Shown: positions 1 to 64,000 of the stretch, in pieces
Position numbering within the stretch: position 1 is the stretch's first letter
Layout of the letters: each line of letters begins with the position of its first letter
DNA from: Collinsella aerofaciens
GTDB taxonomy: Bacteria > Actinomycetota > Coriobacteriia > Coriobacteriales > Coriobacteriaceae
Length of the DNA: 64,000 nucleotides
NCBI RefSeq assembly: GCF_018785265.1
Contig: NZ_WQPK01000047.1
Span: 62,001 to 126,000, forward strand
Direction: 5' to 3'
Notes under the pieces: generated by a model
What the model was told of the DNA's origin: nothing
Database searches by the model: none
The model's input: the letters and a program-made list of their open reading frames with translations, nothing else
Made by a program: the position numbers and the translations under genes

Positions 1-1193
1 CGGAAGTGCGAAATCAGGCGAGCGGTACGACCGGTGGTCGTCGGCACGGTGATGCACTTGGCGCCAACGGTGGTGGCCATGTTCACAGCGGACATACCCA
101 CAACGTTGTTGACAACGCGGGTGCCGTGAGCGTCAGCCGGAACCTCGAGCGGAGCGTGAGCCGGGAGGTACTTCTCGGTCTCGAGAGCAATGCTGGCCTG
201 CATCTTGACGGCCTCGACCGGGTACTTACCGGCAGCGGACTCGCCAGAGAGCATAACGGCGTCGGTGCCGTCGTAGATGGCGTTAGCAACGTCGGCAACC
301 TCGGCGCGCGTCGGGCGCGGGTTCTGCTGCATGGAGTCGAGCATCTGCGTAGCGGTGATAACGGGCTTGTAGGCCGCGTTGCACTTGGCGATGATCTCCT
401 TCTGGATGTGCGGAACGAGCTCGGGCTTGATCTCGATGCCCAGGTCGCCACGGGCGACCATGATGCCGTCGGAAGCCTCGAGAATCTCGTCGAAGTTCTC
501 GACGCCCAGGGCGCACTCGATCTTCGGGAAGATCGTCACGTGCTCGCCGCCGTTCTCGCGGCAAAGCTCGCGGATGCCGCGGACGGACTCGCCGTCACGG
601 ATGAAGGAAGCGGCGATGTAGTCGATGTTCTCGGTCAGGCCAAAGAGGATGTCCTGACGATCGCGCTCGGTGATGGCGGGCAGCGAGATGTTGACGTTGG
701 GCATGTTGACGCCCTTGCGCTCGCCGATCAGGCCGTCGTTCTTAACGACGCAGGTCATGTCCTGGCCGTCGACGGACTCGACCTCGAGGGCAACCAGACC
801 GTCATCGATCAGGATAAGGGAGCCCTTCTCGACCTCGGAGGGCAGAGCCAGGTAGTCGAGGGAGATGTGCTCAGCGGTGCCGTGGAAATCCTCGGACGTG
901 GGCTGAGCGGTGACGACGATCTTATCGCCGGTCTTGACGGCAACCTTCTTGCCATCGACCAGAAGGCCGGTGCGGACCTCGGGGCCCTTGGTGTCGAGCA
1001 GGATGCCGACGGGCAGACCGAGCTCCTTGGAAATACGACGGACGCGCTCGATGCGACCGTGGTGCTCGTCGTAGGATCCGTGCGAGAAGTTAAAACGGGC
1101 GACGTTCATGCCCGCCTTGATCATCTCGCGGATGGTCTCGTCGCTATCGCAGGCGGGACCCATGGTGCATACAATCTTGGTGCGCTTGTACAT
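1..1193 (-). CDS. pyk: Pyruvate kinase, 3' end cut off by window edge
   Basis: Cytoplasmic glycolytic enzyme making pyruvate and ATP from phosphoenolpyruvate and ADP. The reverse-strand translation starts MYKRTKIVCTMGPA, the usual pyruvate kinase opening. It continues through GMNVARFNFSHG, the substrate-loop region MVARGDLGIE and TQMLDSM, and then SGESAAGKYPVEAV. About 397 codons are present; the frame runs off the left edge in the C-terminal domain after GRTARLISHFR, so most of that domain is missing. The ATG at 1191-1193 has a GGAGG ribosome site just upstream. A TATAAT-like -10 box on this strand lies at 1257-1262. The family assignment is secure. A long open frame on the other strand is only a GC-rich shadow. 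Confidence 0.97.
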   Translation of the reverse strand, partial: MYKRTKIVCTMGPACDSDETIREMIKAGMNVARFNFSHGSYDEHHGRIERVRRISKELGLPVGILLDTKGPEVRTGLLVDGKKVAVKTGDKIVVTAQPTSEDFHGTAEHISLDYLALPSEVEKGSLILIDDGLVALEVESVDGQDMTCVVKNDGLIGERKGVNMPNVNISLPAITERDRQDILFGLTENIDYIAASFIRDGESVRGIRELCRENGGEHVTIFPKIECALGVENFDEILEASDGIMVARGDLGIEIKPELVPHIQKEIIAKCNAAYKPVITATQMLDSMQQNPRPTRAEVADVANAIYDGTDAVMLSGESAAGKYPVEAVKMQASIALETEKYLPAHAPLEVPADAHGTRVVNNVVGMSAVNMATTVGAKCITVPTTTGRTARLISHF

Positions 1194-1256
1194 TCAGACC
1201 TCCATCTGACATCGTCTTGCGCTGATAGATAAACCATAAGAAATAAAACTGAGATG

Positions 1257-1262
1257 ATTATA
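1257..1262 (-). promoter_or_regulatory. Candidate -10 box of pyk promoter
   Basis: TATAAT on the minus strand, about 65 bases upstream of the pyk start. No good -35 hexamer is seen at 17 bases, so only the -10 is proposed. Confidence 0.45.
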
Positions 1263-1523
1263 ACGAAATGCCGACCGAATACCCCAAAAAATCGACCGTA
1301 TGCCGAATTAGAAGTTCATTTTTTGCGGTAAAAACGGTATATGCAAAAACTTTACCAACCGTTCTAACCGCTGCTATCTGGGCGATATTTCAGTTTGATG
1401 ATGCACCGAAGCAAAAACGTTTTATCAATGTTGAGCGTCACACGGTCTGCATCGTTGCACTCGAGCCGTGTTTCCAATTGGAATGTTTTGGCTAGACGCG
1501 CCGCTTTGGGGTACCATAGCCCC

Positions 1524-1635
1524 ACTATCAACTGCCGCTCAGCACGGCAGCCTTGATGAGCCCTTGCCCTTCTCCTGGGAATTATGATCGGGCATCAATC
1601 TGCTGAGTGGCCCGAATCCCAGGAGGGGACTCTAT
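1524..1635 (+). promoter_or_regulatory. Structured 5' leader that sequesters the ATPase ribosome site
   Basis: Two hairpins are visible. The first is CTGCCG (1532-1537) with CGGCAG (1545-1550). The second is long: CTCCTGGGA (1572-1580) pairs perfectly with TCCCAGGAG (1617-1625), and inside it TCGGGC (1588-1593) pairs with GCCCGA (1610-1615). The right arm of the outer stem contains the AGGAGG ribosome site at 1621-1626, so the folded RNA should block translation. An alternative pairing would be needed to open it. This resembles a translation-control leader, but I could not match it to a known riboswitch class. Confidence 0.55.
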
Positions 1636-4317
1636 ATGCAAAAGGAATACCTGTCCGCCGCGGCGGAGGTGCTCAGCGACCAAGGTGTCGATGAGAACCT
1701 CGGCCTGAGCAACGACGAGGCGTCGTCGCGCCTCGCCAAGACAGGCCCTAACAAGCTCGAGGAAGCCGAGAAGACCCCGTTGTGGAAGCGCTTCTTTGAG
1801 CAGATGGCCGACCCCATGGTCATCATGCTGATCGTTGCCGCCGTCATCAGCGCGCTCACGGGCATGGTCAAGGGCGAGGCGGACTTTGCCGATGTCGCCA
1901 TCATCATGTTCGTCGTTATCGTCAACTCGGTGCTGGGCGTGGTCCAGGAGGCTAAAAGCGAGGAGGCCCTCGAGGCCCTGCAGGAGATGAGCGCGGCGCA
2001 GTCCAAGGTGCTGCGCGACGGCAAGCTCGTGCACCTGCCGAGCGCCGAGCTCGTGCCCGGCGATGTGATCATGCTCGAGGCGGGCGACTCCGTCCCGGCC
2101 GACTGCCGTGTGCTCGAGAGCGCCACGATGAAGATCGAGGAGGCCGCCCTTACCGGCGAGTCCGTGCCCGTCGAGAAGCATGCCAACGTGATCGAGCTCG
2201 CCGCCGGCACCGACGACGTGCCGCTCGGCGACCGCAAGAACATGTGCTACATGGGCTCCACCGTGGTGTACGGCCGTGGCCGTGCCGTCGTGGTCGGCAC
2301 CGGCATGAACACCGAGATGGGTAAGATCGCCGGCGCTCTGGCCGAGGCCAAGGAAGAGCTCACGCCGCTGCAGGTGAAGCTTGCCGAGCTCAGCCGCATC
2401 CTCACCATCATGGTTATCGTCATCTGCGTCGTCATCTTTGGCGTCGACATCATCCGCCACGGCGTGGGCAACGTCCTCACTGACCCGACAGCCTTGCTCG
2501 ATACCTTTATGGTTGCCGTCTCGCTCGCCGTCGCTGCCATCCCCGAGGGCCTGGTCGCCGTCGTGACCATCGTGCTGTCGCTTGGCGTGACCAAGATGGC
2601 CAAGCGCCAGGCAATCATCCGCAAGCTCTCTGCCGTCGAGACCCTTGGCTGCACGCAGACCATCTGCTCGGACAAGACCGGTACCCTTACCCAAAACAAG
2701 ATGACCGTCGTCAAGCACGAGCTCGCTGCGCCTAAGGAGAAGTTCCTGGCCGGCATGGCGCTGTGCTCCGACGCCCAGTGGGACGAGGAGCTGGGCGAGG
2801 CCGTGGGTGAGCCGACCGAGTGCGCGCTCGTCAACGATGCCGGCAAGGCTGGTCTCACTGGCCTGACTGCCGAGCACCCGCGTGTGGGTGAGGCCCCGTT
2901 CGACTCGGGCCGCAAGATGATGTCCGTGGTCGTCGAGACCCTGGACGGCGAGTACGAGCAGTACACCAAGGGCGCGCCCGACGTGGTGATCGGCCTGTGC
3001 ACCCATATCTACGACGGCGACAGGGTCGTTCCGCTGACCGAGGAGCGTCGTGCCGAGCTCGTGGCCGCCAACAAGGCCATGGCCGACGAGGCCCTGCGCG
3101 TGCTGGCGCTGGCAAGCCGCACCTACACCGAGGTTCCGAGCGACTGCAGCCCCGCTGCGCTCGAGCACGACCTGGTCTTCTGCGGCCTGTCCGGCATGAT
3201 CGACCCGGTCCGCCCCGAGGTCGCCGACGCCATCCGCGAGGCCCACAACGCCGGCATCCGCACTGTCATGATTACGGGCGACCACATCGACACCGCCGTG
3301 GCCATCGCCAAGCAGCTGAGCATTGTCGCCGATCGCAGCCAGGCTATCACCGGTGCCGACCTCGATTGCATGAGCGACGAGGAACTCGACGCACACATCG
3401 AGGATTACGGCGTGTACGCCCGCGTCCAGCCTGAGCACAAGACCCGCATCGTCGAGGCATGGAAGTCACGCGACCAGATCGTGGCCATGACGGGCGACGG
3501 CGTCAACGACGCCCCGTCCATCAAACGCGCCGACATCGGCGTGGGCATGGGCATCACCGGTACCGACGTCACCAAGAACGTCGCCGACATGGTACTTGCC
3601 GACGACAACTTCGCCACCATCATCGGTGCCTGCGAAGAGGGGCGCCGCATCTACGACAACATCCGCAAGGTCATCCAGTTCCTGCTTTCGGCCAACCTTG
3701 CCGAGGTGTTCTCGGTGTTTATCGCCACGCTCATCGGCTTTACCATCTTTCAGCCGGTGCAGCTGCTGTGGGTGAACCTGGTCACCGACTGCTTCCCCGC
3801 GCTCGCGCTGGGCATGGAGGATGCCGAGGGCGACATCATGAAGCGCAAGCCGCGCAACGCCAAGGACGGCGTCTTTGCCGGACATATGGGTCTGGACTGC
3901 GTGGTCCAGGGCCTGATCATCACCGTGCTGGTGCTGGCGAGCTTCTTTGTGGGCGTGTACTTTGACATGGGCTACATCCACATCGCCGATATGATCGCCG
4001 GCAATGCCGACGAGGAAGGCGTGATGATGGCGTTCATCACGCTCAACATGGTCGAGATCTTCCACTGCTTCAATATGCGCAGCCGTCGTGCGTCGCTGTT
4101 TAGCATGAAGAAGCAGAACAAGTGGCTGTGGGCATCTGCCGCGCTGGCGCTGGTACTGACGGTTATCGTGACCGTTCAGCCGACGCTTGCCGAGATGTTC
4201 TTTGGCCCCGTGACGCTTGAGCTCAAGGGCGTTATCGCCGCCCTGGGCCTTGCTTTCCTGATCATTCCGTTGATGGAGATCTACAAGGCGATCATGCGCG
4301 CTGTGGAGAAGGAGTAA
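1636..4317 (+). CDS. P-type Ca2+-transporting ATPase (P2A type)
   Basis: An 893-residue membrane pump that probably exports Ca2+ using ATP. Visible motifs are LTGES (actuator domain), AIPEGL in helix M4 (P303-E304), SDKTGTLT with the phosphorylated Asp at about residue 346, KGAPD (nucleotide domain), the hinge MTGDGVNDAP (D621), and NLVTD in M6. PEGL in M4 together with NLVTD in M6 is the SERCA/PMR1 pattern rather than a heavy-metal (CPx) pattern. Length is normal for the family. The ATG at 1636 follows an AGGAGG that is buried in a hairpin. The gene stands alone, closed by a strong terminator at 4476-4511. The exact cation is inferred from motifs. Confidence 0.93.
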   Translation: MQKEYLSAAAEVLSDQGVDENLGLSNDEASSRLAKTGPNKLEEAEKTPLWKRFFEQMADPMVIMLIVAAVISALTGMVKGEADFADVAIIMFVVIVNSVLGVVQEAKSEEALEALQEMSAAQSKVLRDGKLVHLPSAELVPGDVIMLEAGDSVPADCRVLESATMKIEEAALTGESVPVEKHANVIELAAGTDDVPLGDRKNMCYMGSTVVYGRGRAVVVGTGMNTEMGKIAGALAEAKEELTPLQVKLAELSRILTIMVIVICVVIFGVDIIRHGVGNVLTDPTALLDTFMVAVSLAVAAIPEGLVAVVTIVLSLGVTKMAKRQAIIRKLSAVETLGCTQTICSDKTGTLTQNKMTVVKHELAAPKEKFLAGMALCSDAQWDEELGEAVGEPTECALVNDAGKAGLTGLTAEHPRVGEAPFDSGRKMMSVVVETLDGEYEQYTKGAPDVVIGLCTHIYDGDRVVPLTEERRAELVAANKAMADEALRVLALASRTYTEVPSDCSPAALEHDLVFCGLSGMIDPVRPEVADAIREAHNAGIRTVMITGDHIDTAVAIAKQLSIVADRSQAITGADLDCMSDEELDAHIEDYGVYARVQPEHKTRIVEAWKSRDQIVAMTGDGVNDAPSIKRADIGVGMGITGTDVTKNVADMVLADDNFATIIGACEEGRRIYDNIRKVIQFLLSANLAEVFSVFIATLIGFTIFQPVQLLWVNLVTDCFPALALGMEDAEGDIMKRKPRNAKDGVFAGHMGLDCVVQGLIITVLVLASFFVGVYFDMGYIHIADMIAGNADEEGVMMAFITLNMVEIFHCFNMRSRRASLFSMKKQNKWLWASAALALVLTVIVTVQPTLAEMFFGPVTLELKGVIAALGLAFLIIPLMEIYKAIMRAVEKE

Positions 4318-4328
4318 CGCTCTCGTCC

Positions 4329-4416
4329 GGGCCCGCCCCACGCCCTTTCTCCCTCACTGGTCCTCGCGCTTCGCGCTGCGGGATCGTTCGGGAGAAAGGG
4401 CTTCCGGGGCGGGCCC
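4329..4416. repeat. 88-bp GC-rich interrupted palindrome
   Basis: GGGCCCGCCCC (4329-4339) pairs with GGGGCGGGCCC (4406-4416), and just inside it CCCTTTCTCCC (4343-4353) pairs with GGGAGAAAGGG (4390-4400). Both are perfect 11-bp stems. The 36-base centre has its own short GCGC repeat. It lies right after the ATPase stop, before the true terminator, and has no T-run. It looks like a REP-type palindromic unit. Confidence 0.7.
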
Positions 4417-4475
4417 TGCGGTATCCTTGCTGGCTTTTCTCCCGCGCGGATGAAAAGGGCTAAGGGAAAGTATGT

Positions 4476-4511
4476 GAGCTGGTCGAGCGTTTGCTCGACC
4501 AGCTCTTTTTT
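4476..4511 (+). terminator. Rho-independent terminator after the Ca-ATPase
   Basis: Perfect 13-bp stem (4476-4488 with 4493-4505), 4-base loop GTTT, then six T residues. Confidence 0.93.
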
Positions 4512-4560
4512 GTGGGTAAAATACCTGCTCAGTTGTGATTTGTGGTGCTGGGAGGCGCTT

Positions 4561-5745
4561 GTGGGCAAGGCTAAGGCTAAGGCGAAGAAAAAGACGACGG
4601 GGGCACGGGCTAAGCGTGACCGTCGTCGGAAACTCGCGACCGAAGCGCCCGTGTCTGCCGAGGAGTTGTTGGCGAGCGTACCGGGGCTCGATGTGCTGCA
4701 GGATGTTCCGGCGTTTGATGACCTGCCGGTCGATGAAACCCAGCAGACTGCCTTTGATGATTTCTGCGCACATGCCGAGGAGCCCGAGCAGATGCAACTG
4801 GGTGCCGTTATTCGCTTGGATCGCGGGTTTCCGCTGGTGGCGACTGCCGACGATACCTTCCGCGCCGAGCATGCCGTGGGGTTTGCCAAGTCGCGCGGCG
4901 AGGACGAGGTCCTGCTGCCTGCCGTGGGCGACCGTGTGGCGGTGCGCCGCGCTCCCGGGCACGATATGGGCGTGATTGAGTGCGTGCTGCCGCGCCGTAC
5001 GAGCTTTGAGCGTTGGCGCGGCCGTGCCCGTGGAGAGCGCCAGGTGCTCTGCTCCAACGTGGATAGCGTGCTAATCGTGCAGGCGCTCGGTGCCGGTGAG
5101 GTGCTGCTCGACCGCGTGGCGCGCTCGCTGGTGTTGGCGCTCGACTGCGATGCCGAGCCGGTGGTGGTGCTCACCAAAGCTGACCGCTGCGATGCCGAGG
5201 AGCTCGAGCGCGATCTGGACCGCGTGCGCCGCCTGGTGGGTCCGGACATGCGCGTGATCGTGACGTCCTCTGCCGAGGGGCGCGGCCTGGACGAGGTCCG
5301 TGTCTGCGTGCCTGCCGGGAGCTGCGCCATGATTCTGGGCGAGTCGGGTGCCGGCAAGTCGACGCTGCTCAATGCGCTGCTGGGCCACGATACGTTGGCG
5401 ACTGGCGGTGTGCGCGAACGCGACGACCAGGGCCGTCACACTACCGTCGCGCGCGTGATGGTGGCACTGCCGGGCGACGCCGGCGTGATCGCCGATGCCC
5501 CGGGCCTGCGCAGCTTACCGCTCGTGGGTCACGAGCGGGGTCTGGCGCGCGCCTTCCCCGAGATTGTCGAGGCATCGCGCGCGTGCCGGTTTGGCGACTG
5601 CACGCATACCCACGAACCGGGCTGCGCCGTTCGCGAGGCCGAGGACGCCGGGCAGATCGACAGTCTGCGTCTGGAAACGTTCCAAAACTTGGCGTCATCC
5701 ATGCGCGTGAGCGCTCAAATGCTCGATCCCGATGTCCATCTGTAA
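4561..5745 (+). CDS. rsgA: Small-ribosomal-subunit-dependent GTPase A
   Basis: Cytoplasmic GTPase that helps late maturation of the 30S subunit. It has a basic N-terminus (KAKAKAKKK), an OB-like region, and a circularly permuted GTPase domain. TKAD (G4) comes before GESGAGKST (G1, about residues 260-268) and DAPG (G3); this order is diagnostic. A C-terminal zinc knuckle C-x4-C-x-H-x5-C is seen in CRFGDCTHTHEPGC. I chose the GTG at 4561 because GGGAGG ends 5 bases before it; a longer in-frame start at 4450 would overlap the upstream terminator. The product is 394 aa, slightly long because of the lysine-rich start. Confidence 0.95.
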   Translation: MGKAKAKAKKKTTGARAKRDRRRKLATEAPVSAEELLASVPGLDVLQDVPAFDDLPVDETQQTAFDDFCAHAEEPEQMQLGAVIRLDRGFPLVATADDTFRAEHAVGFAKSRGEDEVLLPAVGDRVAVRRAPGHDMGVIECVLPRRTSFERWRGRARGERQVLCSNVDSVLIVQALGAGEVLLDRVARSLVLALDCDAEPVVVLTKADRCDAEELERDLDRVRRLVGPDMRVIVTSSAEGRGLDEVRVCVPAGSCAMILGESGAGKSTLLNALLGHDTLATGGVRERDDQGRHTTVARVMVALPGDAGVIADAPGLRSLPLVGHERGLARAFPEIVEASRACRFGDCTHTHEPGCAVREAEDAGQIDSLRLETFQNLASSMRVSAQMLDPDVHL

Positions 5746-5762
5746 TTGATTTTTCCTATGAC

Positions 5763-5797
5763 AGCCGTCTCCCAACTGTTCGGGAGACGGCTTTTTT
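5763..5797 (+). terminator. Terminator after rsgA
   Basis: 11-bp perfect stem (AGCCGTCTCCC with GGGAGACGGCT), 8-base loop, followed by six T residues. Confidence 0.92.
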
Positions 5798-5835
5798 GCT
5801 GCGGAAAAGCCTCGAAACATGCAGTTTGCTGACGT

Positions 5836-5887
5836 GCTGACCAAAACCTTGCCACGAGCTTGACGGGCTGGTCAGCTTTTGGTCAGC
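5836..5887. promoter_or_regulatory. Triple GGTCAGC motif, candidate operator of the tad operon
   Basis: GCTGACCAAAA (5836-5846) is the exact inverse of TTTTGGTCAGC (5877-5887), and a further GGTCAGC lies at 5870-5876. The cluster sits about 110 bases before cpaB, the first tad gene. Spacing and symmetry suggest a regulator binding site; no regulator gene is adjacent. Confidence 0.4.
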
Positions 5888-5997
5888 GATTGGTTTGACA
5901 TCGAAAACCAAGATCGCGATTGCGCCGCTTTGCGCTCTGACCGCCCAGACAATGGTGGTACGGGCATTCGCCCGGCACTGCCATGAGAGGAGCGGCC

Positions 5998-6657
5998 GTG
6001 AACAAGAGCAAGCGCATCGCTATCAGTCTGGTCGCGGGCGTGCTCGCTGCTCTGCTCTGCATGGTTTACGGCTCGTCGATCCGCTCGCAAGCCGAACAGG
6101 TCCAGGCTGAGACCTTGGCCAAGTACGGTGGCGATCGCGTCGAGGTATGCGTCGCGGCGCGCGATATCGATGTGGGCGAGACCCTCGATGAGACCAATGT
6201 CATAACCCAGGAATGGCTGACGAGCCTGTTGCCGCGTGACGCGGCGACCGAGCTGCGCCAGGTGCGCGGCGACGTGACGACTTCGCGTATTCCCAAAAAC
6301 GCCGTGATCTGCAATGTCTACACCAAGGCCGAGAGTCACAAGCTCGAGGTGCCTAAGGGCAAGGTCGCCGTTTCGGTGGCGGTCGATGCCGAGCACTCGG
6401 TCGGCGGTGCTACGGGCGTGGGCAGCTACGTGGACGTGTACGTGCAAAAAGACGGCGTAACCGATCGGTTGTGCGGCGCGTACGTGATCGATACCAGTGA
6501 AGATTCCGGTGCCACGCGCGAGGGCAAGATCGAATGGGTGACGCTGGCGGCTGACCCCGAAGACGTCAAGGAACTGCTGGGGGCATCGGGCAAGGGAACG
6601 GTCAGCTTGACGATTCCCTCCACGGCGCGCGGCAAAAAGAGCGGAGGCGACGAGTGA
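5998..6657 (+). CDS. cpaB: Flp pilus assembly protein CpaB (SAF domain)
   Basis: 219 aa. One N-terminal membrane helix (ISLVAGVLAALLCMVYG), then a SAF/AFP-III-like domain from about residue 40 (VEVCVAARDIDVGETLDETN). In diderms CpaB/RcpC works with the outer-membrane secretin. No secretin gene is present here, as expected for a monoderm, so it probably acts at the cell wall or membrane. I chose the GTG at 5998, preceded by GAGAGGAG; an ATG five codons earlier would place the ribosome site inside the gene. It is first in a tightly overlapping operon; the stop overlaps the next start (ATGA). Confidence 0.85.
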   Translation: MNKSKRIAISLVAGVLAALLCMVYGSSIRSQAEQVQAETLAKYGGDRVEVCVAARDIDVGETLDETNVITQEWLTSLLPRDAATELRQVRGDVTTSRIPKNAVICNVYTKAESHKLEVPKGKVAVSVAVDAEHSVGGATGVGSYVDVYVQKDGVTDRLCGAYVIDTSEDSGATREGKIEWVTLAADPEDVKELLGASGKGTVSLTIPSTARGKKSGGDE

Positions 6658-8306
6658 TGAAGGCGATCTGGCTTGCGTGCTGCGCGTGCGGCGATTACGG
6701 GCTGTTGCAGCGGGAAGTCGAGGGCCGTGATACGGGTGCACAGGTGCTTCGCGTGGGTGACCTGGACGGGCTGGTTTCCATGGCGCGGGCGTTTCCGTCG
6801 CGCCGCGGGGCTGCCATCATCGCGGCGTCTCTGTTTGATACCGAAGATGTGCGCAAGACTGTTGCGCGCCTGACGGCCGAAGGCCGCGTGAGTCGCGTGG
6901 TCGTGTTGATAGAAGCACTCGATCCATCGGATATCGAGGGGCTGTTTCGCGCAGGGGCGACCGAGGTCATCGCTGCGCACAGTATATGCGGCAACGGGCG
7001 CGCGGGCGAGGGAGCGGTTGATTCCGATCGGTGCATGACGATTGAGCCCGATGCTTTTGTTGATAGGGAACCCGGGGCGCCTCGCGCTACAAGAGGCCCG
7101 CGTGTTGATGATTATGGAAAAGCGGAAGCCGAGCATGGTCGGCGCCCCCGGAACCCCCTTGTATACGATGACGCTGGAGAGCCGGCGCAGCATGCTGGCG
7201 ACTCCCCGGCTGTAGATATGGGATACGTGCACGGCGTGAATCTGGCGGATGAACTCGACGAAGTTGAGGGCTTTGCCGGGTGCGGCGAGTTGTCGCTGAT
7301 GCAGCATGAGCAGATTGCACAGAACGAGCCTGCCTCGCAGACCGAACAAGCTGCCATGCCGGCTTGGACGCAGCGTGTGGTTGCGGCGGGGGAGACGGGG
7401 ACGCTGTCACCGACGCCCGCCCCGCCGCCTCCGATGCCGCCGGCAGACGCTGCCGCTCCGCAGCATCGAGCTCCGGTCATCTGCGCCATTTCGGGTTCGG
7501 GCGGTTGCGGCAAGTCGACGATCATTGCCACCATGGCACACACATCGTCGCTGTTGGGCTTGCGTGCCGCCGTGCTCGACCTGGACCTGATGTTTGGAAA
7601 CCTTTACGACTTGTTAGGCGTCGATGCTCCGCGCGATATGGCGGCACTTATCGAGCCGTCGGTGGCGGGCGCGCTTGCCGAGCCGGATATCGTGGCCGCA
7701 TCGATGCGCGTGGCGCCGGGCGTTACGCTCTGGGGTCCCGTCGCGGCGCCCGAGCAAGCCGAGCTCATGGCATGTCCGGTGGAGCTACTGCTTGATGTCC
7801 TGCGTCGCGAATCCGACGTGGTCTTTATCGATACCTCGGTCTTTTGGGGCGACGCCGTGGCGGCTGCGGTGGCGGCGAGCGACCGTTGCCTGATCGTTGG
7901 CGATGCTGCGGTGTCGTCCGCGACATCGGCGTCGCGCGTCATTGAACTGGCAAGTCGAGTAGGTGTGCCGCGCACGCGCATGAGCGCCGTGTTCAACCGG
8001 TTCGGTGCGCGCGGGGCAGACGAGGACGTCGCCATGCGCTTTGAGATTGCCTGTGCGTTGAGCTCCAAGATTCGTATCGCCGATGGCGGGCAGGATCTCG
8101 CCGCGCTCATGGCGTTTGGGCGCGCTGATGAGGCAGTGGGGCAGACCAGCGCTTTTGCGACCAGCGTGCGCGAGGCCACGCGCGAGATGCTCGTGGAACT
8201 GGGGTGCGCCGTCGGCCCTTGGAGCGATATGGTCGCCGACCGTGCAACGCGCACCGAACGCCCGCGTATCCGCCTTCCCTGGTCGCGCGAGGGTGATCAG
8301 CGATGA
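6657..8306 (+). CDS. cpaE: Pilus-localising P-loop ATPase, TadZ/CpaE type
   Basis: 549 aa. The N-terminal 130 residues look like an atypical receiver domain. A proline/alanine-rich, probably disordered linker follows (about 220-275, including PAPPPPMPP). The C-terminal half is a MinD/ParA-like ATPase with a deviant Walker A, SGSGGCGKST (K286), and LDLDLMFGNLYDLLG. Members of this family place the Tad secretion ATPase at the membrane. The ATG at 6657 overlaps the cpaB stop, with GGAGG 9 bases upstream. The linker is unusually long. Confident in family; the receiver-domain call is weaker. Confidence 0.85.
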   Translation: MKAIWLACCACGDYGLLQREVEGRDTGAQVLRVGDLDGLVSMARAFPSRRGAAIIAASLFDTEDVRKTVARLTAEGRVSRVVVLIEALDPSDIEGLFRAGATEVIAAHSICGNGRAGEGAVDSDRCMTIEPDAFVDREPGAPRATRGPRVDDYGKAEAEHGRRPRNPLVYDDAGEPAQHAGDSPAVDMGYVHGVNLADELDEVEGFAGCGELSLMQHEQIAQNEPASQTEQAAMPAWTQRVVAAGETGTLSPTPAPPPPMPPADAAAPQHRAPVICAISGSGGCGKSTIIATMAHTSSLLGLRAAVLDLDLMFGNLYDLLGVDAPRDMAALIEPSVAGALAEPDIVAASMRVAPGVTLWGPVAAPEQAELMACPVELLLDVLRRESDVVFIDTSVFWGDAVAAAVAASDRCLIVGDAAVSSATSASRVIELASRVGVPRTRMSAVFNRFGARGADEDVAMRFEIACALSSKIRIADGGQDLAALMAFGRADEAVGQTSAFATSVREATREMLVELGCAVGPWSDMVADRATRTERPRIRLPWSREGDQR

Positions 8307-9631
8307 GCCTGCAAACGAGGATTAAGGCTGCCGGCGCTGCAGCGGGGGCAGCGCCTGTAGATGCGGGGCGTCGCCGCGCGGTGAAACGACGCACCAAGCG
8401 CGCCGTGATGGACCGCATGGGTTACGACGAAGTGGCGCGTATCAGCGCCTATATCGACCCGGCACTTGCCCGCTCGGAATTGCGTCCCGCGGTGGAGGCG
8501 GCGCTCAATGTTGAGGAGCCGACTGATCTCGCGACGTCCGAGCGCGAGACCATCATCGACGAGATTTTGGATGACGTGGTGGGCTTGGGGCCGTTGCAGC
8601 CGCTCATCGAGGACGACACCGTTACCGAGATCATGATTAACGGCTGCCGCTCGGCTTTCTTTGAACGCGGCGGCGTCTTGCACCCCATCGAGCATGCGTT
8701 TGAGGATGATGAGCAGATCCGTGTGCTTATCGACCGCATCATCTCGCCACTTGGCCGCCGTATCGACGAGCGCAGCCCCATCGTCAACGCCCGCCTCAAA
8801 ACGGGCTATCGCGTCAACGCGGTGATTCCGCCTGTGGCGATTGACGGACCGATTCTCACCATCCGAAAGTTCTCGGACCGCATCTGCTCGCTGGACGAGC
8901 TTGTGGGGCTGGGGTCGCTGCCGCTTTGGTATGCGCAGCTGTTGTCGTGCGCGGTGTCGCTGCGACAGGACCTGGCGGTTGCGGGAGGCACGGGATCTGG
9001 TAAGACCACCCTGCTCAACGCGTTGTCATGTGAGATTTCCACCGGCGAGCGCATCGTGACGATCGAGGACTCTGCCGAGCTCAAGTTTGCGCATCATCCG
9101 CACGTGGTGCGTCTAGAGGCGCGCGAGGCTTCAATTGAGGGCGAGGGCGCGGTGACGATCCGCGACCTGGTGACCAATGCCCTGCGCATGCGCCCCGACC
9201 GCATCGTGGTGGGCGAGGTGCGCGGTGCCGAGTGCTGCGACATGTTGCAGGCCATGAATACGGGCCACGACGGGTCGCTCACCACACTTCATGCGGGTTC
9301 AGAACAGGAGACCGTGGTGCGTCTGACGTTGCTTGCGCGTTATGGCATCGATCTGCCGAGCGAGCTCATCGAGGAGCAGATTGCCATGGCGCTCGACGGC
9401 ATCGTGATGTCTGAGCGCCACGCCGATGGCAGGCGTTTCGTCTCCTCGTATTCGGGGGTGCGTCGCGCCGCGTCGGGCGGCGTAGAGCTCGAGCGCTATG
9501 TGACTTTCGATGCCGCCGAGCGCACCTGGACGCTTGACCGCGAGCCGCCGTTTATCGCAGAAGGCCTGCGGTCGGGGACGCTCACACAAGAGGAGGTGGA
9601 CGAATGGAGGTCGCTGTGCCCCTCGTCGTAG
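8303..9631 (+). CDS. cpaF: Tad pilus secretion ATPase (TadA/CpaF)
   Basis: 442 aa, cytoplasmic hexameric ATPase that powers Flp pilus assembly. It has an N-terminal domain with [17 protein letters not shown], Walker [10 protein letters not shown] (K234), an Asp box ([11 protein letters not shown]), Walker [12 protein letters not shown], and a His box with TTLHAGS. Length fits CpaF. The ATG overlaps the cpaE stop (ATGA). Confidence 0.94.
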
Positions 9632-10530
9632 GGGGTTTGGCAGGGTTTTCTGTTGCGACGGCGTGCGGGGCGGAACCTCGTGTGCCGCAGGTGCCGCCGG
9701 CGGAGCTGGCGCGTCAGGCGCTCGAGACGGTGGCAGAGAAGCTGCCGCGTGAGCTGGTGGAAAACGATCTGCTGAAAAAGATCGCCCGTTCGTGGGCATC
9801 GCTGGCTCCGGCGCGTCGCCTTGGCCTCGTGATCGAGGATGCTTCGGAGCGTTTGGCGTTTCTGCTGCTATCGAGCGGTGTCTGCTGCGTTTTACTAACG
9901 ATGGTGTCGTTATCGCCCCTCGGGTTTGCCTTGGGACTTGTTGCTCCGATTGCCGCTGGCGCCGCTCGGGATGGCTTTGAGAGCCGGCGCGAGCAACACG
10001 ATGCAGAAGAGGCCATGCCCGAGGCGTTTACCGCACTTTCCATGTCGCTTGCCTCGGGACATTCGCTGGCCCAGGGCATGCGCTTTGTGGGCGCTCATGC
10101 GCAAGAACCGGTGCATACCGAGTTTTTGCGGGTGGCGGCGGCGATCGATTGCGGTATCTCGGCGACCGACGCGCTCGATGACTTGCTCGTGCGCATCGAC
10201 GCCCCCGGTCTTTCGCTTGTGACCTTGGCGCTTAAGGTGTCACAGCGCACCGGCGCTCCGCTTGCCGACTTGCTGTCCGAGGCGTCGAGCATGGTAGGGG
10301 AGCGCATTGAGCTCAAGCGCCGCCTGGATGTTAAGACGTCACAGGCGCGTATGTCGGCACACATGGTCGCGGCGATGCCGGCGGGCATGTGCGCGGTGTT
10401 GGCGCTGCTTTCGGCAGATTATCGTCGCGGTCTTGCGACGCCTGCCGGTGCGGGCGCTGTGGTGCTGGGTCTAGCCCTCAACGTCGTTGCCCTGGTGGTT
10501 ATCCGGCGCATTATGCGGGTGGAGCTATGA
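9604..10530 (+). CDS. tadB: Tad pilus membrane platform protein TadB
   Basis: 308 aa, type II secretion F-domain protein. Hydrophobic helices occur near 85-125 and at the C-terminus (about 245-300). The F domain lies between them and includes AMPEAFTALSMSLASGHSLAQGM. With TadC it forms the inner-membrane platform that couples the ATPase to pilin. It overlaps cpaF by 28 bases; GAGGAGG lies 7 bases before the ATG. Confidence 0.88.
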   Translation: MEVAVPLVVGGLAGFSVATACGAEPRVPQVPPAELARQALETVAEKLPRELVENDLLKKIARSWASLAPARRLGLVIEDASERLAFLLLSSGVCCVLLTMVSLSPLGFALGLVAPIAAGAARDGFESRREQHDAEEAMPEAFTALSMSLASGHSLAQGMRFVGAHAQEPVHTEFLRVAAAIDCGISATDALDDLLVRIDAPGLSLVTLALKVSQRTGAPLADLLSEASSMVGERIELKRRLDVKTSQARMSAHMVAAMPAGMCAVLALLSADYRRGLATPAGAGAVVLGLALNVVALVVIRRIMRVEL

Positions 10531-11168
10531 GCGCCCCGGTTGCAGTTGTGGCTTGCCTGTGTGCCCTGAGTGTATTTGTCGCGACGGGTTTGGATCGGGC
10601 GGATGCGCGCGAGATCGCAGGGGCCTGCAAGCGCGAGGCGGTGCGGGTCGCTGCCGCGGGTCGCTCGGTGGTCGATGCCCTGACCGCGCGAGTGAAGGGC
10701 GCGGTTGGAGCGGGCGGCCCGGCGCGAGTTTCGCTCGGCGAAGTGTCCGAGATGATCGATGTTGTGCGCTTGGGTCTTTCGGCCGGTCTTTCGTTTGATG
10801 CGGCGCTTGAGATTTTCTGCGCCAACCGCCGGTCAGTGCTGGCTCTTCGCCTTGAGCGGGCCTGCATGGCGTGGCAAGTGGGCGTGGACACGCGTGAGGA
10901 CGAGTTGTTGGCCGCCGCGCGCGACCTGGACGTGCGAGCGCTCGAGACCTTTGCCATCACGGTGGGGCAGGCGCTCGCCCTGGGTGCCCCACTTGCCGAG
11001 ACGCTGGCCGCTCAAAGTCGCGAGATCCGTGCGGCTCATCGCGCCGCGCTCGAGCGCGAGATCGAGCGTGCGCCCGTCAAGCTGCTGATTCCCACCGGCA
11101 CGCTCATCTTGCCGGCGTTGCTTCTGTCCATATTGGGCCCGCTGCTGGGAGCAGGCGGGATGATGTAG
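10527..11168 (+). CDS. tadC: Tad pilus membrane platform protein TadC
   Basis: 213 aa. One helix at the N-terminus (VAVVACLCALSVFVATG) and one at the C-terminus (LILPALLLSILGPLLG) flank an F-domain-like segment (EMIDVVRLGLSAGLSFDAALE). It is short compared with many TadC proteins, but the order after tadB and the ATGA overlap support the call. The ATG at 10527 was preferred over longer upstream frames because of this coupling. Confidence 0.83.
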   Translation: MSAPVAVVACLCALSVFVATGLDRADAREIAGACKREAVRVAAAGRSVVDALTARVKGAVGAGGPARVSLGEVSEMIDVVRLGLSAGLSFDAALEIFCANRRSVLALRLERACMAWQVGVDTREDELLAAARDLDVRALETFAITVGQALALGAPLAETLAAQSREIRAAHRAALEREIERAPVKLLIPTGTLILPALLLSILGPLLGAGGMM

Positions 11169-11178
11169 GGAGGAATAC

Positions 11179-11412
11179 ATGAACACGATGACTGACGTTG
11201 CCGGCAAGGTCCAGAGCTGGGCTTTTTGCCGGGCGATTCGCGCTCGCCAGCATGCCAAGGAGCTGTTGCAGGAGGAGAGCGCGCAGGGTACCACCGAGTA
11301 CGCCATTTTGGTGGGTGTGCTTGTGGTGATCGCGATTATTGCCATCGTTGCATTTAAAGGCAAGGTCCAAGATCTGTGGAACGCTATCAGCGAGGGCATC
11401 AACAGCCTGTAG
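11179..11412 (+). CDS. flp: Flp-type pilin
   Basis: 77 aa major pilin candidate. A charged leader ends near QEESAQGTTEYAILVG, followed by a hydrophobic stretch VGVLVVIAIIAIVAF. The Glu shortly after the predicted cleavage site (GTTE/Y) is the class IVb pilin hallmark. GGGAGG lies a few bases before the ATG. No prepilin peptidase (tadV) is in this window, so processing must come from elsewhere. Confidence 0.92.
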   Translation: MNTMTDVAGKVQSWAFCRAIRARQHAKELLQEESAQGTTEYAILVGVLVVIAIIAIVAFKGKVQDLWNAISEGINSL

Positions 11413-11432
11413 AGGGCGAGCGCCCCATCGGG

Positions 11433-11939
11433 GTGCTGCTGGTGTTTGCTTGCCTGACCGTGGCGATAGCGGCGGTGCTTTGGGGGCTTAACGCCGCGCG
11501 GCAGCAGCGTCCTGGGGCCGCCTTCGATTCGGGCTCAGATTCGGCGGTGGCGTCTCAAAAAGATGAGATGCGAGATGCGGACGATTCGGATGCCGCTGTC
11601 ACGGCGCAAACCTTTCTGCGGACGCTCGACAAGCGGTCTGGCACTGCGACGGATTCGCCTGAGGACAACGCGATTGCGGTCCGGCTTGCATGGTCCGAGG
11701 ACCGACCGATGACCGAGGCAGCGGCGGATATGTTACGCGCCTACCGCGAGGTGCCAACGGCCCAGCTCGCCCTGAGCGGCTATCTCGATACTAAGGGCAA
11801 CGTATGGGGCGCCATCGTGCGCGATGGGCGCGGCTGGGTCGATATGGTGACGGTTGCCGCGGATGCTGGCGATGCTTCGTGTCGTCTGCGCGCGGTGCGC
11901 CTGGTCCCGCAAACAATAAGCTCAAAGGAGGGATCGTGA
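11433..11939 (+). CDS. Unknown membrane-anchored protein within the tad operon
   Basis: About 168 aa. One N-terminal helix (LLVFACLTVAIAAVLWG), then an acidic, low-complexity stretch and a C-terminal domain with LALSGYLDTKGNVWGAIVRDGRGW. No family recognised. Its position between flp and the next pseudopilin suggests a minor pilus or assembly part. The start is uncertain: GTG at 11433 or 11442 are both possible and neither has a strong ribosome site. An upstream in-frame ATG would overlap flp heavily. Confidence 0.6.
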   Translation: MLLVFACLTVAIAAVLWGLNAARQQRPGAAFDSGSDSAVASQKDEMRDADDSDAAVTAQTFLRTLDKRSGTATDSPEDNAIAVRLAWSEDRPMTEAAADMLRAYREVPTAQLALSGYLDTKGNVWGAIVRDGRGWVDMVTVAADAGDASCRLRAVRLVPQTISSKEGS

Positions 11940-11940
11940 A

Positions 11941-12159
11941 ATGCATGGCGTTCTGCGTGAAGAGGTTGCCCAAGCGACTGTGGAATACGCCATCGTCACG
12001 GTGGCGCTGCTATCGATCGTGCTGGCGATTGCGGGACTTTGGCGTGCTGGCACCGATGGACGCTTGGCAGCGCTGGTTGAGCGGGCGGCATCCCATGGCG
12101 TTGCCTCGATGTCGGTTATCGACGCCGCCGCGGGCGCTAAGGACATCGCGTTGTATTGA
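11941..12159 (+). CDS. Small pseudopilin (Flp/TadE-like)
   Basis: 72 aa. Starts MHGVLREEVAQATVEYAIV and runs into a hydrophobic helix (VTVALLSIVLAIAGLW). The QATVEYA signature is shared by Flp pilins and TadE-type pseudopilins. A strong AGGAGG lies 8 bases before the ATG. It is probably a minor pilin or a second Flp; which one cannot be told from sequence. Confidence 0.72.
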   Translation: MHGVLREEVAQATVEYAIVTVALLSIVLAIAGLWRAGTDGRLAALVERAASHGVASMSVIDAAAGAKDIALY

Positions 12160-12631
12160 TATCGCGCGCGAGGACCGGGCGCAGTCTACGGTCGAGGCTG
12201 CTTTTTTGCTGCCGACGTTTCTGACGCTCATCCTTCTCGCACTGCAACCGGTGTGCCTGCTTTATACGCGCGCGGTCATGGAGTCTGCCGCCGCCGAGAC
12301 CGCGCGGCTCATGACCACGACGACGGCGGAGGACGACGATCTTAAGGAGTTCACCCGCCGCCGGCTTGCCGCAGTGCCCAACGTTTCGATCTTTCATGCC
12401 GGCGGGCCGTTGTCGTGGGATATCGAGCTTGGCCGGGCCGGTGCGGGTGGCGTCTCGTCCGTGTCCGTTTCCGGCGAGGTCAAGCCGTTGCCTGTGATCG
12501 GTGCGTTTGCGCAGGCTATGGGTGGTACCGCCGAGGTCGGCTACGTTGAGCTCAAGGTCGATGTCTCGTATCAATCGCGTCCCGAATGGCTGGAGGGAGA
12601 TTATGATTCGTGGATTGTTGCATGGGATTAA
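12095..12631 (+). CDS. TadE-like pseudopilin
   Basis: About 178 aa as given. The informative part begins REDRAQSTVEAAFLLPTF, a TadE-type signature with Glu after the hydrophobic start, then a single helix and an extracytoplasmic domain. The true start is unclear: the ATG at 12095 overlaps the previous gene by 65 bases and has only a weak ribosome site. The conserved part starts after 12155, where only non-standard codons are available, so an unusual start or translational coupling is possible. Confidence 0.7.
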   Translation: MALPRCRLSTPPRALRTSRCIDIAREDRAQSTVEAAFLLPTFLTLILLALQPVCLLYTRAVMESAAAETARLMTTTTAEDDDLKEFTRRRLAAVPNVSIFHAGGPLSWDIELGRAGAGGVSSVSVSGEVKPLPVIGAFAQAMGGTAEVGYVELKVDVSYQSRPEWLEGDYDSWIVAWD

Positions 12632-14756
12632 GCGTTTCTGGTCTAGATGCGTTTTGACGCGCCGTCCGAGCTGCCATCGCAAACGAGGCGGCTTTATGGG
12701 CCGCGCCGGTGTCGATCTGTTTATCGAAGACGGTGCCTACACCACGCTTTCTTCTGCCGTGGTCATCCTAGTGGTGCTCACGTTGTTGTTTTCGTCGACC
12801 GCGGCGATATGGAGCATGTCGCGTGCCGGGGATACCCAGGTGGCGGCCGATAGCGGCGCGCTGGCGGGTGCCAACGTAGTGTCGTCCTATCACACGGCTG
12901 CCACGGTGGTTGATGCGAGCATCTTGAGTCTGGGGCTGGCGGGGTTTGCCACAATCGGGACGGGCCTGGTCGCCATCCTCATCCCAGGTGCCGAACCAGT
13001 TGCCGGCAATATGGTCGACACCGGGATTGAGATCATTAAAACGCGCAACAAGTTTGCCAAAAGCGCATCGGAAGGCTTACAGAAAATCGAGACGGCTCTG
13101 CCATATCTGATCGCCGCGCGTGCCACGCAGGCGGTGTCGGCGCAGGATACCGATAGTGTGGCCTATACCGGTACGGCGCTTGCCGTGCCCAGGACATCCG
13201 AATCGGACTTCGCTGCGCTCAAAGGGTCAGAGATCTCGACCGATACCATTAAAGACACATCAGATGATTTAGAGCGTGCGGCCGAGGAGCTGCGGAAGGC
13301 TTCTGAGGACACGGCGAAGGCTAAAGAGCGCGCTTGGCTGGCGGATTGTGGTGGATCGGTTCCGGCTTCGGTCGGTAGCTGTTCATGCATGTGGGAACGT
13401 GCGAGGAGTTTGGCAAAGCTCTCGGGTGAGCAGAACCCGCATTATGCCTCGAGCATTTCGTGGGAGCCACAGGTGGCGCTCGACCGCGCGAAGACCTACT
13501 ACCGTCAACGCCTGGCAGACGAAAAACCGCATGGTTCAAGCGTCGAGACGAAGGCGGAGTCGGCGGCGCGCAAGGCGTTTTACACCTATGCGAGTACAGA
13601 GGTCAATCGTGCATATGTAACCGAGGACGGAGATGAAGTCGCTTCCTATATCCCGCTGTTGCCGCGCAACACTGACGAGGTGCGAGCGACGGAACTCTAT
13701 ACCGATACGGTGTGGCCAACCAGTGCCATCGATGGCAAGACGTATCTGCATTACGGAACGAGTTGCCCCAACTATAAGAAGGGGGCGCCATGCGGGCTGG
13801 CCTCGGTTGCTGCTTATGACGGGCAGGACAAATGCAATAGATGCCATTTTGGTGCTTCGTCGCTCGGTGCCGTTGCGGCTCCTTCGACTTCTATCGAAAA
13901 CGGCTTTGAGTACCACTTTGATCGATTCAAAGAGGCTCTGGAAGACTACGTCGAATGCCGCAACAAAGAACTCGAACTTGAGCGTCAGACCGAGGATGAG
14001 GCCGACCGTGCGGGCAATGCGTTTGACCAGGCCATTAAAGCGCTTTCCGGCGAGCGCCCGCGTATCGCCCCACCTGGACGCAACGGCGTGGTCGCATTTG
14101 CAGTTTCGGGTGACATTACCAGCCCCGATCAACTTAACTCCTCGTTTAACACGGCAGTCAGGCTTGGCGATCGCGGTGCTATCTCTGCCGCGGTGCTGGC
14201 GCCCGATGAGGCGACGGCGCAAAACAACGTGCTTTCGCGATTTTTCTCGACATTGAAGGAACGCTCGGGCGGCGTTGCCGGCGTGCTCGACGGCGTCATG
14301 GATGTTTGGGGACGGCTGCTCGTGGGATACGGTGATATCCAAGGTTCGGCCGACGAACTTATGGACGAGATGATTAAAGACCTAGGAGGGGGCAGCGGTG
14401 CGTTGGGCTCCATTGCATCGTGGCTCGGCGATACCGTTTCGGCGTCCGTGGCGGCGCTGGGTTTGGAACCGTGCGACTTGCGCCTGCGAAAGCCGGTGCT
14501 GACCGATTCCGCCAACGTCATTAAGAGTCCGGGGTCTGACATTGCTGGTCTCTCTCAAGCGCAAGACAAACTGCGAAGTATTCCGTTGGGCGTGACCGAT
14601 CCCAAGGCGCTTTGCGAGGCGTTGGAATATCAAGTCGAACGCACCATTAGCGGTACGGTGTTCACGCTTGCGGAGATTCCTCTGCCCGGCGGCGGCTCCA
14701 TCCCACTCACCGTCGATGTCGCGACACTGGTTGGCGCTCTGGGCGGTGGGTCGTAA
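12603..14756 (+). CDS. Large TadG-like pilus-associated protein
   Basis: 717 aa. Basic N-terminus, then one helix (TLSSAVVILVVLTLLFSS) followed by AAIWSMSRAGDTQVAADSGA, which matches the Tad-associated TadG/DUF-type N-terminus (D-x-G-A-LAGAN). The rest is a long extracytoplasmic part with helical, charged segments near 250-290 and 480-530 and two Cys clusters (CGGSVPASVGSCSC; CPNY...CGLAS...CNRC). The Cys clusters could form disulfides. GGAGGGAG precedes the ATG at 12603. It overlaps the previous gene by 29 bases. The exact role of TadG proteins is poorly known. Confidence 0.75.
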   Translation: MIRGLLHGIKRFWSRCVLTRRPSCHRKRGGFMGRAGVDLFIEDGAYTTLSSAVVILVVLTLLFSSTAAIWSMSRAGDTQVAADSGALAGANVVSSYHTAATVVDASILSLGLAGFATIGTGLVAILIPGAEPVAGNMVDTGIEIIKTRNKFAKSASEGLQKIETALPYLIAARATQAVSAQDTDSVAYTGTALAVPRTSESDFAALKGSEISTDTIKDTSDDLERAAEELRKASEDTAKAKERAWLADCGGSVPASVGSCSCMWERARSLAKLSGEQNPHYASSISWEPQVALDRAKTYYRQRLADEKPHGSSVETKAESAARKAFYTYASTEVNRAYVTEDGDEVASYIPLLPRNTDEVRATELYTDTVWPTSAIDGKTYLHYGTSCPNYKKGAPCGLASVAAYDGQDKCNRCHFGASSLGAVAAPSTSIENGFEYHFDRFKEALEDYVECRNKELELERQTEDEADRAGNAFDQAIKALSGERPRIAPPGRNGVVAFAVSGDITSPDQLNSSFNTAVRLGDRGAISAAVLAPDEATAQNNVLSRFFSTLKERSGGVAGVLDGVMDVWGRLLVGYGDIQGSADELMDEMIKDLGGGSGALGSIASWLGDTVSASVAALGLEPCDLRLRKPVLTDSANVIKSPGSDIAGLSQAQDKLRSIPLGVTDPKALCEALEYQVERTISGTVFTLAEIPLPGGGSIPLTVDVATLVGALGGGS

Positions 14757-15232
14757 TGAGTATTCGCATGCGTCTGCGTGAGGAGCGCGCCCAAGCGACG
14801 GTGGAGATGGCAGTGGTTACGCCCGTTTTGCTGGTGCTGGCACTCATCGTGTACAACGTCATGATCTTTGCCGGCGCTGTCGCGCGCTTCGACCGCGTGG
14901 TGCCCGACATCGTGCTGGCGCACGCTGTGGCGCCGGGCGGGGAGGGTGACGAGAGCTCTGCCGATGCCTCGGCGACGGTTCAGACTCAAATTCTGAATGC
15001 CATGGAAGGCTATGACTTGCAGATCGAAGTGTCGAGCGAGCAAGGCGCGGAGGCATCGGATGGTGGCCTGCTCTCCCTATCCGGTACGTTTAGGACCTAC
15101 ACCTGCACCATGCACTATGAGCCGTGGCCGACTTCTCTCAGCATCGCTGGCGTTCCGCTGGGGGCGCCGACAACGTTGTCGCACGAGCGTGTGGTGACGG
15201 TCGATCCATGGCGTCCGGGGGTGGTCATGTGA
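14756..15232 (+). CDS. TadE-like pseudopilin
   Basis: 158 aa. REERAQATVEMAVVTPVLL, then a helix (VLALIVYNVMIFAG) and an extracytoplasmic domain of about 115 residues. Same signature class as the gene ending at 12631. The ATG overlaps the stop of the preceding gene (TAATG). Confidence 0.78.
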   Translation: MSIRMRLREERAQATVEMAVVTPVLLVLALIVYNVMIFAGAVARFDRVVPDIVLAHAVAPGGEGDESSADASATVQTQILNAMEGYDLQIEVSSEQGAEASDGGLLSLSGTFRTYTCTMHYEPWPTSLSIAGVPLGAPTTLSHERVVTVDPWRPGVVM

Positions 15233-15588
15233 CCGCGGTCTCGTCCTACATCGCCTACGCGCGGGCACTCAATAGGCTGGGTTGGACGCCGGCCGAGTTT
15301 GTGGTGGCGGAGTCGTTTGCCGTGCGCCTGCGCGGCATGCTGGGACGGCGTCCGGTTGCCGCCAACGGCCTGCCGCTCGTCATGGCGTTTCCACGCTGCT
15401 CTTCGGTCCATACGTGTTTTATGGCCTATCCCATCGACATCGCCTTCATCGATGCACGCGGCAATATCCTCGCGCGCTACGAAAACGTATGTCCCTGGTG
15501 TATGTGCTCCTGCCCCGGCGCCTGGGCGGTATTGGAACGCCCTTCAATCCTCGCTACACCTCCCGCCCTCCAACAAGTGCCGGCGTAA
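15229..15588 (+). CDS. DUF192 family protein
   Basis: 119 aa. The segment FAVRLRGMLGRRP, the later CSSVHTCFMAYPIDIAFID and the C-terminal CPWCMCSCPGA fit the DUF192 (UPF0127) fold. No enzymatic role is established for this family. The GTG at 15229 overlaps the previous stop, and the gene is the last of the tad set. Notably Cys-rich at the C-terminus (four Cys within about nine residues). Confidence 0.75.
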   Translation: MTAVSSYIAYARALNRLGWTPAEFVVAESFAVRLRGMLGRRPVAANGLPLVMAFPRCSSVHTCFMAYPIDIAFIDARGNILARYENVCPWCMCSCPGAWAVLERPSILATPPALQQVPA

Positions 15589-15647
15589 GAGATTGGCGAC
15601 AGCGGACTTTCGTCATACGAAATTGGGTAAGATGGAGGAGAAGGTGC

Positions 15648-15914
15648 ATGGATGTTGAGATCCATCCGAACGCCAAAAAACACTTGACGGAAAAGCAGGT
15701 ACTAGGTGCCTGGTTCGCGGTTACTGAGTGCATTCGCCGCGAGTCGGAGGACGAGCCGCCGAGATGGCTTGCCATTGGATGGCTTCCAGATGGTCGAAGT
15801 GTGGAACTTGTTGCGGTCGAACTAATTCGTGGATGGCTCATTATTCATGCCCTGTCTCCGGTTCAGAAGAAATTCTGGCAAGAGATCGAGCGAGCTCGGC
15901 AGAGGGGTCGATGA
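15648..15914 (+). CDS. Putative toxin of a type II toxin-antitoxin pair (BrnT-like)
   Basis: 88 aa. Features resembling BrnT/RelE-fold toxins are an N-terminal helix, then RWLAIGWLPDGRSVELVAVE, GWLIIHALSP and a basic C-terminal helix ending ERARQRGR. GGAGGAG precedes the ATG at 15648. It overlaps by 4 bases a ribbon-helix-helix gene. Toxin-first order is the BrnTA arrangement. Assignment rests on fold-like pattern and pairing, not on a clear catalytic motif. Confidence 0.6.
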   Translation: MDVEIHPNAKKHLTEKQVLGAWFAVTECIRRESEDEPPRWLAIGWLPDGRSVELVAVELIRGWLIIHALSPVQKKFWQEIERARQRGR

Positions 15915-16198
15915 TGAGCAAGACGTATACGGCCGCTAATGGTCAGGTTGTAACGGATGAAATGATTGACGCGTGGTGCGAGTCGTACGAGCGCGGAGAG
16001 TTTCCGGATGGCGAACACACCGTTGGTGGGATCGTGCATGGACGGCCCCCGCTCTCAGGTGAGGGGACGGCAACGCTGTCGGTCAAGATTCCTCTGGGAA
16101 TGAAGGAGGCCATTCGTCGACGGGCGGCTGCCGAGGGGATGACGCCAAGTGAGTTTGCCCGTGCGGCTCTGAGCGAAAAACTTCTTGCTGCCGGCTGA
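15911..16198 (+). CDS. Putative antitoxin, ribbon-helix-helix (CopG/BrnA-like)
   Basis: 95 aa. The C-terminal 45 residues (TLSVKIPLGMKEAIRRRAA, then GMTPSEFARAAL) form a clear ribbon-helix-helix DNA-binding domain. The N-terminal part (DEMIDAWCESYERGEFPDG) is probably the toxin-binding segment. Start is ATG 15911 or 15914, inside ATGATGA at the toxin stop. It likely represses its own operon. Confidence 0.72.
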   Translation: MMSKTYTAANGQVVTDEMIDAWCESYERGEFPDGEHTVGGIVHGRPPLSGEGTATLSVKIPLGMKEAIRRRAAAEGMTPSEFARAALSEKLLAAG

Positions 16199-16261
16199 TG
16201 CCTCTGACGTGCCGATTTATAGAAGCGAGGCTGTGCTCAAAAACTTTTTTAAAATTCTCGG

Positions 16262-16289
16262 TTGACCGGAACGCGTCCTTGGTTATACT
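16262..16289 (+). promoter_or_regulatory. tRNA-Phe promoter
   Basis: TTGACC (16262-16267), 16-base gap, TATACT (16284-16289). Immediately upstream lies an AACTTTTTTAAAATT element also seen at other tRNA promoters in this window. Confidence 0.8.
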
Positions 16290-16321
16290 AATCAAGCCTT
16301 GAAACAAGGCACACCTCAAAT

Positions 16322-16376
<55 letters not shown>

Positions 16377-16396
<20 letters not shown>

Positions 16397-16628
16397 TTGA
16401 ATTGACTAGGACCTCTGCAAAGGGGTCCTTTTCTTTTATGTGGTCCCCACACGGAATCGAACCCCGTGAGGGCGCGGAGCTGAGTAAACGCGTGAGCGTT
16501 TGCCAGCGCAGCTCGCAAGGCGCGAAGCGCCGCAGCGGTCCGCACGCGCGGAGCGCGGGCGCGATTCCCTTCCCCGCCACCTTGAATTGACTAGGACCTC
16601 TGCAAAGGGGTCCTTTTCTTTTATGTGG
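16377..16628 (+). repeat. tRNA-Phe tail repeat: two perfect 67-bp copies
   Basis: 16377-16443 and 16562-16628 are identical over 67 bases. Each holds the T-loop to 3' end of tRNA-Phe plus the terminator hairpin. Between them is an inverted copy of the T-arm (GGAATCGAACCCC, 16453-16465) and a GC-rich core with nested small hairpins (for example AAACGC-GTGA-GCGTTT). Same architecture as the Leu and Arg tail repeats. Confidence 0.9.
16408..16438 (+). terminator. tRNA-Phe terminator (copy 1)
   Basis: AGGACC (16408-16413) with GGTCCT (16424-16429), then a T-rich run. An identical second copy is at 16593-16623. Confidence 0.8.
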
Positions 16629-16867
16629 ACCCGCGGAAAATGCATCCCAGTCTTTTGCGAAAAACGGGACGCGCTTTCCGGCGCTTACTTCCGACGTGCG
16701 TGCACATCTCGGCGCGCCATCTCGGGCCCGCTCAGACATTCCTCCCGCTTTTGCGCCACTTTACAGACCGTTCGGTCGTCTGTCCGCACGCGCGGGTATA
16801 CTCAAAACGATACTTTTCCTATGCAATACGATGCAGGCTCGGCCTGCACGATCCGAAGGGGGCAGTG
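16629..16867 (+). promoter_or_regulatory. Upstream region of the GH5-like gene with a dyad and -10 box
   Basis: No gene seen. GACCG-TT-CGGTC (16766-16777) is a short dyad, enclosed by ACAGAC and GTCTGT. TATACT lies at 16797-16802. The dyad would cover the -35 area, consistent with a repressor site of TetR style. This is a pattern-level suggestion only. Confidence 0.4.
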
Positions 16868-17929
16868 ATGGAGAGGATACTCGGCGTTAATCTCTCTGGC
16901 TGGTTTATTCCCGAGCCTTGGGTTACCCCGTCGCTATACGCGGCGACCGGTGCATCCAACGCGGCCGAGCTGCAGGAGGCCATGGGCACCGCCGCCTATA
17001 ACGAGCGCATGCGCCGTCATTACGAGACGTTTGTGAGCGAGGATGATTTCCGTCGCATGGCGCAGATCGGCCTCAACGCCGTGCGCCTGCCGGTGCCTTG
17101 GTATGCCTTTGGCTCACAGGAGTCCGATGCCTCCTACATCTCGGTTGTCGATTACATCGACCGCGCGATTGAGTGGGCTGCCAAGTACAACATTCGCGTG
17201 CTGCTTGACCTGGCGACTGTGCCCGGTGGCCAGGGCGATTCCAACGATTCGCCCGCCACGCCGGAGGCTGTTGCCGAGTGGCATTCGTCCACTAACGGCC
17301 GCCATGTCGCACTCGACGTGCTCGAGCGCTTGGCCGAGCGTTACGGCGAGGCCGAGAGCCTGCTGGGCATTGAGCTGCTGGATACGCCGCAGATGAGTGT
17401 CCGCAAGAGTCTTTTTGCCATGACGGATGGCATTCCGGCTCACTACCTGCGCAATTTCTATCGCGATGCCTACGAGCTCGTCCGTTCGTATATGCCCGAG
17501 GATAAGATCGTCGTCTTTTCGTCTTCGGGGCATCCCAGCGAGTGGAAGCATTTTATGCGCGGCGCCAAGTACAAGAACGTCTACATGGACCTTCACCTGT
17601 ACCATTACCGCGACGAGTATGCGCTCGATATCACGAGCCCCCGCGGGCTGACGACGGCGATTTCGCGTAACAAGCGCGAGCTTAAAGAGGCGATTTCAAC
17701 TGGGTTCCCCGTGCTGGTGGGCGAATGGTCGGGCGCGGCGATCTTTGCCAACTCGTCGGTTACGCCCGAGGGCCGCAATGCCTACGAGCGCGTGTTTATC
17801 GCCAACCAGCTGGCTTCGTTTGCGCCGGCTGCCGGTTGGTTCTTCCAAACGTGGAAGACCGAGAAGCGCATTGCAGCATGGGACGCCCGCGCGGCGCTCG
17901 GTACGCTCGAGCGCGGCATGATTGAATAG
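16868..17929 (+). CDS. GH5_9-like protein lacking the catalytic acid/base
   Basis: 353 aa, no signal peptide. Closely follows fungal-type exo-beta-1,3-glucanases: GVNLSGWFIPEPWVTPSLY at the start, RLPVPW, LLGIELL, the HLYHY stretch, VGEWSGAA (nucleophile Glu, E286) and GWFFQTWKTE. However, the acid/base motif that should read LLNEP reads LLDTP, so the Glu is Thr173. The conserved His of the DLHGAP motif is Ala116. With the nucleophile kept but the acid gone, it is either a non-hydrolytic binding protein or a modified enzyme. The ATG at 16868 has a purine-rich GAAGGGGG upstream. It ends 6 bases before rsmI. Confidence 0.8.
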   Translation: MERILGVNLSGWFIPEPWVTPSLYAATGASNAAELQEAMGTAAYNERMRRHYETFVSEDDFRRMAQIGLNAVRLPVPWYAFGSQESDASYISVVDYIDRAIEWAAKYNIRVLLDLATVPGGQGDSNDSPATPEAVAEWHSSTNGRHVALDVLERLAERYGEAESLLGIELLDTPQMSVRKSLFAMTDGIPAHYLRNFYRDAYELVRSYMPEDKIVVFSSSGHPSEWKHFMRGAKYKNVYMDLHLYHYRDEYALDITSPRGLTTAISRNKRELKEAISTGFPVLVGEWSGAAIFANSSVTPEGRNAYERVFIANQLASFAPAAGWFFQTWKTEKRIAAWDARAALGTLERGMIE

Positions 17930-17935
17930 GTTGAT

Positions 17936-18814
17936 ATGACGCAAAACAGCGCCCATACGGGCAAACTCTATGTGGTCGGCACGCCCATCGGCAACCTGGG
18001 CGACCTGTCCCCGCGCGTTGGCGAGGCCTTTGCCGCTGCCGATGTCATCTGCTGCGAAGACACGCGTGTGACGTCAAAGCTGCTGATGCACCTGGGCATT
18101 TCCAAGCCGCTTGTCCGTTGCGACGAGAATGTGATCGCCAGCCGCGCCGCCGGCCTGGTCGACCGTCTGCTGGCGGGGGAGACCCTCGCCTTTGCCTCGG
18201 ACGCCGGCATGCCGAGCGTGTCCGATCCCGGCCAGGCGCTGGTCGAGGCGGCGCGTGAGGCCGATGTGCCCGTCGAAGTTATTCCCGGGCCCTCTGCTTG
18301 CGTCACGGCGCTCGTTTCGTCCGGCATTCCCTGCGAGCATTTTTTCTTCGAGGGCTTTTTGGGTCGAAAGCACGGCGACCGCGTGCGCCGTTTGCAGCGC
18401 CTTGCCGTGGTGCCCGGCGCGCTCATCTTCTACGAGTCTCCACATCGCATCGTGGCGACGCTCGAGGCCGTGGCGGAGGTCTTTCCCCAACGTGAGGTTG
18501 CCGTCTGCCGCGAACTCACCAAGCTGCACGAGGAGGTCTTGCGCGGGCCCGCTGCCCAGCTTGCCGAGGAGCTGCGTGCTCGCGGCGAGGTAAAGGGCGA
18601 GATTGCGCTGGTCATCGCGCCGCCGAGCGAGGATGAGGAGGCCGGTATCGTGCCGGTTGGCGCCGCGGCAGCGGATCCCGACGAGGCCCTGCGCGAGGAT
18701 ATCCGCGCCGCGCTCGAGGAGGGGGAGCCCGCGTCTGCGGTGGCCAAGCGCCTGTCTCAGAAGTATTCGCGCCGCAAGCGCGATGTCTATGCCATGGTGC
18801 TCGATATGCAATAG
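17936..18814 (+). CDS. rsmI: 16S rRNA (cytidine-1402-2'-O)-methyltransferase
   Basis: 292 aa SAM-dependent enzyme acting on C1402 of 16S rRNA. KLYVVGTPIGNLGDLSPR at the start, then CEDTRVTSKLL, SDAGMPSVSDPG and FYESPHR are the characteristic RsmI blocks. The C-terminal segment (YSRRKRDVYAMVLDM) is typical. Only 6 bases separate it from the GH5-like gene, with a weak ribosome site, so translation may be coupled. Confidence 0.95.
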   Translation: MTQNSAHTGKLYVVGTPIGNLGDLSPRVGEAFAAADVICCEDTRVTSKLLMHLGISKPLVRCDENVIASRAAGLVDRLLAGETLAFASDAGMPSVSDPGQALVEAAREADVPVEVIPGPSACVTALVSSGIPCEHFFFEGFLGRKHGDRVRRLQRLAVVPGALIFYESPHRIVATLEAVAEVFPQREVAVCRELTKLHEEVLRGPAAQLAEELRARGEVKGEIALVIAPPSEDEEAGIVPVGAAAADPDEALREDIRAALEEGEPASAVAKRLSQKYSRRKRDVYAMVLDMQ

Positions 18815-18883
18815 ATGGAGGATATCCAGCCCTTGCGCTAGAATCATCCTCTGTATGCAACGTTTTTCTGGAGGACAAACCCC

Positions 18884-20485
18884 ATGGATCAAAGCAAGCC
18901 TTCGTTCTTTATCACGACGCCCATCTACTACGTCAACGCCGATCCGCACCTGGGCACGGCTTATTCCACCATCATCGCCGACGTTCAGGCCCGTTATCGT
19001 CGCTCCGCCGGCTATAACGTCAAGTTCCTGACCGGCATGGACGAGCACGGCGAGAAGGTCGCCGAGGCCGCAGCCAAGCACAACATGACGCCGCAGGAGT
19101 GGACCGATAGCCAGGCTCCGCACTTCAAGGAGCTTTGGAGCAAGCTCGAGATTTCCAATGATGACTTCATTCGCACCACCGAGCCGCGCCAGCACCATGC
19201 CGTGCAGTACCTGTGGGAGCGCATGAAGGAGTCCGGCTACCTGTATAAGGGCAGCTACGACGGCTGGTATTGCGTGCCTGACGAGACCTACTTTACCGAT
19301 ACGCAGGTCCAGAAGGGCGACGAGGAGTACGGCAGCGTCGGCCAGCACCTGTGCCCCGACTGCCACCGTCCGCTTGAGCGCGTGCAGGAGGAGTCCTACT
19401 TCTTTAAGCTTTCCGCCTTCCAGGACAAGCTGCTTAAGCTCTATGACGAGCATCCCGACTTTGTCGAGCCTGCGTTTCGCATGAACGAGGTTCGCAGCTT
19501 TGTCGAGGGCGGCCTTAACGACCTTTCCGTGAGCCGTACGAGCTTTGACTGGGGCATTCAGGTCCCGTTTGACGAGGGTCACGTGACCTACGTGTGGTTC
19601 GATGCGCTGCTCAACTATATGACGGCCGTCGGCTACGGTGTCGACACCGACGAGGCGCGTGCCGAGCTGGCCTATCGCTGGCCCGCGCAGTTCCACATCG
19701 TGGGTAAGGACATCATCCGCTTCCACTGCGTCATTTGGCCCGCCATGCTCATGGCCATCGGCGAGGCCCTGCCCGAGCACGTCTTTGCCCACGGCTTCCT
19801 GACCGTGCGCAATGCCGAGACCGGCAAGGCCGAGAAGATGTCCAAGAGCCGCGGCAACGCCATCGCTCCGCAGGACGTTATCGACATGCTGGGCGTCGAG
19901 GGCTATCGCTACTACTTTATGACCGACGTCGTCCCCGGCACCGACGGTGCCATCAGCTTCGACCGCATGGAGCAGGTCTACAACGCCGACCTGGCCAACA
20001 GCTGGGGCAACCTCATCTCGCGTTCGCTCAACATGAGCGGCAAGTATTTTGACGGTTGCGCGCCCGCCAAGCCCGCATCGTTCGATGCGTTCGACAACCC
20101 GCTGGCAAAGATTGCCGACGGTTTGGTCGAGCGCTACATGGCCAAGATGGACGTGCTCGATTACGGTGGAGCCAAGGACGAGGTCATGGAGCTCATCCAT
20201 GCCGCCAACCACTACATCGAGGACTCCGAGCCTTGGGCACTTGCCAAGGACGAGGCCAAGGCTGACGAGCTGGCGTTTGTGATCTACAACCTGCTCGAGG
20301 CCATCCGCATTGCCGCCCACCTGCTGATGCCGCTCATGCCTCAGACCTCTGCCGAGGCCCTGCGCCGCCTGTCCTGCGAGGACGAGGCCGCGACCGACGA
20401 CCTCAAGGGCATTTGCGCTTGGGGCCTGCTTGCCGGCGGTCAGCCTGTCGAGAAGGGCGAGCCGCTGTTCCCGCGTCTGGGCTAA
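18884..20485 (+). CDS. metG: Methionyl-tRNA synthetase
   Basis: 533 aa, class I synthetase that charges tRNA-Met. HIGH-like motif PHLGTAY near residue 20, KMSKS in KAEKMSKSRGN near 320. A metal-knuckle region includes YCVPDETYF and CPDC. The C-terminus ends soon after the anticodon-binding helices, so this is the short form without the extra tRNA-binding domain. TGGAGGAC lies before the ATG. Confidence 0.96.
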   Translation: MDQSKPSFFITTPIYYVNADPHLGTAYSTIIADVQARYRRSAGYNVKFLTGMDEHGEKVAEAAAKHNMTPQEWTDSQAPHFKELWSKLEISNDDFIRTTEPRQHHAVQYLWERMKESGYLYKGSYDGWYCVPDETYFTDTQVQKGDEEYGSVGQHLCPDCHRPLERVQEESYFFKLSAFQDKLLKLYDEHPDFVEPAFRMNEVRSFVEGGLNDLSVSRTSFDWGIQVPFDEGHVTYVWFDALLNYMTAVGYGVDTDEARAELAYRWPAQFHIVGKDIIRFHCVIWPAMLMAIGEALPEHVFAHGFLTVRNAETGKAEKMSKSRGNAIAPQDVIDMLGVEGYRYYFMTDVVPGTDGAISFDRMEQVYNADLANSWGNLISRSLNMSGKYFDGCAPAKPASFDAFDNPLAKIADGLVERYMAKMDVLDYGGAKDEVMELIHAANHYIEDSEPWALAKDEAKADELAFVIYNLLEAIRIAAHLLMPLMPQTSAEALRRLSCEDEAATDDLKGICAWGLLAGGQPVEKGEPLFPRLG

Positions 20486-20524
20486 GACGCAGCGCGCCAT
20501 ATCGGCAATTTGCTGTTTAGCTGT

Positions 20525-20560
20525 AAGGGCATGGCCGCCACGGTCCATGCCCTTTTGTTT
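20525..20560 (+). terminator. Terminator after metG
   Basis: AAGGGCATGG (20525-20534) with CCATGCCCTT (20545-20554), 10-base loop, then TTGTTT. Confidence 0.85.
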
Positions 20561-20592
20561 CAAGACGCCGCCATCATGCTAAGGAGGCAACC

Positions 20593-21453
20593 ATGACAAC
20601 TTCGCCTTTGGCAAACCCCACGGCCACCAGGGAGCTGCTGGAGGAGTTTGGCCTTGCGACCAAGCATCGCCTGGGCCAGAACTTCCTGATCGACAACCAT
20701 GTAATTGAGCGCATTTGCGAGCTTGCCGAGCTTGCAGGCGATGAGCGCGTGCTCGAGGTTGGTCCGGGCGTTGGTACGCTCACGCTTGCGCTGTTGCAGG
20801 AGGCGGCGTGCGTCACGTCGATCGAGGCCGATCCCGAGCTCGAGCCGGTGCTCGATGCTCACGCCGCCGACTACGCCAACTTCCGCTTTATCATGGGCGA
20901 CGCGCTTAAGGTGACGCCGGAGCAGATTGAGCAGGCCGCCGGCGGTGAGCCGACGGTATTTGTCGCGAACTTGCCCTATAACGTGGCGGCGACGATCATC
21001 TTGCAGTTCTTCCAGACGATGCCCGCGCTCAAGCGTGCCGTGGTCATGGTGCAAAAGGAGGTTGCCGATCGCATTGCCGCAGTGCCGGGCAACAAGACCT
21101 ATGGCGGCTATACGGCAAAGCTCGGCCTGTATGCGCAGGTGACGGGTCGCTTTGAGGTGCCGCCGCGTTGCTTTATGCCGGCGCCGCACGTGGACTCGGC
21201 CGTCGTGCGTATCGACCGTGTTGACGGCGTGGTGCCCGAAGGACTCGACCGCGAGTTTGTGGCCCGCGTGATTGATGCTGCATTTGCCCAGCGTCGCAAG
21301 ACCATCCGCAATTCCATGAGCGCCAACGGTTTTGCCAAGGACGTGCTCGATGCCGCTTTTAAGGTTTGCGGTATCGCACCCACCACGCGCGCCGAGACGC
21401 TCGATGTTGCCGACTTTGTCCGTCTGGCCCGGGAGCTAATCCATGACGCCTAA
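20593..21453 (+). CDS. rsmA: 16S rRNA adenine dimethyltransferase
   Basis: 286 aa. Dimethylates two adenines near the 3' end of 16S rRNA. KHRLGQNFLIDNHV, VLEVGPGVGTLT (SAM motif I), NLPYNVAA (catalytic NLPY) and QRRKTIRNSM match RsmA/KsgA. AAGGAGG precedes the ATG. It overlaps the next gene by 11 bases. Confidence 0.96.
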   Translation: MTTSPLANPTATRELLEEFGLATKHRLGQNFLIDNHVIERICELAELAGDERVLEVGPGVGTLTLALLQEAACVTSIEADPELEPVLDAHAADYANFRFIMGDALKVTPEQIEQAAGGEPTVFVANLPYNVAATIILQFFQTMPALKRAVVMVQKEVADRIAAVPGNKTYGGYTAKLGLYAQVTGRFEVPPRCFMPAPHVDSAVVRIDRVDGVVPEGLDREFVARVIDAAFAQRRKTIRNSMSANGFAKDVLDAAFKVCGIAPTTRAETLDVADFVRLARELIHDA

Positions 21454-22357
21454 TGCCGAACGCGTGACGTTTACCAAGAAAAAGACGACGGTTGCTTGTC
21501 CCGTGCCCTTGGCGCCGCTTGCCGACACGCATGCACATCTGCTTTCGTTTTGGGGCAAGGATGTGCCCGAGACGCTCGTGCGCGCCAAAGCCGCGGGCGT
21601 CGACCTGTTGGTGACGATGTTCGACCCCATTGCCGACAAGCGCAGCGTGGCGGACTATAGCGACTGGCTGGTGCGCGAGATTCTTCCGATGCAGGATATC
21701 CCGCAGATCAAGTATCTTGCCGGCGTGCATCCGTATGGCGCGCCGGACTATACCGACGACGTTCATGCACAGGTCGTTGCCGCACTTGATGACCCCTTAT
21801 GCGCCGGTATTGGCGAAATCGGCCTGGACTATCACATGGACTATGACGACGATATCGCGCCGGCACCCCATAACGTGCAGATTGATTGCATGGCGCGCCA
21901 GCTCGAGCTTGCCGTGCGCCGCAATGTGCCGGTGGAGCTGCACCTGCGTCACGAGGACTCGGATGGGGAGCGCACCTCGCACGTTGATGCGTACAACGTA
22001 CTGCGCGAGGTGGGCGTGCCCCAGGCCGGTTGTGTGCTGCACTGCTTTGGCGAGGACCGCGCCACGATGGAGCGCTTTGTGGAGCTGGGCTGCTATATCG
22101 CCTATGGTGGCGCGGCCACCTTTAAGCGCAACGACGACGTGCGCGAGGCATTTGCGGCAACCCCACTCGATCGAATTTTGTTCGAGACGGATTGCCCGTA
22201 TATGGCTCCGGAGCCCATCCGTGGTCTTGAATGCGAGCCCGCAATGATCTCCATTACGGCAAACGCGCTGGTTAACGACCGTGTCGATCGCACAGGTGAG
22301 GACGCCGAAACAATCGCGCAAGCCGCTTGGGAAAATGCCTGCAAACTTTTTCTATAA
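21443..22357 (+). CDS. tatD: TatD-family metal-dependent hydrolase
   Basis: 304 aa TIM-barrel hydrolase. Metal-binding blocks in order: DTHAHL, GEIGLDYH, ELHLRHED, LHCFGED and ETDCPYMAPEP. TatD proteins act as nucleases on damaged DNA or in quality control; the true substrate here is unknown. It has a 35-residue N-terminal extension. The ATG lies inside the end of rsmA, an arrangement common for rsmA-tatD neighbours. Confidence 0.9.
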   Translation: MTPNAERVTFTKKKTTVACPVPLAPLADTHAHLLSFWGKDVPETLVRAKAAGVDLLVTMFDPIADKRSVADYSDWLVREILPMQDIPQIKYLAGVHPYGAPDYTDDVHAQVVAALDDPLCAGIGEIGLDYHMDYDDDIAPAPHNVQIDCMARQLELAVRRNVPVELHLRHEDSDGERTSHVDAYNVLREVGVPQAGCVLHCFGEDRATMERFVELGCYIAYGGAATFKRNDDVREAFAATPLDRILFETDCPYMAPEPIRGLECEPAMISITANALVNDRVDRTGEDAETIAQAAWENACKLFL

Positions 22358-22410
22358 ACGGCTGCCAAGGGGCTGACAAAACTGGTCTATTACCTGCCTT
22401 ATGCCTGCCC

Positions 22411-22439
22411 TTGAGCTTACGACGGGGCGTTTCTATTAA
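22411..22439 (+). promoter_or_regulatory. Candidate promoter of the phn operon
   Basis: TTGAGC (22411-22416), 17-base gap, TATTAA (22434-22439). Leaves a leader of about 170 bases before phnD. GGTCTATTACC at 22384-22394, just upstream, has weak dyad symmetry and could be a regulator site. Confidence 0.5.
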
Positions 22440-22615
22440 TAAGTGCCTACGGTTCGCGTCATGTTCCCGCATCTTCGCGCAAGCATATGACAAGCGATTG
22501 CCGTTGATCGAAAAACGGCTTGCCCACAACCCTAATATCTACCACGTCATCGCCGGACGGGACAAATAGAACCCCCGGTCCTTCCGGTGCATTCTTGTGT
22601 TGTAAGGAGAAGATT

Positions 22616-23710
22616 GTGGCAGATATCAAGAACAAGCAAATTTCTCGCCGGTCCTTCTTGGGCCTTTTTGGCGCGAGTGCCGTGACGCTCGGCCTCGGTC
22701 TCGTCGGTTGCGGCAGCGTCGACGGTAAGGGTGGTGCGGCGACCGCTGGCTCGGATGCCGCTTCTATCGATAAACTTACCATGGTCTGGCTGCCCAACGA
22801 GTCCAGCTCCGAGTTCGACGCGGGCCGCGAGGAGTTTGGCAAGGTTCTTGAGAAGTACGCCGGTGTCAAGGTCGAGCTCATGACCACCACCGACTATAAC
22901 GTCGCTATCGAGGCTATCGCTTCCGGCAAGGCTCAGCTTGCCAACATGGGCGCCGAGGGCTTCATCCAGGCCCAGAAGAAGAACAGCAAGGTTCTTCCGC
23001 TTGTGACCACCTCCGACACCGATGGCAAGCTCGACGGCGCCAAGTACTACAGCCGCATCTGCGTGCCCGAGGCCGAGATGAGCGCTTACGCGGATAGCGC
23101 CGAGGAGAGCGGCTATTCCATCAAGAACATCAAGGGCAAGCGCATGAGCTTTGTCTCCGCTACTTCCACCTCCGGCTTCAAGGTTCCGTGCAACGCCATT
23201 ATGAAGGCGTTCCCGGACGACGTGAAGTCCTCCGACGAGCTCAGTACCCCGGGTTTCTTCTCCCAGGTACTCTTTGGTAACTCTCACCCCGGTTCTGCTG
23301 TCAACCTGCTGCAGGGTGATGCCGATGTTGCCGCCTTCGACGATGTCGACGTCGACACCTATCTTGATGTCCCCGAGGGCGAGCGCGACGCCGTGAACGC
23401 CGCCGGTTCCGTCTACTCCGTCAAGGCCGACGCTCCCCAGCCCTTCGATCGCGTTCAGGGCAAGAAGTTCGGCATCATCCAGTCCACCCCGGTTCTCAAC
23501 GGGCCTATCGCCGTCAACACCGATAAGGTCCCGCAGGAGATCATCGACAAGCTCGTCAAGGGCTTGACCTCCAAGGAGACCTCTGAAGACGAACTGCTCT
23601 TTGCCCCCGAGGATAAAGAGGGCACCGGTGCCGTTTGGAGCCTGGGTGATACCGCCGGCTTCATCGCGGTCGAGGACTCCTGGTACGACCCCATTCGTGC
23701 GCTTGACTAA
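22616..23710 (+). CDS. phnD: Phosphonate ABC transporter substrate-binding lipoprotein
   Basis: 364 aa extracytoplasmic binding protein. A Tat-type signal (ISRRSFLGLFG) leads into a lipobox (LVGCGS), so it is probably exported folded and then lipid-anchored. The mature part has the PhnD/phosphonate-binding pattern (LTMVWLPNE, TDYNVAIEAIASGKAQLANMG, GSAVNLLQGDADVAAFDD). The GTG at 22616 is chosen for AAGGAGA 7 bases upstream. It is first in the phn operon. A GC hairpin separates it from phnC. Confidence 0.93.
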   Translation: MADIKNKQISRRSFLGLFGASAVTLGLGLVGCGSVDGKGGAATAGSDAASIDKLTMVWLPNESSSEFDAGREEFGKVLEKYAGVKVELMTTTDYNVAIEAIASGKAQLANMGAEGFIQAQKKNSKVLPLVTTSDTDGKLDGAKYYSRICVPEAEMSAYADSAEESGYSIKNIKGKRMSFVSATSTSGFKVPCNAIMKAFPDDVKSSDELSTPGFFSQVLFGNSHPGSAVNLLQGDADVAAFDDVDVDTYLDVPEGERDAVNAAGSVYSVKADAPQPFDRVQGKKFGIIQSTPVLNGPIAVNTDKVPQEIIDKLVKGLTSKETSEDELLFAPEDKEGTGAVWSLGDTAGFIAVEDSWYDPIRALD

Positions 23711-23777
23711 TGCATGTCCCTGCGCGCACACGTGCAGATGGGCGGCATCGCGTAGACGATTCGCCGCTGCCAAAACG

Positions 23778-23805
23778 GGCCGGGCGCGAATATCCGCGTC
23801 CGGCC
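23778..23805 (+). promoter_or_regulatory. GC hairpin between phnD and phnC
   Basis: 11-bp stem (23778-23788 with 23795-23805, one G-U pair), loop AATATC, no T-run. Such hairpins after binding-protein genes often protect the upstream mRNA, which would raise PhnD relative to PhnC. That role is an inference. Confidence 0.6.
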
Positions 23806-23830
23806 TCGACGTTGATGGGAGGGCATGGAA

Positions 23831-24706
23831 ATGCCACAGAACGCACAGCCTCTCTTGCAGGTGAGCGATTTGACCAAAAGCTACGAGGGCAAACGAGGTG
23901 CACGGGAGCAGCATCACGCGCTTTCCGGCGTAGATTTTGCTTGCGGCGAGGGAGAACTGGTTGCGGTGATCGGTCCTTCAGGCGCCGGCAAGTCGACGTT
24001 TTTGCGCTGCATCAATCGCCTCATCGAGCCCACGGAGGGGTCGGTTGTCTTTAATGGTCGGGACATTACGCATCTGCGCCGCAACAAGCTGCGTGGCGTG
24101 CGCGCGCAGATCGCCATGATCTTTCAGAACTACAACCTGGTGTATCGCCTTACCGCCATTCAAAACGTGCTGCATGGGCGTCTGGGCTACAAGGGTGCTG
24201 TGGCGGGGTCGCTGGGCCTCTACAGCGAAGCCGAGAAGCTCCGTGCGTTCGAGCTGCTTGACGAAGTGGGCCTGGGCGAGTTTGCCTATCGTCGCGCCGA
24301 TCAGCTCTCGGGCGGACAAAAGCAGCGCGTGGGTATCGCCCGCGCACTTATTCAAGATCCCCGCATCATTCTATGCGATGAACCTATCGCGAGCCTTGAT
24401 CCCAAGAGCAGCCGTGCTGTCATGGAGCATCTGCGCCGCGTGACGCGTCAGCATGGCATCACCTGCATCGTCAATCTGCATCAGGTGGATATGGCACTTG
24501 AGTTTTCCGATCGTATCGTGGGCTTGCGTGCGGGCGCGAAAGTGTTCGAGGGTGCGCCTGCCGAGCTGACCCCCCAGATGATCGCGGTGATTTACGGCGA
24601 TGGAGAAGAGGGCTTCATTTCCGTTCCGGTGTCAGGGCCCCAAGCTGGCGCGACACCCGCATCTGTTGGCATGGCTTCCGCTGTTCCTTCTGGAGCCTTG
24701 CGATGA
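23831..24706 (+). CDS. phnC: Phosphonate ABC transporter ATP-binding protein
   Basis: 291 aa. Walker A GPSGAGKST, Q-loop IFQNYNLV, signature LSGGQKQRVGIARAL, Walker B IILCDEPIASLD and switch His in NLHQVD. The long gap between Q-loop and signature (about 50 residues, HGRLGYKG...) is typical of PhnC. I prefer ATG 23831: the GGGAGGG site is 8 bases upstream, whereas it would be only 2 bases from ATG 23825. Confidence 0.94.
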   Translation: MPQNAQPLLQVSDLTKSYEGKRGAREQHHALSGVDFACGEGELVAVIGPSGAGKSTFLRCINRLIEPTEGSVVFNGRDITHLRRNKLRGVRAQIAMIFQNYNLVYRLTAIQNVLHGRLGYKGAVAGSLGLYSEAEKLRAFELLDEVGLGEFAYRRADQLSGGQKQRVGIARALIQDPRIILCDEPIASLDPKSSRAVMEHLRRVTRQHGITCIVNLHQVDMALEFSDRIVGLRAGAKVFEGAPAELTPQMIAVIYGDGEEGFISVPVSGPQAGATPASVGMASAVPSGALR

Positions 24707-25557
24707 GCGCGGGGGAGTGCGGCGCCATGTCCACAGGCTCTTTTGGCAATGCGAAAGCGGGGAAGGTTCCCGATTTGAGCTGGTTTAGAAGGCGTCAGCT
24801 TCGCGCACTCGCAGTAGTTGCGGCCGTTGTCTTGGTTGCCGAGGGGGCATCGCTTGTCGGCGATTTCAGCTTTGGATATGCCTTGGGTTCGGTACCCGCT
24901 GCCCTTGCATGGATGCTGCAGAACTTTTGCCCTACGCCATCGTCGTTAGGACAGCTGGGCATAATTGCCACGCAGGTGGTTTCGACGGTGTTCGATTCCA
25001 TCGCCGCTACGATGCTCGCGGCCTTGCTGGGTATCGTTCTTGCGGTGCTGGGATGCTCGAGCGTCGGTGTCGAAAACGGCATCGTGCGCGGTGTCATCCG
25101 CATCTTCGCCAATATCTTTCGCAATGTTCCCATGATTGCATGGGCGCTGCTGTTGCTCCTTTCGTTCAAGCAAAACGAGTTCACGGGCTTCCTCGCGCTC
25201 TTTTTGGCGACGTTTGGCCAGATTACGCGCTTTTTTCTGGACACGCTCGACGAAATCCCTTGCGGCCCCATCGAGGCGTTGCGCAGCTGCGGAGCAAGCT
25301 TTTGGCAGATTGTCTTTCAGGCGGGTCTGCCGCTTGCCGTTGCAGAGCTTATGAGCTGGACACTCTATATGGTCGAGACCAATATTCGCGAGGCCACGTT
25401 GGTGGGCTTGCTTACCGGTACGGGTATCGGCTTTGCCTTCAACCTGTACTACGCGTCTTTTCGGTATGACTGCGCTGGCCTTGTGATTCTTGTGACCATT
25501 GTTTTGGTGCTCGTGGTCGAGGCGATTTCCAACGCAGCTAGAAGGTCGATGATCTAA
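24703..25557 (+). CDS. phnE: Phosphonate ABC transporter permease (first)
   Basis: 284 aa with about six membrane helices. The permease loop EALRSCGASFWQIVFQAGLP marks the PhnE family EAA motif that contacts the ATPase. The ATG overlaps the phnC stop (ATGA). A second ATG eight codons in is also possible. Paired with a second permease directly downstream. Confidence 0.92.
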   Translation: MSAGECGAMSTGSFGNAKAGKVPDLSWFRRRQLRALAVVAAVVLVAEGASLVGDFSFGYALGSVPAALAWMLQNFCPTPSSLGQLGIIATQVVSTVFDSIAATMLAALLGIVLAVLGCSSVGVENGIVRGVIRIFANIFRNVPMIAWALLLLLSFKQNEFTGFLALFLATFGQITRFFLDTLDEIPCGPIEALRSCGASFWQIVFQAGLPLAVAELMSWTLYMVETNIREATLVGLLTGTGIGFAFNLYYASFRYDCAGLVILVTIVLVLVVEAISNAARRSMI

Positions 25558-26441
25558 TGGATACTTTTGAGCTGACTCCCGCCACGGCCGGTGCGATCGA
25601 GCGTTCGCACGCTGGGCATATTCGTCTCGTGTCTCGCCGGGGGCGCAACTATTCTGTCGTGCTTACGCTGGGCATTCTGTGCCTCTTGACGGTCGTTACG
25701 TTTGTGCGCATGGATTTTGGCACGGTTGACCTTGGCCGCGCACTCGCTCAAACCTGGTCTGATTTCTGCGCCATGATGTTCCAACCAGCGCTTGACCCGC
25801 CGTTGGGAGCTGCGCATTTTAGCTGGGCAAAGGTTGCCGAGAGCACGTTGGTCACCATTGCGGTTACCGTGCTGTGCACCATCATCTCGGCCATCATCTC
25901 GTTTTTCTTGGCGTTGGCGGCATCCGAGAACCTCTCGAATCCGCTCGTTTCCAATGCGGTCAAAGGATTCGTTGCTATCATCCGAGCGATTCCAACGATT
26001 CTGTGGGTACTCGTCTTCACGGTGGCCATCGGCCTTGGATCCGAGGCGGCGGTGCTGGGAATTTCCTTCCATTCCATCGCGTATCTTACCAAGAGCTACT
26101 CGGAGTCGATTGAAGAAATCGATGCAGATGTAATCGAGGCACTCTCTGCGAGCGGTGCCAGCTTCTGGCAGATTGTGTTCCAGGCCATCTGTCCGGCAAC
26201 CATTACCAAACTGCTCTCATGGACATTTATTCGCTTTGAGATCAATTTTGCCAACGCGGTTGCCGTGGGCGCCTTCGCGGGCGCGGGCGGTATCGGCTTT
26301 CAGCTGTATCAGGCAGGCAACTACTACTACAACCTGCACGAGGTGGGCGTGATTGTCTATGTATGCCTGGCTGTGTCGTTTGCACTCGAGTTCATCTCGG
26401 TTCGCCTTCGTCGCCGTTACATCATCGACTCGGATAACTAA
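25557..26441 (+). CDS. phnE: Phosphonate ABC transporter permease (second)
   Basis: 294 aa. About six helices and the same EAA-type loop (EALSASGASFWQIVFQAICP), so the transporter is probably a PhnE1-PhnE2 heterodimer. The ATG overlaps the previous stop (TAATG). Confidence 0.92.
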   Translation: MDTFELTPATAGAIERSHAGHIRLVSRRGRNYSVVLTLGILCLLTVVTFVRMDFGTVDLGRALAQTWSDFCAMMFQPALDPPLGAAHFSWAKVAESTLVTIAVTVLCTIISAIISFFLALAASENLSNPLVSNAVKGFVAIIRAIPTILWVLVFTVAIGLGSEAAVLGISFHSIAYLTKSYSESIEEIDADVIEALSASGASFWQIVFQAICPATITKLLSWTFIRFEINFANAVAVGAFAGAGGIGFQLYQAGNYYYNLHEVGVIVYVCLAVSFALEFISVRLRRRYIIDSDN

Positions 26442-26453
26442 GGAAAGATTTGC

Positions 26454-26915
26454 ATGCTAACAAGAAGAGAGAGGACCGAGGTCCTGGTTGAGAGCGGCCC
26501 TGCGCTTGCGCTCGAACTGGCGGGCCTGGTCGAGGCCGCCGCCCCTGCCGAAGATATTGTGCCGGCGCACCAGGGCCTTGTGATGTGTCAGGTGCGCGAG
26601 ACGGCTCGCAACAGCCGCTTTTATCTGAGCGAGGTGCTTGTTACCGAGAGCCGCGTGCGCATTGGCGAGGCCGATGGCCTGGGCGTGCTTATGGGAACCG
26701 ATGCCGCGCATGCTCGTGCGCTCGCGGTAATCGATGCCGCTTATGCAATGGATCCGGCGCCGGCTTGTTTGGCGGAACTCGAGCGCCGCGTCGAGGAGGC
26801 GCGTGCTGCCATGTTTGAGCGCGTGGCTGCACAGGATGCTCTCACCTATGTGTCGCGTGTCGAGTTCGATGAAATGTCTGGCCAGGACATGAGTGTTCAG
26901 GCGGTGGTCAAATGA
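26454..26915 (+). CDS. phnG: C-P lyase core subunit PhnG
   Basis: 153 aa. VMCQVRETARNSRFYLSEVL and GVLMGTDAAHARALAVIDAA are PhnG signatures. PhnG joins PhnH, PhnI and PhnJ in the core complex; with PhnI, PhnH and PhnL it helps attach the phosphonate to ribose from ATP. AAGGAAAG precedes the ATG. Overlaps phnH (ATGA). Confidence 0.93.
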   Translation: MLTRRERTEVLVESGPALALELAGLVEAAAPAEDIVPAHQGLVMCQVRETARNSRFYLSEVLVTESRVRIGEADGLGVLMGTDAAHARALAVIDAAYAMDPAPACLAELERRVEEARAAMFERVAAQDALTYVSRVEFDEMSGQDMSVQAVVK

Positions 26916-27601
26916 ACGAGCAGGATGAGGTTTTCGATCGCGATCCGTCCCTTGACGAGCGCGCCTTCGAGCTGCAGGGAACGTTTCGTACGGTTCTGGA
27001 CTGCATGGCGCGCCCCGGCGAGGTTTGCCGCCTATCCGTCACGGATGCCTATGAGGTCGAGGCGAAGCGCTGTGGCCTATTCCCCGCGACGTTGATGTTG
27101 GCGGACATGCTGCTCGATAGCGGTACGACTTTTTGCATGGCGACCACGGGCTTTGAGCGTGCTGCCCGGCAGATCGCGAGTCGAACGCACGTGACTCCTG
27201 CGGCGCCGAGCGAAGCTGCGTGCGTGATCGTTCCGGAGGCTTTTCGAGATGAGGGCGCGGCGAGTGCAATCGCTGCGCTTACGGCGGGGACGCTTGAACA
27301 GCCGCATCGCGGCGCGACGGTTATCGTCGAGTGCTCGGTGCTTTTGGGACTGGATGCGCAGGGTTTGCGCGTCGGCTCCGCTTCGCACGCGTGTACCAAG
27401 AGCTCCTGGGAGCTCGGTGGCCCCGGCGTTGACGGCACTTCGCACTTCTCGTGCGATCGCGGCGATGTCTTGCGCTCGCGTATTGCGCGTCTGGACGAGT
27501 TTCCCTGCGGCATCGACCTGATGTTTGTAGACGGGTTTGGCCATATCGCCGCCGTTCCCCGTTCCAGCGCTTGCAGGGAGGTTGAATCATGGGATATGTA
27601 G
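26912..27601 (+). CDS. phnH: C-P lyase core subunit PhnH
   Basis: 229 aa. TFRTVLDCMARPGEV at the N-terminus, LADMLLDSGTTF, and a C-terminal FPCGIDLMFVD are PhnH blocks. Structural subunit of the G2H2I2J2 core. Overlaps phnI by 13 bases. Confidence 0.93.
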   Translation: MNEQDEVFDRDPSLDERAFELQGTFRTVLDCMARPGEVCRLSVTDAYEVEAKRCGLFPATLMLADMLLDSGTTFCMATTGFERAARQIASRTHVTPAAPSEAACVIVPEAFRDEGAASAIAALTAGTLEQPHRGATVIVECSVLLGLDAQGLRVGSASHACTKSSWELGGPGVDGTSHFSCDRGDVLRSRIARLDEFPCGIDLMFVDGFGHIAAVPRSSACREVESWDM

Positions 27602-28755
27602 CCGTTTCCGGCGGCGAGCAGGCAATCGCCGCATCGCTTGAGCTGCTTGAGCGCGAGCGCGTTGCGGGTGGCCGCGCGCTCGATCCCGCACTCATCATCG
27701 AGGCCATGCCGCATGCGGTCGAGCAGGTGCAGTCTGAGGGCTCCGTTTGGGCTCCCGAGGTTGCTGCAATCGCCCTCAAGCAGGCGTCGGGTTCTATCGA
27801 GGAGGCCGTCTTTTTGGTGCGTGCCTACCGTTCCACCCTCGAGCGCCTCTATACATCGCGTGTGATCGATACGGGCGAGATGCACGTTTCGCGTCACATC
27901 TCCGCGGCCTTCAAAGATATCGAGGGCGGACAGATTTTGGGCGCGACCCGCGATTACAGCCATCGCCTTATCAATTTTGATCTAAGCGAAGAGACCGATG
28001 CCGATGTCCGTGCCGCGCGCGCTGTCATCGATGAGCGTCTGGATGAAGCGGCCGAGGCCTTTTATGGCGTGGCCGAGACCACGCCTCTCGATTGTGTGCC
28101 CAAGGTGTGCGATTACCTGCGCCAGATCGGTATGATCCGCCCGGTTGCTATCGACGACACCGAGCCCGTCGATATCACCAAGACCCCGCTTTTCACGCCG
28201 GCGCCGCGCAGCGTTATCCTGCAGGCCCTCTCGCGTGGCCTCACGCAGGCGGTTGTCGCCATCGGGTACGCGGCCATTCGCGGCTTTGGCATTTCCCATC
28301 CCACGGTGGGCGAGCTTCGCCGCGGCAGCGTGCCGGTGACGATTGATGCCCCCGGAACCGATCCCTCTCAGGCTTCTGCCGACGACGCGTACTATCTGGG
28401 AGCACTCCCGGTCTGTGAGGTCGAAAGCCTGATCGCCAACGACGAGGTGACCGAGACGGGCGAGCATGTGAACGCGCTCGATGTGGGCTACGGCCTCGTT
28501 ACCGGCAGCGACGAGAGCAAGGCCATCGCCATGAGCGTCCTCGACCATTCGCTGCGCGTCGACGACGTTCGCTACCCCACACAGGATCAGGAGTTCGTGC
28601 TCTATCACATCGACGGTGTGGAAGCCACGGGCTTTATCAGCCATCTCAAGCTGCCGCACTACGTGACGTTCCAAAGCAAGCTCGATGCAGCCTTGCGCTC
28701 TATGAATCACGCCGAGGGACAGAAGGAGGACGGTTCTCGTGCAGCGCAACTATAA
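27589..28755 (+). CDS. phnI: C-P lyase core subunit PhnI (ribose-transfer subunit)
   Basis: 388 aa. GYVAVSGGEQAIAASLELL at the start, then QVQSEGSVWAPEVAAIALKQ and the late DYVTFQSKLD-like block (LPHYVTFQSKLDAALR). PhnI carries the nucleosidase/transfer activity that displaces adenine from ATP. It overlaps phnH and phnJ, consistent with stoichiometric translation. Confidence 0.95.
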   Translation: MGYVAVSGGEQAIAASLELLERERVAGGRALDPALIIEAMPHAVEQVQSEGSVWAPEVAAIALKQASGSIEEAVFLVRAYRSTLERLYTSRVIDTGEMHVSRHISAAFKDIEGGQILGATRDYSHRLINFDLSEETDADVRAARAVIDERLDEAAEAFYGVAETTPLDCVPKVCDYLRQIGMIRPVAIDDTEPVDITKTPLFTPAPRSVILQALSRGLTQAVVAIGYAAIRGFGISHPTVGELRRGSVPVTIDAPGTDPSQASADDAYYLGALPVCEVESLIANDEVTETGEHVNALDVGYGLVTGSDESKAIAMSVLDHSLRVDDVRYPTQDQEFVLYHIDGVEATGFISHLKLPHYVTFQSKLDAALRSMNHAEGQKEDGSRAAQL

Positions 28756-29587
28756 CTTTGCCTTTTTGGACGAGGGCTCCAAGCGCGAGATTCGCCGCGC
28801 CATCTTGAAGGCCGTCGCCATTCCCGGATACCAGGTGCCGTTCGCCAGCCGCGAGATGCCCATCGGCCGCGGCTGGGGTACGGGTGGCCTGCAGGTCACG
28901 TTGTCGTGCATCGGTCCCGATGACGTGCTCAAGGTAATCGACCAGGGCTCGGACGCGAGCGTCAATGCCGTGTCTATTCGCAGCCTCGTGCACGAGACTA
29001 CCGGCGTCGAGACCACCACGTCCACGGCGGACGCGACGCTCATCCAGAGCCGTCACCGTATCCCTGAGCGTCCGCTGCAGCGCGAACAACTCATGGTGCT
29101 GCAGGTTCCCATGCCAGAGCCCTTGCGCACCTACGAGGCGCGCGAAAGCGTGACGCGCCGTCTGCATGCCGAAGCTGAGTACACCGGGGCATATCTGGAG
29201 CTTTTTGAGCAGATCGTGCGCTATGGCTCCACGACTACCGGTGCCGACCATCCCGTGATGGTGCAGGATCGCTACGTTATGGCGCCGAGCCCTATTCCGC
29301 GTTTCGACAATCCCAAGCTCAACGATGCCGAGAATCTCTTTTTGTTTGGCGCCGGTCGCGAGAAGAAGATCTATGCCGTGCCGCCCCATACCAAGGTGGA
29401 GTCGCTCGCCTTCGAAGACCATCCCTTTGTGCGCGAGGATTTTGAAGGTAAGCGCTGCTGCATCTGTGGGGCGACGGGCGTCTATATGACTCAAACCATC
29501 GATCCCGTTACGGGCAAGAAGGCATGGCAGTGCTCCGATACCGATTATTGCGCAGAGCGTCTCGAGGAGGGCGGAAGCGATGAGTAA
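28739..29587 (+). CDS. phnJ: C-P lyase catalytic subunit PhnJ (radical SAM)
   Basis: 282 aa. Cleaves the C-P bond of ribose methylphosphonate by radical chemistry. The N-terminal NYNFAFLDEGSKREIRRA and GYQVPFASREMP are typical. The C-terminal Cys set C-x2-C-x21-C-x5-C (in KRCCICGATG and WQCSDTDYC) holds the iron-sulfur cluster and the catalytic thiyl Cys; all four are present. The GTG at 28739 is chosen for AAGGAGGAC upstream. Confidence 0.96.
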   Translation: MQRNYNFAFLDEGSKREIRRAILKAVAIPGYQVPFASREMPIGRGWGTGGLQVTLSCIGPDDVLKVIDQGSDASVNAVSIRSLVHETTGVETTTSTADATLIQSRHRIPERPLQREQLMVLQVPMPEPLRTYEARESVTRRLHAEAEYTGAYLELFEQIVRYGSTTTGADHPVMVQDRYVMAPSPIPRFDNPKLNDAENLFLFGAGREKKIYAVPPHTKVESLAFEDHPFVREDFEGKRCCICGATGVYMTQTIDPVTGKKAWQCSDTDYCAERLEEGGSDE

Positions 29588-30464
29588 AGGCACGACGATG
29601 CTTCCCGCTACGGTTCATCATGAATTTAAGGATAAGGCTCCGGTTTTGTCCGTTCGCCATCTGGCCAAGCGTTTTGGCGTCGGCTGTGACTACTGCCGCG
29701 ACCCGCATGCCAAGCTCGAGCGCAACATCTGTCCTGTATGCGGCACGGTGCACGCGGTGCGCGACATCTCGCTCGAGGTGCATCGCGGTGAGATTCTGGG
29801 CATTGTGGGCGAGTCTGGTTCGGGCAAGTCGACGCTCATGCAGTGCCTCTATTTCGACCAGGAGCCCACGGCGGGCGATATGCGTGTCGCTGCATATGAT
29901 GGGGGCAAAGGCAACTGCTTTGACCTCTCTCGCCAGCAAAAGCGCCTTATTCGCGATGAGATTTTTGGCATGGTTTACCAAAACCCTTACCTGGGCCTGC
30001 GCATGAACTTCTCGAGTCTTTCCAATATCGCCGAGAAGCAGATCGCTGCCGGTATCCGTGACGTTTCCTCCATGGTCGATCGCGGCCGCGAGCTGCTTGA
30101 TCGCGTGAACATCCCCTTGCGTCGTGAACAAGATCCACCGCGCGCGTTTTCGGGCGGTATGCAGCAGCGCGTGCAGATTGCCAAGGCGCTTTCCAACCGT
30201 CCTCCGCTGCTGTTCTTGGACGAGGTCACCACCGGTTTGGACCTTTCGGTTCAGGCGCGCGTGCTTGATCTTATCCTCTCGCTGCGTCGTGACCTGGGAG
30301 TCTCGATGGTTGTGGTGAGCCATGACCTGGGCGTGATTCGCCTGCTTGCCGATCGCACTATCGTGATGCTCGACGGGCAGGTCATCGAACATGGCTTGAC
30401 CGATCAGATCATGCAAGATCCGCAGCACGCCTACACCCAAGAACTCGTCTATTCGCTTCTTTAG
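29580..30464 (+). CDS. phnK: C-P lyase ABC-type ATPase PhnK, with a Cys-rich insertion
   Basis: 294 aa. Walker A GESGSGKST, signature FSGGMQQRVQIAKAL, Walker B LLFLDEVTTGLD and switch VVSHDLGV. PhnK binds the core complex, not a transporter. Before Walker A there is an insertion with two C-x2-C pairs (CDYC and CPVC), a zinc-ribbon-like feature missing from the Escherichia coli protein. It overlaps phnJ by 8 bases. Confidence 0.93.
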   Translation: MSKGTTMLPATVHHEFKDKAPVLSVRHLAKRFGVGCDYCRDPHAKLERNICPVCGTVHAVRDISLEVHRGEILGIVGESGSGKSTLMQCLYFDQEPTAGDMRVAAYDGGKGNCFDLSRQQKRLIRDEIFGMVYQNPYLGLRMNFSSLSNIAEKQIAAGIRDVSSMVDRGRELLDRVNIPLRREQDPPRAFSGGMQQRVQIAKALSNRPPLLFLDEVTTGLDLSVQARVLDLILSLRRDLGVSMVVVSHDLGVIRLLADRTIVMLDGQVIEHGLTDQIMQDPQHAYTQELVYSLL

Positions 30465-30475
30465 GAGGTTCGCCG

Positions 30476-31783
30476 ATGTACGTCATCCGCAACGGAATCA
30501 TTGTTCAGCCCGACCGCCTGCTCTTTGGCTATGAGCTTGTGGTCGAAGACGACAGGATCGCCGCAATTCAACGCCAAGGCAAATTCGATGCGACCGCCGC
30601 GGGAGCCGGCGTTATCGATGCTCATGGTGGCTATGTCACGCCTGGTCTTGTGGATATCCATTCCGACTATATCGAGACCGTTATCTCGCCGCGCCCGACG
30701 GTGCTCATGGACTTCTCGACGGCATTGTTCGAGGCCGAGCGTGAGCTCATCGCCCATGGCATCACCACAATGTATCACTCGCTTTCGGCATATGCGCAGG
30801 ACATCATGGACGCCAAGCCGGTCCGGCGCTGGGAGAACACCGAGAAAATCATGGCGCTTATCGCCGGCTGCAAGCGCACCGAGGGACGAAACGCCCATCT
30901 GATTCGTCATCGCCTGCACCTGCGTCTCGAGGTCGATAACGTCAATCTGGTTGAGCAAGTTGAGGGGCATTTGCGCTCGGGCGAGGTGGACGAGCTTTCA
31001 TTTATGGACCACACTCCCGGCCAGGGTCAATATCGCGATATCGAGATCTGGCGCAAGAGCGTTCGCGGCGATCACGAGCTGAGTGACGAAGAGGCGGAGC
31101 GGATCGTCGCCGCTCAGCAGGCGGCACCCAAGCTTTCCTTTGATCAGCTCAAATATCTTGCCGATGTTGCCTGTGAAAACGGCATTGCGCTGGCGAGCCA
31201 CGATGACGATTCGGTCGAGCATCTGGATCTTATGCGTGAGCTCGGCTGCACGATCTCTGAGTTCCCGGTGAGTTTAGAGGTGGCGCGCGCTGCTCGCGAG
31301 CATGGCATGTCGACCGTCATGGGAACACCCAACATCTTGCTGGGGAAGAGCCATTCGGGCAACCTTTCGGCGCGCGACGCCGTGTCTAACGGAGTGGCGA
31401 GCGTGCTGTGCTCCGATTACTATCCCACGGCAATGCTGCAGAGTGCCTTTGCCCTGCACCATGATTTCAAGCTGCCGCTTGAAGAGGCGTTTGCCATGCT
31501 CACTATCAACCCGGCGCGCGCCGTGCATGCCGACGATCAGGTTGGCAGTCTGGAAGAGGGCAAGAAAGCCGATATTCTGGTCATTCGTGAGGTTGAGGAA
31601 GGCCAGCGCACCTATCCCGTGATCACGGCGACGCTGGTGGATGGCCGTGTGGTTTCGCGTATGTGGTATCCGGCGCTGCCGAGCATGTCTGCCCGTTTTG
31701 CCACCGATGCCGCGACGATCGCCGAGACCGCCGACCACGTGCCGGCAGCCGTGGCGGGTACGGATGGATCGGAGGACAAGTAA
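30476..31783 (+). CDS. phnM: Ribose methylphosphonate triphosphate diphosphatase PhnM
   Basis: 435 aa amidohydrolase-fold enzyme that removes pyrophosphate from alpha-D-ribose 1-methylphosphonate 5-triphosphate. VIRNGIIVQPDRLLFG, GLVDIHSDYIETVISPRP, GITTMYHSLSAYAQDIM and ASHDDDSVEH are PhnM blocks with the metal ligands. TAGGAGG precedes the ATG. It ends on the start of phnL. Confidence 0.95.
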   Translation: MYVIRNGIIVQPDRLLFGYELVVEDDRIAAIQRQGKFDATAAGAGVIDAHGGYVTPGLVDIHSDYIETVISPRPTVLMDFSTALFEAERELIAHGITTMYHSLSAYAQDIMDAKPVRRWENTEKIMALIAGCKRTEGRNAHLIRHRLHLRLEVDNVNLVEQVEGHLRSGEVDELSFMDHTPGQGQYRDIEIWRKSVRGDHELSDEEAERIVAAQQAAPKLSFDQLKYLADVACENGIALASHDDDSVEHLDLMRELGCTISEFPVSLEVARAAREHGMSTVMGTPNILLGKSHSGNLSARDAVSNGVASVLCSDYYPTAMLQSAFALHHDFKLPLEEAFAMLTINPARAVHADDQVGSLEEGKKADILVIREVEEGQRTYPVITATLVDGRVVSRMWYPALPSMSARFATDAATIAETADHVPAAVAGTDGSEDK

Positions 31784-32517
31784 TGGGCGATTCAATCGAA
31801 TTCTATCAGCTCGATGTATGCCCACTCCTTGCGATCGAGGATCTTTCCAAGGGCTTTACCCTGCATGCCGCCGACCGTCGCGTGCGCGGCTGTGAACATA
31901 TCTCGCTGAGCGTGCTGCCGGGTGAGTTCGTGGGCGTTACCGGCCGCTCGGGCTCGGGCAAATCCACGATTCTCAAGTGCATCTATCGTACGAATCTGCC
32001 GGAAAGCGGCCACATCGTGTACGATTCCGAGGCCTTTGGTCCGGTCGACCTTGCCACGCTCGATGAACGTCGTGTGATCTATCTGCGCAACTACGAGATT
32101 GGCTATGTCTCCCAGTTCCTCGATGCCGTGCCACGTACCACGGCCCGTGAAATCGTGCACGCGAGTGCCGCTGAGGCGTTTGCCGATGAAGATGCGATTG
32201 AGGAGGAGACAACGCGCATGCTCGAGCATTTCGACTTCCCCAAGCCCCTGTGGGACCTGTATCCCAATACGTTCTCGGGTGGTGAGAAGCTCAGGCTCAA
32301 CATCGCGCGCGCTATGGTGCGTCGTCCACGTCTATTACTGTTGGATGAGCCGACTGCCAGCCTCGATAACGCGAGCAAGGTCAGAGTCCGCGATTTGATT
32401 GAGCAACTCAAGGCCGGAGGTACTACGATGCTGGGCATCTTCCATGATTTGGAGTTCATGGAAGGCGTTTGCGATCGTGAGTACAACATGCAGACTGGTG
32501 GGTTTGTCCAGGCATAG
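31783..32517 (+). CDS. phnL: C-P lyase ABC-type protein PhnL
   Basis: 244 aa. Walker A GRSGSGKST, signature FSGGEKLRLNIARAM, Walker B LLLLDEPTASLD, His in IFHDLEF. Needed with PhnGHI for the ribose transfer step. The order K-M-L differs from the E. coli K-L-M. The ATG at 31783 sits on the phnM stop with GGAGGAC upstream; a longer upstream frame only overlaps phnM. Confidence 0.94.
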   Translation: MGDSIEFYQLDVCPLLAIEDLSKGFTLHAADRRVRGCEHISLSVLPGEFVGVTGRSGSGKSTILKCIYRTNLPESGHIVYDSEAFGPVDLATLDERRVIYLRNYEIGYVSQFLDAVPRTTAREIVHASAAEAFADEDAIEEETTRMLEHFDFPKPLWDLYPNTFSGGEKLRLNIARAMVRRPRLLLLDEPTASLDNASKVRVRDLIEQLKAGGTTMLGIFHDLEFMEGVCDREYNMQTGGFVQA

Positions 32518-32526
32518 GAGGGACGG

Positions 32527-33420
32527 ATGCAGGAACATAGATCCGTGCAGGGGTCATTTGATCTGCATACGCATTCGGTTTATTCCGATGGTTCTCAATC
32601 GGTGCAGGCATTGATTGCCGAGGCTCGTGAGCGGGGTCTTTCGGGTATTGCCATTACCGATCACGACAGTTTGCGCCAGCTGTCATCCGTACGCGCCGAA
32701 GCCCGCAAGATGGGTTTTCCCGTGATTGCGGGCGTTGAGGCTTCTTGCATTGACTCGGAAACCGGACGCAAGATTCATATTCTTTGCTACGGCCTCGCGG
32801 CTACGGCGGATGAATCTGGCCCGCTTGAGCTCTTGGTAAACGAAACGCTTGCCCGCCGTACTGCCAACACCCTGTGGCAGGCATGGACGCTCGAACGTAA
32901 AGGGATGGCCCCCTGCGGGCGAAAAGCATCGGTGGCCGACGTGGTCGAAGTCTCGCGGGCAAGTACTGGTGTCTACAAACAGCATGTCATGCAGGCGCTT
33001 ACGGGGCTAGGCTATCGAGATGGCGAATATCAGTGCGTTTATCGTCGGCTATTTAAAAATGGCGGTATTGCCGAGCGCGACATTTCCTATCCCGACGCAC
33101 TTACAGTTGTTCGGGCTGCTCGCGAACAGGGAGGCGTGCCCGTGCTCGCACATCCCCAGCAGATGGACTCGTGGGGGGCTATCCCCGAACTTGTTAAGGC
33201 AGGTCTGATGGGCATCGAGGCGTTTCATCCCGATAACGATGCCGTTGCGACCGAAGAGGCCTTTAGACTTGCACGGCAGTACGGAATCGTGTGCACCGGC
33301 GGTAGCGATTACCATGGGCGCTATGGCGCCCCCGAGTGCGTCGGGTCTTGTTTCATCACGCCGGATGAAGCCGGCGAGTCCGTCGCGCAGCTGTTCGACC
33401 AAGAACGCCTGCTTGCTTAG
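32527..33420 (+). CDS. PHP-domain phosphodiesterase, likely ribose 1,2-cyclic phosphate dihydrolase
   Basis: 297 aa. PHP metal motifs: FDLHTHSVYSDGS, ITDHDS, VIAGVEASC, VLAHPQQ and GGSDYHGRYG. The classical pathway ends with PhnP opening the cyclic phosphate; no phnP is present. A PHP enzyme from Eggerthella lenta is known to hydrolyse 5-phosphoribosyl 1,2-cyclic phosphate fully to ribose 5-phosphate and phosphate. This gene's position right after phnL fits that role. AGGAGGGACGG precedes the ATG. Function is inferred from family and context. Confidence 0.82.
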   Translation: MQEHRSVQGSFDLHTHSVYSDGSQSVQALIAEARERGLSGIAITDHDSLRQLSSVRAEARKMGFPVIAGVEASCIDSETGRKIHILCYGLAATADESGPLELLVNETLARRTANTLWQAWTLERKGMAPCGRKASVADVVEVSRASTGVYKQHVMQALTGLGYRDGEYQCVYRRLFKNGGIAERDISYPDALTVVRAAREQGGVPVLAHPQQMDSWGAIPELVKAGLMGIEAFHPDNDAVATEEAFRLARQYGIVCTGGSDYHGRYGAPECVGSCFITPDEAGESVAQLFDQERLLA

Positions 33421-33431
33421 GGGGTCCGGAG

Positions 33432-33854
33432 ATGACAGTTCGAATGGCGACTGTTGCCGATACCGACGCGGTGTACGAGCTCATGTGCCAGCTCGAGGAC
33501 ACTCGGTTTGACCGATTGACGTTCTGTAAGCGTTTTGCCTGGCAGCTTGCCCGACAGCCATTTTTCGCTTTTGTGCTCGAAGAGGATGACGTTGTCGGGA
33601 TTGTGAACGTGCGCGTCGAGCGGCAGCTTCACCATGAACACCCCGTGGCCGAGATTTGCGAGCTCGTGGTTGACAAGGGATACCGTGGTGGTGGACGCGG
33701 GACACTGCTGCTTGAGAGGGCCATTGCGTGTGCACGAGAGCAGGGCTGCGAGGTAATCGAGGTGACCTCAAATGCCGCACGGTTGGGTGCTCACCGGTTT
33801 TACGAGAATCACGGCATGAAGAGGACGCATGCTAAATTCATGATGGGGCTGTGA
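33432..33854 (+). CDS. phnO: Aminoalkylphosphonate N-acetyltransferase (PhnO type)
   Basis: 140 aa GNAT protein. Starts VRMATVADTDAVYELMCQLE and has ICELVVDKGYRGGGRGTLLLE (acetyl-CoA loop) and EVTSNAARLGAHRFYENHGM, all close to E. coli PhnO. It acetylates aminoalkylphosphonates so that C-P lyase can accept or detoxify them. Last gene of the phn operon; no clear terminator seen behind it. Confidence 0.85.
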   Translation: MTVRMATVADTDAVYELMCQLEDTRFDRLTFCKRFAWQLARQPFFAFVLEEDDVVGIVNVRVERQLHHEHPVAEICELVVDKGYRGGGRGTLLLERAIACAREQGCEVIEVTSNAARLGAHRFYENHGMKRTHAKFMMGL

Positions 33855-33907
33855 GGGCCCTCAAATGTATACGCAATAACGCTCGTAAACTTTTTCAAAA
33901 ATAGTTC

Positions 33908-33936
33908 TTGCGTTCGCGCTGGCGCTCCGTTATTCT
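33908..33936 (+). promoter_or_regulatory. tRNA-Leu promoter
   Basis: TTGCGT (33908-33913), 17-base gap, TATTCT (33931-33936). Upstream AACTTTTTCAAAAAT resembles the element at other tRNA promoters here. Confidence 0.72.
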
Positions 33937-33947
33937 AATTCCTGCAC

Positions 33948-34034
33948 GCGGGCGTGGCGGAATTGGCAGACGCGTACGGTTCAGGTCCGTATGGGGGCAA
34001 CCCCATGAAGGTTCAAGTCCTTTCGCCCGCACCA
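33948..34034 (+). tRNA. tRNA-Leu (CAG)
   Basis: 87 bases. Acceptor GCGGGCG/CGCCCGC fully paired, anticodon stem TACGG/CCGTA with loop TTCAGGT (anticodon CAG), long variable arm TGGGGGCAACCCCA, T-loop TTCAAGT, CCA encoded. Long variable arm and A73 fit Leu. Confidence 0.96.
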
Positions 34035-34341
34035 TTGAATGAAAGAGCTCCCAGCAATGGGGGCTTTTTTGTTATGGGCCCATCGCGGGGACTTGAACCT
34101 GCGAAAGAGCGAGCGTTAAGAAAACGCGGAGCGTTTTTAGCGAGCTGGCGAGGACGCCGGCAGGCGGCCGAAGCCGGTGCGGATCCGCGGAGCGGATACG
34201 CGGACGTCCTTTCGCCCGCACCATTACATGAAAGAGCTCCCAGCAATGGGAGCTTTTTTGTTATGGGCCCATCGCGGGGACTTGGACCCGCGAAAGAGCG
34301 AGCGTAAAGAATGCGCGGAGCGTTTTTAGCGAGCTGGCGAG
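34017..34341 (+). repeat. tRNA-Leu tail repeat: two 136-bp direct copies
   Basis: 34017-34152 and 34206-34341 match at about 128 of 136 positions without gaps (offset 189). Each starts with the last bases of tRNA-Leu (GTCCTTTCGCCCGCACCA), then a terminator hairpin, an inverted T-arm (GGACTTGAACC at 34089-34099; GGACTTGGACC at 34278-34288) and a core with the small hairpin AACGCGGAGCGTT. The 53-base spacer between copies shares its sequence with the Arg unit. No open frame. Confidence 0.92.
34046..34070 (+). terminator. tRNA-Leu terminator (copy 1)
   Basis: AGCTCCC (34046-34052) with GGGGGCT (34059-34065) and a T-run. A second copy about 189 bases on has a perfect AGCTCCC/GGGAGCT stem. Confidence 0.82.
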
Positions 34342-34397
34342 TCCGCCGGCAGGCTGTTTTTACGGATCCAATGCCGATATTTCGTATGCCCGAAACC

Positions 34398-34622
34398 CCA
34401 GTGGGCAAAAAACGGCAAATATGAGTACTGTCACAAAGGCGGCAACATTTCTAGAGGTCTATTTTGTGATAATTACGCAACAGCTGTACGTTAATTTGAT
34501 TCGGCTTTGAGACAAAGCGGCTCAATTTGGAAGGATCTCGGGTTCGACAGGGTGCTATTTTGCTAAATAGGCTGCTACTAAAATAGTGACAGTACTCATA
34601 TTTGGTCTTTTTTGCCCACTGG
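34398..34622. mobile_element. 225-bp MITE-like element with 37-bp inverted ends
   Basis: The ends 34398-34434 and 34586-34622 are inverted copies of each other: CCAGTGGGCAAAAAA and AAATATGAGTACTGTCAC match exactly, separated by four non-matching bases. The roughly 150-base interior is AT-rich and has no credible gene. No clear target-site duplication is seen. Could be a non-autonomous transposon or a large intergenic palindrome. Confidence 0.68.
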
Positions 34623-34696
34623 CCCTGCCATCGGGCCTTTGGGGCCGTCCAGGACGGGTATCCTAGTGCCAATGTATGCCCAATAGAGGAGAAGCC

Positions 34697-35635
34697 ATGC
34701 TGTTTTCCGGTATCATCGCCGCCCTTACCAGTCTTTTGATCCCTATTATCATTCTGTTGCTGCTGCTTCCCAACGCCTGCTATGTCGTTGAACAACAGCA
34801 TGCCGTGATCATCGAACGTCTGGGCAAGTTTAACCGCATCGTCAACGCGGGCTTCCACATGAAGGTGCCCGTGATCGACCGCAAGGCCGCCACGGTGAGT
34901 CTGCGCACCATGAAAAACGGTTTTGGCATCGACGTTAAGACCCAGGACAACGTGACCATCGGCCTTGAGGTCTCTGCTCAGTACCACGTGAGCTATGACA
35001 TGGGCGCCGGCCCGGCAGATTCGGGCATCTACAAGAGCTACTATATGCTGCAGGAGCCCGTCGACCAGATGCGTGACTTCATCACCGACGCTCTGCGCTC
35101 TTCGATTCCCGTCTACACACTCGATGAGGTCTTTGCCAAGAAGGATGACATCGCCAAGGACGTTAATGCCACCGTGTCCGAGCAGATGGCTGCCTACGGC
35201 TTCACCCTCGTGTCGACACTCATCACCAAAATCGCGCTGCCGACCGAGGTCGAGAACTCCATGAACGACATCAATGCCGCCCAGCGAAAGCGCGCTGCCG
35301 CGCAGGAGCTCGCCGAGGCCGACCGCATCAAGCGCGTCACCGAGGCGACCGCCGAGGCTGAGGCGATGGAAAAGGCGGGCGAGGGCATCGCCAACCAGCG
35401 CAAGGCCATCGCGCTGGGCATCAAGGATTCGCTCGAGATCATCCAGGAGACGGGAGTCGGTAACGACGAGGCCAACCAGCTGTTCATGTTTACGCAGTGG
35501 TCCGAGATGATGACGGAGTTCGCTCGTACGGGTAAAACCTCGACGGTCGTGCTGCCGAGCGATTTCTCGCAGTCGGCCTCGATGTTCGAGCAGATGCTGA
35601 CAGCCAGCAAAGTTCAAAACGATTCGAAGGAGTAG
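34697..35635 (+). CDS. SPFH/band 7 domain membrane protein
   Basis: 312 aa. N-terminal helix (LLIPIIILLLLLPNACYVV), then QQHAVIIERLGKFNRIVNAGFHMKVPVID, the stomatin/prohibitin opening, and a long helical, Ala/Glu-rich coiled coil (about 200-260). Such proteins organise membrane microdomains or protease partners. The usual NfeD partner is not adjacent. GAGGAGAAG precedes the ATG at 34697. Followed 6 bases later by rlmH. Confidence 0.9.
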   Translation: MLFSGIIAALTSLLIPIIILLLLLPNACYVVEQQHAVIIERLGKFNRIVNAGFHMKVPVIDRKAATVSLRTMKNGFGIDVKTQDNVTIGLEVSAQYHVSYDMGAGPADSGIYKSYYMLQEPVDQMRDFITDALRSSIPVYTLDEVFAKKDDIAKDVNATVSEQMAAYGFTLVSTLITKIALPTEVENSMNDINAAQRKRAAAQELAEADRIKRVTEATAEAEAMEKAGEGIANQRKAIALGIKDSLEIIQETGVGNDEANQLFMFTQWSEMMTEFARTGKTSTVVLPSDFSQSASMFEQMLTASKVQNDSKE

Positions 35636-35641
35636 ACGCGC

Positions 35642-36112
35642 GTGAAATACACCGTCGTTTGCGTCGGTAAGCTCAAGGAGCGCTTTTGGAAGGACGCGTG
35701 CGCTGAGTACACCAAGCGCCTAGGTGCCTATGCCAAGGTTGATATCCGCGAGGTGGCCGATATCGACCCGGCTAAGGCGGGCGGCGTGGATGCCGCACGC
35801 GACAAGGAGGGGGCGGCAATTCTTGCTGCATTGCCGTCTCGGGCGCATGTGATCCTGCTAGCTATCGAGGGCAAGGAGCGTTCGAGTGAGGAGCTCTCGG
35901 CGCGGCTCGACGATCTTATGCTGCGAGGCAGCAGCGACATTGCCTTTGTAATCGGCGGTTCGGACGGCGTGAGTGATGAGGTGCGCGCCCGCGCCGATGA
36001 GATGCTCAGCTTTGGACGCATCACCTTACCGCACAACCTGGCGCGCGTGGTGCTGCTAGAGCAGATTTACCGCGCCTGCAAGATCAGCCGCGGCGAGCCG
36101 TATCACAAATAG
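35642..36112 (+). CDS. rlmH: 23S rRNA (pseudouridine-1915-N3)-methyltransferase
   Basis: 156 aa SPOUT enzyme modifying helix 69 of 23S rRNA. Blocks LLAIEGKERSSEELSARLD, FVIGGSDGVSDEVR and the C-terminal HNLARVVLLEQIYRACKI with GEPYHK are diagnostic. The GTG at 35642 has GAAGGAG 9 bases upstream, inside the end of the SPFH gene. Confidence 0.96.
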   Translation: MKYTVVCVGKLKERFWKDACAEYTKRLGAYAKVDIREVADIDPAKAGGVDAARDKEGAAILAALPSRAHVILLAIEGKERSSEELSARLDDLMLRGSSDIAFVIGGSDGVSDEVRARADEMLSFGRITLPHNLARVVLLEQIYRACKISRGEPYHK

Positions 36113-36185
36113 GTCGGCAATACGAAACAATGGCATGGGACAATAGCTTCCGTTTTGAGGAACGTGCCTGAGAGGACTATGTGAT

Positions 36186-36956
36186 ATGAAGATTGGATTT
36201 GTCGGTTTTGGCAATATGGCGAGCGCTATGGCCGATGGCTGGATCGCTGCCGGTGTAGCTGCGGGCGACATGTGCGCCTGCGCGGGTCGCTACGACGCAC
36301 TGGTTGAGCGCTGCGAGGCGCGCGGCATGGTCGCCTGCCACGATGCCGCCGAGGTTGTCGCCGCATCCGATATCGTGGTCGCTGCGGTCAAACCGTACAT
36401 GATCGAGAAGATATTCGCCCCGCTCAAGGATGCTCTTGCCAAAAAGGTCGTTCTGTCGGTTGCCTGGACCTGGGACAGTGCCAAGTGGGAGCAGGTCCTG
36501 CCGGGCGTCGCGCATATCTCGACGGTGCCCAACACGCCGGTTTCGGTGGGCGAGGGCGTCATCGCTTGTGAGAAGGCTTCCACGCTTAGTGATGAGCAGA
36601 GCACAGTGGTGCTTGATCTGCTTGGCAAGCTCGGTGCGGTGGTCGAGCTCGATACGAGCCTGCTGTTTGTGGGCGGCACGGTGGGTGGTTGCGCTCCGGC
36701 ATTTGTCGCTATGGCAATCGAGGCCCTGAGCGATGCGGCGGTCAAGCACGGTATCCCGCGTGCCGATGCCTATCGCATTGTGAGCCAGATGGTGCTGGGT
36801 ACGGCAAAGCTGCAGCTTGCAACTGGCCAGCATCCTGCGGCGATGAAGGATGCCGTATGCTCGCCCGGTGGTGCCACCATCAAGGGCGTCGTTGCGCTCG
36901 AGGACGCCGGCATGCGCAGCGCCCTGGTCAAGGCAATCGACGCAACTCTCCAGTAA
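36186..36956 (+). CDS. proC: Pyrroline-5-carboxylate reductase
   Basis: 256 aa, last step of proline synthesis. Rossmann start KIGFVGFGNMASAMADGW, VVAAVKPYM, the VPNTPVSVGEGV block and the C-terminal CSPGGATIKGV signature. Slightly short but complete. Stop at 36954-36956 is followed at once by a 159-bp palindromic region. Confidence 0.95.
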   Translation: MKIGFVGFGNMASAMADGWIAAGVAAGDMCACAGRYDALVERCEARGMVACHDAAEVVAASDIVVAAVKPYMIEKIFAPLKDALAKKVVLSVAWTWDSAKWEQVLPGVAHISTVPNTPVSVGEGVIACEKASTLSDEQSTVVLDLLGKLGAVVELDTSLLFVGGTVGGCAPAFVAMAIEALSDAAVKHGIPRADAYRIVSQMVLGTAKLQLATGQHPAAMKDAVCSPGGATIKGVVALEDAGMRSALVKAIDATLQ

Positions 36957-37115
36957 AACCTGCCATTTAGGGACAGGTTTATTTTGGCAGGTTTTTCCTG
37001 CGGTTTTGTCCTTTTAGCGAAAAGCGCCCCGCAACTGGCTCAATTCCAGTTGCGGGGCGCTTGCGTTTGCCCAGATAAAACAGACCAAAATAAACCTGTC
37101 CCTTTTTGGCAGGTT
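36957..37115. repeat. 159-bp nested palindrome between convergent genes
   Basis: Outer arms 36957-36987 and 37085-37115 match inversely at 28 of 31 positions. Inside is a perfect 17-bp stem (37022-37038 with 37046-37062). AACCTGCC...GGCAGGTT plus T-run (36957-36996) would also terminate proC. The element starts right after the proC stop and its right arm overlaps the stop of the convergent small gene. Confidence 0.8.
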
Positions 37116-37287
37116 AGTCCCAGAAGCTGTCTTCCTCATCCTCGGACTTGGGTCCGCGGTCGACGTACATCTTATGGGTACGCTTCTCCATTACAAAGGC
37201 AAGAATCGCAAATAACAGGATGCCGCCGGCGAAAAGGATGGCAAAACCGGTGCGGGTGCCAAACAAAAAGGAAAAAACTGCGTCCAT
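37114..37287 (-). CDS. Small single-helix membrane protein (57 aa)
   Basis: 57 codons from ATG 37285-37287, with AGAAGG shortly upstream. One membrane helix (TGFAILFAGGILLFAILAFVM), then a basic patch MEKRTHK and a strongly acidic tail (KSEDEEDSFWD). No family recognised. Runs convergently with proC and divergently from serS. Composition and ribosome site make it look real. Confidence 0.68.
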   Translation of the reverse strand: MDAVFSFLFGTRTGFAILFAGGILLFAILAFVMEKRTHKMYVDRGPKSEDEEDSFWD

Positions 37288-37398
37288 TGGGTGCCTTCTT
37301 GCGTAGTTGAGTTGGGTCGTAAACGCTCATAAGTATATACTTGCCCATACATGTACAAGGTTGCAACCTAAATGGAATGTATATCGCCGGAGGATCTA

Positions 37399-38682
37399 AT
37401 GCTTGATATCAAGTTTGTTCGCGAGAATCCCGATGCCATCGATGTCGCCATGGCTAACCGCCAGACGTCTTGGGATCGCGAGAAGTTCTTTGAGCTCGAC
37501 GACGAGCGCCGTGCCGTCATCACCGAGGTCGAGGAGCTCCAGGCTACGCGCAATGCCGAGTCCAAGAAGATCGGCGCCCTGATGAAGGAGGGCAAGAAGG
37601 ACGAGGCCGAGGCCGCCAAGGAGGCCGTGCGCGCCGTCAACGAGAAGATTGACGGTCTGGCCGAGCGCCGTACTGCTCTCGAGCAGGAGCAGTACGACTT
37701 CATGGCTCACCTGCCCAACATTCCTTGCGAGGCCACGCCGTACGGCAAGGACGAGGACGAGAATATTGAGCGCCGTCGTTGGGGCACCCCGCGCGAGTTC
37801 GACTTCGACTTTAAGCCGCATTGGGATCTGGGCACCGATCTGGACATCCTCGACTTCGAGCGCGGCAACAAACTCTCCGGCAGCCGTTTTACCGTTCTCG
37901 GTGGCGCTGGCGCCCGCCTGGAGCGCGCCCTCATCAACTTCTTCCTCGATACGCACACCAGCCGTGGCTTTAAGGAGTGGTGGCCGCCCATCGTCGTCAA
38001 GCGTCAGACCATGTTTGGCACGGGTCAGCTGCCCAAGTTCGAGGACGACGCCTATCACGTCTCGGGCGACAACTTCCTGATCCCCACCGCCGAGGTCGTG
38101 CTTACCAACCTGCACGCCGGCGAGGTCCTCGATGCCGACACTCTGCCGCGTCGCTACACCGCCTTCACCCCCTGCTTCCGCGAGGAGGCCGGTTCCGCCG
38201 GTCGCGATACCCGCGGCATCATCCGTCAGCACGAGTTCGACAAGGTCGAGATGGTCAAGTTCGCTAAGCCGGAGGAGTCCGACGAGGAGCTCGAGAGCAT
38301 GACCGCCGAGGCCGAGTATCTGCTGCAGCAGCTGGGCCTTCCGTATCGCGTGATTAGCCTGTGCACCGGCGACTTGGGCTTCTCTGCCCGTCAGACCTAC
38401 GACGTCGAGGTCTGGCTGCCGAGCTACAACGCCTACAAGGAGATCAGCTCCTGCTCCAACTGCGGCGACTTCCAGGCCCGCCGCGCCAACATCAAGTACC
38501 GCGACCCCGAGAACTTCAAGGGCTCGCGTTACCTGCACACCCTTAACGGTTCCGGCCTGCCGGCTGGTCGTACCATGGCTGCCATTCTGGAGAACTACCA
38601 GAACGCCGACGGCACCATCACGATCCCCGAGGTTCTGCGTCCTTACATGGGCGGTCTCGAGAAGATCGAGCCGGTCGCGTAA
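37399..38682 (+). CDS. serS: Seryl-tRNA synthetase
   Basis: 427 aa class II synthetase. N-terminal coiled-coil arm (about 30-100), motif 2 in [24 protein letters not shown] and motif 3 in [34 protein letters not shown] is the common start. CCGGAGGA lies 5 bases before the ATG at 37399; an upstream in-frame ATG is less likely. A 12-bp palindrome AGGTTGCAACCT precedes it at 37357. Confidence 0.96.
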
Positions 38683-38705
38683 CTTGGCTGCATAGGGGAT
38701 ATGCA

Positions 38706-38732
38706 AGGGCGCTCCTTCGGGGGCGCCCTATT
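38706..38732 (+). terminator. Terminator after serS
   Basis: AGGGCGCTCC with GGGGCGCCCT (one G-U pair), TTCG-type loop, short T-run. Confidence 0.75.
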
Positions 38733-38782
38733 TCGTGCGCAGGTCCATACCATGCTGTGCGGACAGCTCAATAGAAAACACA

Positions 38783-38796
38783 CGAACAACTGTTCT
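38783..38796. promoter_or_regulatory. LexA/SOS-box-like operator
   Basis: CGAAC-AACT-GTTC-T matches the Gram-positive LexA box CGAACRNRYGTTYG in 13 of 14 positions. It lies about 60 bases before the start of the 125-aa unknown gene and would overlap its promoter. Confidence 0.5.
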
Positions 38797-38855
38797 GTAT
38801 ACAGCCATCTACCTGCTATGCTTTTGCTAAATAAGAGCGAGAGAAAGGGGACGCG

Positions 38856-39233
38856 ATGGAGCTGTTTGATGATCGGGTGGTTTTGTTTGAGAGCGACGAG
38901 GGCGGGGAGTACCTGCTTGTAACGTGTGAGCCGTCTGGCATGGGCGGCCTGGTGGTTCGGCAGACGAGTGAGGGTCCGTTGACACAATGGTGCTTTGAGG
39001 AGTCGCCGCATGTGGTCGAGACCTTTGTGACGCACGAGGGGCTTGTGGCGCTGGAGCACTTCTATGGAGTTGGGACTTCCAACCAGGTCGCGCGCATGCT
39101 GAGCATCTCGTTTGCCGATTATGACTGTGCCCAGCTGGTGAGATCGCTCCTGAGGGAACTTGATGCTAAGTTTGACGTGATCGAAAAGCCAATCGATCGT
39201 ACGGGGAACGGCGGTATATGCGGAGCAGCATGA
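38856..39233 (+). CDS. Unknown 125-aa protein, possibly SOS-controlled
   Basis: 125 aa, acidic, mixed alpha/beta, no membrane segment. N-terminal strands (DRVVLFESDEGGEYLLVTCEP), central GLVALEHFYGVG, C-terminal helix DCAQLVRSLLRELDAKF. No family recognised. GAGAGAAAGGGG precedes the ATG. A LexA-like box upstream hints at DNA-damage control. Confidence 0.75.
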   Translation: MELFDDRVVLFESDEGGEYLLVTCEPSGMGGLVVRQTSEGPLTQWCFEESPHVVETFVTHEGLVALEHFYGVGTSNQVARMLSISFADYDCAQLVRSLLRELDAKFDVIEKPIDRTGNGGICGAA

Positions 39234-39269
39234 CAAAACTGCGTTCCACAAAAAAGTTTGAGATTGTGC

Positions 39270-39299
39270 TTGACTCCAATAAGCTAAAGTGGTTTTATA
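39270..39299 (+). promoter_or_regulatory. Promoter of tRNA-Arg copy 1
   Basis: TTGACT (39270-39275), 18-base gap, TTTATA (39294-39299). Confidence 0.65.
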
Positions 39300-39310
39300 T
39301 GTCTTGCGCT

Positions 39311-39387
39311 GCGGCGTTACCTCAGCTGGATAGAGGGTCTGACTACGAATCAGAACGTCATAGGTTCGAATCCTATACGCCGCACCA
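39311..39387 (+). tRNA. tRNA-Arg (ACG), copy 1
   Basis: 77 bases, acceptor GCGGCGT/ACGCCGC, anticodon loop CTACGAA (ACG, read as ICG), T-loop TTCGAAT, CCA encoded. Identical to the two copies downstream. Confidence 0.97.
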
Positions 39388-39660
39388 ATTGAAATCGAAA
39401 GCCTCCGGCAACGGGGGCTTTTCTTTTACGGCGGCACTGCATGGATTCGAACCTCGGTCGAGGCGCGGGCGTAAAGAAAACGCGGAGCGTTTTTAGCCCG
39501 CGGGCGAGCACGCCGGAAGGCGGGCGGAGCCGGTGCGGATCCGCGCAGCGGATGCGCGGAATCCTATACGCCGCACCAATTGAACTTGAAGCCTCCGGCA
39601 ACGGGGGCTTTTCTTTTACGCCGGCACCGCACGGATTCGAACCTCGGTCGAGGCGCGAGC
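39368..39660 (+). repeat. tRNA-Arg tail repeat, one and a half units
   Basis: The tail of tRNA-Arg (AATCCTATACGCCGCACCA) with its terminator and inverted T-arm (GGATTCGAACCT, 39443-39454) is repeated 191 bases later (39559 onward; inverted T-arm 39633-39644). The core carries AAGAAAACGCGGAGCG and GCCGGTGCGGATCCGCG, both also present after tRNA-Leu. The second copy stops at about 39660, just before the next tRNA-Arg promoter. Confidence 0.9.
39399..39424 (+). terminator. tRNA-Arg copy 1 terminator
   Basis: AAGCCTCCG (39399-39407), loop GCAA, CGGGGGCTT (39412-39420), T-run. Repeated at 39589-39614. Confidence 0.82.
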
Positions 39661-39700
39661 ATCTTAATCATCACTTCGTAAAATTTTTCCAAATTGTCGC

Positions 39701-39729
39701 TTGACCCATCGAGGGGTCACGTGCATAAT
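39701..39729 (+). promoter_or_regulatory. Promoter of tRNA-Arg copy 2
   Basis: TTGACC (39701-39706), 17-base gap, CATAAT (39724-39729); upstream AAATTTTTCCAAATT element. Confidence 0.82.
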
Positions 39730-39741
39730 AATCCGTGCGTT

Positions 39742-39818
39742 GCGGCGTTACCTCAGCTGGATAGAGGGTCTGACTACGAATCAGAACGTCATAGGTTCGA
39801 ATCCTATACGCCGCACCA
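39742..39818 (+). tRNA. tRNA-Arg (ACG), copy 2
   Basis: 77 bases, identical to copy 1. Followed by a perfect terminator (AAGCTCCCG-GCAA-CGGGAGCTT, 39829-39850) and no inverted T-arm. Confidence 0.97.
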
Positions 39819-39828
39819 ATTGATTTTA

Positions 39829-39854
39829 AAGCTCCCGGCAACGGGAGCTTTTCT
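39829..39854 (+). terminator. tRNA-Arg copy 2 terminator
   Basis: Perfect 9-bp stem with GCAA loop and a T-rich tail. Confidence 0.85.
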
Positions 39855-39934
39855 TATATCGCGATGCGTCGAAGATCGCATCAAGTGGTCTAAATGAGTA
39901 AAAATCAAATTCAATAACTTTTTTCGAAAATTGC

Positions 39935-39963
39935 TTGACCTTTATTCAGTTGATGTGCATAAT
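39935..39963 (+). promoter_or_regulatory. Promoter of tRNA-Arg copy 3
   Basis: TTGACC (39935-39940), 17-base gap, CATAAT (39958-39963); upstream AACTTTTTTCGAAAATT element. Confidence 0.82.
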
Positions 39964-39975
39964 AATCAACAAGTC

Positions 39976-40052
39976 GCGGCGTTACCTCAGCTGGATAGAG
40001 GGTCTGACTACGAATCAGAACGTCATAGGTTCGAATCCTATACGCCGCACCA
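39976..40052 (+). tRNA. tRNA-Arg (ACG), copy 3
   Basis: 77 bases, identical to copies 1 and 2. Confidence 0.97.
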
Positions 40053-40137
40053 ATTGAAATCGAAAGCCTCCGGCAACGGGGGCTTTTCTTTTACGCCGGC
40101 ACCGCACGGATTCGAACCTCGGTCGAGGCGCGAGCGT
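40053..40137 (+). repeat. Truncated tail repeat after tRNA-Arg copy 3
   Basis: Terminator AAGCCTCCG-GCAA-CGGGGGCTT (40064-40085) followed by the inverted T-arm GGATTCGAACCT (40108-40119) and GGTCGAGGCGCGAGCG. Breaks off before the GC-rich core, in the leader of the 813-aa gene. Confidence 0.82.
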
Positions 40138-40238
40138 GAAGCGGACGATTTCCTGTCGACTCGTGTAAGATTCCGAGTAGATGTCGCGACTTATTCGCGA
40201 CCACTCCTTCTTCAAGCGACCGATCAGGGTGATACTTC

Positions 40239-42680
40239 GTGGCAGAGCGTCCGACATACAAGCTCAGGTTTCTCGATCCCAAGAAGCGCTTTCCGGCGAT
40301 GCCCGAGCAGCCTGCGGGACGCTCATATGGCGTGGTCTGGAAACTCTTTGGCGAGGATCAGCATGAATCTTGTTATGTCGTCGAATTCGTCGGCAAAAGT
40401 CATGTGTCGCTTTTGGGCTACGTAAGCGTTTCGGGTGAGGTGTACAAGGTGGACCGCCCCGTCAGCGAGGCTCCGCTGCCCAACGATCCCGACATGGAAC
40501 TGGTCCTTGACGAGTCGGACTCCAGTATTGGTGAGATTATGGTAAGGGAAGCCAACGGTGCAATGCACGCATGTGCGCAAACTGTCGGTTCTCCCGAAGG
40601 CCCCATGCGCGAGCGGTCCGACCACGAGACATGGAATTCGATCCGCGCCCTTCCTTACGGCGAGTTCATGGCATCGATGTTCCTGCGCTACGTGATATTT
40701 GCCAACTCCGAAAGCGCTATTGCGAACACGGCGGGCGTCGACGGTCTCGATGCGGACATGCAAAACGTTGTCGACAAAATAAAGCTCGTAAAGTTGCCCG
40801 AGCCGGTCGAGGTGTTTTTGGGCTTTAACACGGCACCGCTACCTGACGCTATCGAGACGCTGCTCTACCGTGTCGACCATGCCGAGAATCCGAGCGGTAT
40901 CGAGCGTTATGCCGCCGCCCTTATGAGCGAGGTCGACTTGCCCCGTCTGCGCACCATTGCCGCCAAGTCAGAAATGAGCCTAGCGCGCATCGACCGGTCA
41001 AAGTTGTTCTATCTCAATTTTGATCGTAGCCTGCTGGACCAGGACGAGATTGACATGCTGCTTGCCATCGAGTGCCGTCTCAACCGCCTCTCCGGCATCC
41101 TCGAGCGCATCGGGGCCGGATTGGCCCCCGCGGCATCCTCGCCGAGCCTTGAGGGCTGCGCGCTCTTTGATGCGTGGCATATCGCCAAGACGACCAACGA
41201 TGTTCCCCGACTGCTCGATACGGCCTCGAGCGATAACCCGTGGGCCAAGCCGGGAACGGTTTCGTGCCAGCCGGGCGGCGAGTGGGACGTGCGCACCCGT
41301 TTTGCGCGAATCGTTGAGGCACTCAACGTGGTCACGCGGCTCGACTATACCTATCGGGCAAACGTTGCCGAGGGGATTATGCTCGTTCGGTTTGGGCAGT
41401 CTGTCGTTGATGCCATGCCGCAACGTGAATACGACGCTCAGGATGACGCCTGGCGCGAGCTGGACGAGGACGCGCGCGCGATCTGGGCCGCGGAGCACGA
41501 TGCGCGCGTGGCACTCACGCTTGCGGCAGCGTGTTTTGCCGCGGGCACCTGCATCACGCGCTGCTGTGTGCAGATTGCTGCTCCCGACAGTGAACAGGGC
41601 GAGCGCGTTGTCACAACGTATTTCTTTGGGCGCGCGGCCTATCTGGCCGATTGCGTGTCTGTCGCCAAGGATCTTGAGAGCATGGATATGGACGATATGC
41701 CGTGCAAGCGTGTGCTTGAGGCGTATGAGTCAACCGCTCCGGAGACGATTGAGCCTGCGGAGGTTCATGCTCGTCCGCGTGATGACCATCGCACGCTGCC
41801 GCCGGCGCTGCGCGATCTGCTACTTGCCGATACGGCTGACGAGTTGGAGGTCATGGAAGAGGACGACGACCCATACGTGGCCCGTGTTGTTGAATTGCGC
41901 GAGCAGGCAAAAGTCGACCATGCAAGTGCTTTTGAAGGCTTTTCTCGTCTTGTCGAGGAGTTGGAGGCTAAGTGCGCCGTCGCCGAGCTTTTGGCGACAG
42001 GTCCGGTTCAAACGCAGTTTTGCGATAACCAGCTGGTGCGCATGGTGCTACCGGTGTTGGAAGAAGACCGCTCTGTGCGAATCCTTCGTGCGCCCGATGC
42101 ACTGTACTTTGCCCAGCACGAGATCTGCAGCTTTTATGCCGAGCAAGAGGACTTTGAACGAGCACTGCCCGAGGTGCGCCATCTTTACGATCTGGCACGC
42201 TCGTCCATGCAATCGCACTTTGCGCTCATCAACGTGCTTGCGCGTCTGGAGCGCTTTGACGAGATTATCGAGGTGGCGCGCCACGGCCTACGTATTGCCA
42301 GCGATCGTTCTGCAATCGGCTACCTGTTCTATCGCTTGGCGTTTGCCTATTGGAATTGCGATCAGGTCGACCTAGCGCTGGCTTGTTACCGTCTGGTGCC
42401 GCGCGGTGAGGAATCGGGCAGTAGTGCGCTGGAAGAAATGCAGGGTCTTATGAATGAGATGGGCGTCAGCGAGCCTCCGACGTTCGAGGAGGCGGTCGAG
42501 ACCATCCACAAGGCTGGACTTGAGTTGCCGCCAGTGTCCGCCGTGACGAATCAGCTGGCAGATGCCGCTGTGCAACTGGTCGACAACGGCTTCTTTTTCC
42601 TGGCACGCGGTTGCATCTTCCAAATGTGGCGCACCATGGGCAACGACGAGCTCGGCTCCCTCAACCGCTCGCTGGGGTAG
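40239..42680 (+). CDS. Unknown 813-aa cytoplasmic protein with TPR-like C-terminus
   Basis: 813 aa, no signal peptide or clear membrane helix. Acidic overall, including DELEVMEEDDDPY near 540. Residues about 620-760 are helical and TPR-like (EQEDFERALPEVRHLYDLAR, ALINVLARLERFDEIIEVARHGL, YWNCDQVDLALACYRLV). The N-terminal part has GEVYKVDRP and many short beta segments. No catalytic motif recognised. The GTG at 40239 has AGGGTGA upstream. It stands alone behind the tRNA-Arg cluster. Confidence 0.75.
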   Translation: MAERPTYKLRFLDPKKRFPAMPEQPAGRSYGVVWKLFGEDQHESCYVVEFVGKSHVSLLGYVSVSGEVYKVDRPVSEAPLPNDPDMELVLDESDSSIGEIMVREANGAMHACAQTVGSPEGPMRERSDHETWNSIRALPYGEFMASMFLRYVIFANSESAIANTAGVDGLDADMQNVVDKIKLVKLPEPVEVFLGFNTAPLPDAIETLLYRVDHAENPSGIERYAAALMSEVDLPRLRTIAAKSEMSLARIDRSKLFYLNFDRSLLDQDEIDMLLAIECRLNRLSGILERIGAGLAPAASSPSLEGCALFDAWHIAKTTNDVPRLLDTASSDNPWAKPGTVSCQPGGEWDVRTRFARIVEALNVVTRLDYTYRANVAEGIMLVRFGQSVVDAMPQREYDAQDDAWRELDEDARAIWAAEHDARVALTLAAACFAAGTCITRCCVQIAAPDSEQGERVVTTYFFGRAAYLADCVSVAKDLESMDMDDMPCKRVLEAYESTAPETIEPAEVHARPRDDHRTLPPALRDLLLADTADELEVMEEDDDPYVARVVELREQAKVDHASAFEGFSRLVEELEAKCAVAELLATGPVQTQFCDNQLVRMVLPVLEEDRSVRILRAPDALYFAQHEICSFYAEQEDFERALPEVRHLYDLARSSMQSHFALINVLARLERFDEIIEVARHGLRIASDRSAIGYLFYRLAFAYWNCDQVDLALACYRLVPRGEESGSSALEEMQGLMNEMGVSEPPTFEEAVETIHKAGLELPPVSAVTNQLADAAVQLVDNGFFFLARGCIFQMWRTMGNDELGSLNRSLG

Positions 42681-42770
42681 GGGCGGTATAGAGGGGCCGC
42701 ACCGCGCTATTTGTATCGGTGCGGGCGGGAGGACCCGACAGAATCGGTAAGGCATAAAGCCGTCGAGCCT

Positions 42771-42827
42771 GCTAAAACTGTTAAACTCTGCTAAAGTTGC
42801 TAAACTTTGTTAAAGTTGTTAAAACTG
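42771..42827. repeat. Three tandem 19-bp repeats (six GYTAAA half-units)
   Basis: GCTAAA or GTTAAA recurs at 42771, 42780, 42790, 42799, 42809 and 42818, alternating 9- and 10-base steps, so three 19-bp units. It ends 14 bases before the ATPase start, touching the ribosome site GAGGAGG. Looks like a multi-site operator on one face of the helix. Confidence 0.7.
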
Positions 42828-42841
42828 GCAGAGGAGGTCGA

Positions 42842-43924
42842 ATGTCAAAAGCTATTAATCCCTTTAAGCCAACAGCGGGCATGAATCCACCTGAGCTTAT
42901 CGGACGCGACGCTGTTTTGGATGACTTTGCCGAAGCTCTTGAGAATGGCCCTGGTGCCCCCGATCGACTCATGCGCATCTCGGGTGTCCGAGGCACAGGT
43001 AAAACGGTGCTCCTTAATGCATTGGGTGACCTTGCACGCAAAAAAGGATTCGAGGTCGTTGACGTTGCCTCCAATGCTGGTTTTTGCAATAGAATCCTCG
43101 AGGCTCTGCAGCGAAACGTTCGTCTTGAATCAATCTCGATTTCCCCATCGATTTTAGGGGTCAGCCTTGGCTCCATGGAGATGTCGAAGTCGGCCTCTCA
43201 TCTGGGCGAGGCGATGTACGATGCTGCGAAGCGCGGTGGTCTGCTCATTACGCTCGACGAGATCCAGGATGCCTCAACTGAGGAAATGCGCGAGCTAGGC
43301 AATGAGATGCAGCTCTTGATCCGCCAAGGAGCGAATGTCGCTTTCGCTTTCGCCGGACTGCCGACATCGGTAGATGGCGTGGTGGTGGATGATACGTTGA
43401 CGTTCCTTCAGCGAGCCAAACATGTTGAACTTACTCGGCTTTCCGATTTTGAAGTTGGCGGATCGTTTGAGGATACGATGAGACGAGCGGGCAAGGAGCT
43501 CGACAAAGGTGCCGCTGAGCTATTAACAAAAGCTTCGGCAGGCTATCCCTTTATGGTCCAGCTGGTCGGATATTACGCTTGGCAGGTTGCTGCGCGCAGT
43601 GGGGCGGAGAGCGTGAGCGAAGAGGCGGCTCGTAAGGGTATCCAGGCGGCTCTTGATAGCTTTAATGCTATGGTGATTGCCCCAGCGCTGCGCAGGGTGT
43701 CGGAACGGCAGTTTCAGTATCTCGCGGCGATGGCTCAATGCGAGGGCGTCGATATCGCCAACGGCGATATCGCCAAGAAGATGGGTTTGTCGGCGAACAA
43801 AGTTGGGTCATATCGCAAGCGTCTGATCGATGCGGGGTTGATTGAGCCCGCGGGCTATGGCTGTGTTTCGTTTGCAATTCCGTACATGCGCGATTATCTG
43901 TTGGAGACCGTTCGAGAGGACTAA
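42842..43924 (+). CDS. ATP-binding protein, AAA/STAND-like with C-terminal winged helix
   Basis: 360 aa. Begins with a conserved FKPTAGMNPPELIGRD and Walker A SGVRGTGKTV (about residues 48-57). Walker B is LLITLDEIQD, with a sensor FAFAGLP. The C-terminal 70 residues are a winged-helix DNA-binding domain (GDIAKKMGLSANKVGSYRKRL). This layout matches uncharacterised ATPases often found alone in Actinobacteria and Firmicutes. GAGGAGG precedes the ATG at 42842. Lower GC than its neighbours suggests transfer. Possible targets are the repeats just upstream. Confidence 0.8.
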   Translation: MSKAINPFKPTAGMNPPELIGRDAVLDDFAEALENGPGAPDRLMRISGVRGTGKTVLLNALGDLARKKGFEVVDVASNAGFCNRILEALQRNVRLESISISPSILGVSLGSMEMSKSASHLGEAMYDAAKRGGLLITLDEIQDASTEEMRELGNEMQLLIRQGANVAFAFAGLPTSVDGVVVDDTLTFLQRAKHVELTRLSDFEVGGSFEDTMRRAGKELDKGAAELLTKASAGYPFMVQLVGYYAWQVAARSGAESVSEEAARKGIQAALDSFNAMVIAPALRRVSERQFQYLAAMAQCEGVDIANGDIAKKMGLSANKVGSYRKRLIDAGLIEPAGYGCVSFAIPYMRDYLLETVRED

Positions 43925-43973
43925 TAAAGAATGGGCTGTCCGCGCTGTCGCTGGGGCCGTCCTTGTATCTTTG

Positions 43974-44028
43974 TCTCAACCTGTAACATCTGGAGGGGAT
44001 TAAGGCCTGCAGATGTTACAGGTTGAGA
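43974..44028. repeat. 19-bp perfect inverted repeat
   Basis: CTCAACCTGTAACATCTG (43975-43992) is the exact inverse of 44010-44027, extended by one pair, around a 17-base loop. No T-run follows, so it is not a standard terminator. It sits between the ATPase gene and tRNA-Ser. Confidence 0.75.
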
Positions 44029-44090
44029 TGATTGACTGAGACGTTTACTGGTAAAAGAGAGGTAAAAGAGGAAACGCCTCAAAATTCCCC

Positions 44091-44119
44091 TTGCCCAACT
44101 TCGGCTGTTTGGTTACTAT
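44091..44119 (+). promoter_or_regulatory. tRNA-Ser promoter
   Basis: TTGCCC (44091-44096), 17-base gap, TACTAT (44114-44119). Confidence 0.72.
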
Positions 44120-44133
44120 AGAACGGCTGTTAC

Positions 44134-44224
44134 GGAGAGCTGACCGAGAGGCCGAAGGTGCTCGCCTGCTAAGCGAGTATGCCCCAAAAGGGCATCTGGG
44201 GTTCGAATCCCCAGCTCTCCGCCA
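44134..44224 (+). tRNA. tRNA-Ser (GCT)
   Basis: 91 bases with long variable arm (GCCCCAAAAGGGC). Acceptor GGAGAGC/GCTCTCC, anticodon stem CTCGC/GCGAG with loop CTGCTAA (anticodon GCT), T-loop TTCGAAT, G73 and CCA encoded. Confidence 0.96.
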
Positions 44225-44239
44225 GTATGACTTTGAAGA

Positions 44240-44290
44240 AGGGTCCCATTTAGGGCCCTTTTTTATTATCAAGAATGTCAGCTGGGGATT
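44240..44290 (+). terminator. tRNA-Ser terminator plus decayed inverted T-arm
   Basis: AAGGGTCC with GGGCCCTT (one G-U pair) then six T residues. AGCTGGGGATT at 44280-44290 is an inverted copy of part of the tRNA-Ser T-arm and acceptor, the remnant of a tail repeat. Confidence 0.72.
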
Positions 44291-44400
44291 AGAGTCCGAA
44301 AGGGCGTGAACATTAGGCAAACACGGGGCGCTTGAAAACGGGGAGACCCAGGCGTGCTCGTGCACCCCGGTGTGGGGTTCCGAGGGGATGGAGTAGAAAT

Positions 44401-45552
44401 ATGGTAAAGGTCGGGCTGCGTAAGCCGAATCTAAAGACATCACTCAAGGCAAGAACGACCGGCAGAGCGAAGCGCGCGGTAAAGCGGGCGATAATCCCCG
44501 GCTATGGTAAGAAGGGCATGGGGTGGATCAAAAATCCGAAGAAGGCTGCTTAAAATGCCGTATACAGCAGAACGACCGTCGGAGTTGGGGATGTCGCTCG
44601 CGCCGTTGCTAAATCAGGCGCTCGGAGCTCGGCGTCAAGGACGTCCTCAATTACTGTTTCATCGCATGAAATTACACCTTTGGCGAAGCCTGAACAGAAA
44701 TCTCTCACTCGAGAGATTACGTCGGTTGACAGGGCAAACAAGACGCTTTTGCTATGCTTCCTTCTTGGGTGGTCGGGCGCTCATAGGGCGTATGCACGGA
44801 TGTGGGGTAGCTTCTTTCTATATCTCTTTACCTTTGGCCTTTTTGGATTTGGTTGGCTGTTTGATATTGTGACACTACTGATGAGACGCTCCGAGCTAAG
44901 GCGTCTCGGCGACAGTGATCCGACTCAACAGCAAGCGCCATGTTCCGTTGATTCTACATTCGATCGAAATGTCGCCGACTCCGGAAATTGGGAACAGCGT
45001 GGAGATGGGGAGGCTGCGGCTCGGCTAGAGCTTCAACGTAAAAACCGTGCCTATATGGAAGAAAACGGCATCGACGTGGAGATGTTTACCGAGGAAAAGG
45101 TCGCGGCGGACGCCTTGCGAACCATTGAGTCGGTATGCCCGTGCATGCTTAGGTTTGACCGAGGCATGAGCGAAGAGGAGCCAAGCATCAGCTTTTGCTC
45201 TCCAACAAAGACGGGGAAAATGCCCAAGAATGTTGTCGAGGCCCGCATTTACCATCAGGACGTGAAGCTATTGATGGATTCCCACGGCTTCGAATTGCCG
45301 GAGTATGGTGACAGCATCAATGTCATGATTAGTTATCTAGCTGATGGGCGCATAAATAAAGTCGATATCCATGGGTTCCATAATGGCCGCTCCGTTAGTG
45401 TCTCCATTCGCAGGCGGAGCGACGATCTTGTTATGACGAGTGCGGGCACCATCGGAGAAACGGGTGCCTGGCAATCGCTGTGTCCTGGGGCAGACCCCTC
45501 AGCTGGGGATCTTTTCAGGGCCTTGACCAAGGAGGTCGAAAGGATCTACTAG
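44401..45552 (+). pseudogene. TM2-type membrane protein gene split by an in-frame TAA
   Basis: The frame opens at ATG 44401 (MVKVGLRKPNLKTSLKART, then GYGKKGMGWIKNPKKAA) and meets TAA at 44551-44553. It stays open in the same frame to 45552. From memory of related proteins, KKAA is followed by Tyr and then N-x-V-Y-x-RTT; here the next codons read NAVYSRTTVG, so a single Tyr-to-stop change (TAT or TAC to TAA) explains the break. Downstream are a TM2-like pair of helices (KTLLLCFLLGWSGAHRAYARM, FFLYLFTFGLFGFGWLFD) and a 200-residue soluble part. Only a weak TTG start (44680) could restart the second half. It may be a nonsense-inactivated gene or need readthrough. Confidence 0.72.
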
Positions 45553-45655
45553 CATGCCCGGTGGACCCGTTTTCAAGGTCCGAAAAGACACAGCGAAGGT
45601 AAACGGCTAGCAATGTCGCTTTGGTGATTCTGACGCATCCCGTTTAAGAGGTATT

Positions 45656-45684
45656 CAAAAAGAGGCGCCCCGTTGGACGCCTCT
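45656..45684 (-). terminator. Terminator of the D,D-carboxypeptidase gene
   Basis: On the minus strand AGAGGCG...CGCCTCT is followed by a run of five T residues. Confidence 0.85.
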
Positions 45685-45713
45685 CCAATCTCAAATGTAA
45701 TGTTCCCCCAGCC

Positions 45714-47054
45714 CTACACCTCGGGCGCCTTGGCTACGGTCTCGCTTTCTGCCGTGAGTGGGCGGTTGTCGATGCGGCGGCCCAAGCGGTCGAGCTTCAC
45801 GAGGAGCCATTCAATGGGATTCGGCCCTGTGCCTTCCTCGTCGGCAACCAGGTCCATGACGGCGACCTTGGTGCCGTCCTGCTTGAGCGTAACGCTGCCT
45901 ACCTTGTCGCCAACATGCACCGTGCCCGAAAGGTCATCGTAGCTAACTTTTTCGGTCACTTTGCCGGCGAGTGAGAACACCGTTGTCTGTGCGGCGGGGT
46001 CGGCGAGCGTGGCGTCGATCGTCTTGTCCGTCCAATCTGTCTGGCTAATGCGTGCCATAAGCGGGTTGCCGTTGGCGGTCTTTTCCTGCGTGTTGGCGAT
46101 TGCGACCGTCACCTTGTGACCGTAGTACCAATTGGCAAGGGTAGCGGTATCGGTAAAGCGCTGATCGGTGGTGGTGGAGTTCAAAATAACGGTGTAGATC
46201 TCGTCGCCGTCGCGGTTGTAGGCGCTCGTAAAGCAATAGCCCGCGTCGTCGGTGGTGCCGGTCTTGCCACCGATGTTGCCATCTTGACCCAGCAAATAGT
46301 TATGCGTGTCCATGGAATGCGAATGGTCGGTGCCGTCGGCGCCCGTGACCTCGATCCAGGAATCCTCGCTCGCTACGACCTCGCGGATCGTGTCGTTTTT
46401 CATGGCCTCCTGCATCATCAGCGCTACGTCGTGTGCGGTTGAGTGCATATTGCCAGCCCACTCATCAAAGTCCAGACCATGCGGGTTTTCAAAAAGCGTA
46501 CCGGTGCAGCCGAGCTTCTTAGCGCGCTCGTTCATGGCCTTCACAAATGTGGCCTCGGCGTCTTTGGTCTTAGGGTCGATCTTCTTGCCCACATATTCGG
46601 CGAGAACGATGGCGGCGTCGTTGCCCGAGGGAATCATCAGGCCGCGCAGTGCCTGCTCCACGGTAAGCTCGTCGCCTTCGAGCAAGCCAGCGGTCGAATT
46701 ACCCACGGTGGCTGCGGCGTTGCTCACCGTGACCTTCTCGTCCATCTTGCAATTCTCGACGGTTAGGATTGCGGTCATGACCTTGGTGATCGAGGCAATC
46801 TTGACCTGCTCATCGGCGCCGCGGGCATAGTAGACGGTACCGTCTTTGCCCATGACGAGGGCATTGGTCGCATCGATATCGGGCAGGTTTTCGGCCGTGA
46901 TGCCGCGCGCATCGGCGGTTTTGCCGCAAACATTGTCGGTCGTGAGCACTTGGGCGCCGGCGACGGTGGGCGCGCCGGCGGCAAGGGCGATAGCGCAGAC
47001 AAAGCCGGCGGCAAGCTGGGCTGAGCGCTTTGCAAAAGAGGTGAGGGACTTCAC
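45714..47054 (-). CDS. dacA: D-alanyl-D-alanine carboxypeptidase (S11, PBP5 type)
   Basis: 446 aa, exported enzyme that trims the last D-Ala from peptidoglycan stems. Signal peptide (SAQLAAGFVCAIALAAGAP), then the three active-site motifs SITK (S88), SGN (S143) and KTG (K264). A C-terminal beta-rich domain follows. The start is uncertain: GTG at 47054 places the signal peptide at the N-terminus, but its ribosome site is weak. A longer frame reaches 47165. No C-terminal membrane anchor is obvious. Divergent from a VanR-like regulator. Confidence 0.9.
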   Translation of the reverse strand: MKSLTSFAKRSAQLAAGFVCAIALAAGAPTVAGAQVLTTDNVCGKTADARGITAENLPDIDATNALVMGKDGTVYYARGADEQVKIASITKVMTAILTVENCKMDEKVTVSNAAATVGNSTAGLLEGDELTVEQALRGLMIPSGNDAAIVLAEYVGKKIDPKTKDAEATFVKAMNERAKKLGCTGTLFENPHGLDFDEWAGNMHSTAHDVALMMQEAMKNDTIREVVASEDSWIEVTGADGTDHSHSMDTHNYLLGQDGNIGGKTGTTDDAGYCFTSAYNRDGDEIYTVILNSTTTDQRFTDTATLANWYYGHKVTVAIANTQEKTANGNPLMARISQTDWTDKTIDATLADPAAQTTVFSLAGKVTEKVSYDDLSGTVHVGDKVGSVTLKQDGTKVAVMDLVADEEGTGPNPIEWLLVKLDRLGRRIDNRPLTAESETVAKAPEV

Positions 47055-47251
47055 AGATTTCGCTTTCGACGGGATGGTCTCTTCTGGAACTAGAGTATAT
47101 CGTTTGCCGGCGTCGGCGATCATCGCGTGCGCGCTTGGCCCACATCCGCACCCGAACGGGCACAAGGGTGCTTAAGGCCGACTTAATCACCCACGCTTGT
47201 TGTGTGTGGCGTGCGTCGCCTCAGGCATAATGGAGCGCGAGAGGAGCACGC

Positions 47252-47947
47252 ATGAACGAGCGCATTTTGGTAGTTGATGACGAGAAGGCCATCGCCGACT
47301 TGGTTGGCATCTACCTTACAAAAGAGGGCTTTGATGTCCAGATTGCCTATAGCGGGGCCGATGCTGCCAAGGCGATTTTGGAGCAGGAGTTCGATCTGGC
47401 GCTGCTTGATGTCATGCTGCCCGATATCGATGGGTTTGAGCTGCTGCGTACGATCCGTTCCAGCCATACCTATCCCGTGATCATGCTGACGGCGCGCGAT
47501 GCCCAGCAAGACAAGATCGGGGGCCTTTCGCTTGGCGCGGACGATTACGTGGTTAAGCCGTTCCGTCCGCTGGAGCTCATCGCGCGCGTGCACGCTCAGC
47601 TTCGCCGCTACACCAGCTACGGTAGCCGTGCACAGGCGGCCGAGTCGCCGACCATTCAGCTCGACGGCTTGGAGATCAACCGCGATGCTCGTTCCGTGAC
47701 AGTGGACGGTTCACCGGTACGCCTCACACCCACCGAGTATTCAATCTTGCTGTATCTGGTCGAGCATCGCGGCAGCGTGGTGGCCGTGGAGGACCTGTTC
47801 CGCGCGGTGTGGAGCGAGGATTTTATGCCCGGCTCCAACAATACGGTGATGGTGCATATTCGCCACTTGCGCGAAAAGATCGGCGACGACGCACAAAAGC
47901 CACGCTTTATCAAAAACGTCTGGGGCGTCGGCTACATCATCGAATAA
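47252..47947 (+). CDS. OmpR/PhoB-type response regulator, VanR-like
   Basis: 231 aa. Receiver domain ILVVDDEKAIADLVGIYL with phospho-acceptor D53 (ALLDVMLPDIDG) and switch Lys in DYVVKPF, then a winged-helix DNA-binding domain (LTPTEYSILLYLVEHRG, RHLREKIGDD). Resembles VanR of enterococci. GAGAGGAG precedes the ATG. Its kinase follows 26 bases later. No vanHAX-type genes are nearby, so it more likely controls the cell wall in general. Confidence 0.88.
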   Translation: MNERILVVDDEKAIADLVGIYLTKEGFDVQIAYSGADAAKAILEQEFDLALLDVMLPDIDGFELLRTIRSSHTYPVIMLTARDAQQDKIGGLSLGADDYVVKPFRPLELIARVHAQLRRYTSYGSRAQAAESPTIQLDGLEINRDARSVTVDGSPVRLTPTEYSILLYLVEHRGSVVAVEDLFRAVWSEDFMPGSNNTVMVHIRHLREKIGDDAQKPRFIKNVWGVGYIIE

Positions 47948-47973
47948 CGCTTTTCGCTTGTGAGGATCTTGAT

Positions 47974-49212
47974 ATGACAAAAGACGATAGGCAAGCGTTC
48001 GAGGTGCCCGATCGGCTCTTTGAATACGTGAGGTCGGTCGTCGACAACCGCGCGCTTGCAACGGTGCTGCTCTTTTTGCTGAGCCTGCTGCTGATTGGCA
48101 TCGACAACATCGTCGGAATCTTGGCGGTGCTGCTTGTCGGCTTTTTGCTGATCGATCGATTTGAGATCGTGTGCCGCTGCGTGGTGATTGGCGGCGCCGC
48201 GTGGGCCATGACGTTGGCGATTGGCGCCATGGCGCTCGGCGGCATCGAAGGGCCGGTGCTGTTCGATGCCGGCTTTGTATTCAACATGCTTGGCTTTGTG
48301 CTGGCGCTTGCCGCGTGCGTGCTGTTCTTGTGCGGCCGTGCCCTGTACTACCAGGGCTACGAACAGGGCGAGCAGCATGCCGATTGTGTGCTGGCCGCTC
48401 GTATTCAAGATCGCCTGATCGATCACCCCGACACCTGGGACAACATCGACGGCGACTTCTTGGAGGTCGAGGGCGCCCTTAACCGCGTGCGTGACCGTGA
48501 GCGCAAGGTGCAGCAAGCTCTGCGTGACGAGTCGCATCGCAAGGACGATCTGGTTACGTACTTGGCACATGACCTACGCACCCCGCTTGCGAGCGTAGTG
48601 GGCTATCTTTCGCTGCTGCAAGAGGCTCCTGAGCTGCCGGTTGAGCAACGTGCGCACTTTACGGGCGTGGCTCTCGACAAGGCGCACCGGCTCGATGCGC
48701 TCATCGAAGAGTTCTTCGATATCACGCGCTTTGACTTCCACGATATCGTGCTCACGCGCGGCTATGTTGATCTGGGGTTGCTGCTGGCTCAGGTGGCTGA
48801 CGAGTTCTATCCCATCCTCAACGAGCAGCATAAGGAAGTCCAAGTTGATATTCGCGAGGACCTGACGGTGCTCGTGGATGGCGACAAAATGGCTCGCGTG
48901 TTCAACAACATCATGAAAAACGCTATTGCCTATAGCTATGAGGGCTCGACCATCACGATCGAGGCCAGACGCCGGGACGGCGGTGGCGTGCGCGTGCGCT
49001 TTATCAATCAGGGCGATCCCATCCCTGAGGCAAAGCTCAAGGTGATCTTTGAGAAGTTCTATCGCCTGGATGCGGCGCGTGCGACCAATCGCGGCGGCGC
49101 TGGACTGGGGCTTGCCATCGCCAAGGAGATCGTATGCGCGCACGGCGGTACCGTTGCATGTGAATCGACGCCCGAACACACGATATTCACCATCGAGCTG
49201 CCCGCCGCATAG
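47974..49212 (+). CDS. Sensor histidine kinase, VanS-like
   Basis: 412 aa. Four or so hydrophobic segments between about 27 and 125 and almost no extracellular domain, so it probably senses within the membrane. H-box YLAHDLRTPLASVVGYLSLL (H199) is very VanS-like; N-box NNIMKNAIAYS and G-box GGAGLGLAIAKEI follow. The ATG at 47974 has GAGGATC upstream. Confidence 0.87.
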   Translation: MTKDDRQAFEVPDRLFEYVRSVVDNRALATVLLFLLSLLLIGIDNIVGILAVLLVGFLLIDRFEIVCRCVVIGGAAWAMTLAIGAMALGGIEGPVLFDAGFVFNMLGFVLALAACVLFLCGRALYYQGYEQGEQHADCVLAARIQDRLIDHPDTWDNIDGDFLEVEGALNRVRDRERKVQQALRDESHRKDDLVTYLAHDLRTPLASVVGYLSLLQEAPELPVEQRAHFTGVALDKAHRLDALIEEFFDITRFDFHDIVLTRGYVDLGLLLAQVADEFYPILNEQHKEVQVDIREDLTVLVDGDKMARVFNNIMKNAIAYSYEGSTITIEARRRDGGGVRVRFINQGDPIPEAKLKVIFEKFYRLDAARATNRGGAGLGLAIAKEIVCAHGGTVACESTPEHTIFTIELPAA

Positions 49213-49315
49213 CCAGTGTGCCCTTACAAACACTTGACAATGCGCTCACGTGCATATGAGCCGCGATTCCTACTATCGATACTGCTGAATTGATATCGAT
49301 GTGGAGGTATGCGGT

Positions 49316-50191
49316 ATGACGGCTGCTGCGGCTGTGGAGCCCACGGAGCTTGAAGAACTCATGAAAGCGCAGGCCGAGGCCGCGCGCGAGCGCGAGGTTG
49401 GGGATGCGACTCGCCCCACGGCAGAGGATCTTGCCGCCTCGCCGACGCGTATCGATGTCGAGGGCCTCGACCTGTTCTATGGCGACCACCATGCGCTCAA
49501 GGACGTGAATATCAAGATCCGCGACAAGCAGATCACCTCGTTCATCGGGCCTTCGGGCTGCGGAAAGTCCACGTTGCTGCGCTGCTTTAACCGCATGAAC
49601 GACGGCATCAAGGATTGCCGCATCGAGGGCAAGATTGCGCTCGATGGTCAAGATATCCTGGGCGACTACGACATCTGCCGCCTTCGCCAGCGCGTGGGCA
49701 TGGTGTTCCAGCGCCCCAACCCGTTTCCCATGAGCATCTACGACAACGTCGCGTATGGTCCGCGCGGTATGGGTGTGCGCGATCGCGCTGCGCTGGATGA
49801 GCTGGTCGAGGACTCCCTTCGTCGCGCTGCGCTATGGGATGAGGTCAAGGACAAGCTCAAAGAGTCGGGTCTGGGTCTTTCGGGCGGCCAGCAGCAGCGT
49901 CTGTGCATCGCCCGCGCACTTGCCGTGCAGCCCGACATTCTGCTGATGGACGAGCCGACCTCGGCACTCGACCCTGTGTCGACGCTGGTGGTGGAGCAGC
50001 TGGCCTGCGAGCTCAAAGAGACCTGCACGCTCGTGGTCGTTACGCACAATATGCAGCAGGCGGCGCGTATCTCCGATTCGGTCGCATTCTTTTTGCTGGG
50101 TGAGCTGGTGGAGCACGCGCCCACCGCGCAACTCTTCAAGAATCCGACCGATCCGCGCACGGCGGATTATTTGACGGGACGTTTTGGCTGA
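49316..50191 (+). CDS. pstB: Phosphate ABC transporter ATP-binding protein
   Basis: 291 aa. Walker [26 protein letters not shown] (PstB-specific), signature [15 protein letters not shown], Walker [13 protein letters not shown] and VTHNMQQA. It has about 40 extra acidic residues at the N-terminus. GGAGG is 8 bases before the ATG at 49316. The partner genes pstS, pstC and pstA are not in this window, so pstB is separated from them and instead heads the PhoBR-like genes. Confidence 0.94.
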
Positions 50192-50255
50192 TACCATCTA
50201 GTAAAGGTACCTTTAGGGTTAAGATGCGGTCATGCCGGCCGCAAAGGGGTTCAAC

Positions 50256-50984
50256 ATGATCTATTACGTCGAGGACGATGACAACATCAGGGATTTGACG
50301 GTCTATGCACTGCGCAAGCAGGGGATTGAGGCCGAAGGCTTTTCGTGCGACGGTGAGTTTAAGGCTGCCGTGGCGCGACGGGTACCCGATGCCGTCCTGC
50401 TCGACATCATGCTGCCCGATACCGATGGCTTGGCGATTATGCGTCGACTGCGTGCCGATCGCCTGACGGCGACGGTGCCCATCATGATGCTTACCGCCAA
50501 GGATACCGAGCTCGACAAGGTGATGGCGCTCGATGGCGGTGCCGACGATTACCTGACTAAGCCGTTTTCGCTCATGGAGCTTGCGAGCCGCTGCCGCGCA
50601 CTGCTGCGTCGCGGCGGCATGGTCAAGCAGGCGAGCGATGTGCTCGGCGTGGGCGACATCGTGCTTTCGCCCAGCCATCGCGAGGTGACCGTTGCCGGCG
50701 AGCCGCTTAAGCTCACCCTGCGCGAGTTCGACCTGCTCGAGTACCTCATGCGTAAGCCCGGCGTGGTTTTTACCCGCGAGTCGTTGCTGCAGAGCGTGTG
50801 GGGCTGGGACTTCGACGGCGGTTCGCGCACCGTTGACGTGCACGTGCAGACGCTTCGCCAAAAACTGGGCGAGCATGCCAGCGCCATCGAGACCGTACGC
50901 GGCGTAGGCTACCGCTTGGCCGAGCCTTCTGCCGGTGATGGTACCGAAGGTGACGACACCGCGGCCACCGCATCGGAGGAGTAA
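50256..50984 (+). CDS. PhoB-like response regulator
   Basis: 242 aa. Receiver YYVEDDDNIRDLTVYAL with D50 (LLDIMLPDTDG), switch DYLTKPF, then winged helix (LTLREFDLLEYLMRKPG, SRTVDVHVQTLRQKLG). ATG 50256 is preferred over 50232 because AAAGGGG lies 6 bases before it. Placement after pstB suggests control of phosphate genes. Confidence 0.87.
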   Translation: MIYYVEDDDNIRDLTVYALRKQGIEAEGFSCDGEFKAAVARRVPDAVLLDIMLPDTDGLAIMRRLRADRLTATVPIMMLTAKDTELDKVMALDGGADDYLTKPFSLMELASRCRALLRRGGMVKQASDVLGVGDIVLSPSHREVTVAGEPLKLTLREFDLLEYLMRKPGVVFTRESLLQSVWGWDFDGGSRTVDVHVQTLRQKLGEHASAIETVRGVGYRLAEPSAGDGTEGDDTAATASEE

Positions 50985-50987
50985 CCC

Positions 50988-52412
50988 GTGGTCTTCGCCC
51001 CCCAGGGAAAACATACGCTGTCGCACCGCGTTTTTGTGACGATCTTTGTCTGCGCCATGGCGGTTATCGTGGCGTTTACGGTGCTGGGTGCGTTCTTTGT
51101 GCAAAACACCTTGGCGGATGCCACGAGTGCCAACCTGGCGCAAGAAACCGAGCTCATTGCTGCCGCCCTCGACGAGCAGCAGGAGCCCATCCCGTTCTTG
51201 CGTAGCCTCGATCGAGAGGACTTGCGCATCACGCTGATTAACAAGGATGGATCGGTTGCCTACGACAACGAGGCGTCGCCTTCCACACTGCCCAACCATG
51301 GCGATCGCCCCGAGGTCATCGAGGCCTTTGAGAGTGGTTTGGGTTCCGCGGAGCGCGCAAGCTCTACGCTCGACGAGATTATGCTGTATCGCGCCGTCGC
51401 CCTTGATAACGGCCAGGTTGTCCGCTTGGCGCAGGCCCAGCCTGGCGTTGCGGCGATTTTGCTGTCGATGGTGGCGCCGATGCTGCTTATCGCAGCAGCG
51501 GGTGCGGTACTCTCGTTTTTTATGGCGCGCCGCGAGTCCCGTGCCATCATCGCGCCGTTGCAAGAGGTGGATTTGGACCACCCACGCCGTAGCTATGAGC
51601 ACGCCTATGCCGAGATGGTCCCCATGCTTGAGCGTATTGAGTCGCAGCGCCAGGAGCTCAAGCGCCAAATGGCGGTGCTGGCGGACAACGACCGTATGCG
51701 CCGCGAGTTCACGGCGAATATCACCCATGAGCTCAAGACGCCGCTTACGGCGATTTCGGGCTATGCCGAGCTCATCGCAAACGGCATGGTCGAGGGCGAG
51801 GGCGACCTGCGCAACTTTGGCGGTCGCATCTATCGTGAGGCGGGCCGCTTGGCAGCGCTTGTCAACGATATCCTTACGCTGTCTAACTTGGACGAGGCCG
51901 AGCGTGCAACTGAGGGCGAGGCGGTGCCCATTGGGTCCACGGAGCCTATTGAGCTCTCGCGTGCCATCTACGCGGTTGAGCAGCGTCTTGAACAGGTCGC
52001 CCGTCAGGCGAATGTGACGATAAGTCATGAGACCAAGCCTGTGGTCATCGAGGGCGTGTCGCGCTTGATTGACGAGCTCATCTATAATCTGGCAAGCAAC
52101 GCCATCCGCTACAATCGACCCGGCGGTACGGTTACGCTGCAGTGCGGCACCAACGACGAAGGCCATCCGTTCCTTGCGGTCGCCGACACGGGAATCGGTA
52201 TCGCGCCTGAAGAACAGGGCAAGGTATTTGAGCGGTTCTATCGCGTGGACAAGAGTAGGTCCAAGGCGCGCGGCGGAACCGGTCTGGGGCTTGCCATTGT
52301 CAAGCATGCGGCCCTGTATCATCACGCCACGCTCGATCTGTCGAGCGAGTTGGGCGTGGGAACCACCATTACGGTGACGTTTCCCATACAGCAGGACGAG
52401 CCATTCGCATAG
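50988..52412 (+). CDS. PhoR-like sensor histidine kinase
   Basis: 474 aa. Helix near the N-terminus (VFVTIFVCAMAVIVAFTVLG), an extracytoplasmic domain of about 130 residues, second helix (ILLSMVAPMLLIAAAGAVL), then H-box ANITHELKTPLTAISGYAEL (H247), N-box and GGTGLGLAIVKH. The GTG at 50988 has GGAGG 8 bases upstream, just inside the end of the regulator gene. Confidence 0.88.
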   Translation: MVFAPQGKHTLSHRVFVTIFVCAMAVIVAFTVLGAFFVQNTLADATSANLAQETELIAAALDEQQEPIPFLRSLDREDLRITLINKDGSVAYDNEASPSTLPNHGDRPEVIEAFESGLGSAERASSTLDEIMLYRAVALDNGQVVRLAQAQPGVAAILLSMVAPMLLIAAAGAVLSFFMARRESRAIIAPLQEVDLDHPRRSYEHAYAEMVPMLERIESQRQELKRQMAVLADNDRMRREFTANITHELKTPLTAISGYAELIANGMVEGEGDLRNFGGRIYREAGRLAALVNDILTLSNLDEAERATEGEAVPIGSTEPIELSRAIYAVEQRLEQVARQANVTISHETKPVVIEGVSRLIDELIYNLASNAIRYNRPGGTVTLQCGTNDEGHPFLAVADTGIGIAPEEQGKVFERFYRVDKSRSKARGGTGLGLAIVKHAALYHHATLDLSSELGVGTTITVTFPIQQDEPFA

Positions 52413-52438
52413 CGATACAACATAGGTATTGATGTAGA

Positions 52439-52470
52439 CGCCGCATTTGACTTTCGGGTGCGGCGTTGTT
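52439..52470 (+). terminator. Terminator-like hairpin after the PhoR-like gene
   Basis: ACGCCGCA (52439-52446) with TGCGGCGT (52460-52467), then TGTTGT. Weak T-run. Confidence 0.6.
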
Positions 52471-52531
52471 GTGCAATTTTACGATTGCTTCCGACATTTT
52501 TACAGGAGAGCCTGTTTCTTATGTATAGAGT

Positions 52532-52560
52532 TTGGTCTCGGTAAAAAGATGCGATAACAT
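52532..52560 (+). promoter_or_regulatory. Candidate promoter of the cps mini-operon
   Basis: TTGGTC (52532-52537), 17-base gap, TAACAT (52555-52560), about 48 bases before cpsC. Confidence 0.5.
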
Positions 52561-52607
52561 ACGGACAGTTTTGTCAATCCGAACTGGGGAAATGAAAGGC
52601 AAGCTGC

Positions 52608-53264
52608 ATGACCCTTCTCGAACTGTTCCAGCTGCTGAAGAAGCACCTTAAGCTGGTCATCACCCTTCCGGTGGTCTGCGCGATCGCCATGGGCATCGTG
52701 TCCTTCGTTGCGATGGACAACACCTACACCGCGACGACGAGCATGTACATTCTCGCCAAAACCGACGATAGCGGTCAGATGAGCTACAACGATCTCTCGG
52801 CGAGCCAGATGCTTTCCAACGATATCGCCACGCTGCTGGATAGCGATAGCGTTAAGAGCGGCGCCGCCAAGGAACTGGGCCTCACCGATCTGGATGACTA
52901 CAAGGTGTCTGTTTCCTCCGAGACCACCACGCGTGTCATTACGCTTTCGGTTACCGGCACCGATGCCAAGGAGACGGCTGAGGTCGCAAAGGCCATAGCT
53001 AGCTCGGTGAGTACGGTCGCTCAGAACGTCGGCGCTGCCCAGAGCATCAACGTTATCGACGAGGCTAAGACCCCCGAAGCCCCCAGCGGCCCCAAGCGCA
53101 CGCTGTATATTGCCGTCGCGTTCCTCGCCGGTATCTTTATCGCAGTCGCCTATGTCGTTTTGGCAGACATGCTCAATACCCGCATCCGCGGTGCCGAAGA
53201 GGCGGAAGAGCTCCTGGGCATTCCCGTTGTTGGCCGAATTCCGGCTATGAAAGGTGGTAAATAG
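52608..53264 (+). CDS. cpsC: Capsule chain-length/kinase-modulator protein (CpsC/Wzz)
   Basis: 218 aa with two membrane helices (VITLPVVCAIAMGIVSFVAM and LYIAVAFLAGIFIAVAYVVL) around an extracytoplasmic domain, the Wzz/CpsC layout. The C-terminal GIPVVGRIP motif is typical. It activates the partner tyrosine kinase and sets polymer length. Confidence 0.9.
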   Translation: MTLLELFQLLKKHLKLVITLPVVCAIAMGIVSFVAMDNTYTATTSMYILAKTDDSGQMSYNDLSASQMLSNDIATLLDSDSVKSGAAKELGLTDLDDYKVSVSSETTTRVITLSVTGTDAKETAEVAKAIASSVSTVAQNVGAAQSINVIDEAKTPEAPSGPKRTLYIAVAFLAGIFIAVAYVVLADMLNTRIRGAEEAEELLGIPVVGRIPAMKGGK

Positions 53265-53266
53265 GC

Positions 53267-54004
53267 ATGGCTAAGGCAAAGAACACCGATAAGCTCGTTG
53301 TACAGAATGCCGCCAAGACCCTTCTGGCCAACATCCGCTTTGCGAGCGTGGACGACCCCATTCGCACCATCACCGTTACGTCCTCGATTCCCAACGAGGG
53401 CAAGTCTACGGTTTCCATCAACCTTGCCCAGGCTATCGCCACCAGCGGCAAGAGCGTCCTGCTGGTCGAGGCTGATATGCGTCGCAGGTCCCTTGCCGAT
53501 ATGCTCGGCGTCCGCTCCCGCGGCGGACTCTATGCAGTCCTTTCCGAGCAGGTTTCTATTGACCAGGCGATTGTCGAGACGGGTCAGAAGAACTTCTACT
53601 TCCTCGATGCCGAGCCGCATATTCCCAATCCTGCCGACATCATCGTCTCTCACCGCTTTGCCAAGCTGGTAAAGGCACTGTCCGCCAAGTTCCAGTACGT
53701 CATCTTTGATGCTCCCCCGGTCGGCACCTTCATCGATGCTGCCGAGATCGCAAGTCTGACCGACGGTGCGCTTTTTGTCGTGCGTGAGGATTTCACCAAG
53801 CGCGAGGAGGCGCTCAACGCCATCGGTCAGCTTAAGAAGTCCGAGAAGGTCAAGCTCATTGGTACCGTTATGAACTACTGCGAGACCGAGACCAGCGAGT
53901 ACTACTACTCCTACTACACCAAGGACGGTAAGAAGGTGAAGAAGGGCTCCGACGATCAGGGGACTTCCAAAAAGGGCATCTTCACCAACCGAGCAAACGT
54001 TTAG
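53267..54004 (+). CDS. cpsD: Bacterial tyrosine kinase CpsD/CapB
   Basis: 245 aa BY-kinase. Walker A SSIPNEGKST (K46), Walker A' LLVEADMRR, Walker B VIFDAPPVG, and a C-terminal Tyr cluster (Y212-214, Y216-217 in SEYYYSYY) that is autophosphorylated. Starts 3 bases after cpsC. Confidence 0.94.
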   Translation: MAKAKNTDKLVVQNAAKTLLANIRFASVDDPIRTITVTSSIPNEGKSTVSINLAQAIATSGKSVLLVEADMRRRSLADMLGVRSRGGLYAVLSEQVSIDQAIVETGQKNFYFLDAEPHIPNPADIIVSHRFAKLVKALSAKFQYVIFDAPPVGTFIDAAEIASLTDGALFVVREDFTKREEALNAIGQLKKSEKVKLIGTVMNYCETETSEYYYSYYTKDGKKVKKGSDDQGTSKKGIFTNRANV

Positions 54005-54021
54005 TTGATTAAGGCTGACCT

Positions 54022-54672
54022 ATGCGTGACATTCATTGCCATATCTTGCCGGGTGTAGACGACGGCGCCGCCGATCTCGATGAGAGCTTGGCGATGCTCG
54101 AGGCTGCCAAGCGGGCCGGTGTAACCAGAATCGTTTGCACTCCTCACTGCCGTGATCCCTATTTTGATTACGACAAGATGTGGGATGCCTTTGAGCTGCT
54201 GCGTGATAACGCTGACGGTTTTCCGCTCCAGATGGGCTTCGAGGTCAACCATCGAAAGCTCGTTGAGCTTGGTATCGATGCCGCGGAGCACTTGCATTTC
54301 GATGGGACCAACGAGTTTCTGCTCGAGCTTTCGACGCATGCCGATGCGTATGCGTTTAGAGAGTACGAGAACACGATTTACGATTTGCAGTGCCGTGGCT
54401 ACCAGGTGATCATCGCTCATCCTGAGCGCTATCGTGCGGTTCAAAAGGATGTAAGCGTGGCGGAGCGCCTGGTCGATATGGGCTGCAAGCTGCAGGCTTC
54501 GGCGGACTTTATTGCCGGCGGTCGATTTGGTCGCGAGAAAAAGCCGGCACAGCGCCTGTTCGATCAGAACCTGTACAGCTTCATCGCGAGCGATGCCCAT
54601 AACGTGGGTCATTACGACTGCCTGGCGAAGGCTCGCGCGAAGTATAGCGTGCGCGGAGCTCATTTTCGCTAA
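54022..54672 (+). CDS. cpsB: Tyrosine-protein phosphatase CpsB (PHP family)
   Basis: 216 aa metal-dependent phosphatase that resets CpsD. DIHCHILPGVDDGA at the N-terminus, TPHCRDPYFD, IIAHPERY and IASDAHN are PHP/CpsB motifs. No glycosyltransferase follows, so the polymer genes must lie elsewhere. Confidence 0.93.
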   Translation: MRDIHCHILPGVDDGAADLDESLAMLEAAKRAGVTRIVCTPHCRDPYFDYDKMWDAFELLRDNADGFPLQMGFEVNHRKLVELGIDAAEHLHFDGTNEFLLELSTHADAYAFREYENTIYDLQCRGYQVIIAHPERYRAVQKDVSVAERLVDMGCKLQASADFIAGGRFGREKKPAQRLFDQNLYSFIASDAHNVGHYDCLAKARAKYSVRGAHFR

Positions 54673-54711
54673 TATCTGTCCCTAACGTTCGCATTGAATG
54701 AAAGGGCAGCC

Positions 54712-55212
54712 ATGGATATCCAACTTAAGACGGGATGCTTTGATGACGCGGCGTTGGTGCGCCGCGTCATTTTTATGGACGAGCAAGGCTACGAGAATGA
54801 GTTCGACGCTATCGACGAGGATCCAAACTGCATTCATGTGACGCTCTATGTAGACGGCGAGCTTGCCGGTTGCTCGCGCGTGTTTCCCGAAGAGCTTGAG
54901 CGCGTGGCTGACGCAGAGGCCCCGGTGTTGCCGGCATGCGACATGGACGAAGGCGTTGCGGCGGGGGAGACCTACATTATGGGGCGCGTCGCCGTGCTGC
55001 CGGCTATGCGTCGTCGCGGACTGGCGAGTGCGATCGTCGAGGCCAGTGCTTCGTGTGCACGCGATGCCGGCGCTAAGCTTATTAAGCTGCATGCGCAGGA
55101 ATACGTGTTGCCGCTCTATGCAAAGGCGGGCTACACGCAAATTGCCCCGGTAGATTACGAAGACGAGGGCCAGCCCCATGTCTGGATGGCCAAGCGCGTA
55201 GATGGCAGATAG
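54712..55212 (+). CDS. GNAT-family acetyltransferase
   Basis: 166 aa. IRRVIFMDEQGY-like start (VRRVIFMDEQGY) and the acetyl-CoA loop YIMGRVAVLPAMRRRGLASAIVE define a GNAT fold; the first half resembles ElaA/YjcF-type members. The substrate is unknown. ATG 54712 is chosen for AAAGGG 6 bases upstream. Confidence 0.85.
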   Translation: MDIQLKTGCFDDAALVRRVIFMDEQGYENEFDAIDEDPNCIHVTLYVDGELAGCSRVFPEELERVADAEAPVLPACDMDEGVAAGETYIMGRVAVLPAMRRRGLASAIVEASASCARDAGAKLIKLHAQEYVLPLYAKAGYTQIAPVDYEDEGQPHVWMAKRVDGR

Positions 55213-55322
55213 GGACGTTCCTTTTCTGCCGGCAGTTGGGGACGCTCCTTGGAAATTGGCGCATCGGAGCGCTTAGACATACAGTTTTTCGATTCCGTAT
55301 GTATATATGCGCGCTAATGGGT

Positions 55323-55384
55323 TATAAAATCTAAGTCTGAACATAGCAGGTCTGCGATTCGGCTCGGGCGACCGGGCCGTTTTT
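55323..55384 (+). promoter_or_regulatory. htpG leader with -10 box and internal terminator
   Basis: TATAAA at 55323-55328 may be the -10. CGGCTCGG (55360-55367) pairs with CCGGGCCG (55372-55379, one G-U), followed by five T residues, 30 bases before the htpG start. If transcription starts upstream, this would act as an attenuator. Confidence 0.45.
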
Positions 55385-55414
55385 GCGGACGGGGGTAGCG
55401 CGAAAGGACTGCAC

Positions 55415-57439
55415 ATGCGTCAATTTAAGACCGAGAGCAAAAAACTGCTCGACCTCATGATCAACTCCATCTACACCAATAAGGAAATCTTCCTGCGCGA
55501 GCTTATCTCTAACGCGAGCGACGCCGTCGACAAGCTCAACTTTAAGAGCCTGCAGGACCCGAGCGTTAAGCTCGACCAAGGTGACCTTGCCATCCGCGTC
55601 TCTTTCGACAAGGATGCCCGCACCATCACGATCTCGGATAACGGCATTGGCATGACCGCCGAGGAGCTCGAGCGCAACCTGGGCACCATCGCCCATTCCG
55701 GCTCCGAGGAGTTTAAGACCGAGAACGCCGAGCAGCAGGGTTCGGAAGTCGACATCATCGGCCAGTTTGGCGTGGGCTTCTACTCGGCTTTTATGGTCGC
55801 CAGCCATGTGAAGGTCGTCAGCCGCGCCTATGGCGCGGATGTCGCCCATGTGTGGGAATCCGACGGTCTTGAGGGCTACACCATCGAGGACGGCGAGCGT
55901 GCCGAGCACGGTACCGATGTCATCCTGACGCTGCGCGAGAACGAGAAGCTCGATGCCGACGGCGAGGCCGAGACCTACGATCGCTTCCTGACCGAGTGGG
56001 GCCTCAAGAGCCTAATTCAGCAGTACAGTAACTATGTGCGTTACCCGATCCAGATGATGGTGTCCAAGAGCCGCCAGAAGCCCAAGCCCGAGGATGCTGG
56101 CGATGACTACACGCCCGAGTACGAGGACTACCAGGAGCTCGAGACCGTCAACTCCATGACGCCGATCTGGAAAAAGCGCAGCTCCGATGTCGAGCAGAAG
56201 GACTACGACGAGTTCTACAAGTCCACGTTCCACGACTTTGACGATCCTGCGCGCACCATCAGCTTCCATGCCGAGGGCACGCTCGAGTATGACGCCCTGC
56301 TGTTTGTGCCGGGCCGCGCGCCGTTCGATCTGTACAGCAAGGATTACGAGAAGGGTCTGGCGCTCTACAGCTCCAATGTCCTGATCATGGAGAAGTGCGA
56401 CGACCTGCTGCCCGACTACTACAACTTTGTCCGCGGCGTCGTGGATTCCGCCGACGTGTCGCTCAACATCTCGCGTGAGACGCTGCAGCAGAACCGTCAG
56501 CTCAAGGCCATCGCCAAGCGTGTGGAAAAGAAGATCACCGCTGACCTTGAGGATATGCGTGACAACGACCGCGAGGCCTACGAGAAGTTCTTTGAGAACT
56601 TTGGCCGCGGCCTTAAGTACGGCATCTACTCGAGCTATGGCATGAAGGCCGATGAGCTCGCCGACCTGTTGCTGTTCTGGTCTGCCAAGGAACAGAAGAT
56701 GATTACACTGGCCGAGTATGCCAAGGGCATGCCCGAGGATCAGAAGGCCATCTACTACGCCGCCGGCGATTCGCGCGAGCGCTTGGCCAAGATGCCCGTG
56801 GTAAAGGGCGTGCTCGACCGCGGCTATGACGTGCTGCTTCTGACGCAGGACGTGGATGAGTTTACCTTCCAGGCCATGCGTGAGTACGTTGCCGCCGATA
56901 TGCGCAAGATCTACGAGGACGATGCTGCCCGCGAGGCTGCCGAGAAGGCTGTGGCCGACGGTGCCGAGCCCGAGGTCGAGGATCGTCATCTGGAGCTCAA
57001 GAACGTCGCGACCGGTGATCTTGACCTGGCGACCGAGGATGAGAAGAAGGAGGCCGAGGACGCCACCAAGGAGAACGAGGACCTCTTTAGCGCTATGAAA
57101 GAGGCACTCGGTGACAAGGTCGAGAAAGTTGCCGTCTCCGCGCGCCTGACCGATGCCCCCGCTTGCATCACCACCGAGGGTCCGCTTTCGCTTGAGATGG
57201 AGAAGGTACTCCAGAAGGGACCCGAGGGCGCGCCCGACGGCATGCCCAAGAGCCAGCGCGTGCTCGAGCTCAACGCCAAGCACCCGGTCTTTGACAAGCT
57301 TGTCGCTGCCCAGAAGGCAGGCGACGCCGACAAGATCAAGCAGTACTCTGGTCTGCTCTACGATCAGGCCCTGCTGGTCGAGGGTATCCTCCCCGAGGAC
57401 CCCGTTGCCTTCGCGGCGGCTGTTTGCAACTTGATGTAG
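55415..57439 (+). CDS. htpG: Hsp90-family chaperone HtpG
   Basis: 674 aa. N-terminal ATPase domain with KEIFLRELISNASDA, DNGIGM and GQFGVGFYSAFMVA; middle domain with NISRETLQQ; C-terminal dimerisation domain after an acidic linker (EDEKKEAEDATKENED, about 535-555). Longer than E. coli HtpG by about 50 residues, mainly in that linker. GAAAGGA precedes the ATG. Confidence 0.96.
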   Translation: MRQFKTESKKLLDLMINSIYTNKEIFLRELISNASDAVDKLNFKSLQDPSVKLDQGDLAIRVSFDKDARTITISDNGIGMTAEELERNLGTIAHSGSEEFKTENAEQQGSEVDIIGQFGVGFYSAFMVASHVKVVSRAYGADVAHVWESDGLEGYTIEDGERAEHGTDVILTLRENEKLDADGEAETYDRFLTEWGLKSLIQQYSNYVRYPIQMMVSKSRQKPKPEDAGDDYTPEYEDYQELETVNSMTPIWKKRSSDVEQKDYDEFYKSTFHDFDDPARTISFHAEGTLEYDALLFVPGRAPFDLYSKDYEKGLALYSSNVLIMEKCDDLLPDYYNFVRGVVDSADVSLNISRETLQQNRQLKAIAKRVEKKITADLEDMRDNDREAYEKFFENFGRGLKYGIYSSYGMKADELADLLLFWSAKEQKMITLAEYAKGMPEDQKAIYYAAGDSRERLAKMPVVKGVLDRGYDVLLLTQDVDEFTFQAMREYVAADMRKIYEDDAAREAAEKAVADGAEPEVEDRHLELKNVATGDLDLATEDEKKEAEDATKENEDLFSAMKEALGDKVEKVAVSARLTDAPACITTEGPLSLEMEKVLQKGPEGAPDGMPKSQRVLELNAKHPVFDKLVAAQKAGDADKIKQYSGLLYDQALLVEGILPEDPVAFAAAVCNLM

Positions 57440-57446
57440 TTAGGTA

Positions 57447-57474
57447 GTTACGCGGTTTTACCAAACCGCGTAAC
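57447..57474 (+). terminator. Hairpin directly after htpG
   Basis: Perfect 12-bp stem GTTACGCGGTTT/AAACCGCGTAAC with a 4-base loop; no T-run. May end transcription or protect the mRNA 3' end. Confidence 0.55.
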
Positions 57475-57494
57475 GGCTCGACGCTGCCCTCAGT

Positions 57495-57518
57495 TCCGCC
57501 GTTCTAACGAACGGCGGA
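57495..57518. repeat. Short perfect hairpin after htpG
   Basis: TCCGCCGTTC (57495-57504) pairs with GAACGGCGGA (57509-57518), loop TAAC. Confidence 0.7.
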
Positions 57519-57532
57519 CCAGTCGACGCTGC

Positions 57533-57632
57533 GCGGGCGCCAGAGCGACAACTTGTCATTCAAAGAGGACGGCATGACCAGAAGGTCTATGCCGTCCTCT
57601 TTTCATGCCAATTTGTTCGCTCTGGCGCCCGC
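57533..57632. repeat. 100-bp nested palindrome
   Basis: Outer 16-bp perfect arms (57533-57548, 57617-57632) enclose a 14-bp perfect stem (57562-57575 with 57589-57602) continued by GACC/GGTC. The inner stem ends in TTTT and could terminate htpG. Confidence 0.85.
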
Positions 57633-57674
57633 TCGCTGGCATTGCCAAAACATCGACGTTGCCGTGGTCCTAAG

Positions 57675-57730
57675 TAGTCATTGGGGACGTTTTTGTTTGA
57701 CTAGTCGTTTAAGAACGTCCCCGATGACTA
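57675..57730. repeat. Palindrome with GGGGACGTT arms
   Basis: 57675-57691 and 57714-57730 match inversely at 16 of 17 positions (TAGTCAT, then GGGGACGTT). Similar GGGGACG words occur near 55213-55250 and a GGGACAGG palindrome after proC, suggesting a repeat family. Confidence 0.65.
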
Positions 57731-57761
57731 TTTGAATTGCTAATTTGTGCGGGTTGTGGTT

Positions 57762-57800
57762 TTGTGACCTGCTGAAATTTAGGATACTGTACATCTGTAC
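57762..57800 (+). promoter_or_regulatory. Promoter and dyad upstream of the YhgE pair
   Basis: TTGTGA (57762-57767), 17-base gap, TACTGT (57785-57790). GTACA-TC-TGTAC (57789-57800) overlaps the -10 and could be a repressor site. Confidence 0.5.
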
Positions 57801-57930
57801 GTTAACTCATCTTCGTAGTATATTGCTACCCGCAAAACTCAACACCATTGTGCTTTGAGACGTTAAAGCGCCTACTACAATGGTTGTCGATAGTACGATT
57901 CGATTTAACGACAGGATGGATGGTCCAAGC

Positions 57931-60696
57931 GTGAGTCTCGGCAGCAAACTATCCAATGCAAAGGTGTCCTTTGCGATATTTAAGCGCGACATTAAGCGAC
58001 TGCTTGTGAACCCCGTCGCCCTGGTGGTTACCCTAGGCGTGTGCGTTATTCCCTCGCTGTATGCCTGGTACAACATCGTGGCAAACTGGGATCCGTACGG
58101 AAACACTCAGGGTATCAAGATTGCCATCGCCAACAACGATCAGGGCACCCAAAACGACTTGGTGGGTGAGCTCAACGCTGGCGACAAAGTGGTCGACCAG
58201 CTCAAGGAGAATCATCAGTTGGGCTGGACGTTCGTCGACTCGACGGCCGATGCCAAGGAGGGCGTCGAGAGCGGCGAGTACTATGCCGCTATCGTGATTC
58301 CCAAGAACTTCTCGGATAACCTGGTTTCGATGCTCGACGGCAACTACCATCAGCCCAAGCTCACGTACTACGTCAATGAGAAGAAGAGCGCCATTGCGCC
58401 CAAGGTTACCGATACCGGTGCAAACACCATCGAGGAGCAGATCAACTCGGAATTTGTCTCTACGGTGGGCGAGACCGTTGCCAGTATTGCCAAGGATGCC
58501 GGTGTCGATTTAAAGGACAAGGCAACCCAGACTCAGGACTCGCTGGCAAGTTCGGTGTCCGAGGCGTCCGACACCTTGGGCGAGGTGCGCGATTCGATTG
58601 GCGATATGAATGCCGCCATCGATAAGACGAGTGGCGCTATCGCCTCGGCTGATGCGGCACTTGCCGGCTTGCAAGGCCAGGCACCGTCGCTGACGCAGGC
58701 GATCTCCCAGGGCAACGACCTGCTGAGCGAAGCTCGCACCACGGCGGCCAACTCCATCACCTCGCTCTCCAAGGCGCTCTCGGAAGGCAGCCTTGCGCTC
58801 ACCAAGACGTCGGCCTCTGCGAACGCTGCCATCGGCAAGCTGACGGGCGCGGTCACATCTACGACCACCCGTATCGACAACTCGCTCGAGTCTCTTCAAG
58901 CGACGATCGACCACAATAAGGCCGTTATCGGGCACTTGGAGATTCTCGCCAATGACACGTCGACAGGTTCCGAGGAAATTGACGCGCGCATTGTATCGAC
59001 CATCGATTTGCTTCGAGAGCAGAATGAAAAGCTTCAGAGCATCAAGGACGGTCTGTCCGCGCAGTCGAGCGCCATGGCGAATGACGCAGCGGCTGTTTCG
59101 GGTGCCAGTGACGCTATCAATAACGCAATCCAGACCGGTGCGACCAACCTTGGCCAGGCCCAGACGGACCTGGGTCAAAACGCGCTGCCGAAGGCCTCGA
59201 GCGCGCTTGATTCATTTGCCGCCGTCTCGGGTGATCTGACGGGAATCGTGTCTGGCCTCACGCCTACTATTGCAAGTGCGCGCGGTACACTTTCGCAACT
59301 CAACGCTACGCTCGGTCAGGCCAAGACCACGCTGTCCCAGACCGACGCCTCGCTTGCCAAGGTCCAGGACAAGCTCGCCACCGCCGCCAATGACATCGCG
59401 GCGCTGCAGACCTCCGAGTCCATGGGCGAGCTGGCCGATCTGATGGGCGTCGATGTCAATGACGTGGCAGATTTCATGGCGTCTCCGGTTGAGTTGACGT
59501 CCAAGTCAATCTATCCGGTCAAGAGCTTTGGCTCGGGCATCGCTCCCTTCTACACCAATCTGGCGCTTTGGGTGGGCGGCTATGTGCTCATCGCCATTTA
59601 CAAGCTCGAGGTCGACCGTGAAGGTGTTGGCAGCTTTACGGCGCGCCAAGGCTACTTTGGCCGCTGGTTGCTCATGGTGATCCTGGGCGCGTTGCAGGCC
59701 ATCATCGTTACGGTAGGCGATCTGGTGATTGGCGTGCAGTGCGTCAGCCCGCTGCTGTTCGTGCTGGGCGGCATCGCCATTTCGTTCACCTACGTCAATA
59801 TCATCTATGCGCTGTCCACCACGTTTAAGCATATCGGCAAGGCTATCGGCGTCATTCTCGTCATCGTGCAGATCCCGGGTTCGTCGGGCATGTACCCCAT
59901 CGAGATGATGCCCGGCTTCTTCCAGTGGCTGCACCCGCTGCTGCCCTTTACCTACGGCATCAATCTGCTGCGCGAGACGGTCGGCGGCATGTATTCGTTC
60001 AACTACCTGTTTAACCTGTGCATTCTGGGCGTGTTCTTGATCGTGGCGCTCTTTATCGGCCTGCAGCTGCGTCCGCTGCTGCTCAACCTCAACCTGCTCT
60101 TTGATAAACAGCTCTCCACGACCGGTATGATGATTTGCGAGTCCAACGACCTGCCGCGCCAGCGCTACTCGCTGCGCACGGCCATGCGCGTCATGCTCGA
60201 TTCCGATTCGTACCGTCGCGAACTGCTCGATCATGCGGTCGCCTTTGAACATCGCTACCCGTACTACATCAAGGGCGGTTTTGCCGCCGTGGTGGGCGTT
60301 CAGGTCCTGCTCTTTGTCCTGTCGACGGTTCTCGATATCGACAATAACGGCAAGATCATCCTGCTTGTCATTTGGATCATCTCGGTTATTGCCATCTGCG
60401 GCTGGCTTATCAATATCGAATATATCCGAGCGAGCCTCAATACCCAGATGCGCATCTCGGCGCTTTCGGATGAGGACCTGCGTCGCGAGATGCGCGAACA
60501 CACGGCCGCCATTCCTGCCGCCCGCCACATGTTTGGCCTCAACGCCAGCGAGCGTGGTGCCAAGGGCGGCGATCAGTCCACGGGCCGCTTGCCGCATATC
60601 GGCTCGCACCATAAATCTCAGGGCAGCGACAGCACAGCCACAAATGATGGAGATACCACCGCGCTTGGCAAGCACTCCAAAGGAGGTGAGGCATAA
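57931..60696 (+). CDS. YhgE/Pip-domain membrane protein (first of pair)
   Basis: 921 aa. N-terminal helix (PVALVVTLGVCVIPSLYAWY), then NWDPYGNTQGIKIAIANND, the YhgE/Pip signature. A very long extracytoplasmic Ala/Ser/Thr-rich helical region (about 170-510) follows, then about five helices of an ABC-2-like membrane domain (570-740). A hydrophobic pair lies near 800-850 and a charged tail at the end. Related proteins include phage infection protein of lactococci and type VII-secretion-linked EsaA-like proteins. Start uncertain: GTG 57931 has GGATGG upstream; ATGs at 57916 and 57880 are also in frame. Confidence 0.85.
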   Translation: MSLGSKLSNAKVSFAIFKRDIKRLLVNPVALVVTLGVCVIPSLYAWYNIVANWDPYGNTQGIKIAIANNDQGTQNDLVGELNAGDKVVDQLKENHQLGWTFVDSTADAKEGVESGEYYAAIVIPKNFSDNLVSMLDGNYHQPKLTYYVNEKKSAIAPKVTDTGANTIEEQINSEFVSTVGETVASIAKDAGVDLKDKATQTQDSLASSVSEASDTLGEVRDSIGDMNAAIDKTSGAIASADAALAGLQGQAPSLTQAISQGNDLLSEARTTAANSITSLSKALSEGSLALTKTSASANAAIGKLTGAVTSTTTRIDNSLESLQATIDHNKAVIGHLEILANDTSTGSEEIDARIVSTIDLLREQNEKLQSIKDGLSAQSSAMANDAAAVSGASDAINNAIQTGATNLGQAQTDLGQNALPKASSALDSFAAVSGDLTGIVSGLTPTIASARGTLSQLNATLGQAKTTLSQTDASLAKVQDKLATAANDIAALQTSESMGELADLMGVDVNDVADFMASPVELTSKSIYPVKSFGSGIAPFYTNLALWVGGYVLIAIYKLEVDREGVGSFTARQGYFGRWLLMVILGALQAIIVTVGDLVIGVQCVSPLLFVLGGIAISFTYVNIIYALSTTFKHIGKAIGVILVIVQIPGSSGMYPIEMMPGFFQWLHPLLPFTYGINLLRETVGGMYSFNYLFNLCILGVFLIVALFIGLQLRPLLLNLNLLFDKQLSTTGMMICESNDLPRQRYSLRTAMRVMLDSDSYRRELLDHAVAFEHRYPYYIKGGFAAVVGVQVLLFVLSTVLDIDNNGKIILLVIWIISVIAICGWLINIEYIRASLNTQMRISALSDEDLRREMREHTAAIPAARHMFGLNASERGAKGGDQSTGRLPHIGSHHKSQGSDSTATNDGDTTALGKHSKGGEA

Positions 60697-62886
60697 ATGA
60701 AGAACATCCTGCATCTGTTTAAGCGCGATGTCCAAAACGTGTCTCGCTCCGTGATCGGCTTGGTTGTCGTGATGGGCCTCATTATCGTACCGTGTCTGTA
60801 CGCGTGGTTTAACATCGCCGGCAGCTGGGATCCGTACGGCAACACCGGCAATCTTAAGATCGCCGTGGTCAACACCGATGAGGGCTACGAGAGCGATTTG
60901 ATCCCCGTCGAGGTTAACGTGGGCGAAAACGTGACCGCCACCCTACGCGGCAACGAGAGCTTCGATTGGGTTGTGCTCAACAATCGCGAAAAGGCTATCG
61001 AGGGCGTTAAGTCGGGCGCGTACTATGCTGCCGTCGTTATCCCCAAAACGTTTAGCGCTGACATGATGACGCTTTTCTCGACCGACGTGAAACACGCCGA
61101 TATCGAGTTTTACGAGAACCAGAAGGCCAACGCCATCGCGCAGATCGTGACCGAGAAGGGTTCGAGTGCCGTTCAGAGCCAGGTTAACGAAACTTTTACC
61201 GAGACCATTACGAGCATCGGTCTTAAGACGGTGTCCAGCCTGCTCGATTACATGAGCACCGACCAGGTCAGCAACTTTATCGCCAACCTGTCCTCGACGC
61301 TCGGCGATTCGATTGAGGACCTGCGAGACGTTCAGGCAAATGCTTCGTCGCTGGCGGGCATTTTGAGCTCCACGTCCGATTCGCTGACGTCGGCGAGCGG
61401 CATGCTCAAGCAGACCGGTGCCGTCGATGAGTCGACAAAGCAGCTCATGGAACATGCCAAAAGCGGCATCGATGATTCCAAAGAAGCGCTTAAGGCGGCA
61501 AACGATGCCATCGATGCCGCAATCGATGGAAGTGCGGGTTCGTTCGACAATGTGTCTGCCGAGCTCGCGAAGGCGTTCGACACCGCGAACCAGCATGTCT
61601 ACCTTACGGTGTCCCAACTCAACGATGCCGCTGCGGCTCTTAATGCGCGCGCCAAGGATATCGATGCGATGGCCGATCAGCTCCGCAGCCTTGCCGACCA
61701 GGTGAGCGATGAGAATTTGAAGGACGGCCTCAAGTCCGCCGCGACGTCGCTGGGCAGAATCGCCGTTGAGTACCGCAGCAATGCCAAGGATCTGGCGGCC
61801 ACCGCGAAGTCTCTCTCCGATAGCATGGCCGAGGTCAACAACTCGCGTGCCGAGGTCGATCAGGCCATCGCCGATGCCAAGGCCGGCATCGCGGGCGCCA
61901 AATCCGATTACGATTCCACGTTCTCGGTTAAGGCCAAGGAGCTCAAGAAGACCGTCTCGGGCATCCTAGACTCGCTCGATGGTATCTCGGGCAATCTGGA
62001 TAGCGCCGTAGACGGCCTGACCGACGCATCCGGTTCGCTGGCAAAGGGCCTCTCCAAGGCTGCAAAGCTGGTCAACAAGGCTTCCGATCAGTTGGGCGAA
62101 GCGTCGGACAAGATCAGCGCGTTTAAGGACGAGCTCGACGGTGCCTTGATGTCAGATGACCTCGCTACGATCAAGACGATGATCGGCAATGATCCCGAGG
62201 GTCTGGCCGTGTCGCTTTCCGGTCCCGTCGCGCTCGACCGCAAGCCGGTCTATCCGATCCGCAACTACGGTTCGGCCATGGCGCCGTTCTACACGATTTT
62301 GTCGCTCTGGGTCGGCTCAATCGTACTGGCGGCCATGATGAAGGTCTCGGTTGACGATGAGCTTATCAACGAGCTCATCCCCGTGCGCCTGCACGAGATC
62401 TACCTGGGCCGCTACCTGTTCTTTGGCGGTCTGGCCCTGCTGCAGGCAACGCTCGTGTGCGCGGGCGACATCCTGTTCTTTGGCATCCAGTGCGACGACC
62501 CGCTGCAGTTTGTGCTGGCGGGCTGGGTCGCGAGTCTCGTGTTCTCCAATATCGTCTACACGCTTACGGTTTCGTTTGGCGATATCGGCAAGGCTTTGGC
62601 CGTTGTGCTGCTGGTCATGCAGGTCGGCGGTTCGGGCGGTACGTTCCCCATCGAGATGACCGGCCCTGTGTTCCAGGCGATCTATCCGTTCCTGCCGTTT
62701 ACCCATGGCATTAACGCCATGCATGCCGCCATGGCTGGCGCCTACCATATGGAGTACTGGGTTGAGCTGGGCATTCTGGCGAGCTATCTGATTCCGTCGC
62801 TGGCACTGGGCGTCGTCTTCCGCCGCCCGGTCATCAAAGCCAACGACTGGATCATCGAAAAACTGGAGTCAACCAAATTGATTTAG
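60697..62886 (+). CDS. YhgE/Pip-domain membrane protein (second of pair)
   Basis: 729 aa. Same layout as the preceding gene: N-terminal helix (VIGLVVVMGLIIVPCLYAWF), SWDPYGNTGNLKIAVVNTD, long helical extracytoplasmic part, and a C-terminal ABC-2-like set of about six helices (LSLWVGSIVLAAMM and onward). Only an AAAT-sized gap separates it from its partner, with GGAGGTGAGG before the ATG, so the two are probably made together and may form a heteromer. Confidence 0.87.
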   Translation: MKNILHLFKRDVQNVSRSVIGLVVVMGLIIVPCLYAWFNIAGSWDPYGNTGNLKIAVVNTDEGYESDLIPVEVNVGENVTATLRGNESFDWVVLNNREKAIEGVKSGAYYAAVVIPKTFSADMMTLFSTDVKHADIEFYENQKANAIAQIVTEKGSSAVQSQVNETFTETITSIGLKTVSSLLDYMSTDQVSNFIANLSSTLGDSIEDLRDVQANASSLAGILSSTSDSLTSASGMLKQTGAVDESTKQLMEHAKSGIDDSKEALKAANDAIDAAIDGSAGSFDNVSAELAKAFDTANQHVYLTVSQLNDAAAALNARAKDIDAMADQLRSLADQVSDENLKDGLKSAATSLGRIAVEYRSNAKDLAATAKSLSDSMAEVNNSRAEVDQAIADAKAGIAGAKSDYDSTFSVKAKELKKTVSGILDSLDGISGNLDSAVDGLTDASGSLAKGLSKAAKLVNKASDQLGEASDKISAFKDELDGALMSDDLATIKTMIGNDPEGLAVSLSGPVALDRKPVYPIRNYGSAMAPFYTILSLWVGSIVLAAMMKVSVDDELINELIPVRLHEIYLGRYLFFGGLALLQATLVCAGDILFFGIQCDDPLQFVLAGWVASLVFSNIVYTLTVSFGDIGKALAVVLLVMQVGGSGGTFPIEMTGPVFQAIYPFLPFTHGINAMHAAMAGAYHMEYWVELGILASYLIPSLALGVVFRRPVIKANDWIIEKLESTKLI

Positions 62887-62949
62887 TTCAGCAACGTAAA
62901 CGCCGTCGGAACATCGAGATCTTCCAACCCGATGCTTTAGCGTAGTGAA

Positions 62950-62979
62950 TTGCACGGGCTGCTTGGTTGTTGCTACAGT
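62950..62979 (+). promoter_or_regulatory. Candidate promoter of the EamA gene
   Basis: TTGCAC (62950-62955), 18-base gap, TACAGT (62974-62979). Confidence 0.5.
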
Positions 62980-63087
62980 AGCGGGGCGTGCCGGGGGTCC
63001 GGTGCGCCCTGCTTTTATTTGACCATGAGGCGGCACGCAGCCATGCGCGTGCGGACACCACGCCCAGATTGAGCGCGAGGATGCCCT

Positions 63088-64000
63088 ATGGCCCAGCATG
63101 CCACTGACAATATCGAAATGATGCCCGATAGCCCTGTTGCTCGCGAGGACCTGGGCGCGGGCGGCACCTCCCGCGGCGCCGGCGCTCGCTCGCCGCTGTT
63201 CTGGAAAGTCCTGCTGCTTTCGGTGGCAGTCGTCTGGGGCTACTCCTTTACGACCATGAAGGACGCGCTCGACACCATTCCGGTGTTCGAACTGCTCTAC
63301 GTGCGCTTTCTGCCTGCGGCGTTGGTCATGTTTTTCATCTTCCACAAGCGCATCATCGCGCACCTCAACGCCCGCAACCTTATCGTCGGACTTGGCATGG
63401 GCGCACTTATGTGGGCCGCCTACGCCCTGCAGACAGTCGGTCTGGCGCACACCACGGCGGGCAAGAATGCTTTTTTGACGGGCACGTATTGCATCGTTGT
63501 GCCGTTCGCGAGCTATTTTCTGAGCGGCGAAAAACTCACCCGCTATAACCTGGGCGCGGCGCTGCTGTGCTTGGCGGGCATTGGCTTGGTGGCGCTCGAT
63601 AGCGTTGAATTCAACATCGGTGATGTCATTACGCTGGCGGGTGCGGTCTTTTTCGCCATCCAGATGGCGGTGACTGCCAAGTACGGTCGCAAAATGGACA
63701 TCAACGTCATCACGTTTTGGATGTTTGTGGGCAACGGCGTGCTGAGCCTGGCAACGTCGCTGCTATTCGAGACCCAAGCGCCTCTGTCCGTGTGGACGCC
63801 GAGCTTTATCAGCGCGATGGCGTTTCTCTCGGTTGGTTGCACATGCGCGGCTCTGCTCATCCAAAACGTCGGCTTGGCGCATGTCTCGGCCTCGACGGGC
63901 TCACTGCTCCTTTCGATGGAGTCGCCTTCGGGCGTGCTGTTCTCGGTGCTGCTGATGGGGGAGGCGCTCACCTCGCGCCTGCTCGCCGGCTTCGCGCTCA
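63088..64000 (+). CDS. EamA/DMT-family transporter, 3' end cut off
   Basis: 304 codons are present and the frame runs off the right edge. After a 35-residue cytoplasmic start come repeated helices with VAVVWGYSFTTMKDAL and GLAHTTAGKNAFLTGTYCIVVP (first EamA repeat) and LAHVSASTGSLLLSMESPSGVLFSVLLMGE (second). About nine helices are seen of the usual ten. Probable metabolite exporter; substrate unknown. ATG 63088 follows GAGG by 7 bases. Confidence 0.9.
   Translation, partial: MAQHATDNIEMMPDSPVAREDLGAGGTSRGAGARSPLFWKVLLLSVAVVWGYSFTTMKDALDTIPVFELLYVRFLPAALVMFFIFHKRIIAHLNARNLIVGLGMGALMWAAYALQTVGLAHTTAGKNAFLTGTYCIVVPFASYFLSGEKLTRYNLGAALLCLAGIGLVALDSVEFNIGDVITLAGAVFFAIQMAVTAKYGRKMDINVITFWMFVGNGVLSLATSLLFETQAPLSVWTPSFISAMAFLSVGCTCAALLIQNVGLAHVSASTGSLLLSMESPSGVLFSVLLMGEALTSRLLAGFAL

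Follow-up and report, generated by a model that had tools for sequence, protein, structure and literature searches.

A Conserved Structured RNA in the Leader of a P-type IIA ATPase Gene of Coriobacteriales is a Strong Orphan Riboswitch Candidate

The leader of a P-type IIA ATPase gene in Collinsella aerofaciens carries a conserved structured RNA at positions 1534-1611 (covariance-model E 1e-24) of the window, the 64,000-nucleotide stretch of DNA analysed here. This RNA is a real, conserved cis-regulatory element, and it is new as far as Rfam 15 and the literature searched show. It is a strong orphan riboswitch candidate, and the mechanism proposed below is likely. On balance, we favour a translational ON switch that responds to a ligand and belongs to a family absent from Rfam; we infer the ON sign and the ligand. 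An earlier sequence-only reading had proposed a sensor-like element hiding the Shine-Dalgarno sequence (SD) of a cation pump, with a local upstream hairpin as a possible part of the sensor. The cis-regulatory part of that proposal is supported and the assignment of the sensor is not: the hairpin over the SD provides only the OFF state of a larger device, and the sensor is likely the conserved core at 1553-1598. If it is indeed a sensor, this RNA could belong to a sensor class not previously seen.

Architecture and covariation of the leader RNA

The element is built from two helices, P1 (11 bp, long-range) and P3 (5 bp), together with an invariant GCCC-UU-GCCC / GGG-AAUUANNAUC-GGGC core and the P4 hairpin (Table 1). 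Collinsella leaders were compared after searching 45 genomes with the ATPase N-terminus, with 20 extra loci read in addition to those found automatically. Their common core runs from P3 through a 2-nt bulge, GCCC-UU-GCCC, the P4 loop and GGG-A(A/G)UUANNAUC-GGG(C) to the 3′ strand of P3. This core is invariant or nearly so in a covariance-model alignment of 47 loci, which had not been picked by the core pattern. P3 varies on both strands yet stays paired, as UUGAU/AUCAA, UUGAC/GUCAA, UUGAA/UUCAA or AUGAC/GUCAU. A second type of leader (e.g. L040) has no paired P3, and a third (e.g. L030) has no P1.

Table 1. Features of the pump leader and its gene, in window positions
Feature	Position	Strand	Basis or remark
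Possible -35 box TTGGCT, 18 nt 5′ of the -10 box	1488..1493	+	Sequence reading; weak consensus, absent from sigma-70 scan output
-10-like box TACCAT, predicted start ~1524	1512..1517	+	Positional conservation of -10-like hexamers
Alternative OFF-fold 5′ hairpin, AUCAACUGCCG / CGGCAG..UUGAU	1527..1557	+	MFE fold; no conservation as local hairpin in other genera
P1 5′ strand GCCGCUCAGCA	1534..1544	+	Partner 1601-1611; two-sided variation in 10/11 pairs across leaders
Linker CGGCAGCC, kept in most type-A leaders	1545..1552	+	Alignments
P3 5′ strand UUGAU, then GA bulge 1558-1559	1553..1557	+	Covariation with 1594-1598
Invariant GCCCUUGCCC: P3b 5′ strand, UU, P4 5′ strand	1560..1569	+	Invariant or nearly so, covariance-model-based alignment, 47 loci
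P4 hairpin CCC-UUCUCCU-GGG; anti-SD in loop and 3′ strand	1567..1579	+	Folding, duplexes, covariation analysis
Anti-SD CUCCUGGGA, OFF-fold partner 1617-1625	1572..1580	+	Folding, duplex analysis
Conserved GGG-AAUUAUGAUC-GGGC: P4 3′ strand, asymmetric internal loop, P3b 3′ strand	1577..1593	+	Covariance-model-based alignment
P3 3′ strand AUCAA	1594..1598	+	Leader comparison, covariation
P1 3′ strand UGCUGAGUGGC	1601..1611	+	Leader comparison, covariation
GCCCGA, OFF-fold inner stem with 1588-1593	1610..1615	+	MFE fold
Sequestered SD region UCCCAGGAGG	1617..1626	+	Folding, duplex analysis
P-type IIA Ca2+-type ATPase gene, cis target of the element	1636..4317	+	Translation, profile matches, solved relatives

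A conserved structured domain backed by covariation was found in the 5′ leader. A set of 37 diverse leaders, selected for the shared linker sequence and not for pairing, was aligned with MAFFT blind to pairing. In this alignment, 93% of the pairs of the full structure are standard, and ten of the eleven P1 pairs vary on both sides. The 90 two-sided compensatory cells compare with 32 ± 5 after shuffling (none of 500 shuffles reaches 90) and with at most 17 when the register is slid by 1 to 3. RNAalifold, run unguided, recovers these helices and marks 11 pairs as covarying. In a tree-based null over all column pairs, the top six are all predicted pairs; P3.5 alone is individually significant (E 0.005), and P1.9 has an E value of 0.6. 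The core and P4 pairs give no covariation support because they are invariant. The covariation test that the sequence-only reading had set for related leaders was thus run, and these leaders do covary in P1 and P3, more weakly under the tree-based null.

It should be mentioned that the window leader contains an AUG at 1583, from which a leader peptide with attenuation could be read. This codon is replaced in homologues by AAUUAAGAUC, AAUUACGAUC or AAUUAUUAUC, and no SD lies ahead of it. The leader peptide was rejected as its AUG is not conserved, and its probability is close to nil.

Two competing folds and the proposed switch

The SD (AGGAGG, 1621-1626) precedes the ATPase ATG at 1636. Both stems that had been described around it were recovered: the 9-bp perfect stem, in which CUCCUGGGA (1572-1580) pairs with UCCCAGGAG (1617-1625) and which lengthens to ~12 bp in duplex folds, and the inner 6-bp stem between UCGGGC (1588-1593) and GCCCGA (1610-1615). 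For 1500-1680, the predicted fold exceeded 199 of 200 dinucleotide-preserving shuffles in stability (z -2.6). The local 5′ hairpin, CUGCCG/CGGCAG (1532-1537/1545-1550) lengthened by AUCAA/UUGAU (1527-1531/1553-1557), fares differently as a sensor, since conservation does not extend to it as a local structure and both of its strands are part of the long-range helix P1. The earlier reading had missed the competing, mutually exclusive fold of the aptamer. There, 1534-1544, with the 5′ hairpin loop among these bases, forms long-range pairs with 1601-1611.

The 3′ half of P4 doubles as the anti-SD, and the aptamer fold and SD sequestration are therefore mutually exclusive. Across 123 distinct combinations, the duplex between the P4 region and the SD region is almost always strong, with a few weak cases (L039, L107, L108 and L114), and the co-variants CUCCCGGG/CCCGGGAG occur in L034, L084 and L115. 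Own and foreign P4/SD partners are nearly equal (-21.3 vs -20.5 kcal/mol). Because most P4/SD pairs are identical, this evidence is one of conservation more than of covariation. A different platform was seen in L106-L108, where an SD-adjoining GCCCGAUC is complementary to the core strand GAUCGGGC and replaces the P4/SD pairing.

With ligand and tertiary contacts ignored, the OFF fold of the window has an energy of -47.5 kcal/mol and the aptamer-constrained fold -40.6 kcal/mol; the mean gap between the two folds over 77 leaders, calculated with the same omissions, is 5.6 kcal/mol. SD pairing in these 77 leaders amounts to 85% in the MFE fold and 30% once the aptamer fold is imposed as a constraint, and about nine of the leaders are aptamer-like already in the MFE fold. 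Judged by folding energies only, the expression platform is exclusive with the aptamer fold. The SD is occluded in the ground-state (MFE) fold, as would be expected of an RNA thermometer whose SD hairpin is melted by heat with no ligand involved. However, neither the invariant core nor the covarying alternative fold would be required in a thermometer, and this core disfavours the thermosensor that had been suggested earlier; we regard it as very unlikely. Slightly less improbable, but still unlikely, is a binding site for a regulatory protein in place of an aptamer. The conserved internal loop can equally serve a protein; against this, no candidate protein is known, and an SD platform mutually exclusive with the conserved fold would be typical of riboswitches.

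Transcription probably starts just before P1. Hexamers resembling a -10 box cluster 40-49 nt 5′ of the core in 98 of 138 leaders, and the start predicted in the window from TACCAT at 1512-1517, ~1524, is ten bases ahead of P1; a sigma-70 consensus scan of the leader returned nothing at the scan threshold. A start inside the hairpin had been named as a test of the sequence-only reading, and the predicted start, based on the conserved distance of the -10-like box, falls just upstream of the structure. A transcript beginning there would therefore allow the aptamer to fold before the SD emerges. In predicted folding of RNA prefixes ending at 1612-1620, P1 is formed and the SD is still unblocked. 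In the proposed ON switch, ligand binding would lock P4 and the GGGC core strand, leave the SD free and allow the pump to be made. When no ligand is bound, the more stable fold, ~7 kcal/mol lower in the window, would cover the SD.

Distribution, the linked pump and candidate ligands

Covariance model R1 found the RNA in 163 of the 400 class genomes sampled, in 33 genera essentially of two families, taken here as the Coriobacteriaceae and Atopobiaceae, usually with one copy per genome. Among 397 genomes of the phylum, clear matches were confined to the same two families, and homologues outside the class were rejected, as this sample gave just two chance-level matches there (E 0.02 and 0.07). 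A core-pattern scan of GTDB species genomes gave at least 80 matches; those listed all belong to Coriobacteriales or to unresolved actinobacterial MAGs, with Collinsella, Olsenella, Atopobium, Lancefieldella, Thermophilibacter, Parafannyhessea, Tractidigestivibacter, Kribbibacterium and uncultured Coriobacteriales among them. Viral contigs had no match to the RNA pattern. The same P-type IIA ATPase lies directly downstream of the RNA in all 131 distinct leaders, a check that included 40 representatives from different genera. One genome (G036) has neither the RNA nor a close pump, two (G129 and G134) have the pump at ~68% identity and no recognisable RNA, and three (G316, G105 and G117) have diverged copies. 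Several genomes, e.g. C. tanakaei An791 (G021), contain two ATPase genes that are each preceded by a separate version of the RNA. It is noted that paired ATPase copies lie near each other in some Collinsella and differ in leader subtype, with or without a paired P3 (L033/L038, L026/L035, L027/L037 and L047/L040).

In NCBIfam, the ATPase is matched best by the models for PMR1-type and SERCA-type Ca2+ pumps, scoring under the curated cut-off of each, and its closest solved structures are those of the bacterial Ca2+-ATPase lmo0841 (LMCA1) of Listeria. The protein retains IPEG in M4 and NLVTD in M6, which together form a putative Ca2+ site. At 4475-4512, 3′ of the gene, GAGCUGGUCGAGCG-UUUG-CUCGACCAGCUC followed by a T run reads as an intrinsic terminator-like sequence. 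Elsewhere in the window, three tRNA genes (39311-39384, 39742-39815 and 39976-40049) lie close together with identical Rfam scores and are possibly duplicates.

The ligand is most likely a divalent cation carried by the pump, and the metal response suggested by the sequence-only reading is plausible. Our first choice, a tentative one, is Ca2+, which is ranked first because of the pump type, the best solved relative being a Ca2+-ATPase, and because mntP in C. aerofaciens and Olsenella has a separate yybP-ykoY-like leader. A review counts Ca2+ as a strong candidate ligand for riboswitch classes still to be discovered (PMC10043782). The wider proposal, that this RNA represents the first riboswitch class in nature to sense Ca2+, seems confined to Coriobacteriales and controls Ca2+ export by freeing the SD of a Ca2+-ATPase, is put forward with somewhat more reserve still. 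If true, it would represent RNA-based calcium homeostasis in bacteria.

Mn2+ is the second choice and a rather unlikely one. The switch would be the same, and a second, unrelated aptamer class would be doing the job of yybP-ykoY on Mn2+/Ca2+ ATPases; this would make it an independently evolved aptamer that replaces yybP-ykoY on related pumps. Other families of the class have ATPases of ~40-50% identity whose leaders contain a yybP-ykoY GGGGAGUAGC element and match RF00080 weakly (L256, E 0.0023; L261, E 0.015; L268, E 0.031; each under the gathering score), and the presence of such leaders before distant relatives of the pump favours Mn2+. The same direction is indicated by the absence of RF00080 matches, under strict filters, in the listed Coriobacteriaceae and Atopobiaceae genomes. 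A precedent is the pneumococcal Mn2+/Ca2+ ATPase gene mgtA, which PMC11434433 describes as controlled by a yybP-ykoY riboswitch. On the other hand, mntP is widespread in Coriobacteriaceae and Atopobiaceae, and in C. aerofaciens and two Olsenella it has its own yybP-ykoY-like leader, which counts against Mn2+. One Collinsella mntP leader (L294, genome G003) matches RF00080 at E 7.5e-4, below the gathering score, and contains GUCAACAUACU; weaker matches were obtained in the mntP leaders of two further genomes (L291 and L292). None of 14 mntP leaders contains the new RNA. With a yybP-ykoY-like leader at mntP and the new RNA at the pump, one genus therefore appears to use two leaders for two exporters. 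As a separate observation, two mntP leaders, L283 from the window's own genome (G000:C43:28800-29400) and L293 (G007), keep a GAGGGAGUAG element and seemingly lack the remaining yybP-ykoY-like aptamer and the terminator seen in L294 of the same genus, perhaps as decayed Mn2+ riboswitches.

A different ion or a metabolite acting on the same switch is less probable again. The RNA is linked to one gene type only, which is in keeping with such a ligand, but this sole target is an ion pump, which points to an ion. Since the gene, the architecture and the expression platform of this orphan candidate have been mapped, its ligand could be identified by in-line probing.

Comparison with known RNA families

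The sequence-only reading had seen no yybP-ykoY, M-box or NiCo pattern in the leader, and the same proved true of every other Rfam family: no relevant family of Rfam 15, RF00080 included, matches the window leader at the gathering score or at E 10. With no covariance-model match, assignment of the leader to an Rfam family was rejected. No description of the motif was found in an incomplete search of the literature, and an earlier description is possible.

M-box (Mg2+) and NiCo are divalent-ion riboswitches tied to ion transport genes. The new RNA also stands at an ion transport gene, but is without an Rfam match to either. Collinsella-1 RNA (RF01700), a candidate structured RNA named from Collinsella, has been classed as non-cis-regulatory (PMC2864571). 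It shares the genus with the new RNA, but has no Rfam match to the pump leader.

The yybP-ykoY family (RF00080) resembles the new RNA in preceding cation exporters, including P-type ATPases, and in raising exporter expression, as reported for pneumococcal mgtA in work cited by PMC11434433. However, the yybP-ykoY elements GGGGAGUAG and GUCAACAUACU, present or similar in the mntP and outgroup ATPase leaders, are absent from the window leader, and the new RNA has another architecture. Compared to translational ON riboswitches with an anti-SD in the aptamer, the new RNA differs in an aptamer core that has no Rfam relative, but it shares with them the mutual exclusion of the aptamer fold and SD sequestration.

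Follow-up and report, generated by a model that had tools for sequence, protein, structure and literature searches.

A nonsense codon in a TM2-domain gene beside tRNA-Ser(gct) of Collinsella aerofaciens, and the probable prophage origin of the gene

INTRODUCTION

On the forward strand of a 64,000-nucleotide stretch of Collinsella aerofaciens DNA (the window; contig NZ_WQPK01000047.1), a reading frame is interrupted by one TAA codon at position 44551, and the question is whether this codon marks a gene that was recently broken or a split that serves a purpose. The initial annotation, made from the letters of the window, offered both readings: a recent nonsense mutation at a probable tyrosine codon of a TM2-type gene, or a programmed split giving a 50-residue basic peptide plus a rare full-length membrane protein. 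Here we compare the gene with its counterparts in the genus and each of its parts with homologues in bacterial genomes and phages.

RESULTS

The interrupted frame and its intact counterparts

Translation of positions 44401–45552 gives MVKVGLRKPN...NPKKAA*NAVYSRTTVGVGD...VERIY* with a single internal stop, which bears out the earlier reading of a frame open on both sides of the TAA (44551–44553). The ATG at 44401 has a ribosome-binding-site-like GGAG seven bases to its 5′ side (44390–44393) and begins an open part of 50 codons (44401–44550), the first 50 residues of a conserved basic module of ∼66 residues. Beyond the stop, 332 codons remain open (44554–45549) and hold the end of the module, a linker, a TM2 domain (44743–44871; residues 115–157 of the intact protein) and a C-terminal alpha/beta domain (45001–45549; residues 201–383) that is shared with prophage proteins of Coriobacteria; all these features lie on the forward strand. 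The gene was rightly called TM2-type, the PF05154 match downstream of the stop having an E-value of 9.8e-11 and 42.1 bits against a Pfam gathering cut-off of 27.9. No Pfam or NCBIfam family that was compared with the 50 residues before the stop matched them.

The window genome belongs to the Collinsella aerofaciens complex, and its four nearest named loci are all from Collinsella. Among 43 Collinsella genomes, one per species, a near-identical gene was found in six, the window counted in. Three of these alleles (G010, G060 and G003) are intact and encode the same protein of 383 residues without a stop; by sequence comparison, the continuity of the frame across the TAA is therefore homology and not chance. 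At the same locus, between the same flanks, codon 51 is TAC in all five of the other alleles, which confirms the tyrosine codon that the initial annotation had supposed and supports its first reading: the TAA is very likely a recent nonsense mutation.

Homologues of the N-terminal module

Scanning genome contigs with the 50 residues gave 159 related stretches, and the analysis covered the best 80. Among these best 80 of 159, 64 are stand-alone proteins of at most 80 residues, two have 81–120 residues and 14 are longer, the last group taking in three intact Collinsella alleles, a frameshifted one and one truncated at a contig end; the shortest of the 80 has 66 residues. Position 51 is tyrosine in 70 of the 79 non-frameshifted loci of this set (the frameshifted L022 was left out; L047, L085 and L086 read Y) and in 13 of 13 fused proteins. 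All 63 aligned modules have the same N52 and Y55 just 3′ of the stop position, so a product of 50 residues lacks the invariant end of the module; with these two residues, the truncated product loses the TM2 and C-terminal domains as well.

The module is a very conserved family that has no Pfam or NCBIfam model, and a fold search for it returned no PDB match. It is matched by four PHROGs (10934, 3374, 29766 and 4721), all of unknown function. These share the same N-terminal basic module over residues 2–88 (E-values down to 8.9e-30), and their profiles, of 103, 268, 149 and 304 positions, respectively, have no match past residue 88; in contrast to the Collinsella protein, theirs lack the combination of TM2 with this C-terminal domain. 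The partners to which the module is fused include TM2, HIRAN, zinc ribbons and TerB_N. Most genomic copies are stand-alone genes with mixed neighbours. In a survey of 76 loci (75 upstream and 70 downstream neighbours; the four Collinsella loci were left out, as were those with no ORF of at least 70 residues within 800 bases), the next gene downstream is an integrase in five of 70, and the next gene upstream is HTH_3 in four of 75 and HTH_26 in another four of 75.

The module also matches 67 phage records, 16 of which were opened. An annotated integrase lies downstream on the same strand in 11 of the 16 examined, and an annotated repressor or regulator lies upstream on the same strand in 11 of the 16. 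In SM1 the genes next to the attachment site are unnamed; phage 98203 has a repressor upstream of the module and transposases downstream; TMW 1.1365 P1 has an integrase, and its record begins just 5′ of the module gene. Satellite phage Javan390 and phage Pika carry the module outside the repressor-integrase slot, and for Fusobacterium phage phiFN37, with no integrase in the stretch examined, the slot is not shown. HIRAN-domain proteins of pneumococcal prophages (e.g. phiARI0995b_32) have the same N-terminal module and are encoded between a repressor/DUF955 gene and the integrase; they differ in carrying a C-terminal HIRAN domain where the Collinsella protein has TM2 and the alpha/beta domain. 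As a separate observation, Streptococcus phage Javan64 has a gene annotated as an abortive infection protein in the slot of the N-terminal module (L193:4405-5478).

Homologues of the C-terminal domain

Apart from the six alleles, a homologue of the C-terminal domain occurs in five of 395 genomes at the level of the order. All five loci (L006, L153, L154, L155 and L156) have an HTH and S24 repressor 5′ and a recombinase or integrase 3′ on one strand; L006 and L153 being near-identical, they represent four independent lineages at most. The downstream gene is a serine recombinase in four loci and a tyrosine integrase in one, the latter with a match of 24.8 bits, slightly below the Pfam cut-off of 27.1. 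In other Coriobacteria the domain occurs without the N-terminal module. It is also found in three IMG/VR viral contigs, which by sequence resemble the five loci and so may be the same proviruses. A further feature noticed by eye is that the slot protein of L155 (757-1962) apparently has two copies of the domain in one chain.

The AlphaFold2 model of the domain is confident (pLDDT 92.3, pTM 0.85). Searching with this fold gave no confident PDB match (best Foldseek E-value 0.026, with low TM), so no function is read from it, and VIA-align 2 gave a best Z of 6.0, with none of 8 or above. A comparison with predicted structures of viral proteins gave matches of the domain to two uncharacterised siphovirus proteins (E-value 7.1e-6 with TMq 0.55, and E-value 6.8e-5), and tblastn of the domain against the phage collection gave no match.

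An insert behind tRNA-Ser(gct)

A tRNA-Ser(gct) gene predicted by ARAGORN on the forward strand (44134–44224) occupies the same position in relatives whether or not they have the window gene, and its 3′ side has a sequence resembling the hairpin of an intrinsic terminator (∼44241–44265). The window gene is the sole content of a forward-strand insert of ∼1366 bp (∼1.37 kb; 44291–45656) that is present in the six of 43 genomes. The empty site is seen in the relative G063 (L105), in which ∼10 bases separate the part matching the window up to 44290 from the part matching it from 45657 onwards. In eight of the 15 loci compared from insert-less relatives (L108, L109, L112, L113, L116, L117, L119 and L120), the 3′ end of the tRNA recurs ∼180 bases downstream, presumably a trace of integration at the tRNA-Ser gene. 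Excerpts of a general review describe tRNA genes as integration hotspots and the decay of defective prophage remnants (PMC6379469).

The window gene itself is not inside a prophage: its locus retains neither an integrase or repressor gene nor a clean att pair, and because the insert holds no other gene we class the gene as a derived orphan and not as a prophage gene. Its prophage origin consequently rests on homologues. Since prophages elsewhere carry both terminal domains, for the most part between repressor and integrase on the strand of the repressor, an origin in prophage lysogeny is probable. The module does often stand alone amid non-phage surroundings, as would be expected if this were an ordinary chromosomal accessory gene (e.g. 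for membrane stress) with no phage link, the prophage likeness of its ends reflecting shared domain shuffling; we consider this unlikely, because outside the six alleles the C-terminal domain is confined to the repressor-integrase slot (five of five) and because the insert lies directly 3′ of a tRNA gene.

Several other features of this region were recorded. A 3′ part of the tRNA-Ser gene has an inverted copy ∼60 bases 3′ of the tRNA (44203-44216 / 44280-44293), also in the relatives compared. Several Collinsella genomes have a strongly hairpinned DNA element of ∼105 nt 3′ of tRNA-Ser(gct) (L108:1741-1860); a 110-nt query gave nine matches at 98–100% identity and 28 weaker matches elsewhere in the genus. 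ARAGORN, run on 20 stretches that cover 22 of these 28, predicted tRNA-Gly (ccc or gcc) in 11, in each case on the same strand as the element and ∼60–80 bases upstream of it. No Rfam family matched the element. Homology between the leader of the window gene and this dispersed element was considered and rejected, with a score of 13.5 against a mean of 9.2 and a maximum of 15.5 in 300 shuffles. When three loci with the tRNA-Ser region were compared with Rfam, the tRNA was the one match to reach its gathering score; the rest, among them a match antisense to the tRNA, fell short. An imperfect palindrome of ∼50–60 bp, CCTGTAACATCTG...CAGATGTTACAGG, at 43979-44029 is dispersed in many copies across the genomes of the genus, and three tRNA-Arg(acg) genes lie within ∼750 bases at 39311-40052.

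Independent lesions in three of six alleles

Two further alleles are broken, each in its own way. That of G030 has no stop at codon 51 and has a 1-nt deletion at codon 44, where a run of five A, intact in the window (44530–44534, forward strand), is reduced to four and leaves a frame of 156 residues. That of G009 breaks at codon 25, and two contig ends hold one side each; their inner ends are TGTTAGCG and CGCTAACA, with 8-bp inverted ends and GCGC repeated as a 4-bp direct repeat, as an insertion sequence would leave. We infer that both contig ends are part of one insertion, whose site corresponds to GCGC at 44472–44475 on the forward strand of the window, where it is absent. Three of six alleles are thus broken differently, by the TAA, the 1-nt deletion and the insertion-sequence-like insertion, all within the first 51 of 383 codons, a clustering that is suggestive, though a post-hoc count of three. 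The flanking genes, an ATPase upstream and a D-Ala-D-Ala carboxypeptidase downstream, have stop-free frames in all five other genomes, the carboxypeptidase frame of G009 being covered from residue 40 on only. Downstream of codon 51, differences between the alleles are few (for instance, three synonymous and two non-synonymous changes between the window and G010), too few to judge whether selection was relaxed after the stop. The events at this locus are most likely ordinary pseudogenisation, gene loss rather than a programmed split.

Since all three lesions (codons 25, 44 and 51) lie upstream of an in-frame TTG at 44680 (codon 94), they might remove the N-terminal module only, leaving a protein of ∼290 residues with TM2 and the C-terminal domain, so that the broken alleles would be module-less variants and not null. 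The downstream frame is indeed open in three of three broken alleles, and the C-terminal domain without the module is known from other Coriobacteria. Such an internal re-start is nevertheless improbable: neither the TTG nor the in-frame starts that follow it have a Shine-Dalgarno-like sequence on their 5′ side, an open downstream frame is expected anyway with lesions so young, and the clustering was counted after the fact.

The single-base difference of the window from five relatives is also what a sequencing or assembly error in an intact gene would look like; with the genome 99.93% complete at 0.47% contamination, and with independent lesions in two other alleles making real loss plausible, we give this very little weight. 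Least credible is the programmed stop or readthrough that the initial annotation had offered as its second reading, in which the 50-residue basic peptide would be functional: the frame is open past the stop, but the stop occurs in one of six alleles, the peptide would lack the invariant N52 and Y55, TAA ends genes in the usual way in this window (the upstream gene has a tandem TAA TAA), and when homologues were sought that stop at KKAA and whose second part starts independently, none of the best 80 of 159 ended near it.

DISCUSSION

The window allele is, with good confidence, a young nonsense pseudogene of an orphaned gene from a prophage lysogeny module, now being lost. A prophage or similar element would formerly have used tRNA-Ser(gct), and the window gene would be a surviving accessory gene expressed in lysogeny. 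TM2 is predicted to anchor the intact product in the membrane, flanked by a basic helical module on its N-terminal side and the small alpha/beta domain on its C-terminal side. Once parted from its prophage, the gene may have become dispensable or costly and so subject to repeated loss; dispensability without the prophage fits three independent losses in six alleles. In the window strain, the expected product is only a 50-residue fragment without the invariant end of the module.

As to the role of the intact protein, the slot position and the predicted membrane anchoring suggest, tentatively, exclusion or defence: it might, like Ltp in the same slot, exclude superinfecting phages, or else act against phages or modify the host in some other way. 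According to excerpts of the report on Streptococcus thermophilus phage TP-J34 (PMC3952083), Ltp is a membrane-tethered superinfection-exclusion lipoprotein that is transcribed in the prophage, and the genes of the slot follow the order int - ltp - metalloproteinase - CI in the same orientation. The likeness lies in a lysogeny-module gene adjoining the integrase and in a membrane-held product, predicted for the Collinsella protein; it is one of slot and predicted anchoring, Ltp having a lipid anchor and an outer repeat domain and neither TM2 nor the basic module, and exclusion activity was measured for Ltp whereas for the Collinsella protein it is inferred. The Pfam TM2 family (PF05154) defines a single domain, from which no function of the protein can be read, and no PADLOC model matched the intact protein at E-values up to 0.1. 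Among the papers listed for TM2 with prophage and superinfection or with phage defense, we recognised none that describes the protein, nor among those listed for Collinsella pseudogenes, Collinsella prophages or integrases, and HIRAN with prophage or integrase.

A broader reading, which we regard as doubtful, is that the ∼66-residue module forms the common N-terminal part of a so far unrecognised class of prophage exclusion or defence proteins, often membrane-anchored, with swappable C-terminal parts (TM2 and alpha/beta, HIRAN, zinc ribbon, TerB_N); the Collinsella orphans would then be under balancing selection, with early lesions recurring once phages no longer pose a threat.

In itself the broken codon is nothing unusual. 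An uncharacterised module, found mainly in genomes and phages of Bacillota and Actinomycetota and often in the prophage slot of exclusion genes, is mildly interesting together with the repeated loss of the gene. At one locus, intact alleles and alleles broken independently of one another form a small natural series, so a functional test, in which such isolates would be challenged with phage, is straightforward.
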